Origin: Flammeovirgaceae bacterium
GTDB taxonomy: Bacteria > Bacteroidota > Bacteroidia > Cytophagales > Cyclobacteriaceae
Reading direction: 5' to 3'
Assembly (NCBI GenBank): GCA_027487845.1
Contig: JAIYCV010000026.1
Coordinates: 62,001 to 126,000, forward strand
Length of the DNA: 64,000 nt
Under the pieces are notes generated by a model, which had not been told where the DNA came from, did not search any database, and saw only the letters and a program-made list of their open reading frames with translations. Of the stretch, positions 1 to 64,000 are shown piece after piece (within the stretch, counting starts at the first letter, position 1; each line of letters begins with the position of its first letter). A program made the position numbers and the translations under genes.

Positions 1-689
1 TGAGTTGCAAAAATTTGAAAGATGCACAAAAGAACGTGTTCTGGCTAAGTACCACGCTAGTGATAGTAAATCTGCTTTTTTTAACCCTAGGTGCGTTACT
101 TTTCATTTACAGCGAAAAGAATGGGTTGCCTATTCCAAATTCTACCGATGAGCTCTTTCCCCGGCTTGCCTTAAACGAGTTTGGTCTGATAGCCGGAATT
201 TTCTTTTTGCTCGGCATTATTGCTTCTTCCTACGCCAGTGCCGATTCTGCGTTGGCAGCTCTGACCACGTCTTTCTGCATTGATTTTTTGAACTTTAAAA
301 ATAAAGACGAGAAAACAAAAACAAACCAGAAGAACGCTGTTCATGTTGGCTTTTCGGTTCTTTTCTTGGTCATTATAGTAATTGTTAAAGAGTTAAATCA
401 ACAATCATTGATTTTAACAGTGCTAACAGTAGCGAGCTATACCTACGGCCCCTTACTTGGACTGTTTTCATTTGGAATGTTTACCAACTACAAAGTGAGG
501 GACAAGCTCGTGCCATTCGTTTGTGTGCTGTCGCCCATACTATCTTACTGGATAAGTTCTACCTCAGAAAAGTGGCTGGGTGGTTATCAATTTGGCTTGG
601 AGATATTGATTGTGAATGGCATGATTACGTTCGCAGGATTATTTCTGATATCGTTCAAGAAAACAAAACAAGCGGCAAGCTCAAAATAG
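1..689 (+). CDS. Sodium:solute symporter family protein, C-terminal part (5' end outside window)
   Basis: The frame is open to the left edge (in frame from base 3), so this is the last ~229 residues of a longer gene; the first in-window start-like codon (TTG at 15) is not the true start. About six hydrophobic segments are visible. The stretch SYASADSALAALTTSFCIDF is typical of a transmembrane helix of the SSS (Na+/solute symporter) family in Bacteroidota. Known for the family: cytoplasmic-membrane, sodium-driven uptake of sugars, amino acids or similar solutes. The substrate cannot be told from this fragment. The 3' end overlaps the convergent alkyltransferase-like gene by 9 bp. Confidence 0.85.
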   Translation, partial: SCKNLKDAQKNVFWLSTTLVIVNLLFLTLGALLFIYSEKNGLPIPNSTDELFPRLALNEFGLIAGIFFLLGIIASSYASADSALAALTTSFCIDFLNFKNKDEKTKTNQKNAVHVGFSVLFLVIIVIVKELNQQSLILTVLTVASYTYGPLLGLFSFGMFTNYKVRDKLVPFVCVLSPILSYWISSTSEKWLGGYQFGLEILIVNGMITFAGLFLISFKKTKQAASSK

Positions 690-1022
690 TTCAATTGAAG
701 GATCCCAAAACAATTTCTTAAATTCCACTACCTGATCATTCTCCACTTTTACGCCTTCTTTTTCTAATCTGTCTTGCATAGCTGTTGGCGTTTCAAAATG
801 GTGTTTGCCCGTTAATAAGCCGTTTCTATTAAGTACTCGGTGCGCTGGCACTTTTGTGTGGGTGTGCGCGGCATTCATAGCCCACCCTACCATGCGGGCA
901 CTCATCTTGGTGCCTAGGTACTTTGCAATCGTGCCGTAACTAGTTACCCTGCCTTTAGGGATCAACTTTACGACTTCAAAAACATCATCAAAAAAAGAAT
1001 ATGACTTTTCATTCTTTTTCAT
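681..1022 (-). CDS. Alkyltransferase-like protein (MGMT family without the acceptor cysteine)
   Basis: A protein of 113 aa covering only the C-terminal DNA-binding domain of O6-alkylguanine-DNA alkyltransferases. The opening (IPKGRVTSYGTIAKYLG) and the segment SARMVGWAMNAA match the winged helix and arginine finger of the family. The active-site motif PCHR is replaced by PAHR, so the alkyl-accepting cysteine is absent. Known for alkyltransferase-like (ATL) proteins: they bind O6-alkylguanine without repairing it and pass the lesion to nucleotide excision repair. Inference: cytoplasmic lesion sensor. It is convergent with the symporter (9-bp overlap); ~100 bp separate it from the divergent secreted-protein gene. 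Confidence 0.85.
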   Translation of the reverse strand: MKKNEKSYSFFDDVFEVVKLIPKGRVTSYGTIAKYLGTKMSARMVGWAMNAAHTHTKVPAHRVLNRNGLLTGKHHFETPTAMQDRLEKEGVKVENDQVVEFKKLFWDPSIELF

Positions 1023-1096
1023 TCGTTTGTTTTGCCATTTATTTATTCTAATGCTACAAAAATTACAGGAAAACTGAATTCAAAAATAGGATTAGC

Positions 1097-1104
1097 TAAC
1101 TTTG
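1097..1104 (+). promoter_or_regulatory. Candidate -7 promoter element
   Basis: TAACTTTG matches the Bacteroidota -7 consensus TAnnTTTG and lies 23 bp before the ATG at 1128. The -33 TTTG is not clear, so this is only a candidate for the Ig-fold protein gene. Confidence 0.4.
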
Positions 1105-1127
1105 TTGCACTTAATTAATCTTCTTCA

Positions 1128-2654
1128 ATGAAATTTTTTTTTTCACTGCCCTTCTTTCTTTTTGTTATAAATCTAGGCGTAAGCCAACACTTAGTATTTC
1201 CTGAAAATAAAGATAGGATTTCCGTATCAGAAGGAGAAACGCAGGTTTTTAAAATTGTTTCTAACGATGGGTCTATTCCCACTGGGTTTTCTTTAGAGGG
1301 CGCGGAGGGCCTTGGCATTAAGCTAGATAGCCTCGGAAATTTTTCGTGGAACCCGCCCTACGATTTGGTGACGCGTTTGGAGACTCCCAGAGAAATTAAT
1401 GTGATTTTTCAAGCAGACTGGGCAAATGGTCATAAGGTTCGGCAACCGATCACGTTTATTGTTGCTCACAAAAATCGTCCGCCAAGCGCAGATGATTTGC
1501 CCGTTTTTTATGTTCGGCAATCGACCGTGAACAATTATCAAATTTCTCAAGACTATATTTCCGATCCAGACGGAGATCCTTTGGTATTCAAATCCATTCC
1601 ATCACAAATGCCCGAGGGTGCCATCATTTCTTCGTTGGGGCAAATTAGTTGGAATCCTTCTCGTTCTCAATTCAACCAATTAAAGAATAATCCGATCACC
1701 ATCGAGTTCATTGTTCAGGATCAGCCAGAGAAGGCGGAAACAAAAGGGAAAATAAAAATAGCACAAACACAATTGGATCTGCCTCCTGAGATACTATCGG
1801 TGCCTGGCGACAGTTCTTTTACCATTAAAGAGGACCAATTGATTAATCTGAAATTATATTTTTCTGACCCTAATGGAGATGAGAACATATCAGCAGTTGG
1901 TTTTATCTCCTCCGACTCGCGAGTTCCAAAAACAAGCTTAAAAGAAAACACCCTGGTGCAAGCAGAATTCACATGGACGCCAGGGTATGCATTTGTGGAC
2001 GAAGCAGCCAAGTTCAAAAGCATCGAAATCCTGTTTTTCGTACTCGATAAATCAAACAATCGGGTTCAGAAAAAAATAATTATCACTGTGTTGGATGCCG
2101 AAAATCTAGATGAAAAAGACAAAATGCTGTTCGAGAAATATAAGAACTCGCTTGTCCAAACAAAAGAGCTGATTGACAAACTGGCAGTAAATCATGACTT
2201 GTTGAACAAAGCCTACAAAAAAGCAAAAAAAGGAAAACGCAACCGCTCTATTTTAAATGCTGGTTTGGGAGCTACTACCGGATTGTCGCCAGTTGTATTA
2301 GAAACAAACGAATCGAAAGTTGTTTCAGCACTGGGTGGAACGGCCACATTAACCCTAGGAACACTGGAGGCTACCGAAGTGCTGGGTAAATCAAAATCTG
2401 ACATTTTAGATAAACAAAAAATCAATATCGAAATAAGCAATATGGCACAACTTGAAGGCGATAACTTTGCCCGAAAGTATGCGCTCAAATCAGCCAGAAG
2501 GAATAAAGAATTTGACTTGGATCGCGATAAGCTACTGCCCATTATCAACCATCAGAAGCTGGTATTGCTGGAGTTGGATGCCAGTAGAATAACGAACAAA
2601 AAGCCTTCCACTAAAGAGTTAAAAAAGACCTTTACTGATTTTAGCGAAGAGTGA
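1128..2654 (+). CDS. Secreted protein with three Ig/cadherin-like domains and a coiled-coil C-terminal part
   Basis: 508 aa, family not recognised by name. Residues 1-19 form a signal peptide (FFFSLPFFLFVINLGVSQ). Three beta-rich domains of ~100 aa follow (about 20-115, 120-215, 220-325). Each contains a W-x-P motif (SWNPP, SWNPS, TWTPG), and the second and third carry SDP(D/N)GD-type calcium/cadherin-like motifs. From ~330 the protein becomes charged and helical, with a lysine-rich stretch (KAYKKAKKGKRNR), then a Gly/Thr/Leu-rich stretch (~370-410), then another charged helical region. Inference: an exported structural or adhesion-related protein. It stands alone and is followed by tRNA-Ser. 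No catalytic motif was seen. Confidence 0.75.
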   Translation: MKFFFSLPFFLFVINLGVSQHLVFPENKDRISVSEGETQVFKIVSNDGSIPTGFSLEGAEGLGIKLDSLGNFSWNPPYDLVTRLETPREINVIFQADWANGHKVRQPITFIVAHKNRPPSADDLPVFYVRQSTVNNYQISQDYISDPDGDPLVFKSIPSQMPEGAIISSLGQISWNPSRSQFNQLKNNPITIEFIVQDQPEKAETKGKIKIAQTQLDLPPEILSVPGDSSFTIKEDQLINLKLYFSDPNGDENISAVGFISSDSRVPKTSLKENTLVQAEFTWTPGYAFVDEAAKFKSIEILFFVLDKSNNRVQKKIIITVLDAENLDEKDKMLFEKYKNSLVQTKELIDKLAVNHDLLNKAYKKAKKGKRNRSILNAGLGATTGLSPVVLETNESKVVSALGGTATLTLGTLEATEVLGKSKSDILDKQKINIEISNMAQLEGDNFARKYALKSARRNKEFDLDRDKLLPIINHQKLVLLELDASRITNKKPSTKELKKTFTDFSEE

Positions 2655-2679
2655 TCTGATAAAATTTAGCAAGCTTGCA

Positions 2680-2710
2680 TTTGTACGGAATGATTTAAGG
2701 ATTAGTTTTG
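2680..2710 (+). promoter_or_regulatory. Promoter of tRNA-Ser
   Basis: TTTG at 2680-2683, a 19-bp spacer and TAGTTTTG at 2703-2710 match the primary sigma factor consensus of Bacteroidota (-33 TTTG, -7 TAnnTTTG). The predicted start near 2716 lies about 18 nt before the mature tRNA. Confidence 0.75.
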
Positions 2711-2734
2711 CACTCCGAAACGACCAAAATACAC

Positions 2735-2819
2735 AGAGGAGTGGCAGAGCGGTCGAACGCGGCGGTCTTGAAAACCGTTGTACCGTAAGGTACCGGGGGT
2801 TCGAATCCCTCCTCCTCTG
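2735..2819 (+). tRNA. tRNA-Ser (anticodon UGA)
   Basis: An 85-nt class II tRNA. The acceptor stem AGAGGAG (2735-2741) pairs fully with CTCCTCT (2812-2818). The anticodon loop CTTGAAA (2767-2773) carries TGA. A long variable arm is present, and the T loop is TTCGAAT (2800-2806). The discriminator is G at 2819, and CCA is not encoded. Reads UCA and probably UCG codons. Confidence 0.97.
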
Positions 2820-2840
2820 CTGATCCCAGATCAAAAAATT

Positions 2841-2874
2841 AAAAGCCCCAATTCCTGATGAATTAGGGCTTTTT
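2841..2874 (+). terminator. Rho-independent terminator after tRNA-Ser
   Basis: The hairpin AAAAGCCC-c-AATTC / GAATT-a-GGGCTTTT has a 5-nt loop and one C/A mismatch and ends in a T run, starting 22 nt after the tRNA. Confidence 0.85.
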
Positions 2875-3092
2875 GGCTTTTCAGGCCTGTTGGTGTCAAG
2901 TAATTTAACATTTTTCTTTGGCTAATTCCTAGGTAAACCACTCGTTCAAACAGTAAAAAAAATAAGACCAAAGCAGCTTTCGCGCGAAAACTATTTTAAT
3001 ATTTATACATAACGGTGGGTGGCTGACGAGCCCCCAGCTGCCGTATAACTCTTTTCAGAAATTATATAACTCCGTTTTCCTTTCATCATAGT
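2875..3092. other. Intergenic region without a recognised gene
   Basis: This stretch between the tRNA terminator and the HMA/MauE promoter has no convincing reading frame. A G/C-rich self-complementary patch occurs around 3010-3045 in otherwise AT-rich DNA. No known RNA family was recognised. Confidence 0.4.
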
Positions 3093-3100
3093 TACATTTG
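3093..3100 (+). promoter_or_regulatory. Candidate -7 promoter element
   Basis: TACATTTG matches TAnnTTTG and lies 33 bp before the ATG at 3133. No clear -33 element was found. Confidence 0.4.
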
Positions 3101-3132
3101 TGTTGTTAAATTGGCCATTTAAATTCTCAAAC

Positions 3133-3852
3133 ATGACACACTCATATACTGTCGAAGGGATAACATGCCAGGGCTGCGTAGCCAAAGTAAAAAGTAAGTT
3201 ACTAATGCACCCCGATATCACTTCAGCAGAGGTGCAGCTTGAGGGTCAGAAAGCTATTGTCACTATGCAAAGACATTTGACTGTGCGGGCGCTTCAAGAG
3301 GCAATAGGTGTGGACACCAAATATACAATCCGCGCGAACCCATCCGATCAAAGTCATCCAACCATGAAGGTGGAGGAAACTAAATCTTGGTTTGCCACTT
3401 ACAGACCGTTACTACTGATTGCAGCTTTCATTGCAGGGGTTTCAATACTTACATCCGATGGAAGCCTCCATATTGGCATGAATACGTTCATGGCTGGTTT
3501 CTTTTTAGTTTTTTCGTTTTTCAAATTATTGAACTTAAAAGGCTTTGCAGAAAGCTATGCCATGTATGATGTATTGGCGGTTAGGGTTCCAGCTTATGGG
3601 TATGTCTATCCTTTTATTGAGTTAGCCCTAGGCCTTGCCTTTCTTACTGGTTTTAATCCAATGGCAACCAATTGGGCAACCATAGGTGTAATGGGCTTCA
3701 GCAGCATAGGTGTAATCCAAAGCGTAGTAAGTAAGAAAAAGATTCAATGTGCTTGCTTAGGGGCAGTTTTCAATCTTCCGATGAGTACCGTTACCATTAT
3801 TGAAGACTTGCTAATGGTGGCCATGGCCGTTTTTACGCTTTTTCTACATTAG
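3133..3852 (+). CDS. Heavy-metal-associated domain fused to MauE/DoxX-like membrane protein
   Basis: The start is taken at ATG 3133, because the upstream TTG at 3100 only adds 11 poorly fitting residues. Residues 1-65 are an HMA ferredoxin-like domain with the metal-binding motif GITCQGC (CxxC). After a linker come four hydrophobic segments that look like the MauE/DoxX family, ending with CxC (IQCACLG) before the last helix. Known: HMA domains bind Cu(I) or similar soft metals; MauE-like proteins are membrane proteins linked to thiol redox or disulfide chemistry. Inference: a cytoplasmic-membrane protein handling a thiol-bound metal or redox equivalents. Fusions of this kind occur in Bacteroidota; the exact function is unknown. 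Confidence 0.8.
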   Translation: MTHSYTVEGITCQGCVAKVKSKLLMHPDITSAEVQLEGQKAIVTMQRHLTVRALQEAIGVDTKYTIRANPSDQSHPTMKVEETKSWFATYRPLLLIAAFIAGVSILTSDGSLHIGMNTFMAGFFLVFSFFKLLNLKGFAESYAMYDVLAVRVPAYGYVYPFIELALGLAFLTGFNPMATNWATIGVMGFSSIGVIQSVVSKKKIQCACLGAVFNLPMSTVTIIEDLLMVAMAVFTLFLH

Positions 3853-3889
3853 GTTCATTCTTTATTTTCACAACCAAAAAATCACCCTC

Positions 3890-4510
3890 ATGATGATAGT
3901 CGTTGGTAAGCAACCACTACTTGTGTTATTGATTTCAATTCTTCTCTTTTCTTGCGGCCAAAAAAACGGAACAAAGACGGACTTGGCGCAATCCACAACT
4001 GAAAAGAAAGCTGTTGAGTCCATCGTAATCGAGCCTCAAACAGACCTCGACACTCTCAAGGGGAGTTTAAAGGCCTTAGCTACTGGTAAAATGGGAAATA
4101 CTTTAGTAACTATAAATTATTATTCTCCAGCGGTGCGAGGCCGTGTAATTTGGGGTGGGCTAGTTCCGTTTGATCAAGTTTGGGTGACGGGAGCCCATAG
4201 AGCAACATCCATAGCGTTTGACAGTGCTGTAAAAATAGGCGGCAAAGAAATACCCGCGGGCAAGTATGCGTTTTTCACAATTCCATCTAAGGCCGACTGG
4301 ACAATCATAATAAATAAAAATTGGAATCAGCATCTGGCCGATAATTACGATAGTAAAGACGATGTTGTTCGGCTAAAAGTAAAGCCTGAAATAGAGGAAG
4401 TGCATCAAGAAAGGCTTCGATATGTTATCGAGTCGGAAGGGACAACCACAGGAGAGATAGCAATCTATTGGGAGAAATTAGAGGTATCGTTGCCGATTTC
4501 GATACAATGA
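3890..4510 (+). CDS. DUF2911 lipoprotein
   Basis: 206 aa. The N terminus is a lipoprotein signal (LLVLLISILLFSCGQ, lipobox cysteine near residue 24; the gene opens with two ATGs and either may be used). The body matches DUF2911, with the recognisable phrases YYSPAVRGRVIWGGLVPFDQ, GAHRATSIAF and IPAGKYAFFTIP. Function is unknown; family members are exported Bacteroidota proteins. The gene follows the HMA/MauE gene by 37 bp on the same strand, so co-transcription is likely. It is convergent with the alpha-hydroxy-acid dehydrogenase gene, with ~110 bp between them. Confidence 0.85.
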   Translation: MMIVVGKQPLLVLLISILLFSCGQKNGTKTDLAQSTTEKKAVESIVIEPQTDLDTLKGSLKALATGKMGNTLVTINYYSPAVRGRVIWGGLVPFDQVWVTGAHRATSIAFDSAVKIGGKEIPAGKYAFFTIPSKADWTIIINKNWNQHLADNYDSKDDVVRLKVKPEIEEVHQERLRYVIESEGTTTGEIAIYWEKLEVSLPISIQ

Positions 4511-4620
4511 GATTTTGTTTTTACGAATTCGCGTAGAGTTACCGCTGGCTGCATTGGCCGGACGATTTAAACAATAGGAAAGAGTTTCCTGCGACTCGAT
4601 TGCCCTTTGAAAAAACGAGT

Positions 4621-5778
4621 TTACAGATTTCTTGTAATAACGTGTTGAGGAAAGTCGGTTACGTTTTTGCAACAGATTTGATTCATGACTTGAAGCAATT
4701 GCGTTTTTAGGATTGAAATAGTATGATCGCCCCCTTGGTTGCCAAGTGCGGCCACGCCATACATAAATGATCTTCCCATAAAAGAAAAATCGGCACCACT
4801 GGCCAATGCTCTCGCCACGTCTGGGCCTGATCGAAGGCCACTATCCATCATAATTTTTATTTTTCCTTTATAATTCTCGACAATTGGGTGAAGAGATTTC
4901 ACCGAAGATTGACCTGTGTCTAATTGTCTCCCACCATGATTAGATACTATTATTCCATCTAGCCCCAATTTAATCGCGAGCTCCGTATCTTCTTCCGTGG
5001 CAACGCCCTTCAATACCAGCTTGCCTTTCCAAAGATCCCTGATAGCTGAAACTTTTTCCTGGTTTAATCTCCCCGAAAATGTTTTGTTCATGTACATTCC
5101 GAGTTGTTTCATATTCAAACTCTTTGGCATATAGGGCTTCATGGTAGCAAATTCTGGTTGGCCGTGGAGTAGTGTTTTAATTGCCCACTCAGGCTTTCCC
5201 ATAATTTGAAATATATTTCGCAATGTCATTCTGGGAGGCATGGCCAACCCGTTACGAATGTCGCGTGGCCTGTAGCCGAAAGTTGGTACATCGCAAAGAA
5301 TAACCAATACCGGGCATCCCGCTGCTTCAGCTCTTTTAATGATACTGTTTCGAATTTGATCTTCAGCTGGATGATATAGTTGAAACCAAGCCCTGCCCTC
5401 AGTAAGCTCGCTGATTCTTTCGATACTAGCAGTAGATACCGTGCTCAGCACAAACGGAATGTTATGTTGAAAGGCAGCTTTTGCTAAAATCTCAGGCGCA
5501 TTTGGCCACATTAGCCCCTGCAACCCCACAGGCGCTATTCCGAATGGCGCATCATATACATGACCAAACAACTCCGTCTTCATTTCAGAAGATGTATGCG
5601 CATTTAAATAGTAGGGTTTCAGTTCAACCGCTCTTAACTCGGCTGTATTTTTATTCAAGTTGACGTCTTCATTACAACCACCATCAAGGTATTCAAACGC
5701 AAAGCGAGGAATTTTGCGTCTCGCCTCTGCACGTAGATCGTCAATGGAAGGGAAATTAGTATTGTATTGTGTGGCCAT
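4621..5778 (-). CDS. lldD: FMN-dependent alpha-hydroxy-acid dehydrogenase (L-lactate dehydrogenase-like)
   Basis: 385 aa, the usual length of the FMN-dependent alpha-hydroxy-acid oxidase/dehydrogenase family. Visible family marks are RKIPRFAFEYLDGGCNED at the N terminus, the catalytic-His/substrate-Arg segment SNHGGRQLDTGQSS, and the FMN phosphate region DSGLRSGPDVARALASGADF followed by FMGRSFMYG. Known reaction: oxidation of an L-2-hydroxy acid such as L-lactate to the 2-oxo acid, passing electrons to quinone or oxygen. Substrate specificity is inferred from the family only. No lactate permease or regulator lies nearby. An odd palindrome sits 50 bp upstream of its start. Confidence 0.85.
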   Translation of the reverse strand: MATQYNTNFPSIDDLRAEARRKIPRFAFEYLDGGCNEDVNLNKNTAELRAVELKPYYLNAHTSSEMKTELFGHVYDAPFGIAPVGLQGLMWPNAPEILAKAAFQHNIPFVLSTVSTASIERISELTEGRAWFQLYHPAEDQIRNSIIKRAEAAGCPVLVILCDVPTFGYRPRDIRNGLAMPPRMTLRNIFQIMGKPEWAIKTLLHGQPEFATMKPYMPKSLNMKQLGMYMNKTFSGRLNQEKVSAIRDLWKGKLVLKGVATEEDTELAIKLGLDGIIVSNHGGRQLDTGQSSVKSLHPIVENYKGKIKIMMDSGLRSGPDVARALASGADFSFMGRSFMYGVAALGNQGGDHTISILKTQLLQVMNQICCKNVTDFPQHVITRNL

Positions 5779-5827
5779 TCATTCAAATATAAATTATCCA
5801 TTCATATTCACAATCAAACCAGAGAGA

Positions 5828-5842
5828 GCAATTTCAAATTGC
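5828..5842. promoter_or_regulatory. Palindrome upstream of the hydroxy-acid dehydrogenase gene
   Basis: GCAATTT-C-AAATTGC is a perfect inverted repeat with 7-bp arms and a 1-bp centre, 50 bp upstream of the leftward start codon. Possible operator; the regulator is unknown. Confidence 0.35.
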
Positions 5843-6002
5843 GGACTCAAGTCTCACAGTATTTTGAGTTGGTACGTTGTGATGACGCCTCATAATCGCC
5901 TTTGGTGAGGGGAACGAAAATAGTGCGACCGCTGCACTTTTAAGACACCAGACCCCAGATGGCAGCATTTTATAGACCTATGCCATTACTTCAAATTATT
6001 CA

Positions 6003-6022
6003 ATCAAATATTATAATTTGAT
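6003..6022. promoter_or_regulatory. Inverted repeat upstream of the GH144-like gene
   Basis: ATCAAAT (6003-6009), 6 bp, ATTTGAT (6016-6022): perfect 7-bp arms. A second, shorter repeat AGATC-GAAAAA-GATCT follows at 6042-6057. They lie 22-76 bp before the start codon, where an operator would be expected. Confidence 0.4.
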
Positions 6023-6078
6023 CGAAACCATTTATTTTGTTAGATCGAAAAAGATCTTCTTAATTGAATTCTAAAAAA

Positions 6079-7455
6079 ATGAAATTATTCTTAACTCTTC
6101 TTGTCATACTGTTTCTCCTTCTTTCCTGTCGTCCTGAAAACAAGAGTGAAACATTAGATCCGAAAAAAACTACCGCCTTTTTAGATTCCTTATCTCGTCA
6201 CACATTCAATTTCTTTTGGGAACAGGCTGATTCGATAACAGGAAATCAGCCAGATCGGTGGCCAACACCCAGCTTCTCGAGCATAGCAGCAACAGGCTTT
6301 GGACTTTCTTCTTATTTAGTGGGGGTTAACCGTGGATACATTACACGAGAACAAGCGGCTGAACGAGTTAAAAAAACGTTACGGTTTTTTAAGAATGCTC
6401 CAAAAGGCCCCGCAACATCTGGCGTAACTGGCAACAATGGGTTCTTTTACCACTTTATCAACATGCGTGATGGACTTCGTTTTAAAGAAGTTGAGCTTTC
6501 AACGATTGACACCGGTTTATTGATGGCGGGGATCCTTTCTTGCCAGTCTTTTTTTGACAAGGACAATGAAACGGAAAAAGAAATCAGGAATTTATCTGAC
6601 ACCTTGTTTTTGGCGGTAGATTGGAATTGGGCTATGAATGGAAAAGAAACGATGAGCATGGGCTGGCATCCTGAAAAAGGATTCTTAGATGCGAGTTGGC
6701 AAGGCTATAACGAAGCAATGCTTCTTTACATTTTCGGATTGGGCTCACCCAGCCACCCCATTCCCGATGATAGTTGGAAAGCGTGGACTAAAACCTATCA
6801 ATGGGGAACTTCATTCGGGCAAGAGCATATTAACTTTGGGCCTCTTTTTGGTCACCAATATTCGCACTTGTTTATTGATTTTAAAGGTATTCAAGATGAA
6901 TATACCTTGGGAAAGGGCATTGATTATTTCGAGAACTCACGAAGAGCAACCATCGCCAACAGATCGTATGCCATTGCAAATCCCGCGGGGTGGACAGGCT
7001 ATGAAGAAAATGTTTGGGGCCTTACCGCTTGTGACGGTCCAGACAACGACAACAAAGCAAATCCAAATATGGCCTATATGGGTTATTCTGCCCGAGGTGC
7101 CGCACAACACTATGTGCAAGATGATGGAACGATCGCTCCAACTGCAGCGGGAGGTTCAATCCCATTCGCACCCGAAATTTGCATACCCGCATTAGAAACA
7201 ATGAAAGAAAAATATGGTGCTAACATCTATGGCAACTATGGATTCAAAGATGCTGTCAACCTAACCATTACATTTAAAGACGGCACCGCAGGCTGGTTCG
7301 ATAAGGACTACTTAGGAATAGATCAAGGCCCAATTCTAATCCAACTGGAAAATCATAAGAATGGCCTCATCTGGAACCTGATGAAGAAAAACAAATACGT
7401 TATTGCAGGGTTAAAGAAAGCGGGTTTCGCTGGTGGATGGCTTGATGCAAAATAA
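6079..7455 (+). CDS. Glucoamylase-domain (PF10091) lipoprotein, GH144-like beta-1,2-glucanase
   Basis: ATG at 6079 is preferred over the TTG at 6064, because it starts directly with the lipoprotein signal MKLFLTLLVILFLLLSC. The 458-aa protein is then almost entirely one glycoside hydrolase domain: HTFNFFWEQADSITG, ATGFGLSSYLVGVNRGYIT, GFFYHFINM, LSTIDTGLLMAG, GYNEAMLLYIFGLGSP, GLTACDGP and GYSARGAAQ are features of the PF10091 family. Characterised members form GH144 (endo-beta-1,2-glucanases from Chitinophaga and Parabacteroides). Inference: an outer-membrane or periplasmic lipoprotein attacking beta-1,2-glucan or a related glucan. No susCD pair adjoins it. Confidence 0.8.
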   Translation: MKLFLTLLVILFLLLSCRPENKSETLDPKKTTAFLDSLSRHTFNFFWEQADSITGNQPDRWPTPSFSSIAATGFGLSSYLVGVNRGYITREQAAERVKKTLRFFKNAPKGPATSGVTGNNGFFYHFINMRDGLRFKEVELSTIDTGLLMAGILSCQSFFDKDNETEKEIRNLSDTLFLAVDWNWAMNGKETMSMGWHPEKGFLDASWQGYNEAMLLYIFGLGSPSHPIPDDSWKAWTKTYQWGTSFGQEHINFGPLFGHQYSHLFIDFKGIQDEYTLGKGIDYFENSRRATIANRSYAIANPAGWTGYEENVWGLTACDGPDNDNKANPNMAYMGYSARGAAQHYVQDDGTIAPTAAGGSIPFAPEICIPALETMKEKYGANIYGNYGFKDAVNLTITFKDGTAGWFDKDYLGIDQGPILIQLENHKNGLIWNLMKKNKYVIAGLKKAGFAGGWLDAK

Positions 7456-7515
7456 TTTGTTAAACCTTAAAATAACTCAGCCGTTTTTTCGATTTAACTA
7501 TCAATGGATTAATCT

Positions 7516-7926
7516 ATGAGACAATTAATATTTATCATTCTAATTACGATTTCCCTTACTGCGTTTGGCCAACCCCAACCAGATGCTATTGTTGGCGAAT
7601 GGCTCACGGCTGCTAAAGATGGCAAAGTCCAAATCTACAAATCGGGCAATAAGTTCTTCGGCAAAATCAGTTGGGGTAATCGCCCGAACGGGAAAGACAC
7701 AAACAATCCGGATCCAAAACTAAGAGATCAAAATTTGATTGGTTTAGTCATATTAAAAGACTTTTCTTTTAATGGAAAGGACAAGTGGGAGGATGGCACC
7801 ATCTATGATCCTAATAATGGAAAAACTTATTCGTGTGTAATTCGCCTAAAAGACGAAAAGACACTCGAAGTAAGGGGTTACATAGGTATCTCGTTGCTTG
7901 GCAGAACGGAAGTTTGGACAAGGTAA
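7516..7926 (+). CDS. DUF2147 exported protein
   Basis: 136 aa with a signal peptide (MRQLIFIILITISLTAFGQ) and a DUF2147 body (IVGEWLTAAKDGKVQIYKSG ... DGTIYDPNNGKTYSC ... LEVRGYIGISLLGRTEVW). The family is a small lipocalin-like beta-barrel of unknown function, common in Bacteroidota and Proteobacteria. It lies 60 bp after the GH144-like gene on the same strand. Its stop is only 3 bp from the stop of the convergent S9 peptidase. Confidence 0.85.
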   Translation: MRQLIFIILITISLTAFGQPQPDAIVGEWLTAAKDGKVQIYKSGNKFFGKISWGNRPNGKDTNNPDPKLRDQNLIGLVILKDFSFNGKDKWEDGTIYDPNNGKTYSCVIRLKDEKTLEVRGYIGISLLGRTEVWTR

Positions 7927-7929
7927 TTT

Positions 7930-9984
7930 CTATTTTTTACCTTGCCCTAGAGGCAACTCCGCTTTTTCTCCCCATATATATTTATTGAACCATTGCCAAT
8001 TGTGCCATGTAGCCGCCAGCCGTTCTTTGGGCTTGGTGATGCCATGGCCAAAACCTTTGTACACAATCAATTCACTCGGCACATTTCTATCACGAAGGCC
8101 TTGTAATAACTCATAAGCATTTGCAATAGGCACGCGCTTGTCCAACTCACCATGTTGAATTAGCGTGGGCGTCTTGGCATTATTAATATTAGTGATAGGT
8201 GAAGTTTTTTTGTAGATCAATTCATCGCTCCAAGGCGTTGCCTGAAGATACTGTCGCGTGAAAGGATGAATATCTGTACTCACGTAATAGGTCATCCAGT
8301 TACTAATACCTGCGCCAACAGAAATAGCTTTAAATACGTTGGTGTTCGTAGTGAGAAAAGCAGAAATGTATCCGCCTTGGCTCCAACCCATACTTCCCAT
8401 TTTTGTTTTGTCTATCATTCCTTTTTTATCAAGGTAGTCTATGCCGCTCATTACGTCCCACATATCACCAACACCTAAATTTTTAACATTGAGTGAACGA
8501 AACGCTTCTCCATAACCAGCGGAACCCCGATAGTTAGGACGCAGTACTAAACAACCTTTATCAAGCCATTGCAAAACAGGATAGACATAGCCTGGAACCG
8601 GCATGGGAGTATCAATGCCAGTTGGGCCACCATGAATCATTATTAGCAAAGGATACTTCTTTTGAGGATCATAATTGGCCGGTTTATGTAATATACCTTC
8701 AATAGTTGTTCCGTCCTTGCTTTTCCAACTAATCACTTCACTTTGAGCAACTTTCCAATCAGAAACTTGAGCCGTCATATCGGTAATTTTCTTAGTCTCG
8801 CCATTGACGTTTGCAATAAAAACTTCTGTGAGCTGATCTCCATTGCGTCCTGCAAAAGCAACTTGTTGACCATTTTTTGAAAAAGATAATCCCAGTATTT
8901 GCTCAGGGGACGTTTTTACTACTGAATAGTTGCCCGTAGCGGGATCAATTCGATAAAGCGGTCGTTTTGTTTTGTTCCAGACAGAACTATAAATGCCAGA
9001 AGATTCCCACGTAAACCCTCTCAAGTCTTCATCCAATGATTTTGCCAATTGCCTCATGGTTTTTGAGACCGTATGGATTGCAAAGAGTTTTGAATTTGTA
9101 TAAAAGTTAGAAACGGTGTCATTCAATTTGGTGGTAAATAAAATCTCCTTTGAGTCAGGCGACCAATCTTCAAATGAATCAGAACTGAGATTATTTACTA
9201 TAAGCGATATTTTTTGAGTCGCCAAATTAACGACTGAAATATCTGATTTCATGGACGAGTTGATAAGTGGATCTGGTTGATGACTAATTGCCACTTGGCT
9301 TCCATCGGGTGAAATACCGAACCCTGTAACAGTAAATTTCCCTTCAGTAATTTGTTTCGACTTTGGCAAGTCTATGCATCCCGCTTTCACTTTTAAGGAA
9401 TCAATCGTTTCATAACACGGATGTTCAGCAGGATCAAGCTGGTCAGGTTTAAACTCTACTTGCCATAGGTGTGAAAGTGTATATTCTTTATCATCGATTT
9501 CGAAACCACCATACCGTTTGTCCCGCTCTTTCTTTGCTTTATCTTCCTTGTCTGGCTTCAAGAATAGGATCGAGTTTCCGGAAGGATGCCACTCAAATGA
9601 CGTAATACCTTCCTCTTCTCTTGTAATGGCCCTGGCTTCGCCCCCTTCTACCCGCAAGAGGTGAATTTGATTTCTATTTCCTCGGTCGGTAAGAAAAGCA
9701 ACCCAATTTCCATCAGGAGAAAATGCTGCATTAGTGCTGTTGCCTTTAGCGGTATTGGTAAACTGGAATGGCTTTCCGCCATTCTTGCTTAGCCATATTT
9801 CAGTGTCAAACCGATTGTCGTTCCAATCAGTAGTTTGTGTGGTGAAAGCAACGCATTTTCCATCTGCGGAAAGTGCCACACCCCCCACATTGCGTAAAGA
9901 AATTACGTCTTCGAACGAAGGCACCTGCTGTGCTAACATCAAATGTGAAAAAATGAGAAAGGCAAGAATTAATCGACTAGTCAT
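7930..9984 (-). CDS. S9 family prolyl oligopeptidase/acylaminoacyl peptidase, exported
   Basis: The start is placed at the ATG ending at 9984, because it begins a clean signal peptide (TSRLILAFLIFSHLMLAQQ); an ORF extension to 10053 adds 23 polar residues. About 684 aa: an N-terminal WD/PD40-type beta-propeller (repeats such as NAAFSPDGNWVAFLTDRG and GISPDGSQVAISH), then an alpha/beta-hydrolase domain. The catalytic serine is in GWSQGG (~533), the aspartate in HGELDKRVP (~615) and the histidine in GFGHG (~646). Known: serine peptidases acting on short peptides. Inference: periplasmic peptide degradation. The gene is monocistronic. Confidence 0.88.
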   Translation of the reverse strand: MTSRLILAFLIFSHLMLAQQVPSFEDVISLRNVGGVALSADGKCVAFTTQTTDWNDNRFDTEIWLSKNGGKPFQFTNTAKGNSTNAAFSPDGNWVAFLTDRGNRNQIHLLRVEGGEARAITREEEGITSFEWHPSGNSILFLKPDKEDKAKKERDKRYGGFEIDDKEYTLSHLWQVEFKPDQLDPAEHPCYETIDSLKVKAGCIDLPKSKQITEGKFTVTGFGISPDGSQVAISHQPDPLINSSMKSDISVVNLATQKISLIVNNLSSDSFEDWSPDSKEILFTTKLNDTVSNFYTNSKLFAIHTVSKTMRQLAKSLDEDLRGFTWESSGIYSSVWNKTKRPLYRIDPATGNYSVVKTSPEQILGLSFSKNGQQVAFAGRNGDQLTEVFIANVNGETKKITDMTAQVSDWKVAQSEVISWKSKDGTTIEGILHKPANYDPQKKYPLLIMIHGGPTGIDTPMPVPGYVYPVLQWLDKGCLVLRPNYRGSAGYGEAFRSLNVKNLGVGDMWDVMSGIDYLDKKGMIDKTKMGSMGWSQGGYISAFLTTNTNVFKAISVGAGISNWMTYYVSTDIHPFTRQYLQATPWSDELIYKKTSPITNINNAKTPTLIQHGELDKRVPIANAYELLQGLRDRNVPSELIVYKGFGHGITKPKERLAATWHNWQWFNKYIWGEKAELPLGQGKK

Positions 9985-10135
9985 AAACGCTTTGTTAACA
10001 TTATCATAAGTTTGAGAATAATATTTCGAAATTACAACCTGCTTTGATACCAACGGTAAGTGGCTTTCGCCACTAGTGGAACTTAGGTTTTTAGGCTCGA
10101 AGTAACTTTCATTCTTTAGTGAATTTTAATGTGCT

Positions 10136-10912
10136 ATGAAAAAAATTGTTCTTCTATCATTTATCACTGTAATCTCCTTTTCCTCTTTTGCAAAAAATCA
10201 AAAACCTGAATTTTATTCGCTTATCGTTTACAGAATCAAAAACACCAGCCAAGCAGAAAAAGTAGATCAATATCTAAAGCAAGCTTACCTGCCCGCGTTG
10301 CATCGGTTGGGTAAGAAAAACATTGGTGTTTTTAAACCGGTAGCGTCAGACACATCGGCTTTCGGAAGAGTAATTTATGTGCTTACTTCATTTAAGTCGT
10401 TAGATGAATTTCAGCAAATCACAGCCAAGCTCACGCAAGATGCGCAACTGTTTGCGGATGGTGCTGCCTACCTCAACTCAAAATACAATGAAGCTCCTTA
10501 CGACAGGATGGAAACAATACTTATGCGCGCTTTCGCAAACATGCCAGCTATGGAGGCAACACCATTAACGGGCGAAAGAAAAGATCGTGTTTATGAATTG
10601 CGCAGCTACGAAGGGCCTACCGAAAAATTATATCAAAGCAAAGTAAAGATGTTTAACACGGGCGATGAGATTGGGCTATTCAAACGACTTGGATTCAATG
10701 CTGTCTTTTATGCTGAAGTACTTGCCGGAAGCAAAATGCCCAATTTAGTTTACATGACTACCTTTGATAATCGTGCGTCTCGCGATGAGCATTGGAAAGC
10801 GTTTGTTGCCGACCCGCAATGGAAAAACCTTATTACCATCGAAGAATATAAAAACACCGTTTCGAAAGCGGATATCTGGCTTCTCTACCCTACGGATTAT
10901 TCCGATTATTAA
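10136..10912 (+). CDS. NIPSNAP family protein, exported
   Basis: 258 aa with a signal peptide (KKIVLLSFITVISFSSFA). It has two ferredoxin-like halves; the second carries the NIPSNAP signature (YELRSYEGPTEKLYQSK, GLFKRLGFNAVFYAEVLAG, DEHWKAFVADPQWKNL). The biochemical role is unknown in bacteria; homologues are often exported in Bacteroidota. A 6-bp-arm hairpin (AGTGGC-TTTC-GCCACT, 10059-10074) lies in the divergent region shared with the S9 peptidase. Confidence 0.85.
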   Translation: MKKIVLLSFITVISFSSFAKNQKPEFYSLIVYRIKNTSQAEKVDQYLKQAYLPALHRLGKKNIGVFKPVASDTSAFGRVIYVLTSFKSLDEFQQITAKLTQDAQLFADGAAYLNSKYNEAPYDRMETILMRAFANMPAMEATPLTGERKDRVYELRSYEGPTEKLYQSKVKMFNTGDEIGLFKRLGFNAVFYAEVLAGSKMPNLVYMTTFDNRASRDEHWKAFVADPQWKNLITIEEYKNTVSKADIWLLYPTDYSDY

Positions 10913-11009
10913 TTTTTAACTCCGATTCATCTATTCCGGGAACCCTAAAAGAAAGGGAGACATCTTCTTTGCCCTAATCTTAGCTTTTTTGAAAGGCTAA
11001 AACATTTAA

Positions 11010-11040
11010 TTTGAGTTGTTTAAAATAAATTTTAGATTTG
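11010..11040 (+). promoter_or_regulatory. Promoter of the TonB-dependent receptor gene
   Basis: TTTG at 11010-11013, a 19-bp spacer, and TAGATTTG at 11033-11040 match the consensus seen at both tRNA genes. The predicted start near 11046 leaves almost no 5' leader before the ATG at 11051. Confidence 0.7.
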
Positions 11041-11052
11041 TCTAAAATTTAT
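11025..11052. promoter_or_regulatory. Perfect 28-bp palindrome over the -7 element and start codon (putative operator)
   Basis: The left arm ATAAATTTTAGA (11025-11036), spacer TTTG and right arm TCTAAAATTTAT (11041-11052) are perfectly complementary over 12 bp. The palindrome covers the -7 element, the predicted transcription start and the AT of the start codon. The core TTTAG-N6-CTAAA resembles the layout of DtxR/MntR-family operators (inference). It should act as a repressor site. Confidence 0.65.
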
Positions 11053-13507
11053 GAGAGCCAGACTTTTATCTTTTGCCTGTTTTCTCTTCGGAGCTTTCTC
11101 TTCAATCGGCCAAGACCGGGGAATAACCGGTATTTTGCTTGATTTGGAAACAAAGGAGCCTGTTAGTTATGGTAATCTTAGATTATTGAACTCCAAAACA
11201 GGCACCTCAACCAAAGCGGATGGGAGCTTTAAACTTGTTCTTCCAAAAGCCGAGAAGCACCGCCTCGTTATTTCTAGTTTGGGATATAAAACCGATACCT
11301 TGGCAATTGAGCCATCGGTTGAGCAATACAGTCTCTACCTGACACCAATTGTTAGCACGCTAAATGACGTAGTTGTTACTGGGGTAAGTAAAAGCATTTC
11401 CGCTGATGAAAATCCATTAAGTGTTCAAAGCATTAGCTATAGAAAAATAGAACAAACTGTTGAGAGCAATATCATTGACATTTTGACAAAGAACATGCCT
11501 GGGCTTGCCTCATTAAAAACAGGGCCAAACATTTCAAAACCATTTATCCGTGGATTAGGATACAATCGCGTGTTAACACTTTATGATGGGGTGCGACAAG
11601 AAGGCCAACAATGGGGCGATGAGCATGGCATAGAAGTAGATCCTTATTCCATTGAAAGGGCCGAAGTGATCAAAGGCCCTGCAAGCCTAACCTATGGCTC
11701 AGATGCCCTAGCCGGAGTGGTAAGTTTATTCCCCTACCTACCAAAGGAAAAAGATAGTAAAGTGCATGGTAAAATTATTTCCGAGTACCAAAGCAACAAT
11801 GGACTCATTGGAAATGGGGTGCAGATTGGATACAGCAATAAAAACTGGCTGTGGATTTTTCGCAGTTCACTGAGGCGCGCAAAAAATTATTCCAATTCGG
11901 TTGACGGAAGGGTATACAATACTGGTTTTAATGAGCAAAATTTTTCCGGATCCATCGGCTATACTACCGACAAGGGAAAATCAACTGTCCATTTTACTTA
12001 CTACGATAACACCCAAGGCATACCAGATGGCAGTAGGGACTCATTAACACGAAAGTTTACAAAGCAGATAGCTGAAGGAGCTCTCGATGATATCAAGAAT
12101 CGTCCAGTGGTTAAAGAGTCTGAGTTAAACTCATATCAGCTAAGTCCGCTTCATCAATCGATCAATCATATTCGTCTTTACGCTACTAATCATTATCAGA
12201 TTGGTAAAGGTGATATTGACTTTATGGTAGCGGGCTCACAAAATGTGAGGAAAGAATTTACACACCCAACAGCTCCCCTTCAACCGGGTTTAAACATCAC
12301 ACTTCAATCGTTGAACTACCGAATTTTATATAATGCACCAACTTTTCTCAATCTCGAAAATTCGTTTGGTATAAATGGGATGATTCAAAAAAACAAAACT
12401 GATAATGCCACCGACTTTCCTATTCCAGATTATAATCTTACCGATGGCAGTTTCTTTTTCCAATCGCATTGGAAAAAGAAAAACTGGTCGGTGTTAAGTG
12501 GAATATCATTTGACATCCGAAATCTTATTACACACGACCTTTTTGCAAAACAAAACTCAATTACTGGCTTTAATGAAAAGGTGCTTCCAAGTGAACCTAA
12601 TGCTAACTTAGTGCACGGTGCATTAAATCAAACTTTTAGCGGTACTTCTTTCAATATCGGAATAGCAAACCAGCTTTCAGATCATTTAATTTTAAAAGCA
12701 AATGTTGGCAGGGGATACAGGGCCCCTTCAATTTCAGAAATAGCAAGCAACGGGCTTGACCCTGGCGCACGTATCGTTTATGTAGGTAACAAAAATTTTG
12801 TTCCAGAAACCAATCTGCAGGTTGATCTCTCACTATCACTCAAACAGAAATCTTTTTTCACGTCACTCAGCATCTTCAGCAACACCATTCAAAATTATAT
12901 CCACCTTGCCCAAGTGGTAGATGCAACGGGGAAGCCCCTTGAACTAGTGCAAGGAAGCAGAACCTTTCAATATCAACAGGCATCTGCACACCTATTTGGA
13001 TTAGAAGTTACTGTCAGTCTAACTCCAGAAGCAATCAAAGGATTTACGTGGACTAATCAATTAGCCTTGGTATATGGAAACAACACAAAAAGGGAATTCG
13101 AAAATACCGGCCGTCTCGGCCAATACCTGCCATTCATTCCTCCGCCAAGAGCAACAAGTCAGTTGACTTATGAGATAAAGCCAAAAATCAGTTGGATTAA
13201 AAGTATCAATCTTTCAACTGAAGTAGAACACGCTGCCACTCAAAATAGGTATTTAGCGCTATACGAAACCGAAACCCAAACAACAGGTTTTACATTGTTC
13301 AACGTTGGCGCAACTACAGAAATTCCGTTAGCTAAGAACAGAGCAATCTATTTCCAACTTCAACTCAACAATGTTTTTGATGTTGCTTATCAATCTAACT
13401 TGAGTCGGCTAAAATATTTTGAATACTACACACAATCGCCCACCGACCGATTCGGTATCTACAATATGGGGCGTAATCTCAGCTTCAAAATCAGGTACTC
13501 GTATTAA
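11051..13507 (+). CDS. TonB-dependent outer-membrane receptor
   Basis: 818 aa. A signal peptide (RARLLSFACFLFGAFSSIGQ) is followed by a carboxypeptidase-D-like domain (~22-105; GILLDLETKEPVSYGNL, VISSLGYKTDTL), a plug (~105-225) and a 22-strand-type barrel ending in an aromatic strand (NLSFKIRYSY). The plug has IRGLGYNRVLTLYDGVRQEG, WGDEHGIEVDP and ERAEVIKGPASLTYGSDALAG. The last stretch resembles receptors for metals or metal chelates (ZnuD-like; family inference). Known: TonB-driven import of large or scarce ligands. The palindromic operator over its promoter fits metal-responsive repression. No SusD partner is present. Confidence 0.9.
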   Translation: MRARLLSFACFLFGAFSSIGQDRGITGILLDLETKEPVSYGNLRLLNSKTGTSTKADGSFKLVLPKAEKHRLVISSLGYKTDTLAIEPSVEQYSLYLTPIVSTLNDVVVTGVSKSISADENPLSVQSISYRKIEQTVESNIIDILTKNMPGLASLKTGPNISKPFIRGLGYNRVLTLYDGVRQEGQQWGDEHGIEVDPYSIERAEVIKGPASLTYGSDALAGVVSLFPYLPKEKDSKVHGKIISEYQSNNGLIGNGVQIGYSNKNWLWIFRSSLRRAKNYSNSVDGRVYNTGFNEQNFSGSIGYTTDKGKSTVHFTYYDNTQGIPDGSRDSLTRKFTKQIAEGALDDIKNRPVVKESELNSYQLSPLHQSINHIRLYATNHYQIGKGDIDFMVAGSQNVRKEFTHPTAPLQPGLNITLQSLNYRILYNAPTFLNLENSFGINGMIQKNKTDNATDFPIPDYNLTDGSFFFQSHWKKKNWSVLSGISFDIRNLITHDLFAKQNSITGFNEKVLPSEPNANLVHGALNQTFSGTSFNIGIANQLSDHLILKANVGRGYRAPSISEIASNGLDPGARIVYVGNKNFVPETNLQVDLSLSLKQKSFFTSLSIFSNTIQNYIHLAQVVDATGKPLELVQGSRTFQYQQASAHLFGLEVTVSLTPEAIKGFTWTNQLALVYGNNTKREFENTGRLGQYLPFIPPPRATSQLTYEIKPKISWIKSINLSTEVEHAATQNRYLALYETETQTTGFTLFNVGATTEIPLAKNRAIYFQLQLNNVFDVAYQSNLSRLKYFEYYTQSPTDRFGIYNMGRNLSFKIRYSY

Positions 13508-13516
13508 CAATAGCAA

Positions 13517-16048
13517 TTACTCCTCACCAAAATTTGTTGGCAATGAAACGAGTGAGCCAAAAAATAGCGCGTTTAGAAATAGCTTATTGGTTCCATACCA
13601 AGTGCCCCGAAAGTTTGGATTGTCGGAAAACAAAATCACCCGCCCTTGGCCTTCGCCACTAAAGAGGATTGCGGCAGAATTTGCAACTCGTTTGATATCT
13701 GATTTATGAATGTATCCGCCAATTAGCGGATTGGCCGAGTATTGCGCCACCGTGTTAAAAGGCGATTTGCTTGGTTGCAAAAATGTTCTTCCGTTTCTGT
13801 AGATAGACACTTTCTTTTCGTTGAATCCAAAACCGATGGGATTAGTAAGATCAAGATCGACTTGGAAAATGGAGCCGCCAATTTGTTTTGCTCCTTCAGT
13901 GTCAGCAGCATCCTCAAAATTAATTCGCTTCGGCCCTTTGATGGTATCCATTACAATTAGTTTCTCTTTTGTAAGGCCTTGCTTGATCGCCCATTCGCTC
14001 GCTGTTTTTAAAGTAATCAACGTTCCTCCCGCTTGAATCCACGTCTTTATTTTGTCAAGTGTTGGCTTGTCGGTAGGGTAAGTGCCGCCTACCATAACAA
14101 GGGAAGTATAGTTATTCAAATTCGCTCGCGAAAAATTTTGCAAGTCAACTTTAGTAATCGGCATACCAATTCGCTGATCCAATAAATGCCATACCTCTCC
14201 AGCCTCCGATGCAGCAACGCCAGCGCCAATCGGCATTAGCGCTTTCGGAGTATTCACGGTACGGACTGACCCCGAACCCAAATCTATTCCAACCGAAGTT
14301 AAACCCGTTTCTATGGGATAGAATGTTATCCCGGTAGCGTCAATCACTTTTTTGATGGCAGCATACAATCGGTCGGCATCGATTTTCTGTTGTTGAACCG
14401 ACAACACTACCGTACCATGCGGAAATGCCTGAGGCACATTATTCACCGCAAGTGTAAAAGGCCGGAGGCTTGTGCGCACCATTACATCGCTCATTTGAAG
14501 CTGATAAATAGCCTTATGAGCTTGATAGTCGGAGATATCCATCAGGTAGCCGTAATTACTTTTTGCGATGCCATTGCTTTTTTTAATCAACGCCTCTTTT
14601 ACCTGATTCCCTTTTATAAACGGGTTCCGAACTTCCGCATGGGGCATATTAAAAGCGTGAACCAGCGACCATGTGGATGCATCATAAAAAGTACTGTCGC
14701 GATAGGTGATGTCTTTCTCAAACGCTGAACGCACCATGATGTAGTTCGTCTGTTCGGTAGGCACAATGTAAGTCTTCCCCTTTTCAAATGTTTTCCCGTT
14801 AGCCGAGATAGATTGCCCTAACTCATACACTTCAATTTCATGCATAAGCAATAAATTGATAAACGCGTTGGTACGACTCGCATCTTTAGTCTCGCCAAAA
14901 ACATAGCCTTTAATGGGGCTGGCTTTGACCTGGCTCAAAGCCGAGGTAAAGAAATTCTGTCTCAATTTTCTAAGTACATCTTTCTCCCCTATCGAGCCAC
15001 GAATGGTTGCCAATGAAGCGGTGAAGTGATTGCGAATGGTAAAAGCAAAGCTGATTGGTATGGTGGTGGTCTCTTGCAAATGCCCGCGCGAACTTGCTTG
15101 CTCAAAAAGAAAACCAATGCCGCCATAAAAATTAACATAGCTTGAGCCATAGCCAGGATATAATTTGTCGAATGCCTCTTCAGTAAAATACATTGAACCA
15201 ATAGAATTCATTCCCTTTGAAAAATACTCAGCAAACTTTGGGTGAACAACGTCATATAAATAGGGCGGAACAATCGGGTTGTTGCTCGCATACTTGCCCG
15301 GATCAAAATAGAAGGTTGAATTGGATCCCATTTCGTGGTGATCAGTCATGACATACGGCCGCCATTGATGAAAAAATTTCACGCGGTTTTTACTTTCTGG
15401 GTGTACTCCCAAAAACCAATCACGATTTAAGTCAAACCAATAATGATTGGTGCGCCCGCCAGGCCACGCTTCGTTATGTTCGCGATCAAGCGGATCGGCA
15501 ACGAAAGGCGAGCCCTTATGCATATTGGCCCAATGGCTATGCCTATCTCGTCCATCCGGATTATAAACAGGGTCGAGCAAAATAACCATCTCATTTAGCC
15601 ATTGAAGTGTTTCTTTATCTTCGCTTGCCGCGAGATAATAAGCGGTGAGCAAAGCCGCCTCCGAACTAGATGGTTCATTTCCATGAACATTATAGCCAAG
15701 TTGAATAATCAGTGGTATGTCTGCACTATTTTCCAAATTCTTTTTTCGTATCTCATCGAGCCTCGCATGGTTTGAGGGCGAAGTAATCTTAGCAACAATT
15801 TGTACGCGTTCGCCAATCGTTTTACCAATCTCTTCTACTACAAACCGATCGGATAGTTGATCCAATAGTTTGAAGTACTCGACAATCTTATCGTGGCGTG
15901 TGTGATGCGTTCCAATGGCATAACCAAGAAATTGTTCCGGTGTGGGTATTGTTTTATTGAAGGTAGTTGCACTTGGGTAAAAATAGGTAGGCTGGGCAGC
16001 AACTACCAGCGGTGTTACGATCAGCAAAGCGGCAAGAAAAATTCTCAT
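13517..16048 (-). CDS. M14 family zinc carboxypeptidase, exported
   Basis: The start is taken at the ATG ending at 16048 (MRIFLAALLIVTPLVVAAQP, a signal peptide), not the ORF start at 16072. About 843 aa. The M14 domain has zinc ligands in HGNE (His ~120, Glu ~123) and in TDHHEMG (~236), and a catalytic glutamate candidate in FLFEQASSRG (~315). A long C-terminal part (~500-843) contains a class I glutamine amidotransferase-like fold (SLVMVGGTYPTDKPT) with no visible catalytic role, a combination common in Bacteroidota M14 proteins. Inference: periplasmic or outer-membrane peptide processing. It ends 9 bp from the convergent receptor gene. Confidence 0.88.
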   Translation of the reverse strand: MRIFLAALLIVTPLVVAAQPTYFYPSATTFNKTIPTPEQFLGYAIGTHHTRHDKIVEYFKLLDQLSDRFVVEEIGKTIGERVQIVAKITSPSNHARLDEIRKKNLENSADIPLIIQLGYNVHGNEPSSSEAALLTAYYLAASEDKETLQWLNEMVILLDPVYNPDGRDRHSHWANMHKGSPFVADPLDREHNEAWPGGRTNHYWFDLNRDWFLGVHPESKNRVKFFHQWRPYVMTDHHEMGSNSTFYFDPGKYASNNPIVPPYLYDVVHPKFAEYFSKGMNSIGSMYFTEEAFDKLYPGYGSSYVNFYGGIGFLFEQASSRGHLQETTTIPISFAFTIRNHFTASLATIRGSIGEKDVLRKLRQNFFTSALSQVKASPIKGYVFGETKDASRTNAFINLLLMHEIEVYELGQSISANGKTFEKGKTYIVPTEQTNYIMVRSAFEKDITYRDSTFYDASTWSLVHAFNMPHAEVRNPFIKGNQVKEALIKKSNGIAKSNYGYLMDISDYQAHKAIYQLQMSDVMVRTSLRPFTLAVNNVPQAFPHGTVVLSVQQQKIDADRLYAAIKKVIDATGITFYPIETGLTSVGIDLGSGSVRTVNTPKALMPIGAGVAASEAGEVWHLLDQRIGMPITKVDLQNFSRANLNNYTSLVMVGGTYPTDKPTLDKIKTWIQAGGTLITLKTASEWAIKQGLTKEKLIVMDTIKGPKRINFEDAADTEGAKQIGGSIFQVDLDLTNPIGFGFNEKKVSIYRNGRTFLQPSKSPFNTVAQYSANPLIGGYIHKSDIKRVANSAAILFSGEGQGRVILFSDNPNFRGTWYGTNKLFLNALFFGSLVSLPTNFGEE

Positions 16049-16143
16049 AGCAGGTATTATTAAGTGCAGCAAGTTAACTTTTTCACTAGTTTACTCACTG
16101 CCACTAAAATCACCTAAAGACCGAATAGAAAAAGAAGTGATCG

Positions 16144-17139
16144 TTAATTGTATACCTTTTCGATTTTTTTTGTTCTGCGATGCCTTTCTATCGCCTCCTT
16201 CTTATGCCCCTGATGAAGGGTTGCATTAATTTCGTATCCAAACAACAAAACTAGTGTGAGTAATTGAATCCAGACCATCAACGCAATCAATGCTCCAATT
16301 GACCCATACACCCTATTGTAACTGCCAAAATTAGTTACGTAGTAAGAGAAGCCATACGAAATGGCCAGCCCGCCAAGTGTGCTGACTACCGAACCAATAG
16401 AAAAGAAATTCCAGTTGTAATGAACCGATGGGCCAAAGTAAAACACTGTAGAAATAGCCAAAAAGAAAACCAAGAAAACGACCAAAAATCTCAACGCAAA
16501 AAGACTGAAAATCGAAGCGGAATCCAGGTTTAGTTTACTGAATTCCGACAAATTTGCAGAGATATAATCAACCACTAATTGGCCAACGATAAGAAGTGTA
16601 ACAGTAGAAAACAATGCCAGGGTCATCATTAATGTAAGGCACAGTGCCGTGAACCTCATTTTAAAAAAATTTCGTCTTTCCAGGGTACTGTAGCAGGCAT
16701 TAAAAGAACGCATCAGGGCAAGCATTCCATTGGTGGATAAGTACAGCGCCATAACAAAACCCACCGTTAGCAAACCGCCACGATGATTTCGAACAATATC
16801 GAGAATGGTTCCTGACGCCTCTCCGTATATGGAAGGCGGCATCACATCACTTAGAAAGTGCATGATCGTTCCCGTTGTGATCTCGGGGAAAAAAACTGAT
16901 ACATACGGAACAAGGGTAAATAAAAAAATAATAGCCGGAAAAATGGCCAAAATAAAATTATAAGCAACCCCATTGGCCCTATCCATAATCTCGTCATCTT
17001 GAAGATTGTGAATAAAAAGTTTCGAAAATGAATAGAGCGATAAATGGCCGTGCTTTTTAAACTTAACTTTCTTTAGCCAAGCTCTACTCTTCTTTACTGT
17101 TGTAGATTTGAGCGCATATCTTCGGGTTTTGTATTGCAT
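16144..17139 (-). CDS. YihY/virulence factor BrkB family inner-membrane protein
   Basis: 331 aa. A basic N-terminal tail (~45 aa) is followed by six hydrophobic segments. Family marks are DRANGVAYNFILAIFPAIIFL, YLSTNGMLALMRSFNACY, a GGLAISYGFSYYVTNFGSYN region and IQLLTLVLLFGYEINATLHQ. Formerly called ribonuclease BN; the nuclease activity of the family was later disproved, and the true function (possibly transport) is unknown. It is the last gene of a leftward operon, 4 bp after the thioesterase stop codon. Confidence 0.88.
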   Translation of the reverse strand: MQYKTRRYALKSTTVKKSRAWLKKVKFKKHGHLSLYSFSKLFIHNLQDDEIMDRANGVAYNFILAIFPAIIFLFTLVPYVSVFFPEITTGTIMHFLSDVMPPSIYGEASGTILDIVRNHRGGLLTVGFVMALYLSTNGMLALMRSFNACYSTLERRNFFKMRFTALCLTLMMTLALFSTVTLLIVGQLVVDYISANLSEFSKLNLDSASIFSLFALRFLVVFLVFFLAISTVFYFGPSVHYNWNFFSIGSVVSTLGGLAISYGFSYYVTNFGSYNRVYGSIGALIALMVWIQLLTLVLLFGYEINATLHQGHKKEAIERHRRTKKIEKVYN

Positions 17140-17143
17140 TGTA

Positions 17144-17554
17144 TTATGTCAAAAAGAAAGGGCTTACTACTTTTTGAAAAACCTCGGGCGGGCGGCAAGG
17201 TTTGCCCGTTCTTTTATCGGCAAACACTAAAAGGGTTTCACCCTCATTTATCAACAAATTCTGTTCATTGAAAAGTTGATAGTTGAACTTGATTCGTACT
17301 GTCGGCCTGTCACTAATAGTGGTAACAATTCTAATCAACTGATCATATAATGCGGGGGCATGGTAAATTGATTTATTTTCTAACACTGGCATAATTACTC
17401 CTATTTCTTCCAACTCCTTATAGGTGAGACCAAGTTGTCTGAGACTTTCCACGCGCCCTACCTCATAGTAAGTGGCGTATTGGCCATAATACACGTAACC
17501 CATTTGGTCTGTCTCCGCATAGCGCACGCGTATGAATGTTTCTGATACGTACAT
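17144..17554 (-). CDS. YbgC/FadM-type acyl-CoA thioesterase
   Basis: 136 aa hotdog-fold protein. The motif IRVRYAETDQMGYVYYGQYA contains the catalytic aspartate of the YbgC / 4-hydroxybenzoyl-CoA thioesterase family, followed by YYEVGRVESLRQLG. Known reaction: hydrolysis of short or medium acyl-CoA (or acyl-ACP) thioesters in the cytoplasm. Its start codon overlaps the stop of mltG (TAATG), so the two are translationally coupled. Confidence 0.88.
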   Translation of the reverse strand: MYVSETFIRVRYAETDQMGYVYYGQYATYYEVGRVESLRQLGLTYKELEEIGVIMPVLENKSIYHAPALYDQLIRIVTTISDRPTVRIKFNYQLFNEQNLLINEGETLLVFADKRTGKPCRPPEVFQKVVSPFFLT

Positions 17555-18606
17555 TATCTATTTTGCTCTTCAGCTTTCTTCATTTCACGCGTCAAAGCGG
17601 TTTGATATCGCTTTGCATTTTTGGAATGCTCATCTAATGTGGATGCGAAGTTATGGTAGCCTGAAAAATCTTCTTTGGCGCACATATATCGATAGCTATG
17701 TACTTTGTAATTCAAGACGGCATCGATCGAAGATACTTGTGGGAGATTAATTGGGCCAGGTGGAAGCCCCGCATATTTGTAGGTGTTGTAGGGCGAATCT
17801 ATTTCTTTATGAACGTTCAATACCCTCTTCAATCCGAAATCGCCTGAAGCAAAAACTAATGTGGGATCCGCTTGTAACGGCATCCCCTTTTTTAATCGGT
17901 TGATATATAAACCTGCAATAGTGGGGGCCTCGTCTTTCTTTATGGTCTCTGCCTGAACGATGGACGCCAATATGGAAACTTCAGTGCGTGTAAAGCCAAG
18001 CTTCTCGGCCTTTGCCATTCGGTCTTTGTTCCAAAACTTTTTATACTCTGTGTTCATTCGTTCTACTATGTCCTCCGGAGAGACGTTAAAATAAACCTCG
18101 TAGGTATTGGGGATAAACATCGAGATCACATTCTCTTTTGTAAATCCTTCTTTGTTGTTGTCTATAAAATCCTCCAACGCATCGTCAAACTCATCGCCCG
18201 TAAGCCCAGTATTTTTGGTGATTTTTTCGCCCAGCTCTTTTAATAACCGCACGTTGGTAAACGTTACTTTCACAGGCTCTTGCCTTCCTGATTTCAATAC
18301 CTTAATTGCTTGCAGATTGGTCATTCCCCTCCGCAACACATACCTTCCAGGTTGAATTTGCTTATCGTACCCTGCCAGCTTGGCCAAAAAACTGAACGAC
18401 ACCATGTCGTTTACAAAATTGCCTCTGCCTAGCTCCTCTTGCACCTTACGAAACGTGAAGTCTTTCTTCACTACAAACAACCGATCTTCCCGGTCTACCA
18501 AAATATTGGGCATATACACAATTTGATATGCATAAAAAGTAAACGATATCAGCAACACCGAGAAAACCAGAAACAGGGCAACTTTTTTTAATGGCACTTC
18601 ACTCAT
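17554..18606 (-). CDS. mltG: Endolytic peptidoglycan transglycosylase MltG
   Basis: 350 aa with one N-terminal transmembrane helix (VALFLVFSVLLISFTFYAYQI) and a periplasmic YceG domain. A LysM-like start (FTFRKVQEELGRGNFV ... LQAIKVLKSGRQEPVKVTFT) precedes the catalytic part with LASIVQAET, AGLYINRLKKGMPLQADPT and SPYNTYKYAGLPPGPI. Known: MltG cleaves nascent glycan strands in the inner membrane and sets their length. It is first in the leftward operon mltG-thioesterase-brkB, a frequent order in Bacteroidota. Only ~50 bp separate it from the divergent histidine kinase. Confidence 0.92.
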   Translation of the reverse strand: MSEVPLKKVALFLVFSVLLISFTFYAYQIVYMPNILVDREDRLFVVKKDFTFRKVQEELGRGNFVNDMVSFSFLAKLAGYDKQIQPGRYVLRRGMTNLQAIKVLKSGRQEPVKVTFTNVRLLKELGEKITKNTGLTGDEFDDALEDFIDNNKEGFTKENVISMFIPNTYEVYFNVSPEDIVERMNTEYKKFWNKDRMAKAEKLGFTRTEVSILASIVQAETIKKDEAPTIAGLYINRLKKGMPLQADPTLVFASGDFGLKRVLNVHKEIDSPYNTYKYAGLPPGPINLPQVSSIDAVLNYKVHSYRYMCAKEDFSGYHNFASTLDEHSKNAKRYQTALTREMKKAEEQNR

Positions 18607-18657
18607 AACATATTTTAAGGCTTCAAATTTACGAAATTTACAGGCTGTTTCTACGGA

Positions 18658-19551
18658 TTGGTTCTGGTTAAAAAACCAATTAAGTTTGTCGAGATGCTCG
18701 TGGCTGGAATCATTGGTATTGGAATATTATGCTTCGCATTGGGTGTTTGCGTGGCATTGCTGGTGCGCGATTATATGGAAAAGCGCCAAGCGCCAGACCA
18801 TGAACATTTTGTAGATACAAGACCTCCCAAATCTTTTCAATCAAATAAAATAATGCTTGAAAAGGCATTGAAAGAGCCCACGCCAGCAAAACCACCGAGA
18901 AAAGAACTTAGCGAAAGCGAAAAAACGGCCATAGAGGACGCCATTTTTGATGAGCGGGAACGGCTAAAAAACACCATCCACGATTTTACGGTGCAGCAAC
19001 TGGTAGCAACACGTTCGCAACTTGACGATTTACTGCTATATCAAACAAGTGAAAGAGCTGAAACAATTACGCGTCATCTGCATGACGAAATAGGAAAAAC
19101 AATCGACTCACTTCGTTACCTGATTTACAACCTCCACCTCCCCATGTTTGAACTTAAAACGCTGAGCGAGTTAATCGAGGAAATGCGAATCCAGTCCAAT
19201 CGTTTTGTTCGCTTTAAAATCTATACCAAAGAAATTTGCGAGGAAAACCGCTTTCCACTTACTACCAAGCAGAAAGAAGAACTGTATATGATCATTCAAG
19301 AATCGCTGCAAAACTCCATTAAATATTCAGATGGAGGCCAATTTCATATTTTGCTAGACTGGACGGCAGGCCTTGTGCTGACCACAGAAGACTTTGGCTT
19401 TGGCCTGCGGATGATAACTAAGTTGGGAAGCGGCATTTTGTCCATGAAGGCGAGGGCAGAATCAATAGGAGCAACATTTAACATAGATGCATATAAAAAA
19501 CAAGGCACCTTGGTAACCGTTAAATTACCCGCTAAAGAAGCCCGTTTCTAA
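18658..19551 (+). CDS. Membrane-anchored sensor histidine kinase (HisKA_3/NarX-like)
   Basis: 297 aa from a TTG at 18658; an ATG at 18694 is an alternative start just before the single transmembrane helix (LVAGIIGIGILCFALGV). There is no recognisable sensor domain, only a ~90-aa linker. The phosphoacceptor candidate is His ~142 in RHLHDEIGKTIDSL. The ATPase domain shows an N box (QESLQNSIKYS) and a G1 box (EDFGFGL). The family usually partners LuxR-type regulators. Just such a regulator lies tail-to-tail, overlapping the 3' end by 20 bp. The pair is therefore probably cognate but separately transcribed. The signal is unknown. Confidence 0.82.
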   Translation: MVLVKKPIKFVEMLVAGIIGIGILCFALGVCVALLVRDYMEKRQAPDHEHFVDTRPPKSFQSNKIMLEKALKEPTPAKPPRKELSESEKTAIEDAIFDERERLKNTIHDFTVQQLVATRSQLDDLLLYQTSERAETITRHLHDEIGKTIDSLRYLIYNLHLPMFELKTLSELIEEMRIQSNRFVRFKIYTKEICEENRFPLTTKQKEELYMIIQESLQNSIKYSDGGQFHILLDWTAGLVLTTEDFGFGLRMITKLGSGILSMKARAESIGATFNIDAYKKQGTLVTVKLPAKEARF

Positions 19552-20167
19552 ACGCATAGGCAACTAGTTCAGCACTTGTTTTCGTGTCGGTTTGCTTCAT
19601 CATACGCTTTCGGTAGGTCTCTACCGAGGTGGATTCTAGGTGCACGTAATCCGCGATTTCTTTTGATGAAAGCCCCTTACTAAGAAATTCTAATATGCCC
19701 AGCTCTTTGGGGCTAAACTCAGCAGACCCACCTTTATGCGCATCAAAAGCATGCTTGTCCAGCAATGCCTTCACTTCGCCATCAAAATAGGTGCCACCAT
19801 CTAAAATTTTTTGAATCGCTTCTCTAAATAGTGGTTTGCAGAAGTCCCTTTTTAACAAAATACCTTGCACGCCCGCATACGCAAAATCGAGCAACGTAGG
19901 TTCTTCGCCAAAACTGGTAATACCCAGTATTTTGATATGCGGCTGCTGGCTGCGCAAAAGCCGAATTAGCCGTATGCCACTGCCCGGTGGCAAGCGGGCA
20001 TCTATTGCTGCTGCCTGCAACACATCACCCTTGCTTATTTCAAGTGCTTCTTGCTCGCTATAAGCACATAACACCCTAACGCTGGGTAAATCCAATGCCT
20101 CAGCCATTTGATCACAGAAAAAAACATGGTCATCTACCACTAAAATATTAACGTTTTTGCCGCCCAT
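19532..20167 (-). CDS. LuxR/NarL-family response regulator
   Basis: 211 aa. Receiver domain: acidic pocket VVDDH, phosphoacceptor Asp ~56 (AAIDARLPPG) and conserved Lys ~106 (ILLKRD). C-terminal LuxR-type helix-turn-helix (~145-211): SPKELGILEFLSKGLSSKEIA ... SVETYRKRMMKQ. The first residues are slightly unusual, but ATG at 20167 gives a normal receiver start. It overlaps the convergent kinase gene by 20 bp. A -7 element and a GGGACA half-site array lie directly upstream, suggesting autoregulation. Confidence 0.9.
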   Translation of the reverse strand: MGGKNVNILVVDDHVFFCDQMAEALDLPSVRVLCAYSEQEALEISKGDVLQAAAIDARLPPGSGIRLIRLLRSQQPHIKILGITSFGEEPTLLDFAYAGVQGILLKRDFCKPLFREAIQKILDGGTYFDGEVKALLDKHAFDAHKGGSAEFSPKELGILEFLSKGLSSKEIADYVHLESTSVETYRKRMMKQTDTKTSAELVAYAFRNGLL

Positions 20168-20180
20168 ATCAGTTTTTTAT

Positions 20181-20188
20181 CAAAAATA
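20181..20188 (-). promoter_or_regulatory. Candidate -7 element of the response regulator gene
   Basis: On the minus strand this reads TATTTTTG, matching TAnnTTTG, 14 bp upstream of the regulator start codon. No good -33 TTTG occurs at the usual distance, which fits an activator-dependent promoter. Confidence 0.45.
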
Positions 20189-20199
20189 TACCAAAAACA

Positions 20200-20230
20200 G
20201 GACAAGTTGTATGTCCCATTTATGGGACAA
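20200..20230. promoter_or_regulatory. GGGACA half-site array, including an 18-bp palindrome
   Basis: GGACA (20200-20204), TGTCCC (20212-20217) and GGGACA (20224-20229) form two nested inverted repeats. TGTCCCAT-TT-ATGGGACA (20212-20229) is perfect over 8-bp arms. The array lies 12-42 bp upstream of the response regulator's -7 element, where an activator would bind. It could also serve the rightward lipoprotein gene. Confidence 0.55.
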
Positions 20231-20322
20231 TGCTTGGAAGAGTGAAAATATCCGTTTAGGTTGTATCAAGGTTTCTGCGCAGGGGCTGATAAATGAAATT
20301 TAAATGACAAAACAATAATTCC

Positions 20323-21621
20323 ATGAAACAAAAAATACCTGTTCCACATTTTGGGTCGCGGCTAAGAAAGTTGAGACCACTGATTTTTAAAACGGCACTT
20401 GTGTGCCTGCTAGCTGTATTTGCCGAAAGCTGCACTTACAACGATTTGAATCGAGAAATTGCCCCAACGCGTATAAAAACTGTTGAAGGTGCAATTGAAG
20501 ATCAATTGTCGGCCAAGTTTTCAATACTGCTAAATGATGCACTGCAATACAAAGAAGTGCGTCAGTTTTTAAAAGACGAGGTGACAAAAAAGATTGATGA
20601 TGATTTTGACATCCTTTATGCCGCTGTAAGAAATCAAAGCCTATCTGTAAAAAGCGCAGATGGCATTTTAAAAACAACTACCTTTGAGGGTATCCTGCTA
20701 AAAGGTGCTAACAAAAGTACGGGTCGCACCGATGCAGAAAGCTTGTTTATTGATTCGCTATTCAGCTACCTTCCTACCATTCAAATAGCATTTCCAGAAA
20801 CGTCCAAAAACTCACCTCTTACTTGGAATGTGGGCGAAACAGTGCCCTACGTAACGATTGTTGAATCTGATAATGACGAAGCCACTACAAAGAAGCTACC
20901 AGCTATAACACCTGCTGGCAACCACATTGAAATTGATGCAAATGTAATTCCCAACGAATTTTATGCAGTGGTGGGCAAGAGCGAACGCATTATTGCAATT
21001 AAAAACACCGATAACTCCACTCAAAATAAAACAGCGCGAGTTATTTGCCAACGAGTATTCCAAGATGACGACTATACGTACTACAGATCATCATGTGGTG
21101 GTGGCGGAGGTGGAGGTGGTGGCACTGGCGGTGGCGGAAGCACGCAACCCACTTGTAGAACGTATGGTGTGAATGAGTTTCTAACACAAATAAACGTACC
21201 CGATATCTCTTCTATTGAATCCTGGGCTAAAGGAGCACCCGAATTGAAGCTTCAAATTAAAACAGCGAACGCTAGTGGGTCTCAAATTGACATATTTGCT
21301 ACGGGCCAACTTGATGCACCACGTAGAGCTGGGATCGCGAATAGTAATTGGTGGGATCTCACAGATATTGATATGTTCCAGTGGTCTCAGACTTTTACTA
21401 CAGGTGCAGTAGTATACCTTTGGACTGAGATTGATGGAGGTGATTTAGTTACCGTTACAATAGCTTATTCTCCGCCAAATAGTGGTCTTACGGTGACGCT
21501 AAATTTTAAAATAGGTGATGGTGATGATCAATGTGGTTGGAGGACACTTCAACTTACAGAGTGTGGAAACCAGTTCTCCACCGGTACAATAAATTGGCGC
21601 AGTAGATATTTTAGATACTAG
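20323..21621 (+). CDS. Putative lipoprotein with central polyglycine linker
   Basis: 432 aa, family not recognised. The N terminus is basic, then hydrophobic (FKTALVCLLAVFAESC), with a weak lipobox at Cys ~37. Residues ~40-255 form one mixed domain. A linker follows, bounded by cysteines: a run of nine glycines, then TGGGGS (~260-275). The C-terminal domain (~280-432) is beta-rich with several Trp and paired Cys. Expressed as part of a locus with the downstream barrel protein: an 11-bp terminator hairpin sits between them, so most transcripts may stop here. Probably exposed at the outer membrane (inference). Confidence 0.7.
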   Translation: MKQKIPVPHFGSRLRKLRPLIFKTALVCLLAVFAESCTYNDLNREIAPTRIKTVEGAIEDQLSAKFSILLNDALQYKEVRQFLKDEVTKKIDDDFDILYAAVRNQSLSVKSADGILKTTTFEGILLKGANKSTGRTDAESLFIDSLFSYLPTIQIAFPETSKNSPLTWNVGETVPYVTIVESDNDEATTKKLPAITPAGNHIEIDANVIPNEFYAVVGKSERIIAIKNTDNSTQNKTARVICQRVFQDDDYTYYRSSCGGGGGGGGGTGGGGSTQPTCRTYGVNEFLTQINVPDISSIESWAKGAPELKLQIKTANASGSQIDIFATGQLDAPRRAGIANSNWWDLTDIDMFQWSQTFTTGAVVYLWTEIDGGDLVTVTIAYSPPNSGLTVTLNFKIGDGDDQCGWRTLQLTECGNQFSTGTINWRSRYFRY

Positions 21622-21640
21622 TAAACATTATCTTTCCACT

Positions 21641-21677
21641 AAGACCCTTATTAGGATAAGGGTCTTAATTTCTTTTT
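21641..21677 (+). terminator. Strong hairpin terminator between lipoprotein and barrel genes
   Basis: AAGACCCTTAT (21641-21651), loop TAGG, ATAAGGGTCTT (21656-21666): a perfect 11-bp stem followed by AATTTCTTTTT. The T tract ends 1 bp before the ATG at 21679. Confidence 0.85.
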
Positions 21678-21678
21678 A

Positions 21679-23127
21679 ATGTATAGAAAACTTTCATTTT
21701 TAATTATCTGGCTCAATATCTTTACTTTTTCTTTTGCTCAACCAAGCAAAAATGGATTTCAATTGTTCTTCGGTGTCAATGCCCCCCAACAATTTAAAGT
21801 GCAGCGTACGTTTGTTAATGACAGCACTACCGTCTATTTGAAGCAAAACACCGAAGAGCGAGAATCGATCGGAGTATCTTACCATAGAACTATTAACAAT
21901 AGGTTTAAATTGTTTTCCCAGGTTTTAGTTTATGGAAGTTATACCGGCACAAACGTTTATGTTACCAGATATATAAGTGGCATAAAATACAAGTTATCAA
22001 ATACGCTTGAACCTTATTATAGCTTTTTGAACTTCAATAACCTTAATGGAATTTCTTATAATCTGGGTCGGTATGTTGAAATATCAGGGGGATTGGGTGT
22101 TAATATTCGAAATCAACGATATAAGAATCATGACTTTTTTAGAAAAGGTGGAGGAGCGACCCCTATTGTAGATGACATTGCTACCCCTTTAAGCGAAGAT
22201 GTTATTAATAAAATAAACCTCAATTTCGGGTACAGTGTTTCCCTTCACCTCAAAAGGCTATACAAGCATTTCAATGGTCTTTATTTAACCGCTCGTTATC
22301 AAGAGAGCCTTATCAACGAGTCAAAAGGTTTTGAATACGCGGGTGCAAAATACACTCTAAATGGGCGAACTTCCAGTTATAGCCTAGATCTGGGCTATCG
22401 CTTTGTTGCGCGCAGGGAAAAAATAGCAGATACCAAAGAGGAAAACTTGAGAAACGCCATCACTGCCTCACTACCCAAACCTAAGAATAGCTTTACAATT
22501 TTCGGAGGCGTTAATGGGTTTGAGTATGCCAATCAAAACAGCTTTGATATTTTAGCGAATCTGAATGATTCAACGCAGATAAGAAGTGCTGGCACGGGTA
22601 ATTTTGGTCATGGGGGGATAACGTATTCGGGTAATCTTTACAAAAGGCTTTCATTTTACAGCCAATTATTGGTTCAAGCGTATTTCACACAGCTTCAATT
22701 GCAAGCTACTCGGACTGTTATTTTTTCTGGTGGCTTTGGACGTCAGGGTACCAGCACTCTATTGCGCTATGAGTTCGTCAATTTCAATAACAGCAATGGC
22801 CTCGCTTTTAAAATTCATAAGTACTTTAGCATTTCCGGTGGCATTGGGCTAACTTATAAAGCAAAGTTTTATGAATTTAATCCCAATGACGTGGCCGCGA
22901 ACGTCCGCGATGTGGCGGCAACATTGAACAGCAGCATCTTTCGTCAATGGGATGCCAACGCTGGGTACGCCTTCATCTTTCATTTAGAGGAGTTTCAAGC
23001 AGCGCTGCGCTTTCATAAAAACCTGAGCAATGAATGGAACCCTTTTGAATATCGAGGCAAGACCTATCAATTGCCAGGCGTATTTGATGGGATTTACTTT
23101 GATGTAGGATATCGGTTTTCTTGGTAA
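21679..23127 (+). CDS. Exported protein made of two homologous barrel-like halves
   Basis: 482 aa with signal peptide (RKLSFLIIWLNIFTFSFAQ). Residues ~22-245 and ~260-482 are two versions of the same domain, readable side by side: NGFQLFFGVN / NSFTIFGGVN, YYSFLNFNNLNGISYNLGRY / RYEFVNFNNSNGLAFKIHKY, EISGGLGVNIRNQRY / SISGGIGLTYKAKFY, KGFEYAGAKYTLNG / NPFEYRGKTYQLPG, YSLDLGYRF / IYFDVGYRF. Alternating hydrophobic strands and a terminal aromatic (FSW) suggest outer-membrane beta strands. It is not a recognised porin family. Function unknown. It directly follows the glycine-rich lipoprotein and is terminated by a hairpin at 23210. Confidence 0.75.
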   Translation: MYRKLSFLIIWLNIFTFSFAQPSKNGFQLFFGVNAPQQFKVQRTFVNDSTTVYLKQNTEERESIGVSYHRTINNRFKLFSQVLVYGSYTGTNVYVTRYISGIKYKLSNTLEPYYSFLNFNNLNGISYNLGRYVEISGGLGVNIRNQRYKNHDFFRKGGGATPIVDDIATPLSEDVINKINLNFGYSVSLHLKRLYKHFNGLYLTARYQESLINESKGFEYAGAKYTLNGRTSSYSLDLGYRFVARREKIADTKEENLRNAITASLPKPKNSFTIFGGVNGFEYANQNSFDILANLNDSTQIRSAGTGNFGHGGITYSGNLYKRLSFYSQLLVQAYFTQLQLQATRTVIFSGGFGRQGTSTLLRYEFVNFNNSNGLAFKIHKYFSISGGIGLTYKAKFYEFNPNDVAANVRDVAATLNSSIFRQWDANAGYAFIFHLEEFQAALRFHKNLSNEWNPFEYRGKTYQLPGVFDGIYFDVGYRFSW

Positions 23128-23209
23128 AATTTGCTTATCGATCTTTCGAGAGGAGCGGCATTGGCGTCCGGCAAGCATTCAAAAATACAAAGCGATTCGC
23201 ACGCCATCG

Positions 23210-23237
23210 AAAACCTTCAATTTGAAAGAGGTTTTTT
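23210..23237 (+). terminator. Rho-independent terminator
   Basis: AAAACCT and AGGTTTT form a 7-bp stem around a 12-nt, partly self-pairing loop, followed by TT, about 80 bp after the barrel gene. Confidence 0.6.
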
Positions 23238-23336
23238 GATTGCTATCGGGGCATAACGCACTTCAAAGATGTGATGACGCTTAATTCGCGAGTAACTTCC
23301 ATTCTTTCCAGCGGCTGTTGTTATCTTGCATGCGTT

Positions 23337-23966
23337 ATGCCCGCTGAATTTTTAAAAATCCATCCGCTCAATCCAGAGCCACGAAAAATAAATCGTGCGT
23401 GTGAAATATTAAACAATAGCGGTATTATCATCTACCCTACTGACACAATTTATGGCATCGGCTGCGATTTAATGAACCGAAGAGCGGTAGAACGGCTTTG
23501 CCAAATTCTTAAGCTAAAGCCACAAAAACTAAACCTGTCATTTATTTGCCACGACCTCAGTCACATCTCCGAATACGTAAAACGATTAGAAACACACGAG
23601 TTCAAAATTCTCAAAAAAGCACTGCCAGGGGCATTTACGTTTATTTTTGAAAGCAGTACTAAAGTTCCAAAAATTTTAGATGTGAATAAGAAAACGGTAG
23701 GCATACGAATTCCAGACCATAAAATCCCGTTGGCACTGGTGCAATCATTGGGCAACCCGTTGATCACTTCGTCCATTAAGGACGAAGATACCATCTTAGA
23801 GTATACCACTGCCCCTGAAGAAATCTATGAGGACTTTAAAAACAAAGTGGATTTGATTATCGATGGCGGGGCGGGCGGCAACGTGCCTTCAACTATTGTA
23901 GACTTTACATCGGGCGAACCAGTTGTCACTCGGGAAGGACTAGGTGATTTTGAAGTTTTTAGATAA
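23337..23966 (+). CDS. YrdC/Sua5-domain protein, YciO-like
   Basis: ATG at 23337 is chosen ([20 protein letters not shown]); the ORF extends upstream to 23271 but adds an unconvincing segment. 209 aa with a single YrdC fold: [52 protein letters not shown] and NPLITSSI. The last four lines match YciO more closely than TsaC/Sua5. The KxR motif region reads LKPQKLN. Known: TsaC/Sua5 make threonylcarbamoyl-AMP for tRNA t6A; YciO has a weaker or different role. Inference: RNA- or nucleotide-binding YciO-type protein. The WbqC gene starts 3 bp after the stop. Confidence 0.8.
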
Positions 23967-23969
23967 TTG

Positions 23970-24617
23970 ATGCCAACGCCTAATTCCATCCTTATCGAGT
24001 TGCACTACTTGCCATCGCTCGAGTTCTTTTGCGCCCTTATCGGGAGGGAACATCTTATTTTAGAAACGCAGGAGCATTACGAAAAACAGAGTTACCGCAA
24101 CCGATGCTACATTAACACAGACAAAGGCATTCAATTACTCACCGTGCCTGTTAGTAAGCCAGCCAGCAAAATTCCTTCAAAAGATGTGCGTATCGACTAC
24201 CAAACCAATTGGCAAAACATTCACTGGCGCACTATCCAATCTGCCTACGCAAAAGCACCTTTTTTTGAACACTACTCTGAAAGTTTGAAAAAAATAATTT
24301 TCCAAGATCAGGAGTTTCTTCTTGACCTTAATAAGAATTTGCTGTCATTCTGTCTGAAAAGTTTAAAGCTAAACTTCTCAATTTCGGAAAGTGTGTCTTA
24401 TGAAAAAGAAGTTTCCAATGAAATTCTCGATTTGCGATCAGCAATTAATGCTAAAAACAAAGGAAATGACTCATCAATCTATCAAAGCAAAGACTATTAT
24501 CAGGTTTTTGGCAATGCATTTGTAAGCAACCTCTCGCTGATTGATCTTTTATTTTGTGCCGGACCTGACTCGCTGCGAATACTCAAAGCCTCACAAAAAT
24601 TAGATTTGAACAAATAA
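23970..24617 (+). CDS. WbqC-like family protein
   Basis: 215 aa from ATG 23970 (an adjacent TTG at 23967 is less likely). Family features are IELHYLPSLEFFCALIG near the start, KQSYRNRCYINTDKGIQLL, and the His/Tyr-rich core NIHWRTIQSAYAKAPFFEHY. The WbqC family is found near O-antigen and lipoprotein genes and is only loosely linked to glycan modification; the reaction is unknown. Translation is probably coupled to the YciO-like gene. Confidence 0.85.
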   Translation: MPTPNSILIELHYLPSLEFFCALIGREHLILETQEHYEKQSYRNRCYINTDKGIQLLTVPVSKPASKIPSKDVRIDYQTNWQNIHWRTIQSAYAKAPFFEHYSESLKKIIFQDQEFLLDLNKNLLSFCLKSLKLNFSISESVSYEKEVSNEILDLRSAINAKNKGNDSSIYQSKDYYQVFGNAFVSNLSLIDLLFCAGPDSLRILKASQKLDLNK

Positions 24618-24642
24618 AATTAGGTCGGTGTTTGTGAAGCAA

Positions 24643-24650
24643 TATCTTTG
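24643..24650 (+). promoter_or_regulatory. Candidate -7 element of clpC
   Basis: TATCTTTG matches TAnnTTTG. No clear -33 TTTG is found at 19-20 bp. It lies immediately upstream of the AACGAAAA palindrome. Confidence 0.45.
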
Positions 24651-24668
24651 AACGAAAAAATTTTCGTT
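24651..24668. promoter_or_regulatory. 18-bp palindrome in the clpC leader
   Basis: AACGAAAA-AA-TTTTCGTT: perfect 8-bp arms with a 2-bp centre, touching the -7 element and covering the predicted transcription start. Candidate operator for stress control of clpC. Confidence 0.5.
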
Positions 24669-24714
24669 AGAGTAATTTAAATCATTGTTAAACTTTACAT
24701 TTACAATACTCAAA

Positions 24715-27270
24715 ATGGCAAATATGGAAGCAAAATTCTCTAACCGGGTTAAAGAGGTAATTTCTCTGAGCCGCGAAGAAGCACTAAGGTTAGGGCATGA
24801 TTACATTGGCACTGAACACTTATTATTAGGCATGATTCGCGAAGGCGAAGGCGTGGCCGTAGCAGTGCTGAAGAAGCTGGGTGTGCCCTTAGATGATCTT
24901 CGAGCGGAAATAGAAAAAATTTCTAAAGGAACCGCTACTTTTCAAATCAAGAACTTGGCGAACATTCCGCTCACACGTGCTTCTGAAAAAGTATTAAAGA
25001 TCACTTACCTTGAAGCTAAAATTTTTAAGGCACAATTGATCGGAACCGAACATTTGCTGCTTTCTATCCTTCGCGACCCCGATAACTTGGCAACTCAGTT
25101 GCTTAATAAGTTTGACGTAGCGTACGATGTGGTGAAAGAAATGTTAGAGTACCAGGATAAACAACCCATGGCATCGTCTGACACTGAAGATCCAGACGAT
25201 GATTCCTCGAAAATGTTTGGTGCCGGAAGTGGTGCCTCTGGCAGCGGCAAGGAAAAGAAGGGCACAGGCGAAAAATCAAGAACACCCGTGCTGGATAATT
25301 TTGGCCGAGACCTAACCAAACTAGCGGAAGACAATAAGCTGGACCCTATAGTGGGGCGTGAAAAAGAAATTGAGCGTGTGGCGCAAATTTTAAGTCGTAG
25401 AAAGAAAAACAATCCCATATTAATTGGAGAACCCGGTGTTGGTAAGACTGCCATTGCAGAAGGGCTTGCCTTACGAATCATACAAAAGAAAGTCTCCAGA
25501 GTACTATTTGGCAAGCGCGTGGTAACCCTTGACCTGGCTTCGTTGGTAGCTGGTACAAAATACCGTGGTCAGTTTGAAGAACGTATGAAAGCCGTCATGA
25601 ATGAGCTGGAGAAATCTGCGGACGTAATACTCTTCATCGATGAACTTCATACAATTGTTGGGGCTGGCGGTGCTTCAGGATCGCTAGATGCCTCTAACAT
25701 GTTTAAGCCTGCATTAGCTCGGGGCGAAATACAATGTATAGGTGCCACCACATTGGATGAATACCGTCAATACATTGAAAAAGATGGTGCATTAGCAAGA
25801 AGATTTCAAGTGGTAATGGTGGATTCAACAACCGTTGATGAAACGATTCAGATCTTGGATAATATCAAAGAAAAATACGAAGACCATCACCATGTAACCT
25901 ACACAAAAGAAGCTATTGACGCCTGCGTAAAGCTTTCTGATCGCTACATAAGCGACCGTTTCTTGCCAGACAAGGCCATTGACGTGTTAGATGAAGCAGG
26001 TGCTCGCGTTCATATCAATAACATTCACGTGCCTGAAGATATTGTGAAGTTTGAAGAGGCGATTGAAGATGTGAAGAAAGAAAAGAACCGCGTGGTGAAA
26101 AGTCAAAAGTATGAAGAGGCCGCGCAGCTTCGTGATAAAGAGAAGAAACTGATCGAGCAACTTGATTTGGCAAAAACGCGCTGGGAAGAGAAAACCCGGA
26201 CGGAAAAATACACGGTAACAGAAGACAACGTGGCAGATGTTGTTGGAATGATGACGGGCATACCCGCTAATCGCATCGCACAGAAGGAAAGTAATAAGTT
26301 ACTGGGCATGGGCGAATCACTGAGCGGTAAAGTGGTAGGACAAGAAGAGGCTATTAAGAAATTAACAAAAGCTATCCAACGCACACGCGTTGGCTTGAAA
26401 GATCCTAAAAAGCCGATCGGCTCTTTTATTTTCCTTGGGCCTACAGGAGTGGGTAAAACAGAACTAGCCAAAGTTCTGGCAACTTATCTTTTTGACAAAG
26501 AAGACACGTTGGTTCGCATCGACATGAGCGAATATATGGAAAAGTTCTCTGTGTCGCGTCTCGTAGGAGCACCTCCAGGATATGTGGGCTATGAAGAAGG
26601 TGGACAGCTTACTGAAAAAGTGAGAAGAAAACCATATAGTGTTGTGTTGTTGGATGAGATTGAGAAAGCACATCCCGATGTGTTCAACATCCTTCTTCAA
26701 GTATTGGATGACGGAATATTAACAGATGGACTTGGAAGAAGAGTTGATTTCAGAAATACAATCATAATAATGACATCTAACATTGGTGTTCGTGACTTGA
26801 AGGATTTTGGCAGCGGAATTGGATTTGCAAGCAAAGCAAAACAAGAAAATGTGGAAGAGAACATGAGAAGCACTATACAAAGTGCTTTAAAACGTGCCTT
26901 TTCTCCAGAATTCTTGAATCGGCTAGACGATGTGATTGTATTCAACTCATTAAAACGAGAAGATATCCATAAGATCATAGATCTTTCGTTAGGTAAACTT
27001 TTTGTGCGCATCACCCAACTTGGTTACACCGTTGAGTTGACTGAAAAAGCAAAAGACTTCTTGGCAGAAAAAGGGTATGATCAACAATTTGGTGCTCGTC
27101 CGTTAAACAGAGCTATCCAAAAATACCTAGAAGATCCGATTGCAGAAGAAATTTTGAAAGGTGAAATAGAACAAGGGGGAACACTTCTTGCGGATTATCC
27201 AGGTGAAGGAGATCTTATCACTATTAAATTGAAAAAAGCAAAAGAAAAGAAGGAGAAGAAAACGGAGTAA
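24715..27270 (+). CDS. clpC: ATP-dependent Clp protease ATP-binding subunit ClpC
   Basis: About 851 aa from ATG 24715 (ATG 24724 is also possible). It has two Clp N-terminal repeats (~1-150), AAA-1 with Walker A GEPGVGKT and Walker B VILFIDE, a UVR motif ([14 protein letters not shown]), and AAA-2 with GPTGVGKT and [14 protein letters not shown], then a D2-small domain. The UVR motif and N repeats mark ClpC rather than ClpA or ClpB. Known: it unfolds substrates for ClpP and works with adaptors in protein quality control. A strong terminator follows. Confidence 0.95.
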
Positions 27271-27282
27271 GGTTATTCAAAT

Positions 27283-27318
27283 AAAAAGGCCTGAGCTTTT
27301 CAAAGTTCAGGCCTTTCT
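27283..27318 (+). terminator. Rho-independent terminator of clpC
   Basis: AAAGGCCTGA (27285-27294) pairs with TCAGGCCTTT (27307-27316); the stem continues inward through GCTTT/AAAGT. A short T-rich tail follows. Confidence 0.85.
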
Positions 27319-27575
27319 ATTTGATTCAGTGTGATTCAACTTGCCGTAAAAACTGAAAATAAATTTCTTTTCACTATCTATAAAGAATAGAATCGCTGGT
27401 GCAATAATTTCAACACAAGGCAGGTTGGTCTGGCCATTTCATTTCACCTCGAGATCTATCTTTGACCCCAATTATGCAGGAGGATTTTGCAACTCATTTT
27501 AAATGTTTATAATATGCGCTTCATTCGAAAATAGCCTCTAGCGATGCACTTGACTTTCAAACAAATTATCAGCAG
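27319..27575. other. Intergenic region before the OmpR-type regulator
   Basis: This ~257-bp stretch has no reading frame of gene quality. A TATCTTTG (27457-27464) matches the -7 consensus ~110 bp upstream of the regulator start; no matching -33 was found. Confidence 0.4.
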
Positions 27576-28253
27576 ATGAGAATTTTACTAGTTGAAGATG
27601 AGCCAAAAACGTTGCAATCTGTTAAGAAAGGCTTGGAAGAATTTGGCTATGACGTTGAGGTAGCAATTGATGGATCTGCTGCAAAAAAATTAGCATTGAC
27701 AAAGCCCTATTCTTTGATCATTACCGACCTTCTGTTGCCAGAATTAGACGGAAGAGAACTATGCCGCGCAATTAGAATAGCAAATATTGAAACACCGATC
27801 TTGATGCTAACCGCGTTAGGTTCAACGGAAGACATAGTGAAAGGCTTTGAGATAGGAGCTGATGACTATTTAACTAAGCCCTTTGCATTTCAGGAATTCA
27901 TAGCCCGCGTTAAATCGTTGTTGAAAAGAAAAGATAAATCATCTGCCGAACAAAACATTCTAAGAATATCGTCTTTATCTATGAATTTAGATTTACGAAT
28001 AGTGAAGCGAGACGAAAAGACTATTGAGCTAACCGCAAAGGAATTTGCTCTCCTTGAATATTTTCTCCGCAATCAAGGAAAGGTTATTTCAAAAGCTGAG
28101 CTGGCGAAAAATGTTTGGCGAATGGACTTTGATACAGGAACCAATATGGTGGAGGTCTATGTGAATTATCTTAGAAAAAAGATAGACCGAGATTTTGATC
28201 AAAAATTAATACAGACACAGATTGGCATGGGATACATTATTCAAGAAAGTTAA
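27576..28253 (+). CDS. OmpR/PhoB-family response regulator
   Basis: 225 aa. The receiver has VEDEP, phosphoacceptor Asp51 (ITDLLLPELDG) and YLTKPF. The C-terminal winged helix (~128-224) has ELTAKEFALLEYFLRNQGKV and MVEVYVNYLRKKID. Known: DNA-binding transcription regulator activated by phosphorylation. The stop codon overlaps the kinase start (TAATG), so this is a cognate pair; CusR-type regulators have the same build. The target genes and signal are unknown. Confidence 0.93.
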   Translation: MRILLVEDEPKTLQSVKKGLEEFGYDVEVAIDGSAAKKLALTKPYSLIITDLLLPELDGRELCRAIRIANIETPILMLTALGSTEDIVKGFEIGADDYLTKPFAFQEFIARVKSLLKRKDKSSAEQNILRISSLSMNLDLRIVKRDEKTIELTAKEFALLEYFLRNQGKVISKAELAKNVWRMDFDTGTNMVEVYVNYLRKKIDRDFDQKLIQTQIGMGYIIQES

Positions 28254-29626
28254 TGCAAATAAAATCACGACTTACGTTGCAATTTGCAAGCTTAGTTGCC
28301 CTGATCTTGCTAATAACTCTTATCTCGGTCTATCAGCTTTCTAGGTTGAATTTTGAAAATCGTTTTTATGAAAGGCTCGAAAATAAAGCCGTAACTACAA
28401 GTAAACTATTGCTAGGCACCCAGAAGGTTGATACGTTGCTTTTGAAGCGGATTCAACAGGAAAGTACTGACACTTACTTTGGAGAGAACATAGAGATATA
28501 TGACAAAAATTACGTTAAAATCTATTCTAGTAATGATACAATTAATTTTCAAATAGGAAGCAGCGCATTCTCTCAATTGGAAGCCGAAAGAAAAATCAAG
28601 TTCATTTATAACCAATACGAAGTCTTGGGAATTCAATACCAAAAAAATCAGATGGTTTATTATGTTTTTGCTGGGGGAAAGGATGAACATGGTAATGCCA
28701 GGTTACAAAGCTTAAAAAAAATACTTGCCTTTCTTTTCAGCCTGATGACAATGATCGGAACGTTAATTGGCTGGGTTTATAGCCATAGAGCGTTGCGACC
28801 GATTAATAAAGTAATCAATAACATTCAAAATCTCTCTTACGATTTGAGTGAGCGTTTGCGAGAACTGGACACGAAAGATGAAATTGGAAGACTCGTAACT
28901 ATGTTTAATAATTTGTTGGTTAGGATAGAACATTCTGTTGAAACGCAAAAGTCATTTATCACTAATGTATCTCACGAACTAAAAAATCCGCTCACAAAAA
29001 TCACTTCGCAATTAGAAGTCGCTTTGTTAAAGGAACGATCTAATGAAGAATATAAAAACCTATTACAATCTATTTTAGAAGACATAAAAGATCTAAACCA
29101 CCTTTCTATAAGTCTATTGGATTTGGCGTCTTTAGAAAATCGAAGCATTAAAATAAAAACAATGCCTACGCGAATAGATCAGATAGTGTGGGAAGTGAGA
29201 GATAGCATAGAGGCTTCGGGTAAATTAAATAGAGTGAACATCGACTCAAGTGGTATGCCTCCAGATGAGAATTATTTGTCAATTAAAGTTAATCAAGACC
29301 TAATAAAAATTGCCATTCGTAATCTAATAGAAAACGCATGTAAATTTTCTGAAAATAGAGAAGCTACATTAAGCTTTAGCTGGACTTTAGAAACTTTAAA
29401 AATTGTAATAAAGGATGCCGGTATAGGCATTTCAGATTCAGAGAAGAAAAAAATTTTTGAGCCCTTCTACCGAGCGGATAATTCATTTAAAACAAACGGG
29501 CACGGCATAGGCCTTTCTCTCGCCAAAAGAATAATTGAATTACATAATGGCATGCTCGAAATCGATAGCAAAGTGGGTTTTGGGACAACCGTTGCTGTTA
29601 CCTTTACTCGGGTAACAAGATTCTAA
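28253..29626 (+). CDS. HAMP-HisKA sensor histidine kinase
   Basis: 457 aa. Two transmembrane helices (~12-30 and ~155-175) enclose a ~125-aa extracytoplasmic sensor. A HAMP linker (HRALRPINKVINNIQNLS) leads to HisKA with the phosphoacceptor His241 (NVSHELKNPL). The HATPase part has NLIENACKFS, KDAGIGISD and GHGIGLSLAKRI. The layout resembles CusS-type metal or envelope sensors (family inference). It is translationally coupled to the regulator. asnB starts ~100 bp downstream. Confidence 0.93.
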   Translation: MQIKSRLTLQFASLVALILLITLISVYQLSRLNFENRFYERLENKAVTTSKLLLGTQKVDTLLLKRIQQESTDTYFGENIEIYDKNYVKIYSSNDTINFQIGSSAFSQLEAERKIKFIYNQYEVLGIQYQKNQMVYYVFAGGKDEHGNARLQSLKKILAFLFSLMTMIGTLIGWVYSHRALRPINKVINNIQNLSYDLSERLRELDTKDEIGRLVTMFNNLLVRIEHSVETQKSFITNVSHELKNPLTKITSQLEVALLKERSNEEYKNLLQSILEDIKDLNHLSISLLDLASLENRSIKIKTMPTRIDQIVWEVRDSIEASGKLNRVNIDSSGMPPDENYLSIKVNQDLIKIAIRNLIENACKFSENREATLSFSWTLETLKIVIKDAGIGISDSEKKKIFEPFYRADNSFKTNGHGIGLSLAKRIIELHNGMLEIDSKVGFGTTVAVTFTRVTRF

Positions 29627-29668
29627 TACCTTTCTAATTGAATAAATGATTGCAAAGGGGGTAGCTTC

Positions 29669-29705
29669 TATTACCTTGTAATATTATTGTCGTTTTTGCG
29701 GCAAT
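29669..29705. promoter_or_regulatory. Two small inverted repeats upstream of asnB
   Basis: TATTAC-CTT-GTAATA (29669-29683) and ATTGTCG-TTTTTG-CGGCAAT (29686-29705, one G-U pair) lie in tandem in the ~100 bp between the kinase gene and asnB. They may be an operator or a leader structure. Confidence 0.35.
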
Positions 29706-29727
29706 TTTACAACTTCAATCTATCATA

Positions 29728-31608
29728 ATGTGCAGAATTGCTGGAATAGTGTCCGATTGTGCTTTTAAAGCAAATGATGTTAAACTAATGCTAGAATCGA
29801 TGAAGCATGGTGGACCTGACGATGAAGGTATTTTCGAAGCCAACGGATTATGTTTTGGGCACAAAAGGCTCTCCATATTAGATCTCTCAAATGCAGGGCA
29901 TCAGCCCATGTCATCCGTTAGTGGTGATATTTGGGTAACCTATAACGGTGAAATCTATAATTTTAATTCGATCAAACGGGAATTGATTGAGTGTGGTGTT
30001 ACGTTCAAGTCAAACACTGATACAGAGGTAATTATTTATGCGTATAAACAATGGGGTGTCTCCGCCTTCGCCAAATTTGAAGGCATATTCGCATTCGCTT
30101 TGTACGATAAACCGAAAAATAAACTTTTGCTTGTGCGGGATTCTTTTGGTGTAAAGCCATTGTACTATTTCATTAAAGACAAGACCATCCTTTTTGCATC
30201 AGAAATAAGGGCATTTAAAGCATACGACACACAATGGCCTGAAAACCCTGACTGGAAAATACTTTTTTTGGCATTCGGAAGTATTCCACACCCTTTTAGC
30301 ACGTTAAAGGATGTTTTTTCATTATCTCCTGGAAACGTTTTAACCATTGATTTAACAACTGCTAATTATCATGTTAGCCCATTTAGTTCTGAGAATGTTT
30401 ATCATGGATACCTGAAAAATAAAGATGGAGCTTTACTTAAAATTCAGTCTGCGGTGACTAATTCTCTTGAAAAGAATTTGGTTGCTGATTTAGAAATTGC
30501 CCTTTTTTTGAGTGGAGGCGTTGACAGCAGTATTTTAGCGATAATTGGTGATCTTAAGAAAAAGAACTTGAGTAGCATTTCCATAAACTTCGATGAAAAG
30601 GAGTTTGATGAAGGTGTATTTCAACAAGAAGTATTAAAATTCACAGGTGGCCAAAACAAAACATTCAAAGTTTCCAAAGAAATTTTTTGTGATCAGCTAC
30701 CTGATTTTTTCAACTCGATGGACCAGCCATCCGTTGATGGGCTCAATACCTATTTTATTGCCAAATACGCTAGTGAAAGGGGTTTCAAAGTCGCTCTTTC
30801 CGGCCTTGGTGCAGATGAAGTATTTGGCGGTTACAATTCAATTTCACGGATAAAGTGGTTAAAATCGCTGCGAAAACTGCCTGCTAAACGTCTTATATCT
30901 AAGCTAATGGGATTGTTCAATAGGTCTTTTGAGCGTCTATCATTTTTAGAAATGAAAGGCCCTATTTGGGATTATCTTTTTTTGAGAGGGATATATACGG
31001 TGGATCAAATTTCCCTAGTAACTGGAGAAAACACTGAGTTGATAAAAAAAGTAATTGAGAAGGTGTCAATTCGTACCAATTTGGATTCAAATGACCCGAG
31101 GTACGCACTTTTTTTAGAGTCAAACATTTATCTTAGAAACCAATTGTTGAGGGATGCTGACAACTTTGGTATGTGGCATGGTTTAGAGATCAGGGTGCCG
31201 TTTCTTGACATTCGACTTGTTGACGCTGTCGATTCTATTCATCACGGCATTAGGTTTTCCAACAGCAATAAAAAACATTTGCTGAAAGACTCTTTCAAAA
31301 ACGTATTACCACCAAAAATAGCCAATAGAAATAAGCAAGGATTTACATTTCCTTTCAATCATTGGTTAAAGGATAAACCGTTATTGACAAAATTAATTCC
31401 ACAAGAACGCAAATCGATCAATGTGCTAAATGATTTTATCCAAGGTAAAAACCATTGGAGCAAAGCATGGGCGCTAGCGACAATGGAACAATTTGAAAGA
31501 AGACAAAAAGATAAAACATCCATAAGCTCAAAAGAGTGCAATACTAATCTCCACTCTAGTAAGACGCAGCCTTTATTAAAATTTAGATCGTCTCTCGTAG
31601 CCGATTAG
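29728..31608 (+). CDS. asnB: Asparagine synthetase (glutamine-hydrolysing)
   Basis: 626 aa. The N-terminal class II glutaminase has catalytic Cys2 (MCRIAGIV), HGGPDDEG, HKRLSILDLSNAGHQPM and TYNGEIYNF. The synthetase domain has the PP-loop LSGGVDSS and SGLGADEVFGGY. Reaction: aspartate + glutamine + ATP to asparagine + glutamate + AMP + PPi. AsnB paralogues in surface-polysaccharide clusters also modify sugars or peptides, but no such cluster is here. The gene is monocistronic and convergent with the VWA protein (stops 13 bp apart). Confidence 0.9.
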   Translation: MCRIAGIVSDCAFKANDVKLMLESMKHGGPDDEGIFEANGLCFGHKRLSILDLSNAGHQPMSSVSGDIWVTYNGEIYNFNSIKRELIECGVTFKSNTDTEVIIYAYKQWGVSAFAKFEGIFAFALYDKPKNKLLLVRDSFGVKPLYYFIKDKTILFASEIRAFKAYDTQWPENPDWKILFLAFGSIPHPFSTLKDVFSLSPGNVLTIDLTTANYHVSPFSSENVYHGYLKNKDGALLKIQSAVTNSLEKNLVADLEIALFLSGGVDSSILAIIGDLKKKNLSSISINFDEKEFDEGVFQQEVLKFTGGQNKTFKVSKEIFCDQLPDFFNSMDQPSVDGLNTYFIAKYASERGFKVALSGLGADEVFGGYNSISRIKWLKSLRKLPAKRLISKLMGLFNRSFERLSFLEMKGPIWDYLFLRGIYTVDQISLVTGENTELIKKVIEKVSIRTNLDSNDPRYALFLESNIYLRNQLLRDADNFGMWHGLEIRVPFLDIRLVDAVDSIHHGIRFSNSNKKHLLKDSFKNVLPPKIANRNKQGFTFPFNHWLKDKPLLTKLIPQERKSINVLNDFIQGKNHWSKAWALATMEQFERRQKDKTSISSKECNTNLHSSKTQPLLKFRSSLVAD

Positions 31609-31621
31609 CAAATAGAATAAC

Positions 31622-33694
31622 TCAATAACTCCCCAAATATTTTCTCAAAAACCATTCGGCACTAATCAGTGCAAATAATAAATAGAAAACCCACTTAAGA
31701 TTGATCAGCGGACTAAACGTCTCTTCGCTATGAATAATACTTAGCGCTTTAACAGTGCTTAAATCGGTAACCATCCTTGAAATTTCATTCGCTGAATAAA
31801 ACTTACCTCCCGTATTATCTGCAAGCCTTTGCAGTAAGGCAAAATCGGCCATGAGATTTTGAGTCTCTATTGATTGCGCGTTTACTAAAAATTCTCCACT
31901 TACTTCCTCGTTTTTTCCATCAAGAAGAGTCGTAGCCTTGTATTTATAGACACCCTCTTTTAGCCCACCAATTTTGTAGCGAGCACCCTCTTTGCTCAAA
32001 ATGTAATTGTATTTAGTTGTAGCTCCTTCATCGCTGGTTATTGATAACTTAACTTCGTTTCCAAATACCGGTTCAAACAATTCATTATACAATTGGCTTT
32101 CAACAACTACAGGATCATTTTCGGTAAATTCATTGCTAATCGGGAAACTTCTAAATCTCCTTTTGTCTTCTCTGGTACTAAGGTATTGAAGCAGCTTAGC
32201 GAACACCTCATCAAACGCTTCGGTTCTTTCAGTCTCGGAGAATTCATTTAAACGCCATTGCCAAAATCCTTCGCCAACAATAGCACCTTTTCGCCTTCCA
32301 TTGTCATCAAACGTAAGTACCAACGGGCGGTCGGTAACAACACTACCAATCCGCTGATTCATTAGCACACTTGCATTGGATGGATAAGAGAATTTTCCGA
32401 AAGGAACAGAAATGGGCGGATAGCGAGCGATGGGAGCCGCAATGTTTTCTGAAAACGTGAAATCACGAAACCCACTATTAAGGCTGGCTGTAACTTCATC
32501 TCGCTGCACCACATTTTCGAAACCAAAGGGGATTTCATTTGCTTTTAACTGCCGGAGGTTGCTCTGCTCGCCAAAAACGTAAAGCGCGCCAGCATTGCTC
32601 TTAGAAAATTTTGTAAGTAACGCTTGAGTTCTATTTTGCTTATCCAGCACCTGATAGAAAATAACAAGATCAAACTGGGTAGGCAGTCCCAATTTTTCTT
32701 CTATCTGGGATACCCCTGGAATAAGGAGACTAAACTCATAATTTGAGTTTTTCTCGACCACTGACCTAAGCGCCTTGATATCAGGATGTGGCGCGGGGGC
32801 AACTACTACTATCTTCTTCTTACCCTCCACTACTTCAATATACGCTGTTAACCGATTATTGAGTTTATTTGCTTCACCTTGAATCGTCTCGACTATCACC
32901 TCAACACGCTGCAAGCCTTTTTCATTTGCTGGAATTTGAAAATCCATTTGTAATAGCGACTTTGATGCGAGTTCTTTACGCTCAATAATTTTTTTCCCAG
33001 CCTGAAAAACGGAGATGTTCAATTCTTTACCCAGTAGGTCTTGAATTTGAATCTCAGCGCGTAATGGAAAATTATTGCCCTGATAAGAAATTTTGTTATA
33101 CGACAAGTTTTTCAAGATAATGTCCTTTCGCTGAGCACTATCTCCTATACCAATTGTATTTATAGGAATTCGAAAAGATGAATACAATGGAGAAACTCCG
33201 GAATTATAAACGCCATCAGAAACTAACACTATCTGCGCTAAATTTTTGCCCTCAAACTCTTCATTTACTTTTCTTAGTGCCGATGTTAAATCACTGGTTG
33301 GATTACTTCGTTTCAATAGGGAGCCTTCTTTTCCAGACAAATCTCTTAAAACAACGTTATAACCGCTTTCTTCAATTTTGTTTTTAGCCGCGATAATTTC
33401 TTTGTCTAGTCTTTTAACTTTAACGGAATCAATTACTTCTTTTACAGAGACGGAGTTATCTAACAAAAAAACAATCGTAGGCTTTTCCAGCGTATTGTTT
33501 GTAAATTTCACGATCGGGCTTAAAAGCAACGCAGCCGCTAACGTCACTACGAAGGCTCGAATGGAAAACAAGGTCCAATTGGTAGTGACGCTCCAACTAT
33601 ATTTTCGCTGATATAAAAGTAGTGCATAACCAACTCCAATCGCCAAGCAGATTAGAAGGAAAAAAGGGGAAGACTCGAATTGTAAGCGTTGCAC
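31622..33694 (-). CDS. VWA-domain membrane protein
   Basis: 690 aa. It starts with two transmembrane helices (FFLLICLAIGVGYALLLY and LFSIRAFVVTLAAALLLSP). A von Willebrand A-like domain follows, with a MIDAS-type DNSVS motif (~75-80), and a large periplasmic part that includes a class I amidotransferase-like region without an obvious catalytic triad. A C-terminal helix (INLKWVFYLLFALISAEWFL) closes the protein. Proteins of this shape often occur with MoxR ATPases and DUF58 proteins; here the MoxR/DUF58 operon is 20 kb away. Function unknown. RarA lies ~30 bp upstream on the same strand. Confidence 0.78.
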   Translation of the reverse strand: MQRLQFESSPFFLLICLAIGVGYALLLYQRKYSWSVTTNWTLFSIRAFVVTLAAALLLSPIVKFTNNTLEKPTIVFLLDNSVSVKEVIDSVKVKRLDKEIIAAKNKIEESGYNVVLRDLSGKEGSLLKRSNPTSDLTSALRKVNEEFEGKNLAQIVLVSDGVYNSGVSPLYSSFRIPINTIGIGDSAQRKDIILKNLSYNKISYQGNNFPLRAEIQIQDLLGKELNISVFQAGKKIIERKELASKSLLQMDFQIPANEKGLQRVEVIVETIQGEANKLNNRLTAYIEVVEGKKKIVVVAPAPHPDIKALRSVVEKNSNYEFSLLIPGVSQIEEKLGLPTQFDLVIFYQVLDKQNRTQALLTKFSKSNAGALYVFGEQSNLRQLKANEIPFGFENVVQRDEVTASLNSGFRDFTFSENIAAPIARYPPISVPFGKFSYPSNASVLMNQRIGSVVTDRPLVLTFDDNGRRKGAIVGEGFWQWRLNEFSETERTEAFDEVFAKLLQYLSTREDKRRFRSFPISNEFTENDPVVVESQLYNELFEPVFGNEVKLSITSDEGATTKYNYILSKEGARYKIGGLKEGVYKYKATTLLDGKNEEVSGEFLVNAQSIETQNLMADFALLQRLADNTGGKFYSANEISRMVTDLSTVKALSIIHSEETFSPLINLKWVFYLLFALISAEWFLRKYLGSY

Positions 33695-33727
33695 AAATTT
33701 GTTATTAGTTGATTGTTAGTAGCTGCA

Positions 33728-34993
33728 TCAATAATTATATTTATCCTTCCACAATTTTCTAAGGTTAACTCTCATTTCTTCTTCCCTTGCATTATTTCCC
33801 GGGTCGTAAAATTTCGTGTTCTTGAGTTCTTCTGGTAGAAATTCTATTGGCACAAAGTTATTCTGAAAATTGTGAGCATAATGATATTCTTTGCCGTAGT
33901 TCATGTCTTTCATCAATTTAGTCGGAGCATTTCGCAGGCTTAAGGGAACGGCCAAATCGCCTGTTTCGCGAACGATTTTTAATGCATTATCTATGGCCAC
34001 ATAACTTGCATTACTCTTTTGAGAACTGGCGAGATAGATTGCGCATTGGGATAAGATGATGCGGGCTTCTGGATACCCAATTACATCCACTGCCTGAAAC
34101 GTGTTGGTGGCCATGATCAGTGCCGTGGGGTTTGCATTTCCTATATCTTCCGAAGCGAGTATCACCATTCTTCTAGCGATGAATTTCACATCTTCTCCGC
34201 CTTCAATCATCCTAGCTAAATAATATACTGCGGCATTAGGATCGCTGCCGCGGATGGATTTTATAAACGCTGAGATTATATCGTAATGTTGTTCGCCATT
34301 CTTATCATAGATGGAAATTCTTTTTTGAGCCACTTCTACCACCAATGCATCGGTAATAACAATATCGCCTGTTATCGATTCGCAAATCAAATCAATTAAA
34401 TTCAAAAGTTTGCGCGCATCACCACCTGAAATGTTTAACAGTGCTTGATGCTCTTGTAAGGTAATTTTTCTTTCTCTCAGCGAGGTATCTTTTTTTAATG
34501 CTTGCTCTACTAAAAGAATTAGCTCGTTTTCATTGAGTGATTTCAACGTATAGACTTGACAACGCGAAAGCAATGCCGAGTTAACTTCAAACGAAGGATT
34601 TTCTGTTGTTGCGCCTATTAAGGTGATTGTTCCTTTTTCTACCGCCCCTAACAAGGCGTCTTGTTGGGATTTATTGAAGCGATGAATCTCGTCTATGAAC
34701 AAGATTGTCCGTGGAGCAAATCTTGCTTTTTCAATTACTTCGCGAATGTCTTTAACGCCTGCACTAATTGCACTTAATACGGTAAAAGGTCGTTTAACTT
34801 CGTTGGCAATAATATTGGCAATCGTAGTTTTGCCGACACCTGGCGGCCCCCATAAAATCATGGAAGGCACATTGCCGGATGCAATAGCTTTTCGAATAAT
34901 GCCATTTATACCCACTAAATGCTCTTGGCCTACCAAATCTTCTAGCGAAGATGGTCGCATGCGCTCGGCTAACGGTGAATGGGCAGCAAGCAT
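33728..34993 (-). CDS. rarA: Replication-associated recombination protein A (RarA/MgsA)
   Basis: 421 aa AAA+ ATPase of the clamp-loader clade. Visible features are [15 protein letters not shown], Walker [10 protein letters not shown], Walker [20 protein letters not shown], sensor [11 protein letters not shown] and the C-terminal RarA tetramerisation region ([29 protein letters not shown]). Known: acts at stalled replication forks with SSB. ltaE lies 30 bp further upstream on the same strand, so the two are probably co-transcribed. Confidence 0.95.
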
Positions 34994-35023
34994 TAGATAA
35001 ACATTAAGATAGCGATGGCATTA

Positions 35024-36049
35024 TTACAAATACATTTTTTTAAAAGAAGTGATCGTTGCATCAAGCATCGTATCATCAAAATCTAAATGAGTAACCAAGC
35101 GAATTTCTGAAGCACTAAAGGCAAGTGCTTTGATATTGTACTCAGAGAACTTTGCTAAACACTTCTCGGGTGTTACCCCATCAGCGACTTCAAAAATCAC
35201 AATGTTAGTGTCAACTGGCATTACCGATTTCACCCAAGCAAGTTGGCCTAACGCATTGCCAAGGGCTTTTGCCCGCTTATGGTCGTCTTTCAAGCGTTCA
35301 ATGTGATTGTCCAACGCATAAATCCCAGCGGCAGCCAAGTATCCCGCTTGCCTCATACCACCACCAAAAACTTTTCGCATTCTTCGCGCTTTTAACTCTA
35401 ATTCTTTCTTGCAGGCTAAAACTGAACCGACAGGTGTGCCTAACCCTTTCGAAAGGCAAATAGAAATGGTGTCGAAATAGCGACCCACCTCCGTGGATGT
35501 TTCTTTCGTTTCAGTAAGTGCATTAAACAAGCGTGCACCATCTAAGTGCATGGCCATCCCTTTGCTCCGGCTGAAATCGCTTATTGCTTTTATTTCATTC
35601 AACGTATAATAACTGCCCCCTTCGCGGACAACGGTATTTTCTACTGCTACTACGGATGTTTGGGCAGAATGTACATCGTTAATGTTTCCAATTACCGGAG
35701 CAATTTCTTCCACTGAAATTCGTCCGCGGTTACCAGTAAGAAGTTTTGTTCCAATACTACTATTTCCCGCCAGGCCACCGCCCTCATATTTATAAATGTG
35801 CGAGCCTTTATAACAGATAACCTCATCATAAGGTTGAGTCAATATCTTGATGCCAATTTGGTTGGTCATGGTCCCCGAAGGGCAAAACACGGCTGCCTCC
35901 ATCCCTAACAGGGCCGCACATTTGGCTTCTAGTTTTTTTATGGTAGGGTCTTCTCCAAAAACATCATCGCCTACTTCGGCACTGAACATCGCCTCTTTCA
36001 TGGCCGGAGTTGGTTTGGTTACCGTGTCGCTTCGTAAATCAATAATCAT
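35024..36049 (-). CDS. ltaE: Low-specificity L-threonine aldolase
   Basis: 341 aa, fold-type I PLP enzyme. Family marks: IDLRSDTVTKPTPAMKEAM, GDDVFGEDPT, FCPSGTMTNQI, HLDGARLFNAL and the PLP-lysine segment SICLSKGLGTPVGSVL. Reaction: L-threonine (or L-allo-threonine) to glycine + acetaldehyde. First gene of a probable leftward unit with rarA; divergent from tRNA-fMet. Confidence 0.93.
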   Translation of the reverse strand: MIIDLRSDTVTKPTPAMKEAMFSAEVGDDVFGEDPTIKKLEAKCAALLGMEAAVFCPSGTMTNQIGIKILTQPYDEVICYKGSHIYKYEGGGLAGNSSIGTKLLTGNRGRISVEEIAPVIGNINDVHSAQTSVVAVENTVVREGGSYYTLNEIKAISDFSRSKGMAMHLDGARLFNALTETKETSTEVGRYFDTISICLSKGLGTPVGSVLACKKELELKARRMRKVFGGGMRQAGYLAAAGIYALDNHIERLKDDHKRAKALGNALGQLAWVKSVMPVDTNIVIFEVADGVTPEKCLAKFSEYNIKALAFSASEIRLVTHLDFDDTMLDATITSFKKMYL

Positions 36050-36130
36050 CGCAAATCAATTAAATGCTCAAATTAAATAAAAGGGATGGAAGTAAAGAGG
36101 CGGGTGTCTGTTAATTACACTCCCGCGACA

Positions 36131-36143
36131 GGATTTTAAATCC
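36131..36143. repeat. Small palindrome upstream of the tRNA-fMet promoter
   Basis: GGATTT-T-AAATCC: perfect 6-bp arms, just ahead of the -33 element. May be incidental. Confidence 0.25.
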
Positions 36144-36146
36144 CCA

Positions 36147-36178
36147 TTTGCTTTTTAGTCAAAGTCGATCTACTTTTG
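36147..36178 (+). promoter_or_regulatory. Promoter of tRNA-fMet
   Basis: TTTG (36147-36150), 20-bp spacer, TACTTTTG (36171-36178). The predicted start is a few bases before the mature tRNA at 36188. Confidence 0.75.
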
Positions 36179-36187
36179 CAGCCACAT

Positions 36188-36260
<73 letters not shown>

Positions 36261-36274
36261 CAAAAATAAATTGC

Positions 36275-36316
36275 AACCCCTTGCAAATCAATATTTTGCA
36301 GGGGGTTTTGTTTTTT
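36275..36316 (+). terminator. Rho-independent terminator after tRNA-fMet
   Basis: AACCCC-T-TGCAAA pairs with TTTGCA-G-GGGGTT around a 7-nt loop; a TTTTGTTTTTT tract follows. Confidence 0.85.
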
Positions 36317-36413
36317 AGTGGACGTTTCTGATGGGCGTTTAATAGAATTATTTACCCACCTTTTCGTCAGATCATGAAACCCAATTTTGCGTCATGGAAA
36401 CTATACGTGCAAA

Positions 36414-37799
36414 CTATTTCTCTTTTGCTATCTTTTGCGCTTGCGTGGTAGTGTAATACTTTGCAAGCATATTGGGTACTTCCCAAGCGGGTAAATCATT
36501 GTTTTGAAGATACCCTAAAAATTTCTGCATTACCTTCCCAAAGTGTGCTTCATGGCCTTCCTTGTACGATTCTGGCACAACCACTTCCCATTCGTTGCCA
36601 TTTTTTTTCAGTTCAATTCCCGGGTACTTAACTTGAACTTGTTTTATGTGTTCACCTATCACTCTCTCGAAACCTGCGATTTCACCAACGGGATTTAAGT
36701 ATAGCGTGGGTTTATACTTTTGTTCAGCTCCCTGTTTAATTATTAGGTTCGCTATGGTGCCACGCATGATGGAGTAATGAGTGTCGCCCGTTCCTTCTGG
36801 TGCTTTGTAATTCCACTTACCAGAAACCTTGGCATGAACATTTTTCAACTTATAATTGATCTCACCATTAGCATAAATGCGTAGTAGGGTGTCGTTAACT
36901 ATTTGGTTATTCAAGTAGTCGGGAAAGCTATCCAGTTTGGTAATTGCTTTGAATTCACTTAACGTGATATTAGTAGTTGACCGGCTTGCATTGATGATTT
37001 GAATATCTTTTTTATAATCCAGAATCTGTTCGGGAAAACACTCCCATTGCACCAGATCGACCAGGTGAGTCGTTACGTCCACAATTCCTTCCCCTTGCTG
37101 ATTTACATCCATAAACCACGCTGGTCGCGTAAGCACTTGCCCCGAAACATATTTGTAGAAATGATGGACACTTTCTTTTGTCACAGTTGGTTGATCGACC
37201 GTGCCTTCTTTCAGCTCGCCAAATACTTCGGGCAACAGAGAAAACTCTTTCTGCAACAAAGTAGTGATTTCAAAACGCTCCGTCATAATATCGTACAGGA
37301 GCAAATGGTTCGCTTCGGCTGTTTCAAATGCACTTTTTAACAACTCAAAATCTTTACTATCAATAACCATTGGCTTATCTGCCAAAACGTGAAATCCTCC
37401 TGCCAGTGACTTTGCTATATACTCTGTCTTCTTCTGGTTATTTCCCGATAGGACAATAACATTTCCAGCTTTCTGCTCAAGCATTTTTTCAAAGAAATCA
37501 TTGCCGTAATAAACTTCCTCACGCCAATGTGTCGGCTGCTCCGCTCTTGAGTTAAAAGCTTCAACCCTTCCAAGATGCATTTTCACATCGTTGCCCTCTG
37601 GCGCATATACGTGCGCCACCGAGTCCACATTGTCGTACATCATTTTTTGTACTAAAGCTGCGTGAAAATGCCCTGGATCAACGGTTACCAGCTTAAATGA
37701 TTTTTCTTTCTCCACGGATAATGGCGGTTTACAAGAGCCTATTATTGCAATAACGAAAATTAGTAGGCAACTCCTTTCGAAGTTAGATTGAAAGAGCAT
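36414..37799 (-). CDS. Gfo/Idh/MocA-like oxidoreductase lipoprotein
   Basis: 461 aa with a lipoprotein signal (CLLIFVIAIIGSC, cysteine ~23). The N-terminal Rossmann-like domain begins KLVTVDPGHFHAALVQK and includes GGFHVLADKPM, the family's conserved K-P segment. The C-terminal part is the extended domain of the Bacteroidota 'putative oxidoreductase' group. Known: Gfo/Idh/MocA enzymes oxidise or epimerise sugars with NAD(P). Being a lipoprotein, it must work outside the cytoplasm, so its cofactor must be prebound or supplied. It is followed downstream in the leftward direction only by tRNA-fMet; the PmoA-like gene is 137 bp upstream. Confidence 0.8.
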   Translation of the reverse strand: MLFQSNFERSCLLIFVIAIIGSCKPPLSVEKEKSFKLVTVDPGHFHAALVQKMMYDNVDSVAHVYAPEGNDVKMHLGRVEAFNSRAEQPTHWREEVYYGNDFFEKMLEQKAGNVIVLSGNNQKKTEYIAKSLAGGFHVLADKPMVIDSKDFELLKSAFETAEANHLLLYDIMTERFEITTLLQKEFSLLPEVFGELKEGTVDQPTVTKESVHHFYKYVSGQVLTRPAWFMDVNQQGEGIVDVTTHLVDLVQWECFPEQILDYKKDIQIINASRSTTNITLSEFKAITKLDSFPDYLNNQIVNDTLLRIYANGEINYKLKNVHAKVSGKWNYKAPEGTGDTHYSIMRGTIANLIIKQGAEQKYKPTLYLNPVGEIAGFERVIGEHIKQVQVKYPGIELKKNGNEWEVVVPESYKEGHEAHFGKVMQKFLGYLQNNDLPAWEVPNMLAKYYTTTQAQKIAKEK

Positions 37800-37936
37800 A
37801 GAGCATTGTTTTTGTATTTACTATGGTTTCCCATTCTTGATCAAGAATCAATTCATTAGTAATTCTTTAAAAGTTACAAAATAGCGTAAATCCTGCGCTG
37901 ATACTGGGCATATCCTTTTCCTTTTTTTTGAGTAAA

Positions 37937-38980
37937 CTACTTTAGTTGCGGCCTGTTCGCAAAATCTTTTGCCCGTTGATTCAGTTCAACAGTTGTCAAC
38001 GAACTACCTGAATGAATAATGACCCTGTATTGAAACGTCTTTCTTTCACCCTTTTTCATGGTAAAGTTTAGTTCTTCTTTTCCTCCACTAAAAAAATTTT
38101 GCCCTAAAGGGTTTGCGGCAAACAGGCCATATCCGCGCGCATGCCAATAGGTTGGATAGCCTTCGTTGTTTGGATGATCAATAATTTGAACGGTAATAGT
38201 TTCCGTATCTATCTTACCCTGGATGCAAGCCCAAGCAGATCGCTTGCCCCAAACGGCATCACCTGATAAGGCCTCCTTATTCTGGTACAAACCAGTGACA
38301 CCTTCGTTATCCATTTTTGCAACAGTTGTAATATTTCCGCTGGCATCAATAAATTTATCTGCTTGAGTAGATGGCTGTTCGAGCTGGCGCGCCAAACGAA
38401 GACCGAGCATGCCATCCTTTACATCTTTGAAGACCACTTCTGGTACGTTGGCTTCAAGTGTGGCAATCCGATCGATAATAAAGTCATTGCCTTTTTTTGA
38501 AAAAATGAACGTGGTTTTTTCTTCAAGTAATATCTTTCCTTCTCTATCTACCCAATTACTTGTTGTTTGTAGGATGGCGTTTTCCTTTTTAGCTTTAGTG
38601 GTAAGAATTTTTTGATGACGAATCGATCCGTAGTTTGATTTCTTGTCCTCTGGTATTGCGGTACTATTGTTCCAAAAATCAAGACCGTTAACACTTTCGT
38701 AGTTCATCCAAAGGCCAAGGTGGTGTGGGTGATCGCTACGCTCGCCAGATCTTGATGCCACAGGATAGCCTCTGGTAACAGTTACACCAGAAAACGTTTT
38801 TATTGGCCACAGCACAGGTTTTTCGGTCGAGTCAAAATAGCAATAGGCCGTAAGAAGTTTTCCGTCAAAACGCACTTCCACTTTTTTCTTCGAAGGAAGA
38901 TCAACTAACGAAAACCCTTTTTGCCCAAAGGCAGTGGCTATTGCTAAACTTATCAATAGCAGGGAACAAAATACTCGCAT
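37937..38980 (-). CDS. PmoA-like protein (DUF6807), exported
   Basis: 347 aa with signal peptide (RVFCSLLLISLAIATAFGQ). The body matches the DUF6807 / 'methane oxygenase PmoA' family: YPVASRSGERSDHPHHLGLW, GLDFWNNS, WVDREGKILLEEKTTFIF and HARGYGLFAANPLGQNFFSG. The name is historical; there is no link to methane oxidation. Members occur next to Gfo/Idh/MocA proteins in sugar clusters, as here. Two His in the HPHHLG motif could bind a metal or sugar (inference). Confidence 0.82.
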   Translation of the reverse strand: MRVFCSLLLISLAIATAFGQKGFSLVDLPSKKKVEVRFDGKLLTAYCYFDSTEKPVLWPIKTFSGVTVTRGYPVASRSGERSDHPHHLGLWMNYESVNGLDFWNNSTAIPEDKKSNYGSIRHQKILTTKAKKENAILQTTSNWVDREGKILLEEKTTFIFSKKGNDFIIDRIATLEANVPEVVFKDVKDGMLGLRLARQLEQPSTQADKFIDASGNITTVAKMDNEGVTGLYQNKEALSGDAVWGKRSAWACIQGKIDTETITVQIIDHPNNEGYPTYWHARGYGLFAANPLGQNFFSGGKEELNFTMKKGERKTFQYRVIIHSGSSLTTVELNQRAKDFANRPQLK

Positions 38981-39113
38981 AACGATTCAGCTAGAGATTT
39001 TTTGATTAGACAAATTGTTAAGGTTGGGATTTTGGCAGATGCTTTAATCCCCATTCGATTTTAAAGAACAATGAATCTAAAGAGATAAGCTCTGGATACC
39101 TCCATATACTGAA

Positions 39114-40460
39114 CTATATACCAAACACTTTATTTCCAGCCATCACTTCTTGCTTTACTTCATCGAAGGTCACCTTGGTTCCTGTTCTAGCCGCAGCGTT
39201 TGCCATAATACAAGCGATGGCATGCGAATACCCTGCTTCTACAGGTGCATTTGTTTCTTTGCGGCTTCTTACACACTGCATCCAATTGAGCATGTGTCCT
39301 GAAGTAAGACTATCACCACCGGTGTTTGCCGATGCCTCAACTTTTTCATCCGACTTCTTCAGATTGACTTCGGGCAAAAGATTAGCTTGTAAATTCATTA
39401 CCTTGGCATGACCCTCGCTTAATCCTCCCGTTGGCGTAACTAAGTTTGTGTTGAGATTAAGCTCTCCGCCATTTGAATAATAGAGTTCTTTAGGATTTTC
39501 TTCTCCATTGTGCATTCTCGAAGCAAATGTAACCTGAAAGCCACTCTTAGAGTCATTCTCGGGTCCATATTCAAACACGGCCGTGATGGTATCCCAATTC
39601 TCCCTTCCATCTTTCCAGGCATATATACCCCCGTTGGCCACTACACTGCGCGGATGCTTTAATCCTGAAAACCAATGAACCGTGTCAATTTGGTGACTCA
39701 TCCATTGACCTGGCAAGCCAGAAGAATATGGCCAAAACAACCGGAACTCGAGGTGCTTTCGAGCACTGAAGGGTTCAAACGGGCGATTCATTAAAAACCG
39801 TTTCCAATCAGTATCTTCTTCTCTCATTTGAGCAACCGCATCCAGCCTTCGCCACCGGCCTGGTTGGTTTACATTCCAAGTAAGCTCAACCATTGTTGTA
39901 GGTCCAAACTTTCCGCTTTTTATAAAATTGGCTGCCTCTTGATAGTTTGCACCGCTTCTTCGTTGAGAACCTATCTGGACGATTTTTTTTGATTCTTTTA
40001 TTGCTTTCAACGCAGCTCGAGCATCTTGCATTGTCTCGGCAAAAGGCTTTTCGATATAGGCATCGCACCCTGCATTTACGGCTTCCAACCCATGAAGTGC
40101 ATGCTGAAAATCGGCCGTACTAATAATTACTGCGTCAAGTTCTTTTGACCCATACAGTTCATCATTATTTCGGTAAGCTTTCACATCGTGACCCATCTTT
40201 TCCTTCAGCTGCGCTTGCCCAGCCTCTCGCTTCACTTTCCAAATATCCGAAACCCCCACAATATCAAAATTTAATGCTTTATAATGGTTAACAAAGCAAG
40301 GCATCAACGAGCTTTTAAAGCGGTCTGAAAACCCCACTACACCAACTCTAACACGGTCATTGGCGCCAATAATATTCGCATAACTCTTCGCACTAAAGGT
40401 GAACGCACCAGCTGCCGCGTATGCCGATTTTTTAATAAATTCTCTTCTCGATTTATTCAT
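39114..40460 (-). CDS. Gfo/Idh/MocA family oxidoreductase with Tat signal
   Basis: 448 aa. The N terminus is a twin-arginine signal (KSRREFIKKSAYAAAGAF). A Rossmann fold follows (VRVGVVGFSDRF), with the conserved YIEKPFAETMQDA motif. The C-terminal domain carries LPGQWMSHQIDTVHWF, in the position of the catalytic His/Asp region. Tat export implies that the protein folds with its NAD(P) cofactor before crossing to the periplasm, a known habit of this family in Bacteroidota. It is the first gene of a three-gene leftward cluster with the PmoA-like protein and the lipoprotein oxidoreductase. Confidence 0.88.
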   Translation of the reverse strand: MNKSRREFIKKSAYAAAGAFTFSAKSYANIIGANDRVRVGVVGFSDRFKSSLMPCFVNHYKALNFDIVGVSDIWKVKREAGQAQLKEKMGHDVKAYRNNDELYGSKELDAVIISTADFQHALHGLEAVNAGCDAYIEKPFAETMQDARAALKAIKESKKIVQIGSQRRSGANYQEAANFIKSGKFGPTTMVELTWNVNQPGRWRRLDAVAQMREEDTDWKRFLMNRPFEPFSARKHLEFRLFWPYSSGLPGQWMSHQIDTVHWFSGLKHPRSVVANGGIYAWKDGRENWDTITAVFEYGPENDSKSGFQVTFASRMHNGEENPKELYYSNGGELNLNTNLVTPTGGLSEGHAKVMNLQANLLPEVNLKKSDEKVEASANTGGDSLTSGHMLNWMQCVRSRKETNAPVEAGYSHAIACIMANAAARTGTKVTFDEVKQEVMAGNKVFGI

Positions 40461-40780
40461 AGTTGAGAGATTAATTTTGCTTTTACAGACGATTGATTTT
40501 TCGATCTATGCAATAGACTGTTAAGGATAAATATAACACTTTTGACCTGATGCAATTGTAATCGGACTGCTTTTTTAGATTGCCTACAGGCTCGCCATCA
40601 GTAACCCTTGGTCTCGTACAATAAAATCGGATTTCACTAAAAATCAAATTTTTAGATGGCCGTTCCATTTTAATTCGCTTTTTAAGTGGGGTAATATCTT
40701 ACAGCCGAAGAGAAATTTTCCTCCTCATGCGATAAATGACCAAAAAATGTGAACTACCCATTTTTGCTACCTTTGATCCA
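40461..40780. other. 320-bp divergent intergenic region
   Basis: Between the Tat oxidoreductase and era. It holds the weak leftward promoter at 40528-40555 and a TACCTTTG (40768-40775) only 5 bp before the era ATG, which would give a leaderless or nearly leaderless era mRNA. No convincing gene was seen; a 61-codon frame on the minus strand has no coding features. Confidence 0.45.
40528..40555 (-). promoter_or_regulatory. Candidate promoter of the Tat oxidoreductase gene
   Basis: On the minus strand, ATTG (plus 40552-40555) and TATATTTA (plus 40528-40535; 7 of 8 positions fit TAnnTTTG) are about 16-17 bp apart, ~70 bp upstream of the start codon. Confidence 0.35.
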
Positions 40781-41662
40781 ATGACGATTATTCACAAATC
40801 AGGTTTCGTAAGCATTGTTGGTAAGCCCAACGTGGGCAAGTCGAGTCTCATGAATAAACTAGTGGGGGAAAACCTTTCTATTATAACCGCCAAGGCTCAA
40901 ACCACACGCCACCGTATAATGGGCATGTTAAATGGCGAAGATTTTCAAATTGTGTATTCCGATACTCCGGGTATTCTAGAACCCAAGTACGAGCTTCATC
41001 AGGCGATGATGAACTTTGTAAAAGTTTCGTTAGAGGATGCCGACTTAATCCTTTTGGTGGTAGAACTGGGTGAAAAGTACGATGAGCAATTGTTTGAGCG
41101 CTTTAAAACCATTGCCACGCCCATCCTTCTTCTAATAAACAAAGTAGACCTTGCCAATGGCTCGCAAGTGGAAGATAAAGTTACGTACTGGAAGCAGTTC
41201 TTAAATCCTACTGAAATCATTCCTGTATCGGCAAAAAGTGGCGAAAAAATTGACAAAATACTAGAAACCATAAAGCGCATGTTGCCCGCTCACCCCCCTT
41301 ATTATCCAAAGGATGAGATGACGGATCGGTCAGAACGGTTTTTTGCCTCTGAAATAATACGAGAAAAAATATTCATGAATTACGAGCAGGAAATTCCCTA
41401 TAGCTCAGAAGTAGGCATCGATTCATTTAAAGAAGAAGAAAATATTATTAGAATCCGAGCGATTATTTATGTCGAGCGTGATTCACAAAAAGGCATTTTG
41501 ATCGGTAAAGGCGGCAGTTCGTTGAAAAAAGTAGGTACCGAGGCCAGAGAAGATTTAGAGAAATTCTTTGCCAAAAAAATATTTCTCGAAACGCACGTGA
41601 AGGTGGCCGATAACTGGCGCAAACAGAAGCAAAAACTACGGCACTTTGGCTACTTTGAGTAA
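40781..41662 (+). CDS. era: GTPase Era
   Basis: About 293 aa. ATG 40781 is preferred over the upstream ATG at 40736, since Era proteins begin just before the G1 box. G1 GKPNVGKSS, G3 DTPG, G4 NKVD, and a C-terminal KH domain (GILIGKGGSSLKKVG). Known: binds the 3' end of 16S rRNA and helps mature the 30S subunit. The second ribosome-assembly GTPase, der, follows after 80 bp on the same strand. Confidence 0.96.
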   Translation: MTIIHKSGFVSIVGKPNVGKSSLMNKLVGENLSIITAKAQTTRHRIMGMLNGEDFQIVYSDTPGILEPKYELHQAMMNFVKVSLEDADLILLVVELGEKYDEQLFERFKTIATPILLLINKVDLANGSQVEDKVTYWKQFLNPTEIIPVSAKSGEKIDKILETIKRMLPAHPPYYPKDEMTDRSERFFASEIIREKIFMNYEQEIPYSSEVGIDSFKEEENIIRIRAIIYVERDSQKGILIGKGGSSLKKVGTEAREDLEKFFAKKIFLETHVKVADNWRKQKQKLRHFGYFE

Positions 41663-41742
41663 TTCAACAGCCACCCCATGAGGCCGAATAGCCAATGAAG
41701 CGTTAACTTGCACCTCGTTTAACAAATAGATTACTCGTTATC

Positions 41743-43050
41743 ATGTCAAATATTGTTGCAATTGTAGGGAGACCGAACGTAGGCAAATCTACCTTCTTTA
41801 ACAGACTCGTAGAAGAACGGCAAGCTATAATGGATGACATGCCTGGTGTTACCCGCGATCGGCATTATGGCTACGCCCAGTGGTGTGGCAAATTCTTTAC
41901 TGTGATCGACACGGGAGGTTATGTAACGGGTTCGGATGATAAGTTTGAATCGGAAATACGGAAACAAGTAGAGGTAGCTCTAGAAGAAGCTCAAGTGGTG
42001 ATCTTTATGGTAGATTGTCGAGATGGCCTTACGGGATACGACAAGGAGTTTGCAAATATCATTAGGAGATCAAAAAAGCCGGTGTTGGTGGCAGCTAACA
42101 AGGCCGATACCCCCGATAAAAGCGCGTTGGCATCTGAATTCTATGAATTGGGAATGGGTGAAGTTTACCCCATTTCGTCCTCCAACGGAAGCGGGTCGGG
42201 CGAACTATTGGATGAATTGATTAAGCACCTACCGATTGAAGGACTGGAAAATCCGGATGAGGGAGTTCCTCGAATCGCGATTTTAGGAAGACCCAACGTG
42301 GGTAAATCTTCCTTTTTGAATGTTTTAATAGGCAAAGAGCGCAGCATCGTTACTGACGAAGCTGGCACTACCCGCGATTCCATCGACACGCGCTACAAAA
42401 TGTTCGGCAACGATTTTATTCTCACCGACACTGCCGGCATTAGAAAGAAAACCAAAGTAGTTGAAGATGTTGAATTCTACTCTGTACTCCGTTCATTAAA
42501 AGCACTCGAAGATTGCGATGTGTGTATTATCGTAATTGATGCCGAGCGCGGATTGGAGTCGCAAGATGTTAATATCATCAGCTTGGCACAAAAGCAGGGC
42601 AAAGGCATCGTGATAATGGTAAACAAATGGGATCTGATCGAAAAAGATACCAACACTGCCGACAAGCGCAGAAAGGAGATGTTGGAGAAGCTGGCTCCCA
42701 TTACTTACATCCCTTTTATTTTCGCCTCGGTACTTACCAAGCAGCGAATCTTTCAGGTGATCGAAAAGGCCGTTCAGGTATTTTTTAACAAAACAAAGAA
42801 AATTCCTACATCGGCCCTCAACGATGGCATGCTCCCAGAGATAGTACATTACCCGCCTCCATCTATGAAAGGCAAAATGATTCAAATCAAGTATGTTACA
42901 CAGGTTGCCGCAAAAGTGCCAACGTTTGCGTTCTTCTGCAACCATCCACAGTATATCCAAGATTCCTACGTTCGCTTCTTAGAAAATCGTTTGCGAGAGA
43001 AATTCGATTTTGAAGGCGCGCCTGTTCGGTTATTTTTCAGAAAGAAATAA
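41743..43050 (+). CDS. der: GTPase Der (EngA)
   Basis: 435 aa with two tandem G domains: GRPNVGKSTFF (~8-18) and GRPNVGKSSFL (~180-190). Both have DTxG and NKxD motifs (NKAD, NKWD). A C-terminal KH-like domain ends in ENRLREKFDFEGAPVRLFFR. Known: acts late in 50S subunit assembly. Probably co-transcribed with era. Confidence 0.96.
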   Translation: MSNIVAIVGRPNVGKSTFFNRLVEERQAIMDDMPGVTRDRHYGYAQWCGKFFTVIDTGGYVTGSDDKFESEIRKQVEVALEEAQVVIFMVDCRDGLTGYDKEFANIIRRSKKPVLVAANKADTPDKSALASEFYELGMGEVYPISSSNGSGSGELLDELIKHLPIEGLENPDEGVPRIAILGRPNVGKSSFLNVLIGKERSIVTDEAGTTRDSIDTRYKMFGNDFILTDTAGIRKKTKVVEDVEFYSVLRSLKALEDCDVCIIVIDAERGLESQDVNIISLAQKQGKGIVIMVNKWDLIEKDTNTADKRRKEMLEKLAPITYIPFIFASVLTKQRIFQVIEKAVQVFFNKTKKIPTSALNDGMLPEIVHYPPPSMKGKMIQIKYVTQVAAKVPTFAFFCNHPQYIQDSYVRFLENRLREKFDFEGAPVRLFFRKK

Positions 43051-43173
43051 ATTACTTAACTATTTGGCCTTCAAAAACATACTAATGGGTGTAAGGGCAG
43101 CTAAAATTCACCGGAAATATCGAGGAATAAATAAAATTTTCTTACTTGATACTTTAAAATCCATCCTATCGCA

Positions 43174-43181
43174 TATATTTG
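43174..43181 (+). promoter_or_regulatory. Candidate -7 element of the small lipoprotein gene
   Basis: TATATTTG matches TAnnTTTG and lies 25 bp before the start codon. The -33 region is poor. Confidence 0.45.
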
Positions 43182-43206
43182 CAGCAAAATTTAAAACCTG
43201 TAAACT

Positions 43207-43440
43207 ATGAAAAAATTGTTCGCATTATTAATGGTATGCGGCTTTGCTGTAGCATTTGTTGCTTGCGGTGGCGGAAACAAAGAAGCTGCTGAGAAAGCTA
43301 AAGCTGATTCAGTAGCTGCTGCTGCTAAAGCTGATTCTGTAAAAGCTGCTGAAGAAGCTGCTGCTACAGCTGCTGCTGTGAAAGCTGATTCAACTAAAAA
43401 AGCTGATTCAGTTGCCGCTGCTGCTGCTACAAAGAAGTAA
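43207..43440 (+). CDS. Small Ala/Lys-repeat lipoprotein, Lpp-like
   Basis: 77 aa. Signal and lipobox: KLFALLMVCGFAVAFVAC, cysteine ~20. The mature part is almost only Ala, Lys, Asp, Ser, Val and Glu, in repeats of the form KADSVAAAA, and should be one long helix. The C terminus is TKK. Size, lipidation, a short helical body and terminal lysines resemble Braun's lipoprotein, which is linked to peptidoglycan through its last lysine (inference; sequence homology not shown). The DNA contains four exact copies of AAAGCTGATTC (43300, 43327, 43381, 43399). Strong terminator directly after. Confidence 0.8.
   Translation: MKKLFALLMVCGFAVAFVACGGGNKEAAEKAKADSVAAAAKADSVKAAEEAAATAAAVKADSTKKADSVAAAAATKK
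43300..43409 (+). repeat. Imperfect tandem repeat inside the small lipoprotein gene
   Basis: AAAGCTGATTC occurs exactly four times at 43300, 43327, 43381 and 43399, separated by GCTGCT-rich segments. The coding repeat is KADS(V/T). Confidence 0.85.
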
Positions 43441-43463
43441 TCTCTAAAGAGATTTTTCCCGGG

Positions 43464-43493
43464 AAAGGCTTTAGACTTCTAAAGCCTTTTTTT
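43464..43493 (+). terminator. Rho-independent terminator
   Basis: AAAGGCTTTA (43464-43473), 6-nt loop, TAAAGCCTTT (43480-43489): a perfect 10-bp stem with a T run. The next start codon is at 43500. Confidence 0.88.
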
Positions 43494-43499
43494 ATTTCT

Positions 43500-44123
43500 A
43501 TGACTTTCGATAAAGTTCAGGTAATACTGCAAAAACACCTACCAGCACCGGCACTAAATTATTGCCTTGAATTGTGGTATTTCTATAAATTCGATTTCAA
43601 GCTGCGTAAAACTCGGCTTACTAAAATTGGTGACTTTACCTTTCGCACAGGGAAAACACCGCGGATAACGGTTAATCAAGACCTACATCCCTTCCTGTTT
43701 CTCACTACCTACATTCATGAAGTGGCTCATCTTGAAGTTCATCAGAAATTTGGGCATCGTATAGAAGCCCACGGCAATGAGTGGAAAAATTGCTTCAAAG
43801 ACCTTATAAACCCATTACTTACTAACGAAATTTTTCCGAGCGATTTATTGGAGGGCTTGCGTATACACATGGCCGACCCGATGGCTACCACTTTTTCAGA
43901 TCCGCTCTTAACTAAAATATTTAGAAAGTACGATGAAAGGGCATCGGCCGTAACCTTGCTTTCTGAAATTCCTGCTGGCAGCATTTTTTGCTTGCGCAAT
44001 CGATGGTTTAAAAAAGGTGAAACAAGGCGCACCCATGTTCTTTGTCAGGAATTGAAATCAAAAAAGAACTATTTGGTGCCCCTAGATGCGCCTGTAGAGA
44101 ATGTTCAGTTAAGCCTCCTTTGA
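43500..44123 (+). CDS. SprT-like domain protein
   Basis: 207 aa. The zinc-metallopeptidase motif HEVAHLEVHQKFGHRIEAHG holds the HExxH-like HEVAH, with a second histidine cluster before EWKNCFKDLI. The C-terminal part resembles the SprT zinc-ribbon region but lacks clear CxxC pairs. Known: SprT/Spartan-type proteins in eukaryotes cut DNA-protein crosslinks; the bacterial role is unclear. It starts 7 bp after a terminator and overlaps the convergent hypothetical gene by 19 bp. Confidence 0.85.
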   Translation: MTFDKVQVILQKHLPAPALNYCLELWYFYKFDFKLRKTRLTKIGDFTFRTGKTPRITVNQDLHPFLFLTTYIHEVAHLEVHQKFGHRIEAHGNEWKNCFKDLINPLLTNEIFPSDLLEGLRIHMADPMATTFSDPLLTKIFRKYDERASAVTLLSEIPAGSIFCLRNRWFKKGETRRTHVLCQELKSKKNYLVPLDAPVENVQLSLL

Positions 44124-44671
44124 ATCAATTCATTTATTAACGAATAAAATTTTTGTGGGTGCATGGTGCGCCAGCCTTCAATTTGCAGTGTGCCGCCCAT
44201 GTTGATGTATTGGTCTAATTGATATTTCCGTAACTCATCTAAAATGTAAACGGGGAAATTGACTGCGGCAATCCAGCCCTCTTCCACACTTTCGTACCAT
44301 TCTTCGTAATACGAGTCGTCTGAGCCATGGAAATTCATGATATTCTCGCCTATAAGAATAAATTTATTGATTCCTTCTGCTTCCAATAATTCAAACAGAT
44401 TTCTTCGCAGCAGCATAATGTCATTCGTGATGGCATCGTTCCACTCGCCCAGAAACTCAATTATCGTAAAGCCTTCTTCGTAATCAGTAAAGAGTATTTT
44501 TACATAAAGCGTATCCGACTCGATAGCGTCCCAACCCGGATCTATATAAAAGCCGTAAATGGTATCCTGATAAAGGTCGTAGTTATATTCTTTCCCGAAA
44601 AAGGGTGATCGTTCATCGCTTGCTGAATCATAGTATTTGATCCAGTTATAGTAGGGCTCGATGTCATGCAT
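44105..44671 (-). CDS. Conserved hypothetical protein
   Basis: 188 aa, not recognised. Acidic and rich in aromatic residues (YYNWIKYYDSASDERSPFFG, YGFYIDPGWD, GSDDSYYEEWYESVEEGW); no signal peptide, transmembrane helix or known motif. Its start overlaps the end of murQ by 8 bp, so it is the last gene of the leftward operon and translation is probably coupled to murQ. It overlaps the convergent SprT-like gene by 19 bp. Context hints at a role near cell-wall recycling, but nothing in the sequence proves it. Confidence 0.75.
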   Translation of the reverse strand: MHDIEPYYNWIKYYDSASDERSPFFGKEYNYDLYQDTIYGFYIDPGWDAIESDTLYVKILFTDYEEGFTIIEFLGEWNDAITNDIMLLRRNLFELLEAEGINKFILIGENIMNFHGSDDSYYEEWYESVEEGWIAAVNFPVYILDELRKYQLDQYINMGGTLQIEGWRTMHPQKFYSLINELIQRRLN

Positions 44672-45470
44672 GGAGTTTTGTAGAATCCACGGCTTTTCTC
44701 ACGCTTCCATATTTTTTAAGGAGTTGTTCGGCTTCCTTGTAGGCGATTTTCAGCTCGTCCATAATCATGCGTGTGCCGCGATCTACCAATTTTTGATTGG
44801 ATAACTGCATGTCCACCATTTTGTTCCCCTTCACCTTTCCTAACTTTATCATTACCGTGGTGGTGATCATATTGAGCACCAATTTCTGCGCAGTTCCTGC
44901 CTTCATTCGTGTGCTTCCGGTTACAAACTCCGCTCCAGTGGCTACTTCTATAGGGAAATCAACGTGCTTTGCCAGTTCGCTGCCTTGGTTGCACACGATG
45001 CACCCTGTGGCAATTCCCATTTCCCGGGCTCGTTGCACACCGCCAATGACGTAGGGCGTCCTTCCGGATGCCGCAATACCAATTACAACATCTAATTCAT
45101 TGATGTCAAATTTTTTTAAATCCAGCCAGGCTTGTTGGGTATCGTCTTCTGCGTTTTCTACCGCTTTACGGATGGCAACATCTCCGCCAGCTATTAAACC
45201 TATTACAATGCCGTGGTCTACGCCATAAGTTGGTGGAATTTCAGAAGCGTCTACCACTCCCAGCCTTCCGCTGGTACCTGCTCCGATGTAAAAGAGCCGG
45301 CCACCTTTGCCCATTCTATCCACCAGCACATTTACTAATAACTCTATTTGGGGAATTACCTTGGCGACCGTTGCGGGAACGGAATGATCTTCGCGATTGA
45401 TATTTATGAGCAAATCGCGGATGCTCATTTGCTCTAGGTGATTATAATTGGATGGGGACTCGGTAGTCAT
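44664..45470 (-). CDS. murQ: N-acetylmuramic acid 6-phosphate etherase
   Basis: 268 aa, somewhat short for MurQ (usually ~300). A SIS domain carries GAGTSGRLGVVDASEIPPTYG; the glutamate in DASE is the family's catalytic residue. IAASGRTPYVIGG and GSTRMKAGTAQKLVLN follow. Reaction: MurNAc-6-P to GlcNAc-6-P + D-lactate, in the cytoplasm. It lies 3 bp after the kinase gene, which would supply its substrate. Confidence 0.94.
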   Translation of the reverse strand: MTTESPSNYNHLEQMSIRDLLININREDHSVPATVAKVIPQIELLVNVLVDRMGKGGRLFYIGAGTSGRLGVVDASEIPPTYGVDHGIVIGLIAGGDVAIRKAVENAEDDTQQAWLDLKKFDINELDVVIGIAASGRTPYVIGGVQRAREMGIATGCIVCNQGSELAKHVDFPIEVATGAEFVTGSTRMKAGTAQKLVLNMITTTVMIKLGKVKGNKMVDMQLSNQKLVDRGTRMIMDELKIAYKEAEQLLKKYGSVRKAVDSTKLHA

Positions 45471-45473
45471 GAT

Positions 45474-46316
45474 CTAAATATCTTTTTGGTGGAACAAAGT
45501 AAGCCCCGCAATGGGGCCCTCCAAAATGTTTTTTACGGTAATACCCTTATCATTGGCCACTTGCCTCAATACATCGCTAAAGTAAAAGGCTACCGACCCG
45601 GTAAAATGAACCTTTAAGTTTTTATAATTTTCATATTTCATGATATTGTTCTCATAGAAATCGGAGAATCCTCGGTAAACTAAATTGTAACAATATGGCT
45701 CTTTCAGGTGCTGGAAAATAAATTTCATAAAGCTAGCTAAAAATGCGCCCGGCTTTTCCTGTTGGTAGACTTTCTCTAGCACTTCTTCGCGCGTCCAAGG
45801 GAAACGCTCATGAAATTGCCTTGCGAGCGATTCTGGAATATTTAATCGAAAATAATCGAAAATAAATTTCTTTCCGATGTAGGTGCCAGAGCCCTCATCG
45901 GCCAAAATCCAACCCAAGTTGGCCACATTTCCTATTATCTTTTCACCATCGTAGAGACAACTATTTGAACCTGTTCCTAAAATGCAGGCAATGCCTGGCT
46001 CATTTCCACACAACGCACGGGCAGCGGCAAGTAAATCCCAACCTACTTCTATTTCCGCCTCGGCAAAATATTCTAAAAAAGCTGCCTTTATTATTTCCAC
46101 ATTTTTTTCTGAGGAAACACCAGTGCCATAAAAAAATATTTTGGTTACTGGCTCGGTTATCTGCTTGAGCAATGCTTGTTCAATATTGTTCTTTAAATCC
46201 GCAATGGGCTGATAGTAAGGATTAAAGCCAGGGCAATGAGCTTGAGTTATTCTTCCGTCTTTGGTGAGTAAACGCCAATCTATTTTAGATCCACCACTGT
46301 CTGCTATTAAGATCAT
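45474..46316 (-). CDS. murK: BadF-type kinase, probable MurNAc/GlcNAc kinase (MurK)
   Basis: 280 aa of the BadF/BadG/BcrA/BcrD and N-acetylglucosamine kinase ASKHA fold. Phosphate-1 loop ADSGGSKIDWRLL; middle motif FYGTGVSSEKN; adenosine motif CILGTGSNSCLYDG; WILADEGSGTYIGKKF. Context (directly upstream of murQ) argues for a kinase acting on MurNAc and perhaps GlcNAc, as known for MurK. The substrate is inferred from the neighbour, not seen in the sequence. Confidence 0.82.
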   Translation of the reverse strand: MILIADSGGSKIDWRLLTKDGRITQAHCPGFNPYYQPIADLKNNIEQALLKQITEPVTKIFFYGTGVSSEKNVEIIKAAFLEYFAEAEIEVGWDLLAAARALCGNEPGIACILGTGSNSCLYDGEKIIGNVANLGWILADEGSGTYIGKKFIFDYFRLNIPESLARQFHERFPWTREEVLEKVYQQEKPGAFLASFMKFIFQHLKEPYCYNLVYRGFSDFYENNIMKYENYKNLKVHFTGSVAFYFSDVLRQVANDKGITVKNILEGPIAGLTLFHQKDI

Positions 46317-46320
46317 AGAG

Positions 46321-46557
46321 TTAAATTAGTCTGCCAATCGGCTCAAATTTATCAAAAACATTTTCATTATGCGGTGCCTCGGCTAACTCGTCTGTTAAAT
46401 CTTGGCCAGCCCAGTGCTCATAATGCTTTCCGTTTCTCCACAGCCGAGAGCTTGTTACCTCGTAGATCAATCCCCGAAAGGCAATCCAAATTTGAGGCTT
46501 GTCTTGTCCATTTCTTAGCGCTAATTCGGCACGGGTATATTCTTTTAATTGATTCAA
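46321..46557 (-). CDS. Cytochrome b5-like heme/steroid-binding domain protein
   Basis: 78 aa, one domain. It starts LKEYTRAELALRNGQDKPQI, then WIAFRGLIYEVTSS, then GKHYEHWAGQDLTDELAEAP. This is the bacterial short cytochrome b5 form, in which the usual HPGG heme-ligand motif is changed; a second histidine in APHNENV may be the other ligand. Heme binding is therefore likely but not certain. It overlaps the RDD gene by 4 bp and lies 4 bp before the kinase gene. Confidence 0.8.
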   Translation of the reverse strand: MNQLKEYTRAELALRNGQDKPQIWIAFRGLIYEVTSSRLWRNGKHYEHWAGQDLTDELAEAPHNENVFDKFEPIGRLI

Positions 46558-47273
46558 ATATTGGAAGTTATATGATGGTAATCTTTCATTACCGTATACA
46601 AAAATTGTGAAGGAGATAGATTAGTTTCTATACCATAGAGCTTTTTGAGCTTTTCGGCAATTAACAATATCGGCTTTTCGTTACCCAATTGCACATTGGC
46701 CTCCAATGCTTCCTTAATGATTAAAATATCTTTATCGGACAAATTTACCACTTGGGGAAACTCGGCCACGTAGTTGTCATTGAGACTCTGCATTATTTTT
46801 TGACCTGTAACATGCGGGGCGGCAACGAGTTTTATTACGGTTGTTCCTGCAGCTAAATCCCCCAATCGTTGGCTGTTTTTAGTCAGTAAAATAAAAGTTA
46901 TGGCAATCGAACCGCTCAACACGACATCAATTGGCCAAAGTATAAACCGCATGATATAGTTAGCGATAGTGGGTGATGAACCGTCTAATCTTACCACTTT
47001 TATGGCCATGGCCCGCTTGCCTGGCGTTTGCCCATTCATGGTTATCTCAAAAATTAAGTTATAAAAAAAAATGGGCAAGTAAGCCAAAATAATTGTCCAC
47101 GTAGCAATGGCATTGGCTCTGGCTAAAAGCAGGAGTGCAAGAATTATATATGCCAAAAAAATTACAGCGTCTACAATAAAGGCCAAGACCCTATCAAATA
47201 AGCCAGCGAGATGATATCCAATTAAAACATTTTGCGTAGTGCGTACATTTATGGTTTGCATAGCCGATTCCAT
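46554..47273 (-). CDS. RDD family membrane protein
   Basis: 239 aa. The RDD domain has GYHLAGLFDRVLAFIVDAVI, then NGQTPGKRAMAIKVVRLDG and FILWPIDV, with ~4 membrane segments (residues ~25-150). A soluble C-terminal tail (~160-239) follows. Role unknown; RDD proteins are inner-membrane. It opens the leftward RDD-b5-murK-murQ operon. In related genomes an RDD gene adjoins the SpoIIM/MoxR module, which starts rightward just beyond the dipeptidase. Confidence 0.87.
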   Translation of the reverse strand: MESAMQTINVRTTQNVLIGYHLAGLFDRVLAFIVDAVIFLAYIILALLLLARANAIATWTIILAYLPIFFYNLIFEITMNGQTPGKRAMAIKVVRLDGSSPTIANYIMRFILWPIDVVLSGSIAITFILLTKNSQRLGDLAAGTTVIKLVAAPHVTGQKIMQSLNDNYVAEFPQVVNLSDKDILIIKEALEANVQLGNEKPILLIAEKLKKLYGIETNLSPSQFLYTVMKDYHHITSNI

Positions 47274-47310
47274 CCATTAACTTTCTGTTTCAAATATAAC
47301 CTCAAAACCT

Positions 47311-48552
47311 ATGACTATAGTAAGAGCTATTTGTGTTGTTTTATTCAGCTTGGCTATTATTTCCTGTTCAGAAAAAAAGCCAGCCGAATTAATGAATGAG
47401 GAAGAACTAAAAATGCTAGCCAACGAATTGGCGCATAAGTATATTATTGCCGATGGACATGTTGATTTGCCCGAAGTGATGGTAGAGAACGGAATTCTTG
47501 CCGATTCAGCCCATAGTCAGTTTTTCATCCATGCTACCAAGGGTGAGTTTGACTATGAACTTGCGCGGCAAGGAGGTCTTACTGCACCCTTTATGTCAAT
47601 TTACATTCCCTCATCCTACCAAAAAAGAACTGATTTTGGGAAAACGTATGCCGATTCATTAATTGATTTGGTAGATGGAATGGTAAAACTGCACCCAGAT
47701 AAATTTGCTCTTGCCGCCAATACCAGCGAAGTAGAAGCCAATTTTAAAGCTGGAAAAATTTCTTTGCCGAAAGGAATGGAAAATGGCGCCCCCATTGGCA
47801 ATGATATTAAGAACTTAAAACATTTTTATGACCGTGGCATTCGCTATGTAACACTTACCCATAGCAAGAACAACCAACTCTGCGATTCGTCAGGCGATAC
47901 CGCAAAATGGAACGGATTAAGCCCTTTCGGGAGAGAAGTGGTGGCAGAGATGAATAGGTTGGGCATTATGGTCGATATTTCGCACGCGGACGATAGCACA
48001 TTTTACCAAGTGATGAAGCTCACAAAAGTACCCGTTATCGCATCGCATTCGTCTGCACGGCATTTTTCACCCACCACCAGAAGAAACATGACCGATGCTA
48101 TGATTAAGGAGTTGGCGAAAAATGGTGGGGTAATGCTCATTAATTTTTATACCGCTTTCCTCGACTCGGCAACTGCCAAACAACAAAGGGTGAAAAACAA
48201 CAAAATTGAACTTGCTTTACGCGAAAAGGGATTAACAGAAAGTGATTCGCTGGCAAAAACAATTGTGGAACAAATTAAAAAAAATAACCCCATGCCATTG
48301 GTGGATGTCGAAAAGGTGGCCGATCACATCGATTATGTAGTAAAATTAACTTCTATTGACCATGTTGGATTTGGTTCCGATTTCGATGGCGTGGATGGAA
48401 TGCTACCGCAAGGTTTGACCGATGCCAGCATGTATCCTAATTTAATTTATAGTCTACTAAAGCGAGGCTACACGGAGGCTGATATTGAAAAAATTTGCAG
48501 CGGTAACTTTTTGAGGGTTTGGAAAAAAGTGGAGGAAAGTTCAGCCAACTAA
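47311..48552 (+). CDS. M19 membrane-type dipeptidase lipoprotein
   Basis: 413 aa with lipoprotein signal (IVRAICVVLFSLAIISC). Renal-dipeptidase-type metal sites: HxD in IIADGHVDLPE, a glutamate in MENGAPIG, RYVTLTHSKNNQLCDSSG, histidines in VDISHADDS and VIASHSSARHF, and GFGSDFDGVDG. Known reaction: hydrolysis of dipeptides (often L,D or D-containing) with a binuclear zinc site. Inference: periplasmic. It lies between the divergent RDD gene and the SpoIIM operon, 21 bp from the latter. Confidence 0.92.
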   Translation: MTIVRAICVVLFSLAIISCSEKKPAELMNEEELKMLANELAHKYIIADGHVDLPEVMVENGILADSAHSQFFIHATKGEFDYELARQGGLTAPFMSIYIPSSYQKRTDFGKTYADSLIDLVDGMVKLHPDKFALAANTSEVEANFKAGKISLPKGMENGAPIGNDIKNLKHFYDRGIRYVTLTHSKNNQLCDSSGDTAKWNGLSPFGREVVAEMNRLGIMVDISHADDSTFYQVMKLTKVPVIASHSSARHFSPTTRRNMTDAMIKELAKNGGVMLINFYTAFLDSATAKQQRVKNNKIELALREKGLTESDSLAKTIVEQIKKNNPMPLVDVEKVADHIDYVVKLTSIDHVGFGSDFDGVDGMLPQGLTDASMYPNLIYSLLKRGYTEADIEKICSGNFLRVWKKVEESSAN

Positions 48553-48573
48553 TTTTTAGATTTAAGATTTACT

Positions 48574-49533
48574 ATGAGAGAGGCCGCATTTATCAAACAG
48601 AACATTGAGCGGTGGCAGCAGTATGAAAAATTACTGGCCAGCGGGGTGATAACGCCCGAAAAAAAATCGGAGATATTCATTCAGCTTACCGATGATCTTT
48701 CATTTGCGCTTACTCAGTATCCTAACAGTGAAACTACTCAGTACGTAAATACACTCACCGCAAAAATTCATCAGCAGATTTATAAAAACAAAAAAGAAGA
48801 AAAGAAGCGGTTTATCACTTTTTGGACGCTCGAGTTACCCCAACTCTTTTTAACGTTAAGAAGACCTTTGCTCTACTCTTTTTTGATAACTTTTATTGCC
48901 ACTTCGATTGGCGCTCTTTCAACACTAGGTGATGATTCATTTACCCGGTTAGTGATGGGCGATGCGTATGTAAATATGACGATGGAAAACATTAAACACG
49001 GAGACCCAACCGGTGTTTATGGAAAAGGAGAACAACTAGACATGTTTTTTGCTATTACGTTCAATAATATACGCGTATCCTTCGCAGCGTTTGCAGCCGG
49101 CATTCTCTGCTCATTAGGAACAGGCTACTTACTTTTCCAAAATGGAGTAATGCTGGGATCCTTTTTTGCACTCTTTTACCAAGAAAAACTACTACTCGAC
49201 TCCGTTCTTGTGGTAATGCTTCATGGAACGTTAGAGATATCGGCCATCATCATCGCGGGTGGTGCAGGCTTGCGAATGGGCAACAGCATTTTGTTTCCAG
49301 GCACTTATAGCAGAATGGAGTCATTTAAGATGGGCGCTAAAGATGGCTTAAAAGTAGTAATGGGGCTTATGCCTATTTTTATTATGGCCGGCTCTATCGA
49401 ATCTTTTATTACACGATACAGCAATATGCCGCTGGTTTTAAAAATTCTTATCATCGCCTTGTCATTGGCTTTTATTATTTTCTACTTTATAATTTATCCC
49501 CAACGCTTCAAAAACCATGTTCCGAAAAATTGA
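48574..49533 (+). CDS. Stage II sporulation protein M (SpoIIM)-like membrane protein
   Basis: 319 aa. A charged helical N-terminal part (~1-80) precedes about six membrane helices with SpoIIM-family phrases (FFAITFNNIRVSFAAFAAGI, GVMLGSFFALFYQEKLLL, LHGTLEISAIIIAGGAGLRM). The family is widespread in non-sporulating bacteria, usually beside RDD, MoxR and DUF58 genes, as here. Function unknown. Overlaps the next gene by 17 bp. Confidence 0.87.
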   Translation: MREAAFIKQNIERWQQYEKLLASGVITPEKKSEIFIQLTDDLSFALTQYPNSETTQYVNTLTAKIHQQIYKNKKEEKKRFITFWTLELPQLFLTLRRPLLYSFLITFIATSIGALSTLGDDSFTRLVMGDAYVNMTMENIKHGDPTGVYGKGEQLDMFFAITFNNIRVSFAAFAAGILCSLGTGYLLFQNGVMLGSFFALFYQEKLLLDSVLVVMLHGTLEISAIIIAGGAGLRMGNSILFPGTYSRMESFKMGAKDGLKVVMGLMPIFIMAGSIESFITRYSNMPLVLKILIIALSLAFIIFYFIIYPQRFKNHVPKN

Positions 49534-50410
49534 ACTGCGCAGAACGCGCGATTTTAGCGCAAAAATCAACGCCACTTTTGAATTTGTAAAGCAAAATCTA
49601 ACCCCGTTGGCAAAGGGGCTCATCTTTATTGGCGGGCCGTTTCTCCTGTTACAAGGGTTATTTGCAGGGTTATATCAAAAACAAATTCTTTCTGCCGGTC
49701 TTTCGGCTGATCCATTTGCGATATTCTCAAAAGAAGCTTTCTCCTGGCTGGGCGTTTCCATGATTTTTTCCATTTTCGGTTACATGTGCTTATTGATTGT
49801 TATCACCGAATTTATGCGCCTTTACGAGTTACGGGAAGACCCTGAAAAAATTGACCTTCCAGAAATTTGGGAAGGTGTGAAAAAAAACATCTTGCAAATG
49901 ATAGGCGTTGGGATTTTAGTGGCGATTATTTTAACTATTGCTACCGTATTCTTTCTTATACCGGGGGTATACCTTTCTATCGTTCTATCATTAATTGTGC
50001 CCATTATGATAATTGAAGGCAAAAGCTTTGGCGATGCTTTTTCACGTTGTTTTACATTGATCTCGGATAAATGGTGGAGCACGTTTGGACTAATAGTTGT
50101 TACTTCTATTATTGCTAGCGTTATGGCGTTAGTATTTACCATCCCTCAATATATTTTTACATTCATTATCGGTGCGCACAAAGTTTCCGGAGGTAATGCT
50201 GAGCCAGCATTGTGGGAGCAAGCCGGGCTTATAATTAGCAGCATGCTATACACCTTTGGGGCCAGTTTGCTCAGCAGCATTGTCGTTATTGCTGTTATTT
50301 TTCAGTATTACAATTTAGTTGAGCGAAAAGAATCTAAAGGCTTGCTTTCAAAAGTGGATAGCTTCGGACAAGCAGACGAGCCCCCAGTAGCGCATGACGA
50401 AACGTATTAA
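49517..50410 (+). CDS. Hypothetical multi-pass membrane protein (glycerophosphodiesterase-membrane-domain-like)
   Basis: 297 aa. About six long hydrophobic stretches, including LLVAIILTIATVFFLIPGVYL-type segments and MLYTFGASLLSSIVVIAVIF. No catalytic motif. It resembles the membrane domain found in glycerophosphodiester phosphodiesterases without the enzyme part. Sits inside the operon with 17-bp overlaps on both sides, so it is part of the module. Confidence 0.75.
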   Translation: MFRKIELRRTRDFSAKINATFEFVKQNLTPLAKGLIFIGGPFLLLQGLFAGLYQKQILSAGLSADPFAIFSKEAFSWLGVSMIFSIFGYMCLLIVITEFMRLYELREDPEKIDLPEIWEGVKKNILQMIGVGILVAIILTIATVFFLIPGVYLSIVLSLIVPIMIIEGKSFGDAFSRCFTLISDKWWSTFGLIVVTSIIASVMALVFTIPQYIFTFIIGAHKVSGGNAEPALWEQAGLIISSMLYTFGASLLSSIVVIAVIFQYYNLVERKESKGLLSKVDSFGQADEPPVAHDETY

Positions 50411-51104
50411 TCTAATTCTGTTTTTTTTGTTCGTTGTAATTGTTTGCAACGCAACTGCTGATTCTGTTTTTGTTTTTGCTAATGATACACTTCGCATTCA
50501 ACAACGTTCAATAGATCATATTGCGCTCGAAAAATTCAAAGCAGATACCGCTTTTCAATATGGCAGACCGCAGGAAGGAGTAACCCCCTGGCAGCGTTTT
50601 GTTGTATGGATTTTATCTATGATCGCAAAATTTCTTTTCTTCACTACCCAAACACTGGTAGGACAAATAATATTCTATGCTCTACTAGGAGGCATACTTC
50701 TTTGGGTTATCTTAAAATTACTGAACATCGATGCAAAAAACCTTTTCTATCGCGGCAATACATCAACAAAAAATGAGTATAAACTAGCGGAGCAGAATAT
50801 TCACGAACTTGATTTCGAAAAATTGATTGAAGCCGCTGTGCAGAAAGGCGAACACCGCAGTGCAGTACGCCTAACATTTCTTTATGCGCTAAAAAAATTG
50901 TCAGATGCTGATGTAATTAACTGGTTGCCTGGCAAAACAAATGACGATTATCTGAAGGAAGTAAAGCATCACACAGCTGCATCGAAATTAAAAGAATTAA
51001 GATACTATTTCGACTACGCATGGTATGGTCATTTTGAGATAAACGAAGATACCTATCGCCAAGTAAAGTCTTCGTTCCAAGAACTAAAAACAAAGCTTGA
51101 ATGA
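50394..51104 (+). CDS. DUF4129 domain protein
   Basis: 236 aa. N-terminal signal-like hydrophobic stretch, then a periplasmic segment, one transmembrane helix (~75-105), and a cytoplasmic DUF4129 domain (AVRLTFLYALKKLSDADVI ... RYYFDYAWYGHFEINEDTY). Family function unknown; usually beside MoxR/DUF58 or transglutaminase genes. Its stop overlaps the next start by 4 bp (ATGA). Confidence 0.82.
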   Translation: MTKRINLILFFLFVVIVCNATADSVFVFANDTLRIQQRSIDHIALEKFKADTAFQYGRPQEGVTPWQRFVVWILSMIAKFLFFTTQTLVGQIIFYALLGGILLWVILKLLNIDAKNLFYRGNTSTKNEYKLAEQNIHELDFEKLIEAAVQKGEHRSAVRLTFLYALKKLSDADVINWLPGKTNDDYLKEVKHHTAASKLKELRYYFDYAWYGHFEINEDTYRQVKSSFQELKTKLE

Positions 51105-52285
51105 GACGAGATACAAAATACGTTCTTATTTTAGCCAGTGTAGTTGTTCTTTTCATACTGATTCAGCTTTTTGCACCCAAGCCCATAGATTGGACTCCTA
51201 CTTATCTTGCTAAAGACAAGAATCCTTTTGGGGCCTACGTAACCAATGAGCTAATTAAACCACTATTTAAACAACAGATTAATCATACTAATTTTACAAT
51301 TTATGAATTAGCGGATTCCATTAAACCGGGAGAAAACCTAATTAGCATTAGTAATGAGTTAGCATTAGATAATGAGTCAACGAAGGTTTTACTAAAAAAA
51401 GTAAGTGAGGGCAGTCACGCTTTTTTATCGGCCAATTATTTTTCGGGTTTGCTGAGAGATACTCTTAATCTGAATACAATCGATGTATTTTTTGATGGTC
51501 TCACAAAACCGAGAATAAGCCAGCAGGATACTACAGACCTAAAATTTTTACTGCCTTACTTCGAAAAGAGGGGATATTACTATCGCACAGAAAACATTTC
51601 TTACTTTTTTACCAACACCGATTCACTCAAAGTCAACGCCTTTATCATTTCCACCAATGCGTGGAATAAACCTGTAACATTAAGAATACCTTGGGGCAAA
51701 GGCTATTTGATTTTAAACACCACACCATTAGCCTTCACTAATAACTATTTTTTGAGTGAGAAAAATTTCGAATATGCCAGTAAAACACTTTCTTTCTTGC
51801 CCGCTACTAAAACTTGGTGGACGAGTTATTATCAGACCGGAAAAATGGAGCCACAATCAAAACTTCGCTACCTATTAAGTAACGAATCACTTCGATGGGC
51901 TTACTACCTCGCAATAACGAGCCTGATTCTATTTATTTTTTTTGAAAGCAAGAGAAGGCAGCGAATTATACCTGTTGTTAAGCCACTTACTAACACAACA
52001 CTTGAATTTGTTCAAACGATTGGTAACATGTATTTTCAGGCAAACGATCATAAAGCAATTGCTGAAAAAAAAATCGGGTTCTTCATGGATCAAATTAGAG
52101 CTAAGTATTTTCTTACCGCAGATTTGGGAGATGTTTTTGTTGAACAGCTAGCAAAGAAAACTGGCAATGATTTAATTCGATCGCAACATCTATTTGCTTT
52201 GATAAAGGTCATTCAAACTACTCAATCGTTAACAAAAGAAATGTTGCTCGACTTAAATAAACAACTAGAAGACTTTAAATTATAA
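51101..52285 (+). CDS. DUF4350 domain protein
   Basis: 394 aa. One helix at the N terminus, a periplasmic DUF4350 domain starting TYLAKDKNPFGAYVTNELI, a helix at ~265-283 (AYYLAITSLILFIFFES), and a cytoplasmic tail. Typical partner of MoxR and DUF4129. Function unknown. 11 bp before the MoxR ATPase gene. Confidence 0.82.
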   Translation: MRRDTKYVLILASVVVLFILIQLFAPKPIDWTPTYLAKDKNPFGAYVTNELIKPLFKQQINHTNFTIYELADSIKPGENLISISNELALDNESTKVLLKKVSEGSHAFLSANYFSGLLRDTLNLNTIDVFFDGLTKPRISQQDTTDLKFLLPYFEKRGYYYRTENISYFFTNTDSLKVNAFIISTNAWNKPVTLRIPWGKGYLILNTTPLAFTNNYFLSEKNFEYASKTLSFLPATKTWWTSYYQTGKMEPQSKLRYLLSNESLRWAYYLAITSLILFIFFESKRRQRIIPVVKPLTNTTLEFVQTIGNMYFQANDHKAIAEKKIGFFMDQIRAKYFLTADLGDVFVEQLAKKTGNDLIRSQHLFALIKVIQTTQSLTKEMLLDLNKQLEDFKL

Positions 52286-52296
52286 ATTAGTAACAA

Positions 52297-53268
52297 ATGG
52301 AAGAATTTAAAAGCAGAATTGACCTCGGTGCTTTCCACGAAAGTGTAGGCAAAATAAAATCGGAAATTGCCAAAGTAATTGTAGGACAAGACGGCACCAT
52401 TGAACTGTTGATAGCCGCCATTTTTTCCAAGGGCCATGTTCTTATTGAAGGAGTACCAGGTGTGGCGAAAACACTTACAGCAAAATTGCTCGCGAAAGCC
52501 ATTGATGCTGATTTTTCTCGTATACAATTTACCCCCGACCTAATGCCGTCTGATGTGATCGGAACATCGGTTTTCAATCCTAAGACTACTGACTTCGAAT
52601 TTCGCAAAGGGCCTATATTTTCTAATCTGGTTTTAATTGATGAGATAAATCGCGCACCAGCTAAAACACAGGCCGCATTGTTTGAAGTAATGGAGGAGCG
52701 TCAGATTACGACCGATGGAAATACTTATTTAATGCAAGAACCGTATCTTGTATTGGCGACCCAAAACCCTATTGAACAAGAAGGCACATACCGTTTGCCC
52801 GAAGCGCAACTAGATCGATTCTTGTTTAAAATTATTGCCGGCTATCCAAGTCTTGAAGAAGAGGTAAAAATTCTTGAGTTCAACCAAAAAGACGACCTAA
52901 ACGACCAGATAAGGAGTATTGAAAAAGTACTTGATGCCAATCAAATAATCGCGTTTCGCGAATTGATAAGGCAGGTTTATGTGGAAGATAAAGTAGTCCG
53001 TTACCTAGCTCAAATAGCGCAAGAAACGAGATCAAACGCGTCATTGTTTTTAGGCGCATCGCCAAGGGCGACAGTCTCCATTTTAAATGCCTCTAAATCA
53101 CTGGCTGCCATTCGCGGAAGAGATTTTGTAACCCCAGAAGATATTAAGACGGTTTGTGTGCCTGCCCTGAGGCATCGAGTTATCCTTACTCCGGAAAGAG
53201 AAATGGAGGGAGCAAGTGTAGACCAAGTGATAAAGCAGCTTGTTGATAAAGTCGAAGTGCCACGTTAA
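52297..53268 (+). CDS. MoxR-family AAA+ ATPase
   Basis: 323 aa. Walker A EGVPGVAKT, Walker B LVLIDEINRAPAKTQAALFE, sensor ATQNPIEQEGTYRLPEAQLD, arginine-finger region SPRATVSILNA. Known: MoxR ATPases act as chaperones that mature or regulate membrane and metalloproteins, with VWA partners. Here no VWA gene is adjacent. Confidence 0.93.
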   Translation: MEEFKSRIDLGAFHESVGKIKSEIAKVIVGQDGTIELLIAAIFSKGHVLIEGVPGVAKTLTAKLLAKAIDADFSRIQFTPDLMPSDVIGTSVFNPKTTDFEFRKGPIFSNLVLIDEINRAPAKTQAALFEVMEERQITTDGNTYLMQEPYLVLATQNPIEQEGTYRLPEAQLDRFLFKIIAGYPSLEEEVKILEFNQKDDLNDQIRSIEKVLDANQIIAFRELIRQVYVEDKVVRYLAQIAQETRSNASLFLGASPRATVSILNASKSLAAIRGRDFVTPEDIKTVCVPALRHRVILTPEREMEGASVDQVIKQLVDKVEVPR

Positions 53269-53279
53269 TCTTCATTTTC

Positions 53280-54611
53280 TTGAAATTTATCAAAGCCTTA
53301 TACTTCTCGTCCAGGTTCTTTAGCGTTGTTGGCTTATTGGTATCGTTGTTTGTTACGAGCTTTTTTATTCCACTTCTTCTGCCCGTTAGCAAAGGTCTTT
53401 TGTTTTTATTTATTGGTGCCTTAACGGTCGACCTCTTGATTTTGTTTTCAGCTCCAAAAGGAGTTGAAGGGAAAAGAATTTGTGGGGAGCGCTTATCTAA
53501 TGGCGACCAAAATCCTATTACGATTAGCCTTAAAAGTTTTTTTAAGTTTCCCGTTTCTATAAATGTAATAGATGAAATACCACATCAATTTCAAGTGCGC
53601 ACAATGAGTTTCGACCTCCTGCTCAAAGCAAGAGAAAACACAGTAATTCAATATAATTTGAGACCAGTAAAAAGAGGAGAATATGAATTCGGGAACGTAA
53701 ATATCTTTGTCTCCACGGTAATTGGTCTCCTCTCTCGCAGGGTTATTTCATCGGCTTCCAGCACGGTGCCTGTTTTTCCCTCATTCATTCAAATGCACAC
53801 CTATGAATTATTGGCCATATCCAATAAATTGGTGGATACGGGAATAAAGCGAATCAGGCGAATTGGGCAAAATTCAGAATTCGAGCAAATAAAAAAATAT
53901 GTAGCGGGCGATGACATTCGAACCATTAACTGGAAGGCTACCGCTAGAAAGTCTGAGTTTATGGTGAACAATTTTCAAGATGAACGATCGCAGCAAATTT
54001 ACTCACTCATTGACAAGGGGCGTGTTATGCAAATGCCTTTCAATGGCTTAAGCCTACTAGATTACGCCATTAACGCTAGTTTAGTGATTTCCAACATCGC
54101 CATAAAAAAATCTGATCGAGCAGGGCTCATTACTTTTCAAGATAAAGTGAATGCAATTCTACCTGCAAGCAAAGTGAATAAACAAATTTCAACAGTTTTA
54201 GAGGTACTTTACAATCAAAGAACTTCGTTCCGGGAATCTGATTTCTCTTCTCTTTATTCAACTATTCGCATTCGTATTTCACAGCGAAGTTTACTTTTTT
54301 TATACACCAACTTTGAAACCCTTTTTAGTCTCCAACGGCAACTCCCGTTTTTAAAGAAAATGGCACAACGGCATTTATTGGTAGTAGTGTTTTTCGAGAA
54401 TACAGAAATGAAATCGCTCATTGAAACCAACGCTTCTAATCTACAAGCCGTTTACTATAAAGCAGTGGCGGAGAAATTTAGCTTGGAAAAAAAAATGATC
54501 GTAAGGGAGCTGCAAAAGAATGGGATTCAGGCACTCCTTACACCTCCAGACAAACTCACCATCAATGCCATTAACAAATATCTCGAACTGAAAGCTCGGA
54601 ATATGATTTAA
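53280..54611 (+). CDS. DUF58 domain protein
   Basis: 443 aa from a TTG start at 53280; no ATG fits the N terminus, and the TTG gives two clear membrane helices (SRFFSVVGLLVSLFVTSFFI and LLFLFIGALTVDLLILFSAP). The DUF58 core has EFEQIKKYVAGDDIRTINWK and FQDERSQQIYSLIDKGRVM, a VWA-like fold. Last gene of the operon. DUF58 proteins probably receive the action of MoxR (inference). Confidence 0.85.
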   Translation: MKFIKALYFSSRFFSVVGLLVSLFVTSFFIPLLLPVSKGLLFLFIGALTVDLLILFSAPKGVEGKRICGERLSNGDQNPITISLKSFFKFPVSINVIDEIPHQFQVRTMSFDLLLKARENTVIQYNLRPVKRGEYEFGNVNIFVSTVIGLLSRRVISSASSTVPVFPSFIQMHTYELLAISNKLVDTGIKRIRRIGQNSEFEQIKKYVAGDDIRTINWKATARKSEFMVNNFQDERSQQIYSLIDKGRVMQMPFNGLSLLDYAINASLVISNIAIKKSDRAGLITFQDKVNAILPASKVNKQISTVLEVLYNQRTSFRESDFSSLYSTIRIRISQRSLLFLYTNFETLFSLQRQLPFLKKMAQRHLLVVVFFENTEMKSLIETNASNLQAVYYKAVAEKFSLEKKMIVRELQKNGIQALLTPPDKLTINAINKYLELKARNMI

Positions 54612-54670
54612 TGAAGTTGTAAAGACAACTCAAATTCAATAATTTTAGCGGAGGATAAAATTCAAATTGT

Positions 54671-57600
54671 ATGAACAAGCTGGTGATTGTGGTGTTGATA
54701 ATTTCAATGGGTGGCGCGGAAACTTGGGCGCAGAAAAAATCTCTTCAATTTTTTAAAATGTCTACCAATGCGCAATACTCAAAAGGTAGTGTGTTAGTAA
54801 AAATAAAACCTGAGTATAAAAACATGTTTGCGTCTAGTTCATCAAATGGACGCACGCAAGGTTTTAATGGCGCTGTGGTCGCTCCGCTTGCACCTGGGGC
54901 GCATTCTGATCAAGCACAAACAGGTAGGTTGAGTCCACCTACAATCGATATTACTTCGTATTACAAGCTTTCTTTTGACGCCTCGGTGGATGTGGAGAGC
55001 TACATAAATGAACTTTATTCAACGGGCTACTTTGAAATAGTCGAACCTAATTATGTTTACAAATCGCAAGTTGTGCCGAATGACCCTTCTGTTGGCAATC
55101 AGTATCACCTTCAAACAATTAAAGCGTTTGAAGCTTGGGACATTGCAAAAGGAAACACTAACAGTTCTGTCGCCATTGCTATAATTGACTCAGGTGGGGA
55201 GTTAGACCATCCCGATTTAAAAGATAACCTTTATACCAACACCAAGGAAATTCCTGGTAACAGTATTGATGATGATAACAACGGGTATATTGATGACGTG
55301 CAAGGGTGGGACTTTGTTGGAAATGATACACTGAACGTGACTAACCCTAATTTCATTGGCGATAACAATGTTCGAATAACTAAGGGTGGTGACATCAGCC
55401 ACGGCACTTGGTCGGCTGGCTGTGCAAGTGCCTCAACCAATAACGGAATCGGTATTGCAGGCGTGTCGTACAACACCAAATTGCTATTCACCAAGCACTC
55501 CGCTGACAATCAGAAAGAAACCTCTGGAAGCGTGTATGGCGCTTATTCAGGGCTATTATATGCTGCCAATCAAGGAATAAAAATTATCAATTGCTCTTTT
55601 GGGGGATCATCCCGCAGTCAAATTATTCAAGATCTTATCAACTATGTGGTATTTGATAGGGGCTGTTTAGTGGTAGCAGCCGCTGGAAATAATAATAGCG
55701 ATGAACCTCAATATCCAGCATCCTACGATAACGTTCTTTCGGTTTCGGCAACCGACAAAAATGACAAACGCTCTTCCTTTTCAGGATATGGAAAAACGGT
55801 TGACATCGCTGCTCCAGGTTCAAATATTCTCACTACCGGTTACAAAAGCATTTACACGAGCGAAAGCGGAACGTCTTTTTCTTCGCCCATTGTTGCAGGT
55901 GCCGCAGCATTGGTATGGGCAAAAAACCCCACCTTTACTCCTACGCAAGTAGCCGAGCAACTTCGGGTAACTGCAGACGAAACGGCATTGAATGCAGCCA
56001 ACCCCAGTTTCATTCGGCAACTGGGTAAAGGGCGTTTAGATATAGTTAGAGCGTTGACGTTAGAATTTCCATCTATTCGCGCAACCGATTCAAAATTGCT
56101 CAATGCAAGCGGGCTTGCTGCGCAACCGGGAGAAAAAGCCTTCCTGTCATTTAATTTTACCAATTATTTAAAATCCACTTCAAATGGCCTTCAAATCAGC
56201 ATAACAAGTTCCTCACCATTTGCTACCATTACCAAAGCAACCGTAACTCCCGGATCCATTGCAGGCGGATCAACCTCTTCCAATAAGTTAACTCCGTTTG
56301 AATTAACAATAAGTGCGGCTGCCACGGAAGATGCTAGTGTTGATCTGCTCATAACCTATTCAGACGGTGCATACAACGACTACCAATTTATTAGTTTCTT
56401 AGTGAATAGATCGTTTATTGACATTGACAAAAATACTATAACCACTACCCTTTCGGGGATTGGAAGAATAGGATATGCAGACCCGGAAAGCCCAACTCGA
56501 TTAAAGGGCAGCGGATTTAACTTTGCAAACTCTTCTATGGTTTACGAAATGGGATTGGTTATGGGGACCTCTCCAAGCGAGCTCTTTAATAACGTTAGAG
56601 CAGTTAATAGTGTTTTTGATCAGGACTTCATTTCAATCAATAAAATAAAAGAAGTATCACCAGGCGAAAGATCATATGGCGAAGTTTTTGGCTCTATGAA
56701 GAGTAATGATATTGCGGGTCAAGAAAAAATATCGCTTAGTTATAGAAGTTTGGTATGGAAAGAAAAGCCGTATGATCGTTTTATAATTTTAGAGTACAAA
56801 GTTAAGAATCCAACCAATCAGCCGATGAACGCGTTTCATTTTGGTATTTTTGCAGATTGGGATATTACTGAAAACGGGGGAGAAGATGCTGCGGATTGGG
56901 ACAATGAAAATAAACTTGGTTATGTGTATCCTGCAACATCAGCTGCAAAGCCAATAGGCGGCATTCAGGTACTTACCGGAACGCCCGAGTACTATGCCAT
57001 TGATAATCTGGATGCCAATGCCGCACCAGATTCTTTTGGATTATACAATGCTACTACTGGTAGTTTCACAGACAGCGAAAAATTTACCTCCATTTCCAGT
57101 GGGCTGGCTAGGCTTAAAGCGGGTAAAAAAACAACAAAGGGCAACGATGTAAGTCATGTGGTATCGAGCGGGCCATATAATATTGCTGCTGGTCAAGAGA
57201 TCACCCTTGCCTTTGCGCTTCATGCAGGAGCTAATCTGAATGATTTAAAAAATTCAGCAAAATATGCAGACTCAGTTTATAATTACACTCTGAAAGCCGT
57301 AAAACCTACTGCAACTGATATTTCAATCTGCTACGGCCAACCAGCAGTATTAAACGCAAATGGTGCTTCTAAATTAAAATGGTATAAAGATTTTACAGGC
57401 GGAACGGCAATCGCTACAGGAAATCAATTCACAACAGGTAATCTGTTTAATGATACGATACTGTATGTTTCAAATGCAGAGAAATCGTTTGAAAGTGTTC
57501 GAACACCCATTCGGGTTTCGGTAAAGGCAAACCCTATCGTGGCAACTTCTGGTTCAACCACTCTTTGCGAAGGTCAATCAGTAATACTTTCGGCCAATGA

Positions 57601-58249
57601 GGCCGACTCGTATCTGTGGAATACTGGTGCTACTTCCAAAACCATCGAAGTAAAGGCAGCTGGCAATTACTCGGTTACAGTTAAAAATAACGCGTTTGCT
57701 TGTCAAGCTACGTCAAACACAATTTCTGTTAAGGTGAATGCAAACCCTACTGCAAAATTCTCAGCACCCGCTTCTGTGGGCCCTTTAGCTTCCGTTTCCT
57801 TCACTGATCAAAGCACAAATGCGACTTCTTGGGCGTGGGATTTTGGCGATGGAGGAAAAAGCACCTTGCAAAATCCTACCTATACGTATAAGGACATTAA
57901 AGACGTTGTCGTTAAACTGACAGTCACATCCTCAAATGGCTGCACCAATAGCATTGCTAGTGCTATTTCCGTTATCACAGGAGTTGAGGATATTGCCGAT
58001 CAGATTTCGGCCTTCCCCAATCCAATAAGTAATGAAATTCTAACTGTTGAAATACCGCCAACACTGTTAGCAACAGATGCACGTTTATCAACTACTTTTG
58101 GTGAAACACTATTTAGTTCGGAATTCTCGTCCTCTATCGATAAAATTTCTTTTCAAATACGCGTTTCTGACTATCCAGCAGGACTATACATTTTACAAAT
58201 AAGGACTAAAACTGGTGTAATCAGTAAAAAAGTAGTAAAAAACCGCTAG
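54671..58249 (+). CDS. S8 subtilase with PKD domain and T9SS sorting domain
   Basis: 1192 aa. Signal peptide (NKLVIVVLIISMGGAETWAQ), propeptide (~35-130), then a subtilase domain with catalytic Asp173 (AIIDSGGELDHPDL), His244 (SHGTW) and Ser402 (GTSFSSPIVAGAA). A beta-rich middle part (~460-870) is followed by Ig-like repeats (~880-1020), a PKD domain (~1025-1105, WAWDFGDGGKSTLQNP) and a type A T9SS sorting domain (~1105-1192, SAFPNPISNEIL ... GLYILQI). Known: such proteins are secreted across the outer membrane by the type IX system. Inference: secreted peptidase. Confidence 0.92.
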   Translation: MNKLVIVVLIISMGGAETWAQKKSLQFFKMSTNAQYSKGSVLVKIKPEYKNMFASSSSNGRTQGFNGAVVAPLAPGAHSDQAQTGRLSPPTIDITSYYKLSFDASVDVESYINELYSTGYFEIVEPNYVYKSQVVPNDPSVGNQYHLQTIKAFEAWDIAKGNTNSSVAIAIIDSGGELDHPDLKDNLYTNTKEIPGNSIDDDNNGYIDDVQGWDFVGNDTLNVTNPNFIGDNNVRITKGGDISHGTWSAGCASASTNNGIGIAGVSYNTKLLFTKHSADNQKETSGSVYGAYSGLLYAANQGIKIINCSFGGSSRSQIIQDLINYVVFDRGCLVVAAAGNNNSDEPQYPASYDNVLSVSATDKNDKRSSFSGYGKTVDIAAPGSNILTTGYKSIYTSESGTSFSSPIVAGAAALVWAKNPTFTPTQVAEQLRVTADETALNAANPSFIRQLGKGRLDIVRALTLEFPSIRATDSKLLNASGLAAQPGEKAFLSFNFTNYLKSTSNGLQISITSSSPFATITKATVTPGSIAGGSTSSNKLTPFELTISAAATEDASVDLLITYSDGAYNDYQFISFLVNRSFIDIDKNTITTTLSGIGRIGYADPESPTRLKGSGFNFANSSMVYEMGLVMGTSPSELFNNVRAVNSVFDQDFISINKIKEVSPGERSYGEVFGSMKSNDIAGQEKISLSYRSLVWKEKPYDRFIILEYKVKNPTNQPMNAFHFGIFADWDITENGGEDAADWDNENKLGYVYPATSAAKPIGGIQVLTGTPEYYAIDNLDANAAPDSFGLYNATTGSFTDSEKFTSISSGLARLKAGKKTTKGNDVSHVVSSGPYNIAAGQEITLAFALHAGANLNDLKNSAKYADSVYNYTLKAVKPTATDISICYGQPAVLNANGASKLKWYKDFTGGTAIATGNQFTTGNLFNDTILYVSNAEKSFESVRTPIRVSVKANPIVATSGSTTLCEGQSVILSANEADSYLWNTGATSKTIEVKAAGNYSVTVKNNAFACQATSNTISVKVNANPTAKFSAPASVGPLASVSFTDQSTNATSWAWDFGDGGKSTLQNPTYTYKDIKDVVVKLTVTSSNGCTNSIASAISVITGVEDIADQISAFPNPISNEILTVEIPPTLLATDARLSTTFGETLFSSEFSSSIDKISFQIRVSDYPAGLYILQIRTKTGVISKKVVKNR

Positions 58250-58314
58250 ATGCCTTCTTAAAACGATCCAAATATTTAATACTCCAGTTTCAGCGAATAC
58301 TATTATTCTGTGTT

Positions 58315-58322
58315 TATTTTTG
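58315..58322 (+). promoter_or_regulatory. Candidate -7 element of carB
   Basis: TATTTTTG matches TAnnTTTG and lies 26 bp before the carB start codon. The best -33 candidate, TTTC, is 23 bp away, which is long. Confidence 0.4.
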
Positions 58323-58348
58323 CGGGATTTATTTAGCCCCAAAAAGAG

Positions 58349-61162
58349 ATGCCAAGAGACAGAAGTATTCGTTCCATTCTTATAATCGGAAGTGGCCCTA
58401 TTGTAATTGGTCAGGCCTGCGAATTTGACTATGCTGGTTCTCAGGCCGCTAGGTCGCTTCGCGAAGAAGGAATTGAAGTAATTCTGATCAACTCCAATCC
58501 GGCAACAATCATGACGGATAAGGTTACCGCGGATCATATCTATTTGAAGCCGCTCGAAAAAAAATATATCCGCGAAATTTTAGAGAAACATCACGTTGAT
58601 GCGGTTTTACCAACCATGGGGGGGCAAACGGCACTAAATCTTTGTATTGATTGCGAAAAAGCAGGTATTTGGGAACACTATGGAGTAAAGATCATTGGCG
58701 TTGATATCAAGGCCATTGAGACCACCGAGGACCGAGAGAAGTTCCGCATGAAAATGCTGGAACTAGGAGTTGGCGTTTGCAAAGGTGCCACCGCTACTTC
58801 ATTCTTAATGGGAAAAGAAATAGCCCAAGAAATCGGGTTTCCGCTAGTAATCAGGCCTTCTTATACATTGGGCGGAACGGGTGGCGGTTTTGTGGAGAAG
58901 CAAGAAGACTTTGACGAAGCGTTGAATCACGGGTTACACGCCTCGCCCATCCACGAAGTACTTGTGGAAAAAAGCATCATGGGCTGGAAAGAATATGAAT
59001 TGGAGCTATTGCGCGATGGTGCAGGAAATGTAATCATCATCTGCTCGATCGAAAACTTTGACCCGATGGGCATCCACACAGGTGACTCGATTACCGTGGC
59101 ACCTGCTATGACACTGTCGGACGTGGTATACCAGCGCATGCGCGACCTAGCAATAAAGATGATGAATGGCATCGGGAAATTTGCTGGCGGTTGCAACGTT
59201 CAGTTTTCTGTAAATCCAGAAGATGACTCGATCATTGGAATTGAAATTAACCCGCGTGTGTCTCGTTCATCTGCATTGGCATCAAAGGCAACTGGTTACC
59301 CGATTGCCAAAATTGCTGCCAAATTGGCAATTGGTTACAATCTAGATGAGTTACAAAACGCAATTACCGGAACCACAACCGCTTACTTTGAGCCAGCCCT
59401 GGATTATGTAATCGTAAAAATACCTCGTTGGAATTTTGACAAATTTCAAGGCACCGATCGCAGGCTAGGTCTCCAAATGAAGTCGGTTGGAGAAGCCATG
59501 GGCATTGGCAGAAACTTTCAAGAGGCGTTGCAAAAAGCCTGTCAATCATTAGAGATAAGAAGAAACGGGCTTGGCGCAGATGGTAAAGAGCTGAAAAATC
59601 AAACAGAACTGCTGCATAGTTTAGAGCACCCAAGTTGGAACAGACTGTTCCATATTTATGACGCAATGAAGTTGGGCATTTCAATGAAGACAATCCAAAA
59701 GCTTACCAAAATTGATAAGTGGTTTTTGGAGCAGATTTACGAAATGATCGAACTCGAAAATGAGATCGCACAGTATGACCTCGCAACACTCCCTAAAGAA
59801 CTTCTAAAAACTGCCAAAGAAAAAGGGTATGCCGATAGGCAAATTGCCCACCTGATCGATTGTTTAGAAAGCGAGGTTCATTCAAAAAGAAGAGAGCTGG
59901 GCATCAACAGAGTATTCAAACTAGTCGACACCTGTGCGGCAGAATTTGAAGCAAAGACCCCTTACTACTATTCAACGTTCGATGAGGAGAACGAGTCAAT
60001 CGTTACTGACCGCAAAAAAGTAATTGTTCTTGGCTCTGGGCCAAATAGAATTGGACAAGGCATCGAGTTCGATTATTCGTGTGTGCATGGCGTGCTGGCC
60101 GCCAAAGAATGTGGTTATGAAACCATCATGATCAATTGCAACCCAGAAACCGTTTCCACGGATTTTGATATTGCTGATAAACTTTACTTCGAACCCGTAT
60201 TTTGGGAATACCTTTGGGATATCATCCAACATGAAAAACCGGTAGGGGTAATTGTTCAATTGGGTGGACAAACTGCTCTTAAGCTAGCGGAAAAGCTAAG
60301 CAAGTATGGCGTTAAAATACTTGGCACTTCCTATGAAGCCTTGGACTTAGCTGAGGATCGCGGAAGTTTTTCCACACTGTTGAAGAATTTAAACATTCCA
60401 TATCCAGAGTTTGGAGTTGCAACCGATGCGGATGAGGCGTTGGAAGTCTCTAAAACAATTGGGTTTCCGCTTCTTGTAAGACCTTCATACGTATTGGGTG
60501 GGCAGAGCATGAAGATCGTAATCAATGAAAAAGAATTAGAACATCACATTCTTGATATTTGGAAACACTTGCCAGAAAACAAAGTGCTGCTCGACCACTT
60601 TTTGGATGGCGCGATCGAAGCAGAGGCCGATGCCATTTGCGATGGCGAAGATGTTTACATCATCGGTATTATGCAACACATTGAACCTGCGGGCATTCAT
60701 TCGGGTGATTCGTATGCGGTACTTCCGCCCTACAATTTGGGAGATTTCGTAATCAAACAAATAGAAAGCTATACTAAACGAATTGCGCTGGCATTGAAAA
60801 CGGTTGGCTTGATCAACATTCAGTTTGCCATAAAAAATGATACGGTTTATATAATCGAGGCAAATCCAAGAGCATCACGCACAGTGCCCTTTATCTGCAA
60901 AGCATACGATGAACCTTACGTGAATTATGCTGCTAAAGTGATGCTGGGAGAAAAGAAGGTGAAAGATTTCACATTCAACCCTAAAAAACATGGCTATGCT
61001 ATAAAAGTACCCGTGTTCTCATTCAGCAAATTCCCAGATGTAAATAAAGAGCTTGGCCCTGAAATGAAATCAACAGGAGAAGCCATCTATTTTATTGATG
61101 ACTTAATGGATGATTATTTTTTGAGCATTTACAACGATAGGAATTTGTATTTGAGTAGATAA
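58349..61162 (+). CDS. carB: Carbamoyl-phosphate synthase large subunit
   Basis: 937 aa. Two ATP-grasp halves: ILIIGSGPIVIGQACEFDYA (~10-30) and VIVLGSGPNRIGQGIEFDYS (~555-575), each with its own ATP-binding region (TLGGTGGGFV, VLGGQSMKIV). The protein stops after the second half: the ~130-aa C-terminal MGS-like allosteric domain of the ~1070-aa E. coli enzyme is missing. Reaction: glutamine + bicarbonate + 2 ATP to carbamoyl phosphate, with CarA. Loss of the regulatory domain should remove UMP/ornithine control (inference). No carA is adjacent. Confidence 0.95.
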   Translation: MPRDRSIRSILIIGSGPIVIGQACEFDYAGSQAARSLREEGIEVILINSNPATIMTDKVTADHIYLKPLEKKYIREILEKHHVDAVLPTMGGQTALNLCIDCEKAGIWEHYGVKIIGVDIKAIETTEDREKFRMKMLELGVGVCKGATATSFLMGKEIAQEIGFPLVIRPSYTLGGTGGGFVEKQEDFDEALNHGLHASPIHEVLVEKSIMGWKEYELELLRDGAGNVIIICSIENFDPMGIHTGDSITVAPAMTLSDVVYQRMRDLAIKMMNGIGKFAGGCNVQFSVNPEDDSIIGIEINPRVSRSSALASKATGYPIAKIAAKLAIGYNLDELQNAITGTTTAYFEPALDYVIVKIPRWNFDKFQGTDRRLGLQMKSVGEAMGIGRNFQEALQKACQSLEIRRNGLGADGKELKNQTELLHSLEHPSWNRLFHIYDAMKLGISMKTIQKLTKIDKWFLEQIYEMIELENEIAQYDLATLPKELLKTAKEKGYADRQIAHLIDCLESEVHSKRRELGINRVFKLVDTCAAEFEAKTPYYYSTFDEENESIVTDRKKVIVLGSGPNRIGQGIEFDYSCVHGVLAAKECGYETIMINCNPETVSTDFDIADKLYFEPVFWEYLWDIIQHEKPVGVIVQLGGQTALKLAEKLSKYGVKILGTSYEALDLAEDRGSFSTLLKNLNIPYPEFGVATDADEALEVSKTIGFPLLVRPSYVLGGQSMKIVINEKELEHHILDIWKHLPENKVLLDHFLDGAIEAEADAICDGEDVYIIGIMQHIEPAGIHSGDSYAVLPPYNLGDFVIKQIESYTKRIALALKTVGLINIQFAIKNDTVYIIEANPRASRTVPFICKAYDEPYVNYAAKVMLGEKKVKDFTFNPKKHGYAIKVPVFSFSKFPDVNKELGPEMKSTGEAIYFIDDLMDDYFLSIYNDRNLYLSR

Positions 61163-61168
61163 ACCCAA

Positions 61169-61702
61169 CTACATCTTTACTCCAAAGGACAGGAATTCGC
61201 GGCCGTGAAGAATTTTATTCAGCTCGCGCTGTGTTTTCATGATATCGTCAAGATTAAGGTTTAGCTCCGTGTTGTATATTTTATAGATAAGCACCCATTC
61301 TTCTTTGTCCATAAATCCGTCTGAATTAGCAATCACGCACATCCAAGAAATACAGCGGATTTGCCTTTCTTTTTCCATTCTTTTTAACCCGGCTAAACAA
61401 TCAGTATAAAGGCCTGTACGCTCTTTGAGTTTAAAACTTTCGAGGGCCGACTGAAATTTGCTTTCGTCAAAACCTTCTGCTCTAATCATTTTCTTACCTA
61501 GTGTAAGCTCCTTTTCGCTAATTTTCCCATCCGCGCAAATCACAAGATAATAAAGGCCTGTTATGGTAGATGTAAAATCCAATTTGACGCTGTTTTGTCT
61601 GTAAATTAAAGAAATCTTTACGCTCCGACAATGCGAGAATTTCTGGAATATGCTGGAATGTAAATGATAGAGGACTTTCTCTATAAAAAATGTTGATTCC
61701 AT
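61169..61702 (-). CDS. TerB-like protein
   Basis: About 177 aa from ATG 61702; the true start is uncertain, because the first ~38 residues are unlike the family and the TerB-like part begins near DFTSTITGLYYLVICADGKI. The helical core carries acidic patches (ADGKISEKELTLG, NSDGFMDKEEW) like the metal-binding sites of TerB. Known: TerB-fold proteins occur in tellurite resistance and many unrelated settings. No other ter gene is near, so the function is unknown. Convergent with carB (6 bp apart) and divergent from the DUF4834 gene. Confidence 0.7.
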   Translation of the reverse strand: MESTFFIEKVLYHLHSSIFQKFSHCRSVKISLIYRQNSVKLDFTSTITGLYYLVICADGKISEKELTLGKKMIRAEGFDESKFQSALESFKLKERTGLYTDCLAGLKRMEKERQIRCISWMCVIANSDGFMDKEEWVLIYKIYNTELNLNLDDIMKTQRELNKILHGREFLSFGVKM

Positions 61703-61750
61703 CTGTATCAAAGAAACTTATACCTTTGTTTAGTAGTTACAGACATTGTT

Positions 61751-61966
61751 ATGTTTAAGATTCTAATAATCATGGGCCTTGTGGTCTATATTCTTTCCAA
61801 AATCGGAGGCTTTTTTTTCAAAGTAGGTGCTGCCTCACAACAAAGGCAATATCAACAACAAAAACCAAGTGAAGGCCCTATTAATGTAGATTCCCCTTCA
61901 AAAAAAAGTAAAAAATCGACCAGCATTAATGGAGGTGAATACATCGACTACGAGGAAGTGAAATAA
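61751..61966 (+). CDS. DUF4834 small membrane protein
   Basis: 71 aa. One hydrophobic segment (ILIIMGLVVYILSKIGGFFF), a Gln-rich stretch, then a charged tail ending GEYIDYEEVK, the DUF4834 pattern in Bacteroidota. Function unknown. A TACCTTTG (61721-61728) matches the -7 consensus 22 bp upstream. dapF follows after 5 bp, so the two are co-transcribed. Confidence 0.82.
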   Translation: MFKILIIMGLVVYILSKIGGFFFKVGAASQQRQYQQQKPSEGPINVDSPSKKSKKSTSINGGEYIDYEEVK

Positions 61967-61971
61967 ATCTA

Positions 61972-62745
61972 ATGGTTCTTAATTTTTCAAAGTATCAAGC
62001 CACCGGCAATGACTTTGTGTTGGTGGATAACCGTTCATTAGCGCATTCTTTTTCGAAAGAAGAAATAAAAAAAACCTGCGACAGGCGATTTGGCGTAGGT
62101 GCAGATGGGCTGATTTTAATTGAAAATGATGCACACTCTGATTTTCGGATGGTTTATTACAATAGCGATGGGAGCCAAAGCCTTTGCGGGAATGGATGTC
62201 GTTCGGCCATTGACTTTGCCCATCAACTCGGATTGATAAAAGACAAAACGAAGTTTTCGGCTTTTGATGGCCTCCATGAGGGAGAACTTCTTCAAAACGG
62301 AAAAATCCGACTTCAGATGGCTGACGTAAAAAGTATAAAACGGCTGGGAAACAATTTTTTTATTAATACAGGATCGCCACACTTTGTAAAGTTTGTTAAC
62401 GACTTGCCAAATTACCCGGTACTACTGGAAGGCCAAACCACCCGCTACAATAAAACCTTCGAACCCGAGGGAACGAATGCCAATTTCGCTGAACTAAAAA
62501 GCAATAACACAGTAGCCGTTCGAACCTACGAACGAGGCGTTGAAGACGAAACTTTTTCGTGTGGCACCGGTGTAACCGCGGTGGCGTTGGCATCGTCTTT
62601 TCATGGGTATACCTCGCCCGTTTCAATCGAAGTTCGGGGCGGAAGCCTTTCAGTGGAGTTTAAAACAAGCCAGACCGACACGTTTGAGGAGATATTCCTC
62701 ATCGGCCCTGCCAAAATGGTATTTCAAGGACAATTGGAGTTATAA
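61972..62745 (+). CDS. dapF: Diaminopimelate epimerase
   Basis: 257 aa. Start FSKYQATGNDFVLVDNR and VGADGLILIE are typical. The two catalytic cysteines lie in SLCGNGCRSA and SCGTGVTAVA. Reaction: LL-DAP to meso-DAP, for lysine and peptidoglycan. Cytoplasmic. It lies 5 bp after the DUF4834 gene. Confidence 0.95.
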   Translation: MVLNFSKYQATGNDFVLVDNRSLAHSFSKEEIKKTCDRRFGVGADGLILIENDAHSDFRMVYYNSDGSQSLCGNGCRSAIDFAHQLGLIKDKTKFSAFDGLHEGELLQNGKIRLQMADVKSIKRLGNNFFINTGSPHFVKFVNDLPNYPVLLEGQTTRYNKTFEPEGTNANFAELKSNNTVAVRTYERGVEDETFSCGTGVTAVALASSFHGYTSPVSIEVRGGSLSVEFKTSQTDTFEEIFLIGPAKMVFQGQLEL

Positions 62746-62763
62746 TTGCACGGCTGAAATCTT

Positions 62764-62771
62764 TACTTTTG
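62764..62771 (+). promoter_or_regulatory. Candidate -7 element of secA
   Basis: TACTTTTG matches TAnnTTTG. The nearest TTG at the -33 side (62746-62748) is 15 bp away, slightly short. The predicted leader is ~85 nt. Confidence 0.5.
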
Positions 62772-62784
62772 CACACTTAAATTA

Positions 62785-62846
62785 GTTGTGGGTGAAGAGG
62801 TCTAGATTTCTGGAGAATTCCGCGAACTAACTATTCAACCCACAAC
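62785..62846 (+). promoter_or_regulatory. Long-range stem in the secA leader
   Basis: GTTGTGGGT (62785-62793) pairs perfectly with ACCCACAAC (62838-62846); GAA/TTC extends the stem after a one-base bulge. The enclosed loop is ~40 nt. The stem ends 15 nt before the secA start codon, so it may influence translation. Confidence 0.4.
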
Positions 62847-62861
62847 GGTCAACTTACTACT

Positions 62862-64000
62862 ATGCTCAAGCTTATTGCGAAAATCTTCGGTACAAAATCA
62901 GAAAAAGACATCAAGCGTATAATGCCGCTGGTGGAGGAAACAAAACGCGAAGGCGAGAAACTGCTTTCTATCAGCCATGATGAACTAAGAGCAAAGACTG
63001 CCGAAATTCAAGGGTTTATAAATTCAAAACTAAAAGTTACAGACGATAAGCTTGCAGAACTTCATAAGCAAATTGCCGATCAGCCTGAACTTGATTTAAA
63101 TGAAAAGGACGCTATCTTCAAAGAAATAGATCGTATTGAACTTGAGAGAAACAAAGAGCTTGAGAAAGTATTGATCGAAGCGTTGCCGAAAGCCTTTGCC
63201 ATCATCCGGGAAACCGCACGTAGATTTAAAGAAAATCCGTATTTGGAAGTTACGGCCACTCAGCAAGACAGGGTTTTTGCAAGCCGTTACCAAAACGTAA
63301 AAATAGCTGGCGAAAAGGCGCATTGGCACAACCAATGGATGGCCGCAGGAAATATGATTACCTGGGACATGGTGCACTATGACGTTCAAATCATTGGCGG
63401 CATTGTGCTCCACGAAGGAAAAATTTCTGAAATGGCAACAGGCGAAGGAAAAACGTTGGTGGCCACGTTCCCCACTTTTTTGAATGCACTTGCCAAAAGG
63501 GGTGTTCATATTGTTACCGTAAATGACTACTTAGCAAGGCGCGATAGCGAATGGATGGGGCCACTCTTCCAATTTCATGGGTTGACTATTGATTGTATCG
63601 ATCGGCATGAGCCCAACTCGGAAGAGAGAAGAGCCGCGTATCAAGCTGATATAACCTATGGAACTAACAATGAATTTGGTTTCGATTACTTGCGTGATAA
63701 CATGGCGCGCGAACCAGAAGAGCTAGTGCAGCGACATCATCATTACGCAATGGTGGATGAAGTAGACAGTGTGTTGGTAGATGAAGCACGAACCCCGTTG
63801 ATTATTTCAGGCCCTATACCTCGCGGTGATGAGCACGAATTTTATGATCTAAAGCCTCGCATCTTTAAATTGGTGGAGGCACAGAAAAAATTAGTCAACC
63901 AATATTTGAACGATGCCAAAAAACAAATTGGCGAGGGTAACGAAAAAGATGGCGGGCTGTCTTTGTTTCGCGCACATCGCGCCATGCCTAAGTTCAAACC
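62862..64000 (+). CDS. secA: Preprotein translocase ATPase SecA, N-terminal part (3' end outside window)
   Basis: Reads [18 protein letters not shown] from ATG 62862 and stays open to the right edge (~379 residues). Motifs: [15 protein letters not shown] (Walker A), [25 protein letters not shown] and [20 protein letters not shown] (Walker B). The N-terminal region has an extra charged helical insertion (~50-85: [19 protein letters not shown]) seen in Bacteroidota SecA, which is longer than the E. coli protein. Known: ATP-driven motor that pushes precursors through SecYEG. Confidence 0.97.

Follow-up and report, generated by a model that had tools for sequence, protein, structure and literature searches.

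A candidate MntR operator over the start of a TonB-dependent receptor gene points to manganese uptake across the outer membrane of a Flammeovirgaceae bacterium

Introduction

A gene for a TonB-dependent receptor in a Flammeovirgaceae bacterium begins within a long perfect palindrome, which raises the question of which regulator might bind there and which substrate the receptor would import. The window (the whole stretch of 64,000 nucleotides that was analysed) had been annotated in a preliminary description, which proposed metal-responsive control of a receptor for a metal or a metal chelate. Our analysis supports this guess, and the most likely metal is manganese. Judged from sequence comparison, the palindrome is most probably the operator of the genome's own MntR-like repressor, a member of the DtxR family that would repress an outer-membrane manganese receptor and mntR-mntH when manganese suffices.

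Results

Palindrome, promoter and start codon

The receptor open reading frame (11051..13507, plus strand) starts with an ATG at 11051-11053. Its upstream neighbour, a NIPSNAP gene, ends at 10912, and its downstream neighbour lies on the opposite strand. Direct reading, a repeat search and shuffling agreed on an unstranded 12-4-12 palindrome at 11025..11052. The arms ATAAATTTTAGA (11025-11036) and TCTAAAATTTAT (11041-11052) pair without a mismatch around TTTG (11037-11040), and the palindrome ends at the second base of the start codon. The 28-bp symmetry over promoter and start codon was therefore correctly described. Dinucleotide shuffling of the 148-nt region, repeated 2000 times, produced arms of at least 12 bp with a gap of at most 8 nt in three cases. 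Four such repeats, including this one, are present in the 64-kb window, and none occurred in any of 10 shuffles of it. With four repeats of this kind in the window, so long a palindrome is unusual without being unique, and its length is weak evidence by itself. It is raised above chance by its inner 16 bp, TTTAGATTTGTCTAAA (11031..11046, unstranded), which are kept in relatives. In the six same-genus orthologs compared, the symmetry does not extend to the outer 6 bp of the arms, and the conserved unit is hence 16 bp, not the 28 bp that had been treated as one element. Elsewhere in the window, an inverted repeat of 23 nt (27277-27324, 91% complementary, 2-nt gap) lies just 3' of an open reading frame ending at 27270 and is probably a terminator.

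The motif TTTG at 11010..11013 (plus strand) is presumably the -33 element of a Bacteroidota-type promoter. After a 19-bp spacer it is followed by TAGATTTG (11033..11040, plus strand), which lies inside the operator and which we take to fit the -7 consensus TAnnTTTG. The arrangement TTTG-N19-TAGATTTG, with the -7 element within the operator, recurs in five Pedobacter loci (L165, L167, L174, L178 and L183) of the 14 named loci inspected. In the same-genus orthologs TAnnTTTG is absent at the box, and five of them have TAGACTTG there. The promoter geometry noted earlier is thus present and recurs in Pedobacter, but it is not shared with the closest relatives.

The same operator type at a DtxR-family regulator gene

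The genome, which comprises 4.55 Mb and has the window at C33:62001-126000, yielded a single DtxR-family match (C8:52226-52882) and a single Fur-family match. The DtxR-family gene overlaps mntH, an Nramp gene, and TTTAGGGCAATCTAAA is located just upstream of it. Of 58 genomes searched for the regulator, 51 gave a match, and the 30 loci returned include that of the own genome. All 30 carry TTTAG-N6-CTAAA without a mismatch, with 11-71 nt between its end and the regulator match, and in 26 the DPGN motif of Nramp (mntH) follows downstream. With a matrix built from the 29 relatives' mntR sites, own site excluded, the site at the receptor scored 23.2 bits and the next best site in the 64-kb window 8.4. 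The own mntR site scored 18.0 bits, and the maximum in 2 Mb of random sequence matched in composition was 15.8. The earlier comparison of TTTAG-N6-CTAAA with DtxR/MntR-type operators is borne out by this occurrence of the same operator type before the own DtxR-family gene and its 29 copies in relatives.

The regulator is a protein of 219 amino acid residues. Its helix-turn-helix (PF01325) and dimerisation (PF02742) domains scored above the cut-off, and a FeoA domain forms the C-terminus. An acidic residue in place of Cys102 of DtxR is the mark of manganese-type regulators. In an alignment that does not display the DtxR row itself, the protein shares a Glu at this position with 5zr4, ScaR and SloR, which we take to be manganese regulators and which it resembles in domain make-up and in the acidic metal-site residue. 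None of the NCBIfam MntR models reached its cut-off for the regulator (equivalog NF047407, 162.9 bits against 350 required), and the name MntR is therefore based on domain make-up, residue and gene pair. A winged helix-turn-helix, a metal-binding dimerisation domain, linkage to a manganese transporter and an operator ahead of the regulator gene itself are all present, and the regulator class is very likely the predicted DtxR/MntR one.

Conservation of the operator in front of receptor orthologs

Orthologs of the receptor with 51-54% identity were found in seven of 35 same-genus relatives; the other 28 had no match of at least 50% identity over the receptor's length. Before these orthologs, TTTAGACTTGTCTAAA stands 2-4 nt ahead of the ATG in five and GTTAGGTTAATCTAAA occurs in one, and the seventh (L021) has no convincing box near its start. 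The preliminary description had made its proposal depend on conservation in close relatives, and the operator is kept in six of the seven same-genus orthologs.

A scan of public genomes covered the best 80 of 584 candidate loci, 58 of them with at least 42% receptor identity and 22 below. Among these 58 Bacteroidota loci, TTAG-N6-CTAA occurs within 300 nt upstream of the receptor in 42, and two reversed-pattern controls gave 0/58 and 2/58. None of the 58 genes contains the pattern in its opening 300 nt, and it is absent from the 139 kb of receptor coding sequence searched; only one of the 22 loci below 42% identity carries it upstream. In the named receptor loci the box starts 31 to 232 nt upstream. 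Still within the best 80 of 584, 17 of the 58 loci have the DtxR-family gene in divergent orientation to the receptor and two have it just 3', and mntH adjoins the receptor in 12; in total, mntR or mntH is found beside the receptor in 30 of the 58, one locus having both. The 16 of these 58 loci without a near box comprise seven beside mntR or mntH, five with a box at -530 to -656, and four with neither box nor mntR/mntH in reach (L153, L160, L171 and L179). A small His-rich open reading frame follows the distant box in 5/5 cases.

In Spirosoma and Dyadobacter (L154, L159, L169, L186 and L192), the box is separated from the receptor by the gene for this His-rich protein of 98-122 aa (HxHRLxxGRxxxHxHPY-like); the copy in L154 has no Pfam match. 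Larkinella L171 also contains the His-rich frame upstream of its receptor, and no box was found there. In ten Hymenobacter loci the receptor follows mntH (identified by tblastn), and TTAG-N6-CTAA lies less than 500 nt before the Nramp motif in all ten. Genome G047 (5.2 Mb), which groups with Hymenobacter in the receptor tree, contains a single TTTAGRNNNNYCTAAA site. It lies some 35 nt upstream of mntH, which is followed on the same strand by the receptor ortholog.

Genome-wide occurrence of the box and the wider regulon

Counted over whole genomes, the box is not enriched. Up to two mismatches to TTTAGANNNNTCTAAA were found at 501 sites per strand of the own genome against 538 for the reversed control, and TTTAGRNNNNYCTAAA summed over 18 genomes gave 60 sites against 60 for the reversed pattern. 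As these counts do not exceed the controls, the signal is positional only. The second exact match to TTTAGANNNNTCTAAA in the own genome (L002) lies within a coding frame. The seven own-genome sites of TTTAGRNNNNYCTAAA (four in the control) are those at the receptor and mntR, four in frames (L002, L136, L137 and L139) and one in L138. At this last site (G000:C47:64937, L138:3038) the box, the third in this genome to occupy a promoter position, ends 4 nt before a 131-aa open reading frame, beyond which an HMA-domain protein and a further TonB receptor are encoded. The genome search that had been suggested for palindromes near other TonB receptors or metal genes thus recovered mntR and L138, along with the four sites in frames and no enrichment.

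Forty regions, mostly around boxes away from mntR, were examined for a wider regulon. A second class of TonB receptors (732-756 aa in 12 complete cases) is encoded directly behind an MntR-type box in L108-L113, L116, L118, L125, L127, L128 and L143, and in L140 the box precedes another TonB receptor. In L117, L122, L126 and L134 it stands before an operon for a di-haem oxidoreductase, a Rieske protein and a protein of about 400 aa, for which Pfam, run on L146 only, gave no match. In G031 (L146) this operon is located directly behind the regulator, where others have mntH. In L141 (G044), the gene at 1756-3045 encodes a fusion of an ABC-3 metal permease with a DtxR dimerisation domain, and the box ends 8 nt before its start. 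G015 (L259) carries an MntR box and a Zur-like box in tandem. Other boxes lie within frames (e.g. L115, L119, L120, L123, L136, L137 and L139) or before genes without an evident metal link (L114 and L144), and these may be due to chance.

Domains and structural relatives of the receptor

The predicted receptor for Mn(II) or a manganese chelate, a substrate assigned by inference, is a protein of 818 amino acid residues. Domain searches located, all on the plus strand, an N-terminal CarbopepD_reg_2 domain (residues 25-109, 11123..11377), a plug (residues 119-223, 11405..11719) and a beta-barrel (residues 297-773, 11939..13369). PF07715 and PF00593 both exceeded their cut-offs, which places the protein among the TonB-dependent receptors. 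An AlphaFold2 model on the 62-row alignment A2 (pLDDT 85.9, pTM 0.81) comprises 22 long strands from residue 237 onward by our count; residues 188-190, next to the proposed plug ligands, have a pLDDT below 50.

The closest solved protein is ZnuD both by a 9-row profile and by Foldseek. A 62-row profile places ZnuD second to 9gbc, whose match is confined to the N-terminal part. In VIA-align, the haem receptors ChuA (Z 39.9) and ShuA (39.4) and BtuB (39.5) rank slightly higher than ZnuD (38.2), and ZnuD was not retained as the single best structural match. The likeness of a plug segment to ZnuD, recorded previously, reaches beyond the plug, but it is slightly exceeded by that to ChuA, ShuA and BtuB in VIA-align. 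The ZnuD family model NF038289 scored 59 bits against a cut-off of 950. The best NCBIfam models were those of the haemoglobin/transferrin receptors (TIGR01786, 186.7 bits against 323.75) and of a haem family (172.2 bits against 316.85), both below their cut-offs.

Metal-ligand residues and the Asp570 clade

According to the accessible part of PMC4557270, the zinc ligands of ZnuD are Asp99, His100, Glu340 and His499. In our HMMER alignment the ZnuD chain numbers equal the published ones plus 14, a relation that we derived ourselves and that fits all four ligands. E191-H192 (codons at 11621..11626, plus strand) align to the Asp99-His100 pair. Glu340 is aligned to T407, with E402 and H405 (12254..12265, plus strand) close by. 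D570 (12758..12760, plus strand) takes the position of His499, at which most sister receptors sampled have His. The zinc-ligand set of ZnuD is accordingly incomplete, with the plug pair kept as E191-H192 and Asp570 at His499. E191, H192, E402, H405 and D570 are each found in 62/62 rows of A2, an alignment without L179, L162, L181, L197 and L019. In 99 rows, positions 191-192 read EH in 94, DH in three and EE in one (L179), with one unreadable.

Among the readable rows with at least 42% identity, position 570 is Asp in 66/66; of the 32 other rows, 30 have His. The His rows are 20 of the 22 named loci below 42% (L225 and L226 have Asp), four at about 35% and six at about 28%. L179 has Asp570 together with Glu192 and Phe405, and the truncated L162, unreadable at residue 570, was set aside. 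In a tree of 97 rows, excluding L162 and L179, a single branch (SH-aLRT 97, quick method) separates the 67 Asp rows from the others. Being set apart by one branch, they reflect one evolutionary event, and the Fisher value of box versus residue is therefore not independent evidence. A box within 700 nt was present in 54 of 68 Asp rows, L021 being counted only through a poor match at -522, and in three of 30 His rows (L025, L026 and L222, the last a poor match). A strict rule equating Asp570 with an MntR box was rejected, since it is broken by L025 and L026 (His with box) and by L225 and L226 (Asp without an MntR-like box). L202 belongs to a contig with the label Methanoregulaceae archaeon; its receptor clusters with one from Bacteroidales, and the contig is probably misbinned.

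A Zur-like palindrome at sister receptors

Six His570-type receptors at about 28% identity (L029, L032-L034, L036 and L038) have a TGCAAC-N3-GTTGCA palindrome (or its Y/R variants), upstream in five and across the start codon in L036. Within 300 nt, such a box occurs in 6/30 His rows, with L036 in addition, and in 2/68 Asp rows (L155 and L183); one of the 22 loci below 42% identity among the best 80 of 584 has it. The box TGCAAYNNNRTTGCA is absent within 300 nt of the window receptor. The palindrome also precedes genes for CobW-type (COG0523) GTPases (L249 and L251) and a MerC gene (L254), from which it is read as a Zur site and likely represents a Zur operator of Bacteroidota. Other Zur-like boxes stand before genes without an evident zinc link. 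As only some sister receptors carry one, the box was dismissed as a mark of the whole His570 group.

Discussion

The palindrome in the promoter matches the site before the relatives' manganese-type repressor gene, and for this reason the receptor probably imports manganese when it is scarce. With sufficient Mn(II), dimeric MntR would occupy 11031-11046, over the -7 element and the start site, and shut the promoter. At low manganese the repressor would leave the DNA and allow transcription of the receptor alongside mntR-mntH. Since the box ends 4 nt before the ATG, we infer that the receptor mRNA would be almost leaderless. Whether free or chelated, Mn(II) would then pass the outer membrane through the receptor and the inner membrane through MntH.

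The same operator might instead serve a DtxR/IdeR-like regulator that senses Fe(II), with a ferric chelate or haem as the cargo. The higher VIA-align scores of ChuA, BtuB and ShuA and the haemoglobin/transferrin and haem models at the head of the NCBIfam matches, both below their cut-offs, are compatible with iron, and Nramp proteins are able to carry iron too. We nevertheless consider this unlikely, as the regulator, whose gene overlaps mntH, carries Glu at the position of Cys102 in DtxR, mntH adjoins a fair share of the receptor genes, and the genome has a Fur-family gene besides, whichever metal that one senses. Improbable to a still higher degree is a ZnuD-like zinc receptor that happens to be controlled by MntR. 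The retained plug pair, the rank of ZnuD in the profile and Foldseek searches and the MntR-like box at the His570-type receptors L025 and L026 would fit it, but the clade uniformly has Asp where ZnuD and nearly all other rows have His, and the window receptor lacks the Zur-like box.

That the palindrome spans the start codon, and that the window holds four repeats of this kind, could also suggest an RNA hairpin that masks the start codon or terminates transcription, or a chance AT-rich repeat. Conservation is confined to the 16-bp core and does not extend to the outer arms, its distance to the start varies (11-71 nt at the regulator, 31 to 232 nt at the receptors), no terminator-like site was found in 10900-11100, and a transcript from the predicted promoter would contain just the right arm. 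These readings were rejected on core-only conservation, varying distance and the lack of a terminator-like site, and we regard them as scarcely credible.

With MntR control as the preferred reading, the exchange at position 570 can be interpreted further. Asp in place of His would make the site richer in oxygen ligands and thereby favour Mn(II) over Zn(II). A widespread manganese receptor clade of Bacteroidota, including the window receptor, may thus have arisen from ZnuD-like zinc stock by one His-to-Asp change at residue 570, with MntR control replacing a Zur-like box, and the letter at residue 570 together with the promoter box would predict the metal. We offer this scenario tentatively, at slightly under an even chance.

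Control of TonB receptors by MntR is already known from Stenotrophomonas maltophilia, where, as far as the accessible text of PMC13217887 goes, the receptor of the TBDR-pTFP locus is under MntR. As predicted here, that receptor lies under MntR with a box in the promoter region and close to mntR/mntH, the latter likeness being seen in the relatives' loci (30/58 among the best 80 of 584). It differs, in the same portion of that source, by a 25-bp MntR box, a CQNC plug motif and a thioredoxin-fold partner gene behind the receptor; the window receptor has no CQNC motif, its only Cys is residue 10, and the gene behind it has the opposite orientation. MnoT of Burkholderia thailandensis, likened to the window receptor by description alone and not by sequence, is presented in the available part of PMC8602904 as a TonB-dependent outer-membrane Mn(II) transporter induced at low manganese, and it partners TseM, a secreted manganese binder of a type VI system. 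Neisseria ZnuD (PDB 4rdr) shares the aligned acidic-His pair of the plug, but it is a zinc receptor with His499, whereas the window receptor has Asp570 and no Zur-like box at its promoter. Among the literature matches listed, none links MntR to a TonB receptor in Bacteroidota; subscription papers and regulon databases were beyond reach, and an earlier prediction is possible. As far as the searched literature shows, manganese uptake across the outer membrane of Bacteroidota is undescribed.

The combination of an operator, a regulator, a receptor clade and a single residue makes the cargo of a large group of TonB receptors directly testable, and the clade is found in culturable genera, i.e. Pedobacter, Mucilaginibacter, Hymenobacter, Spirosoma and Chitinophaga.
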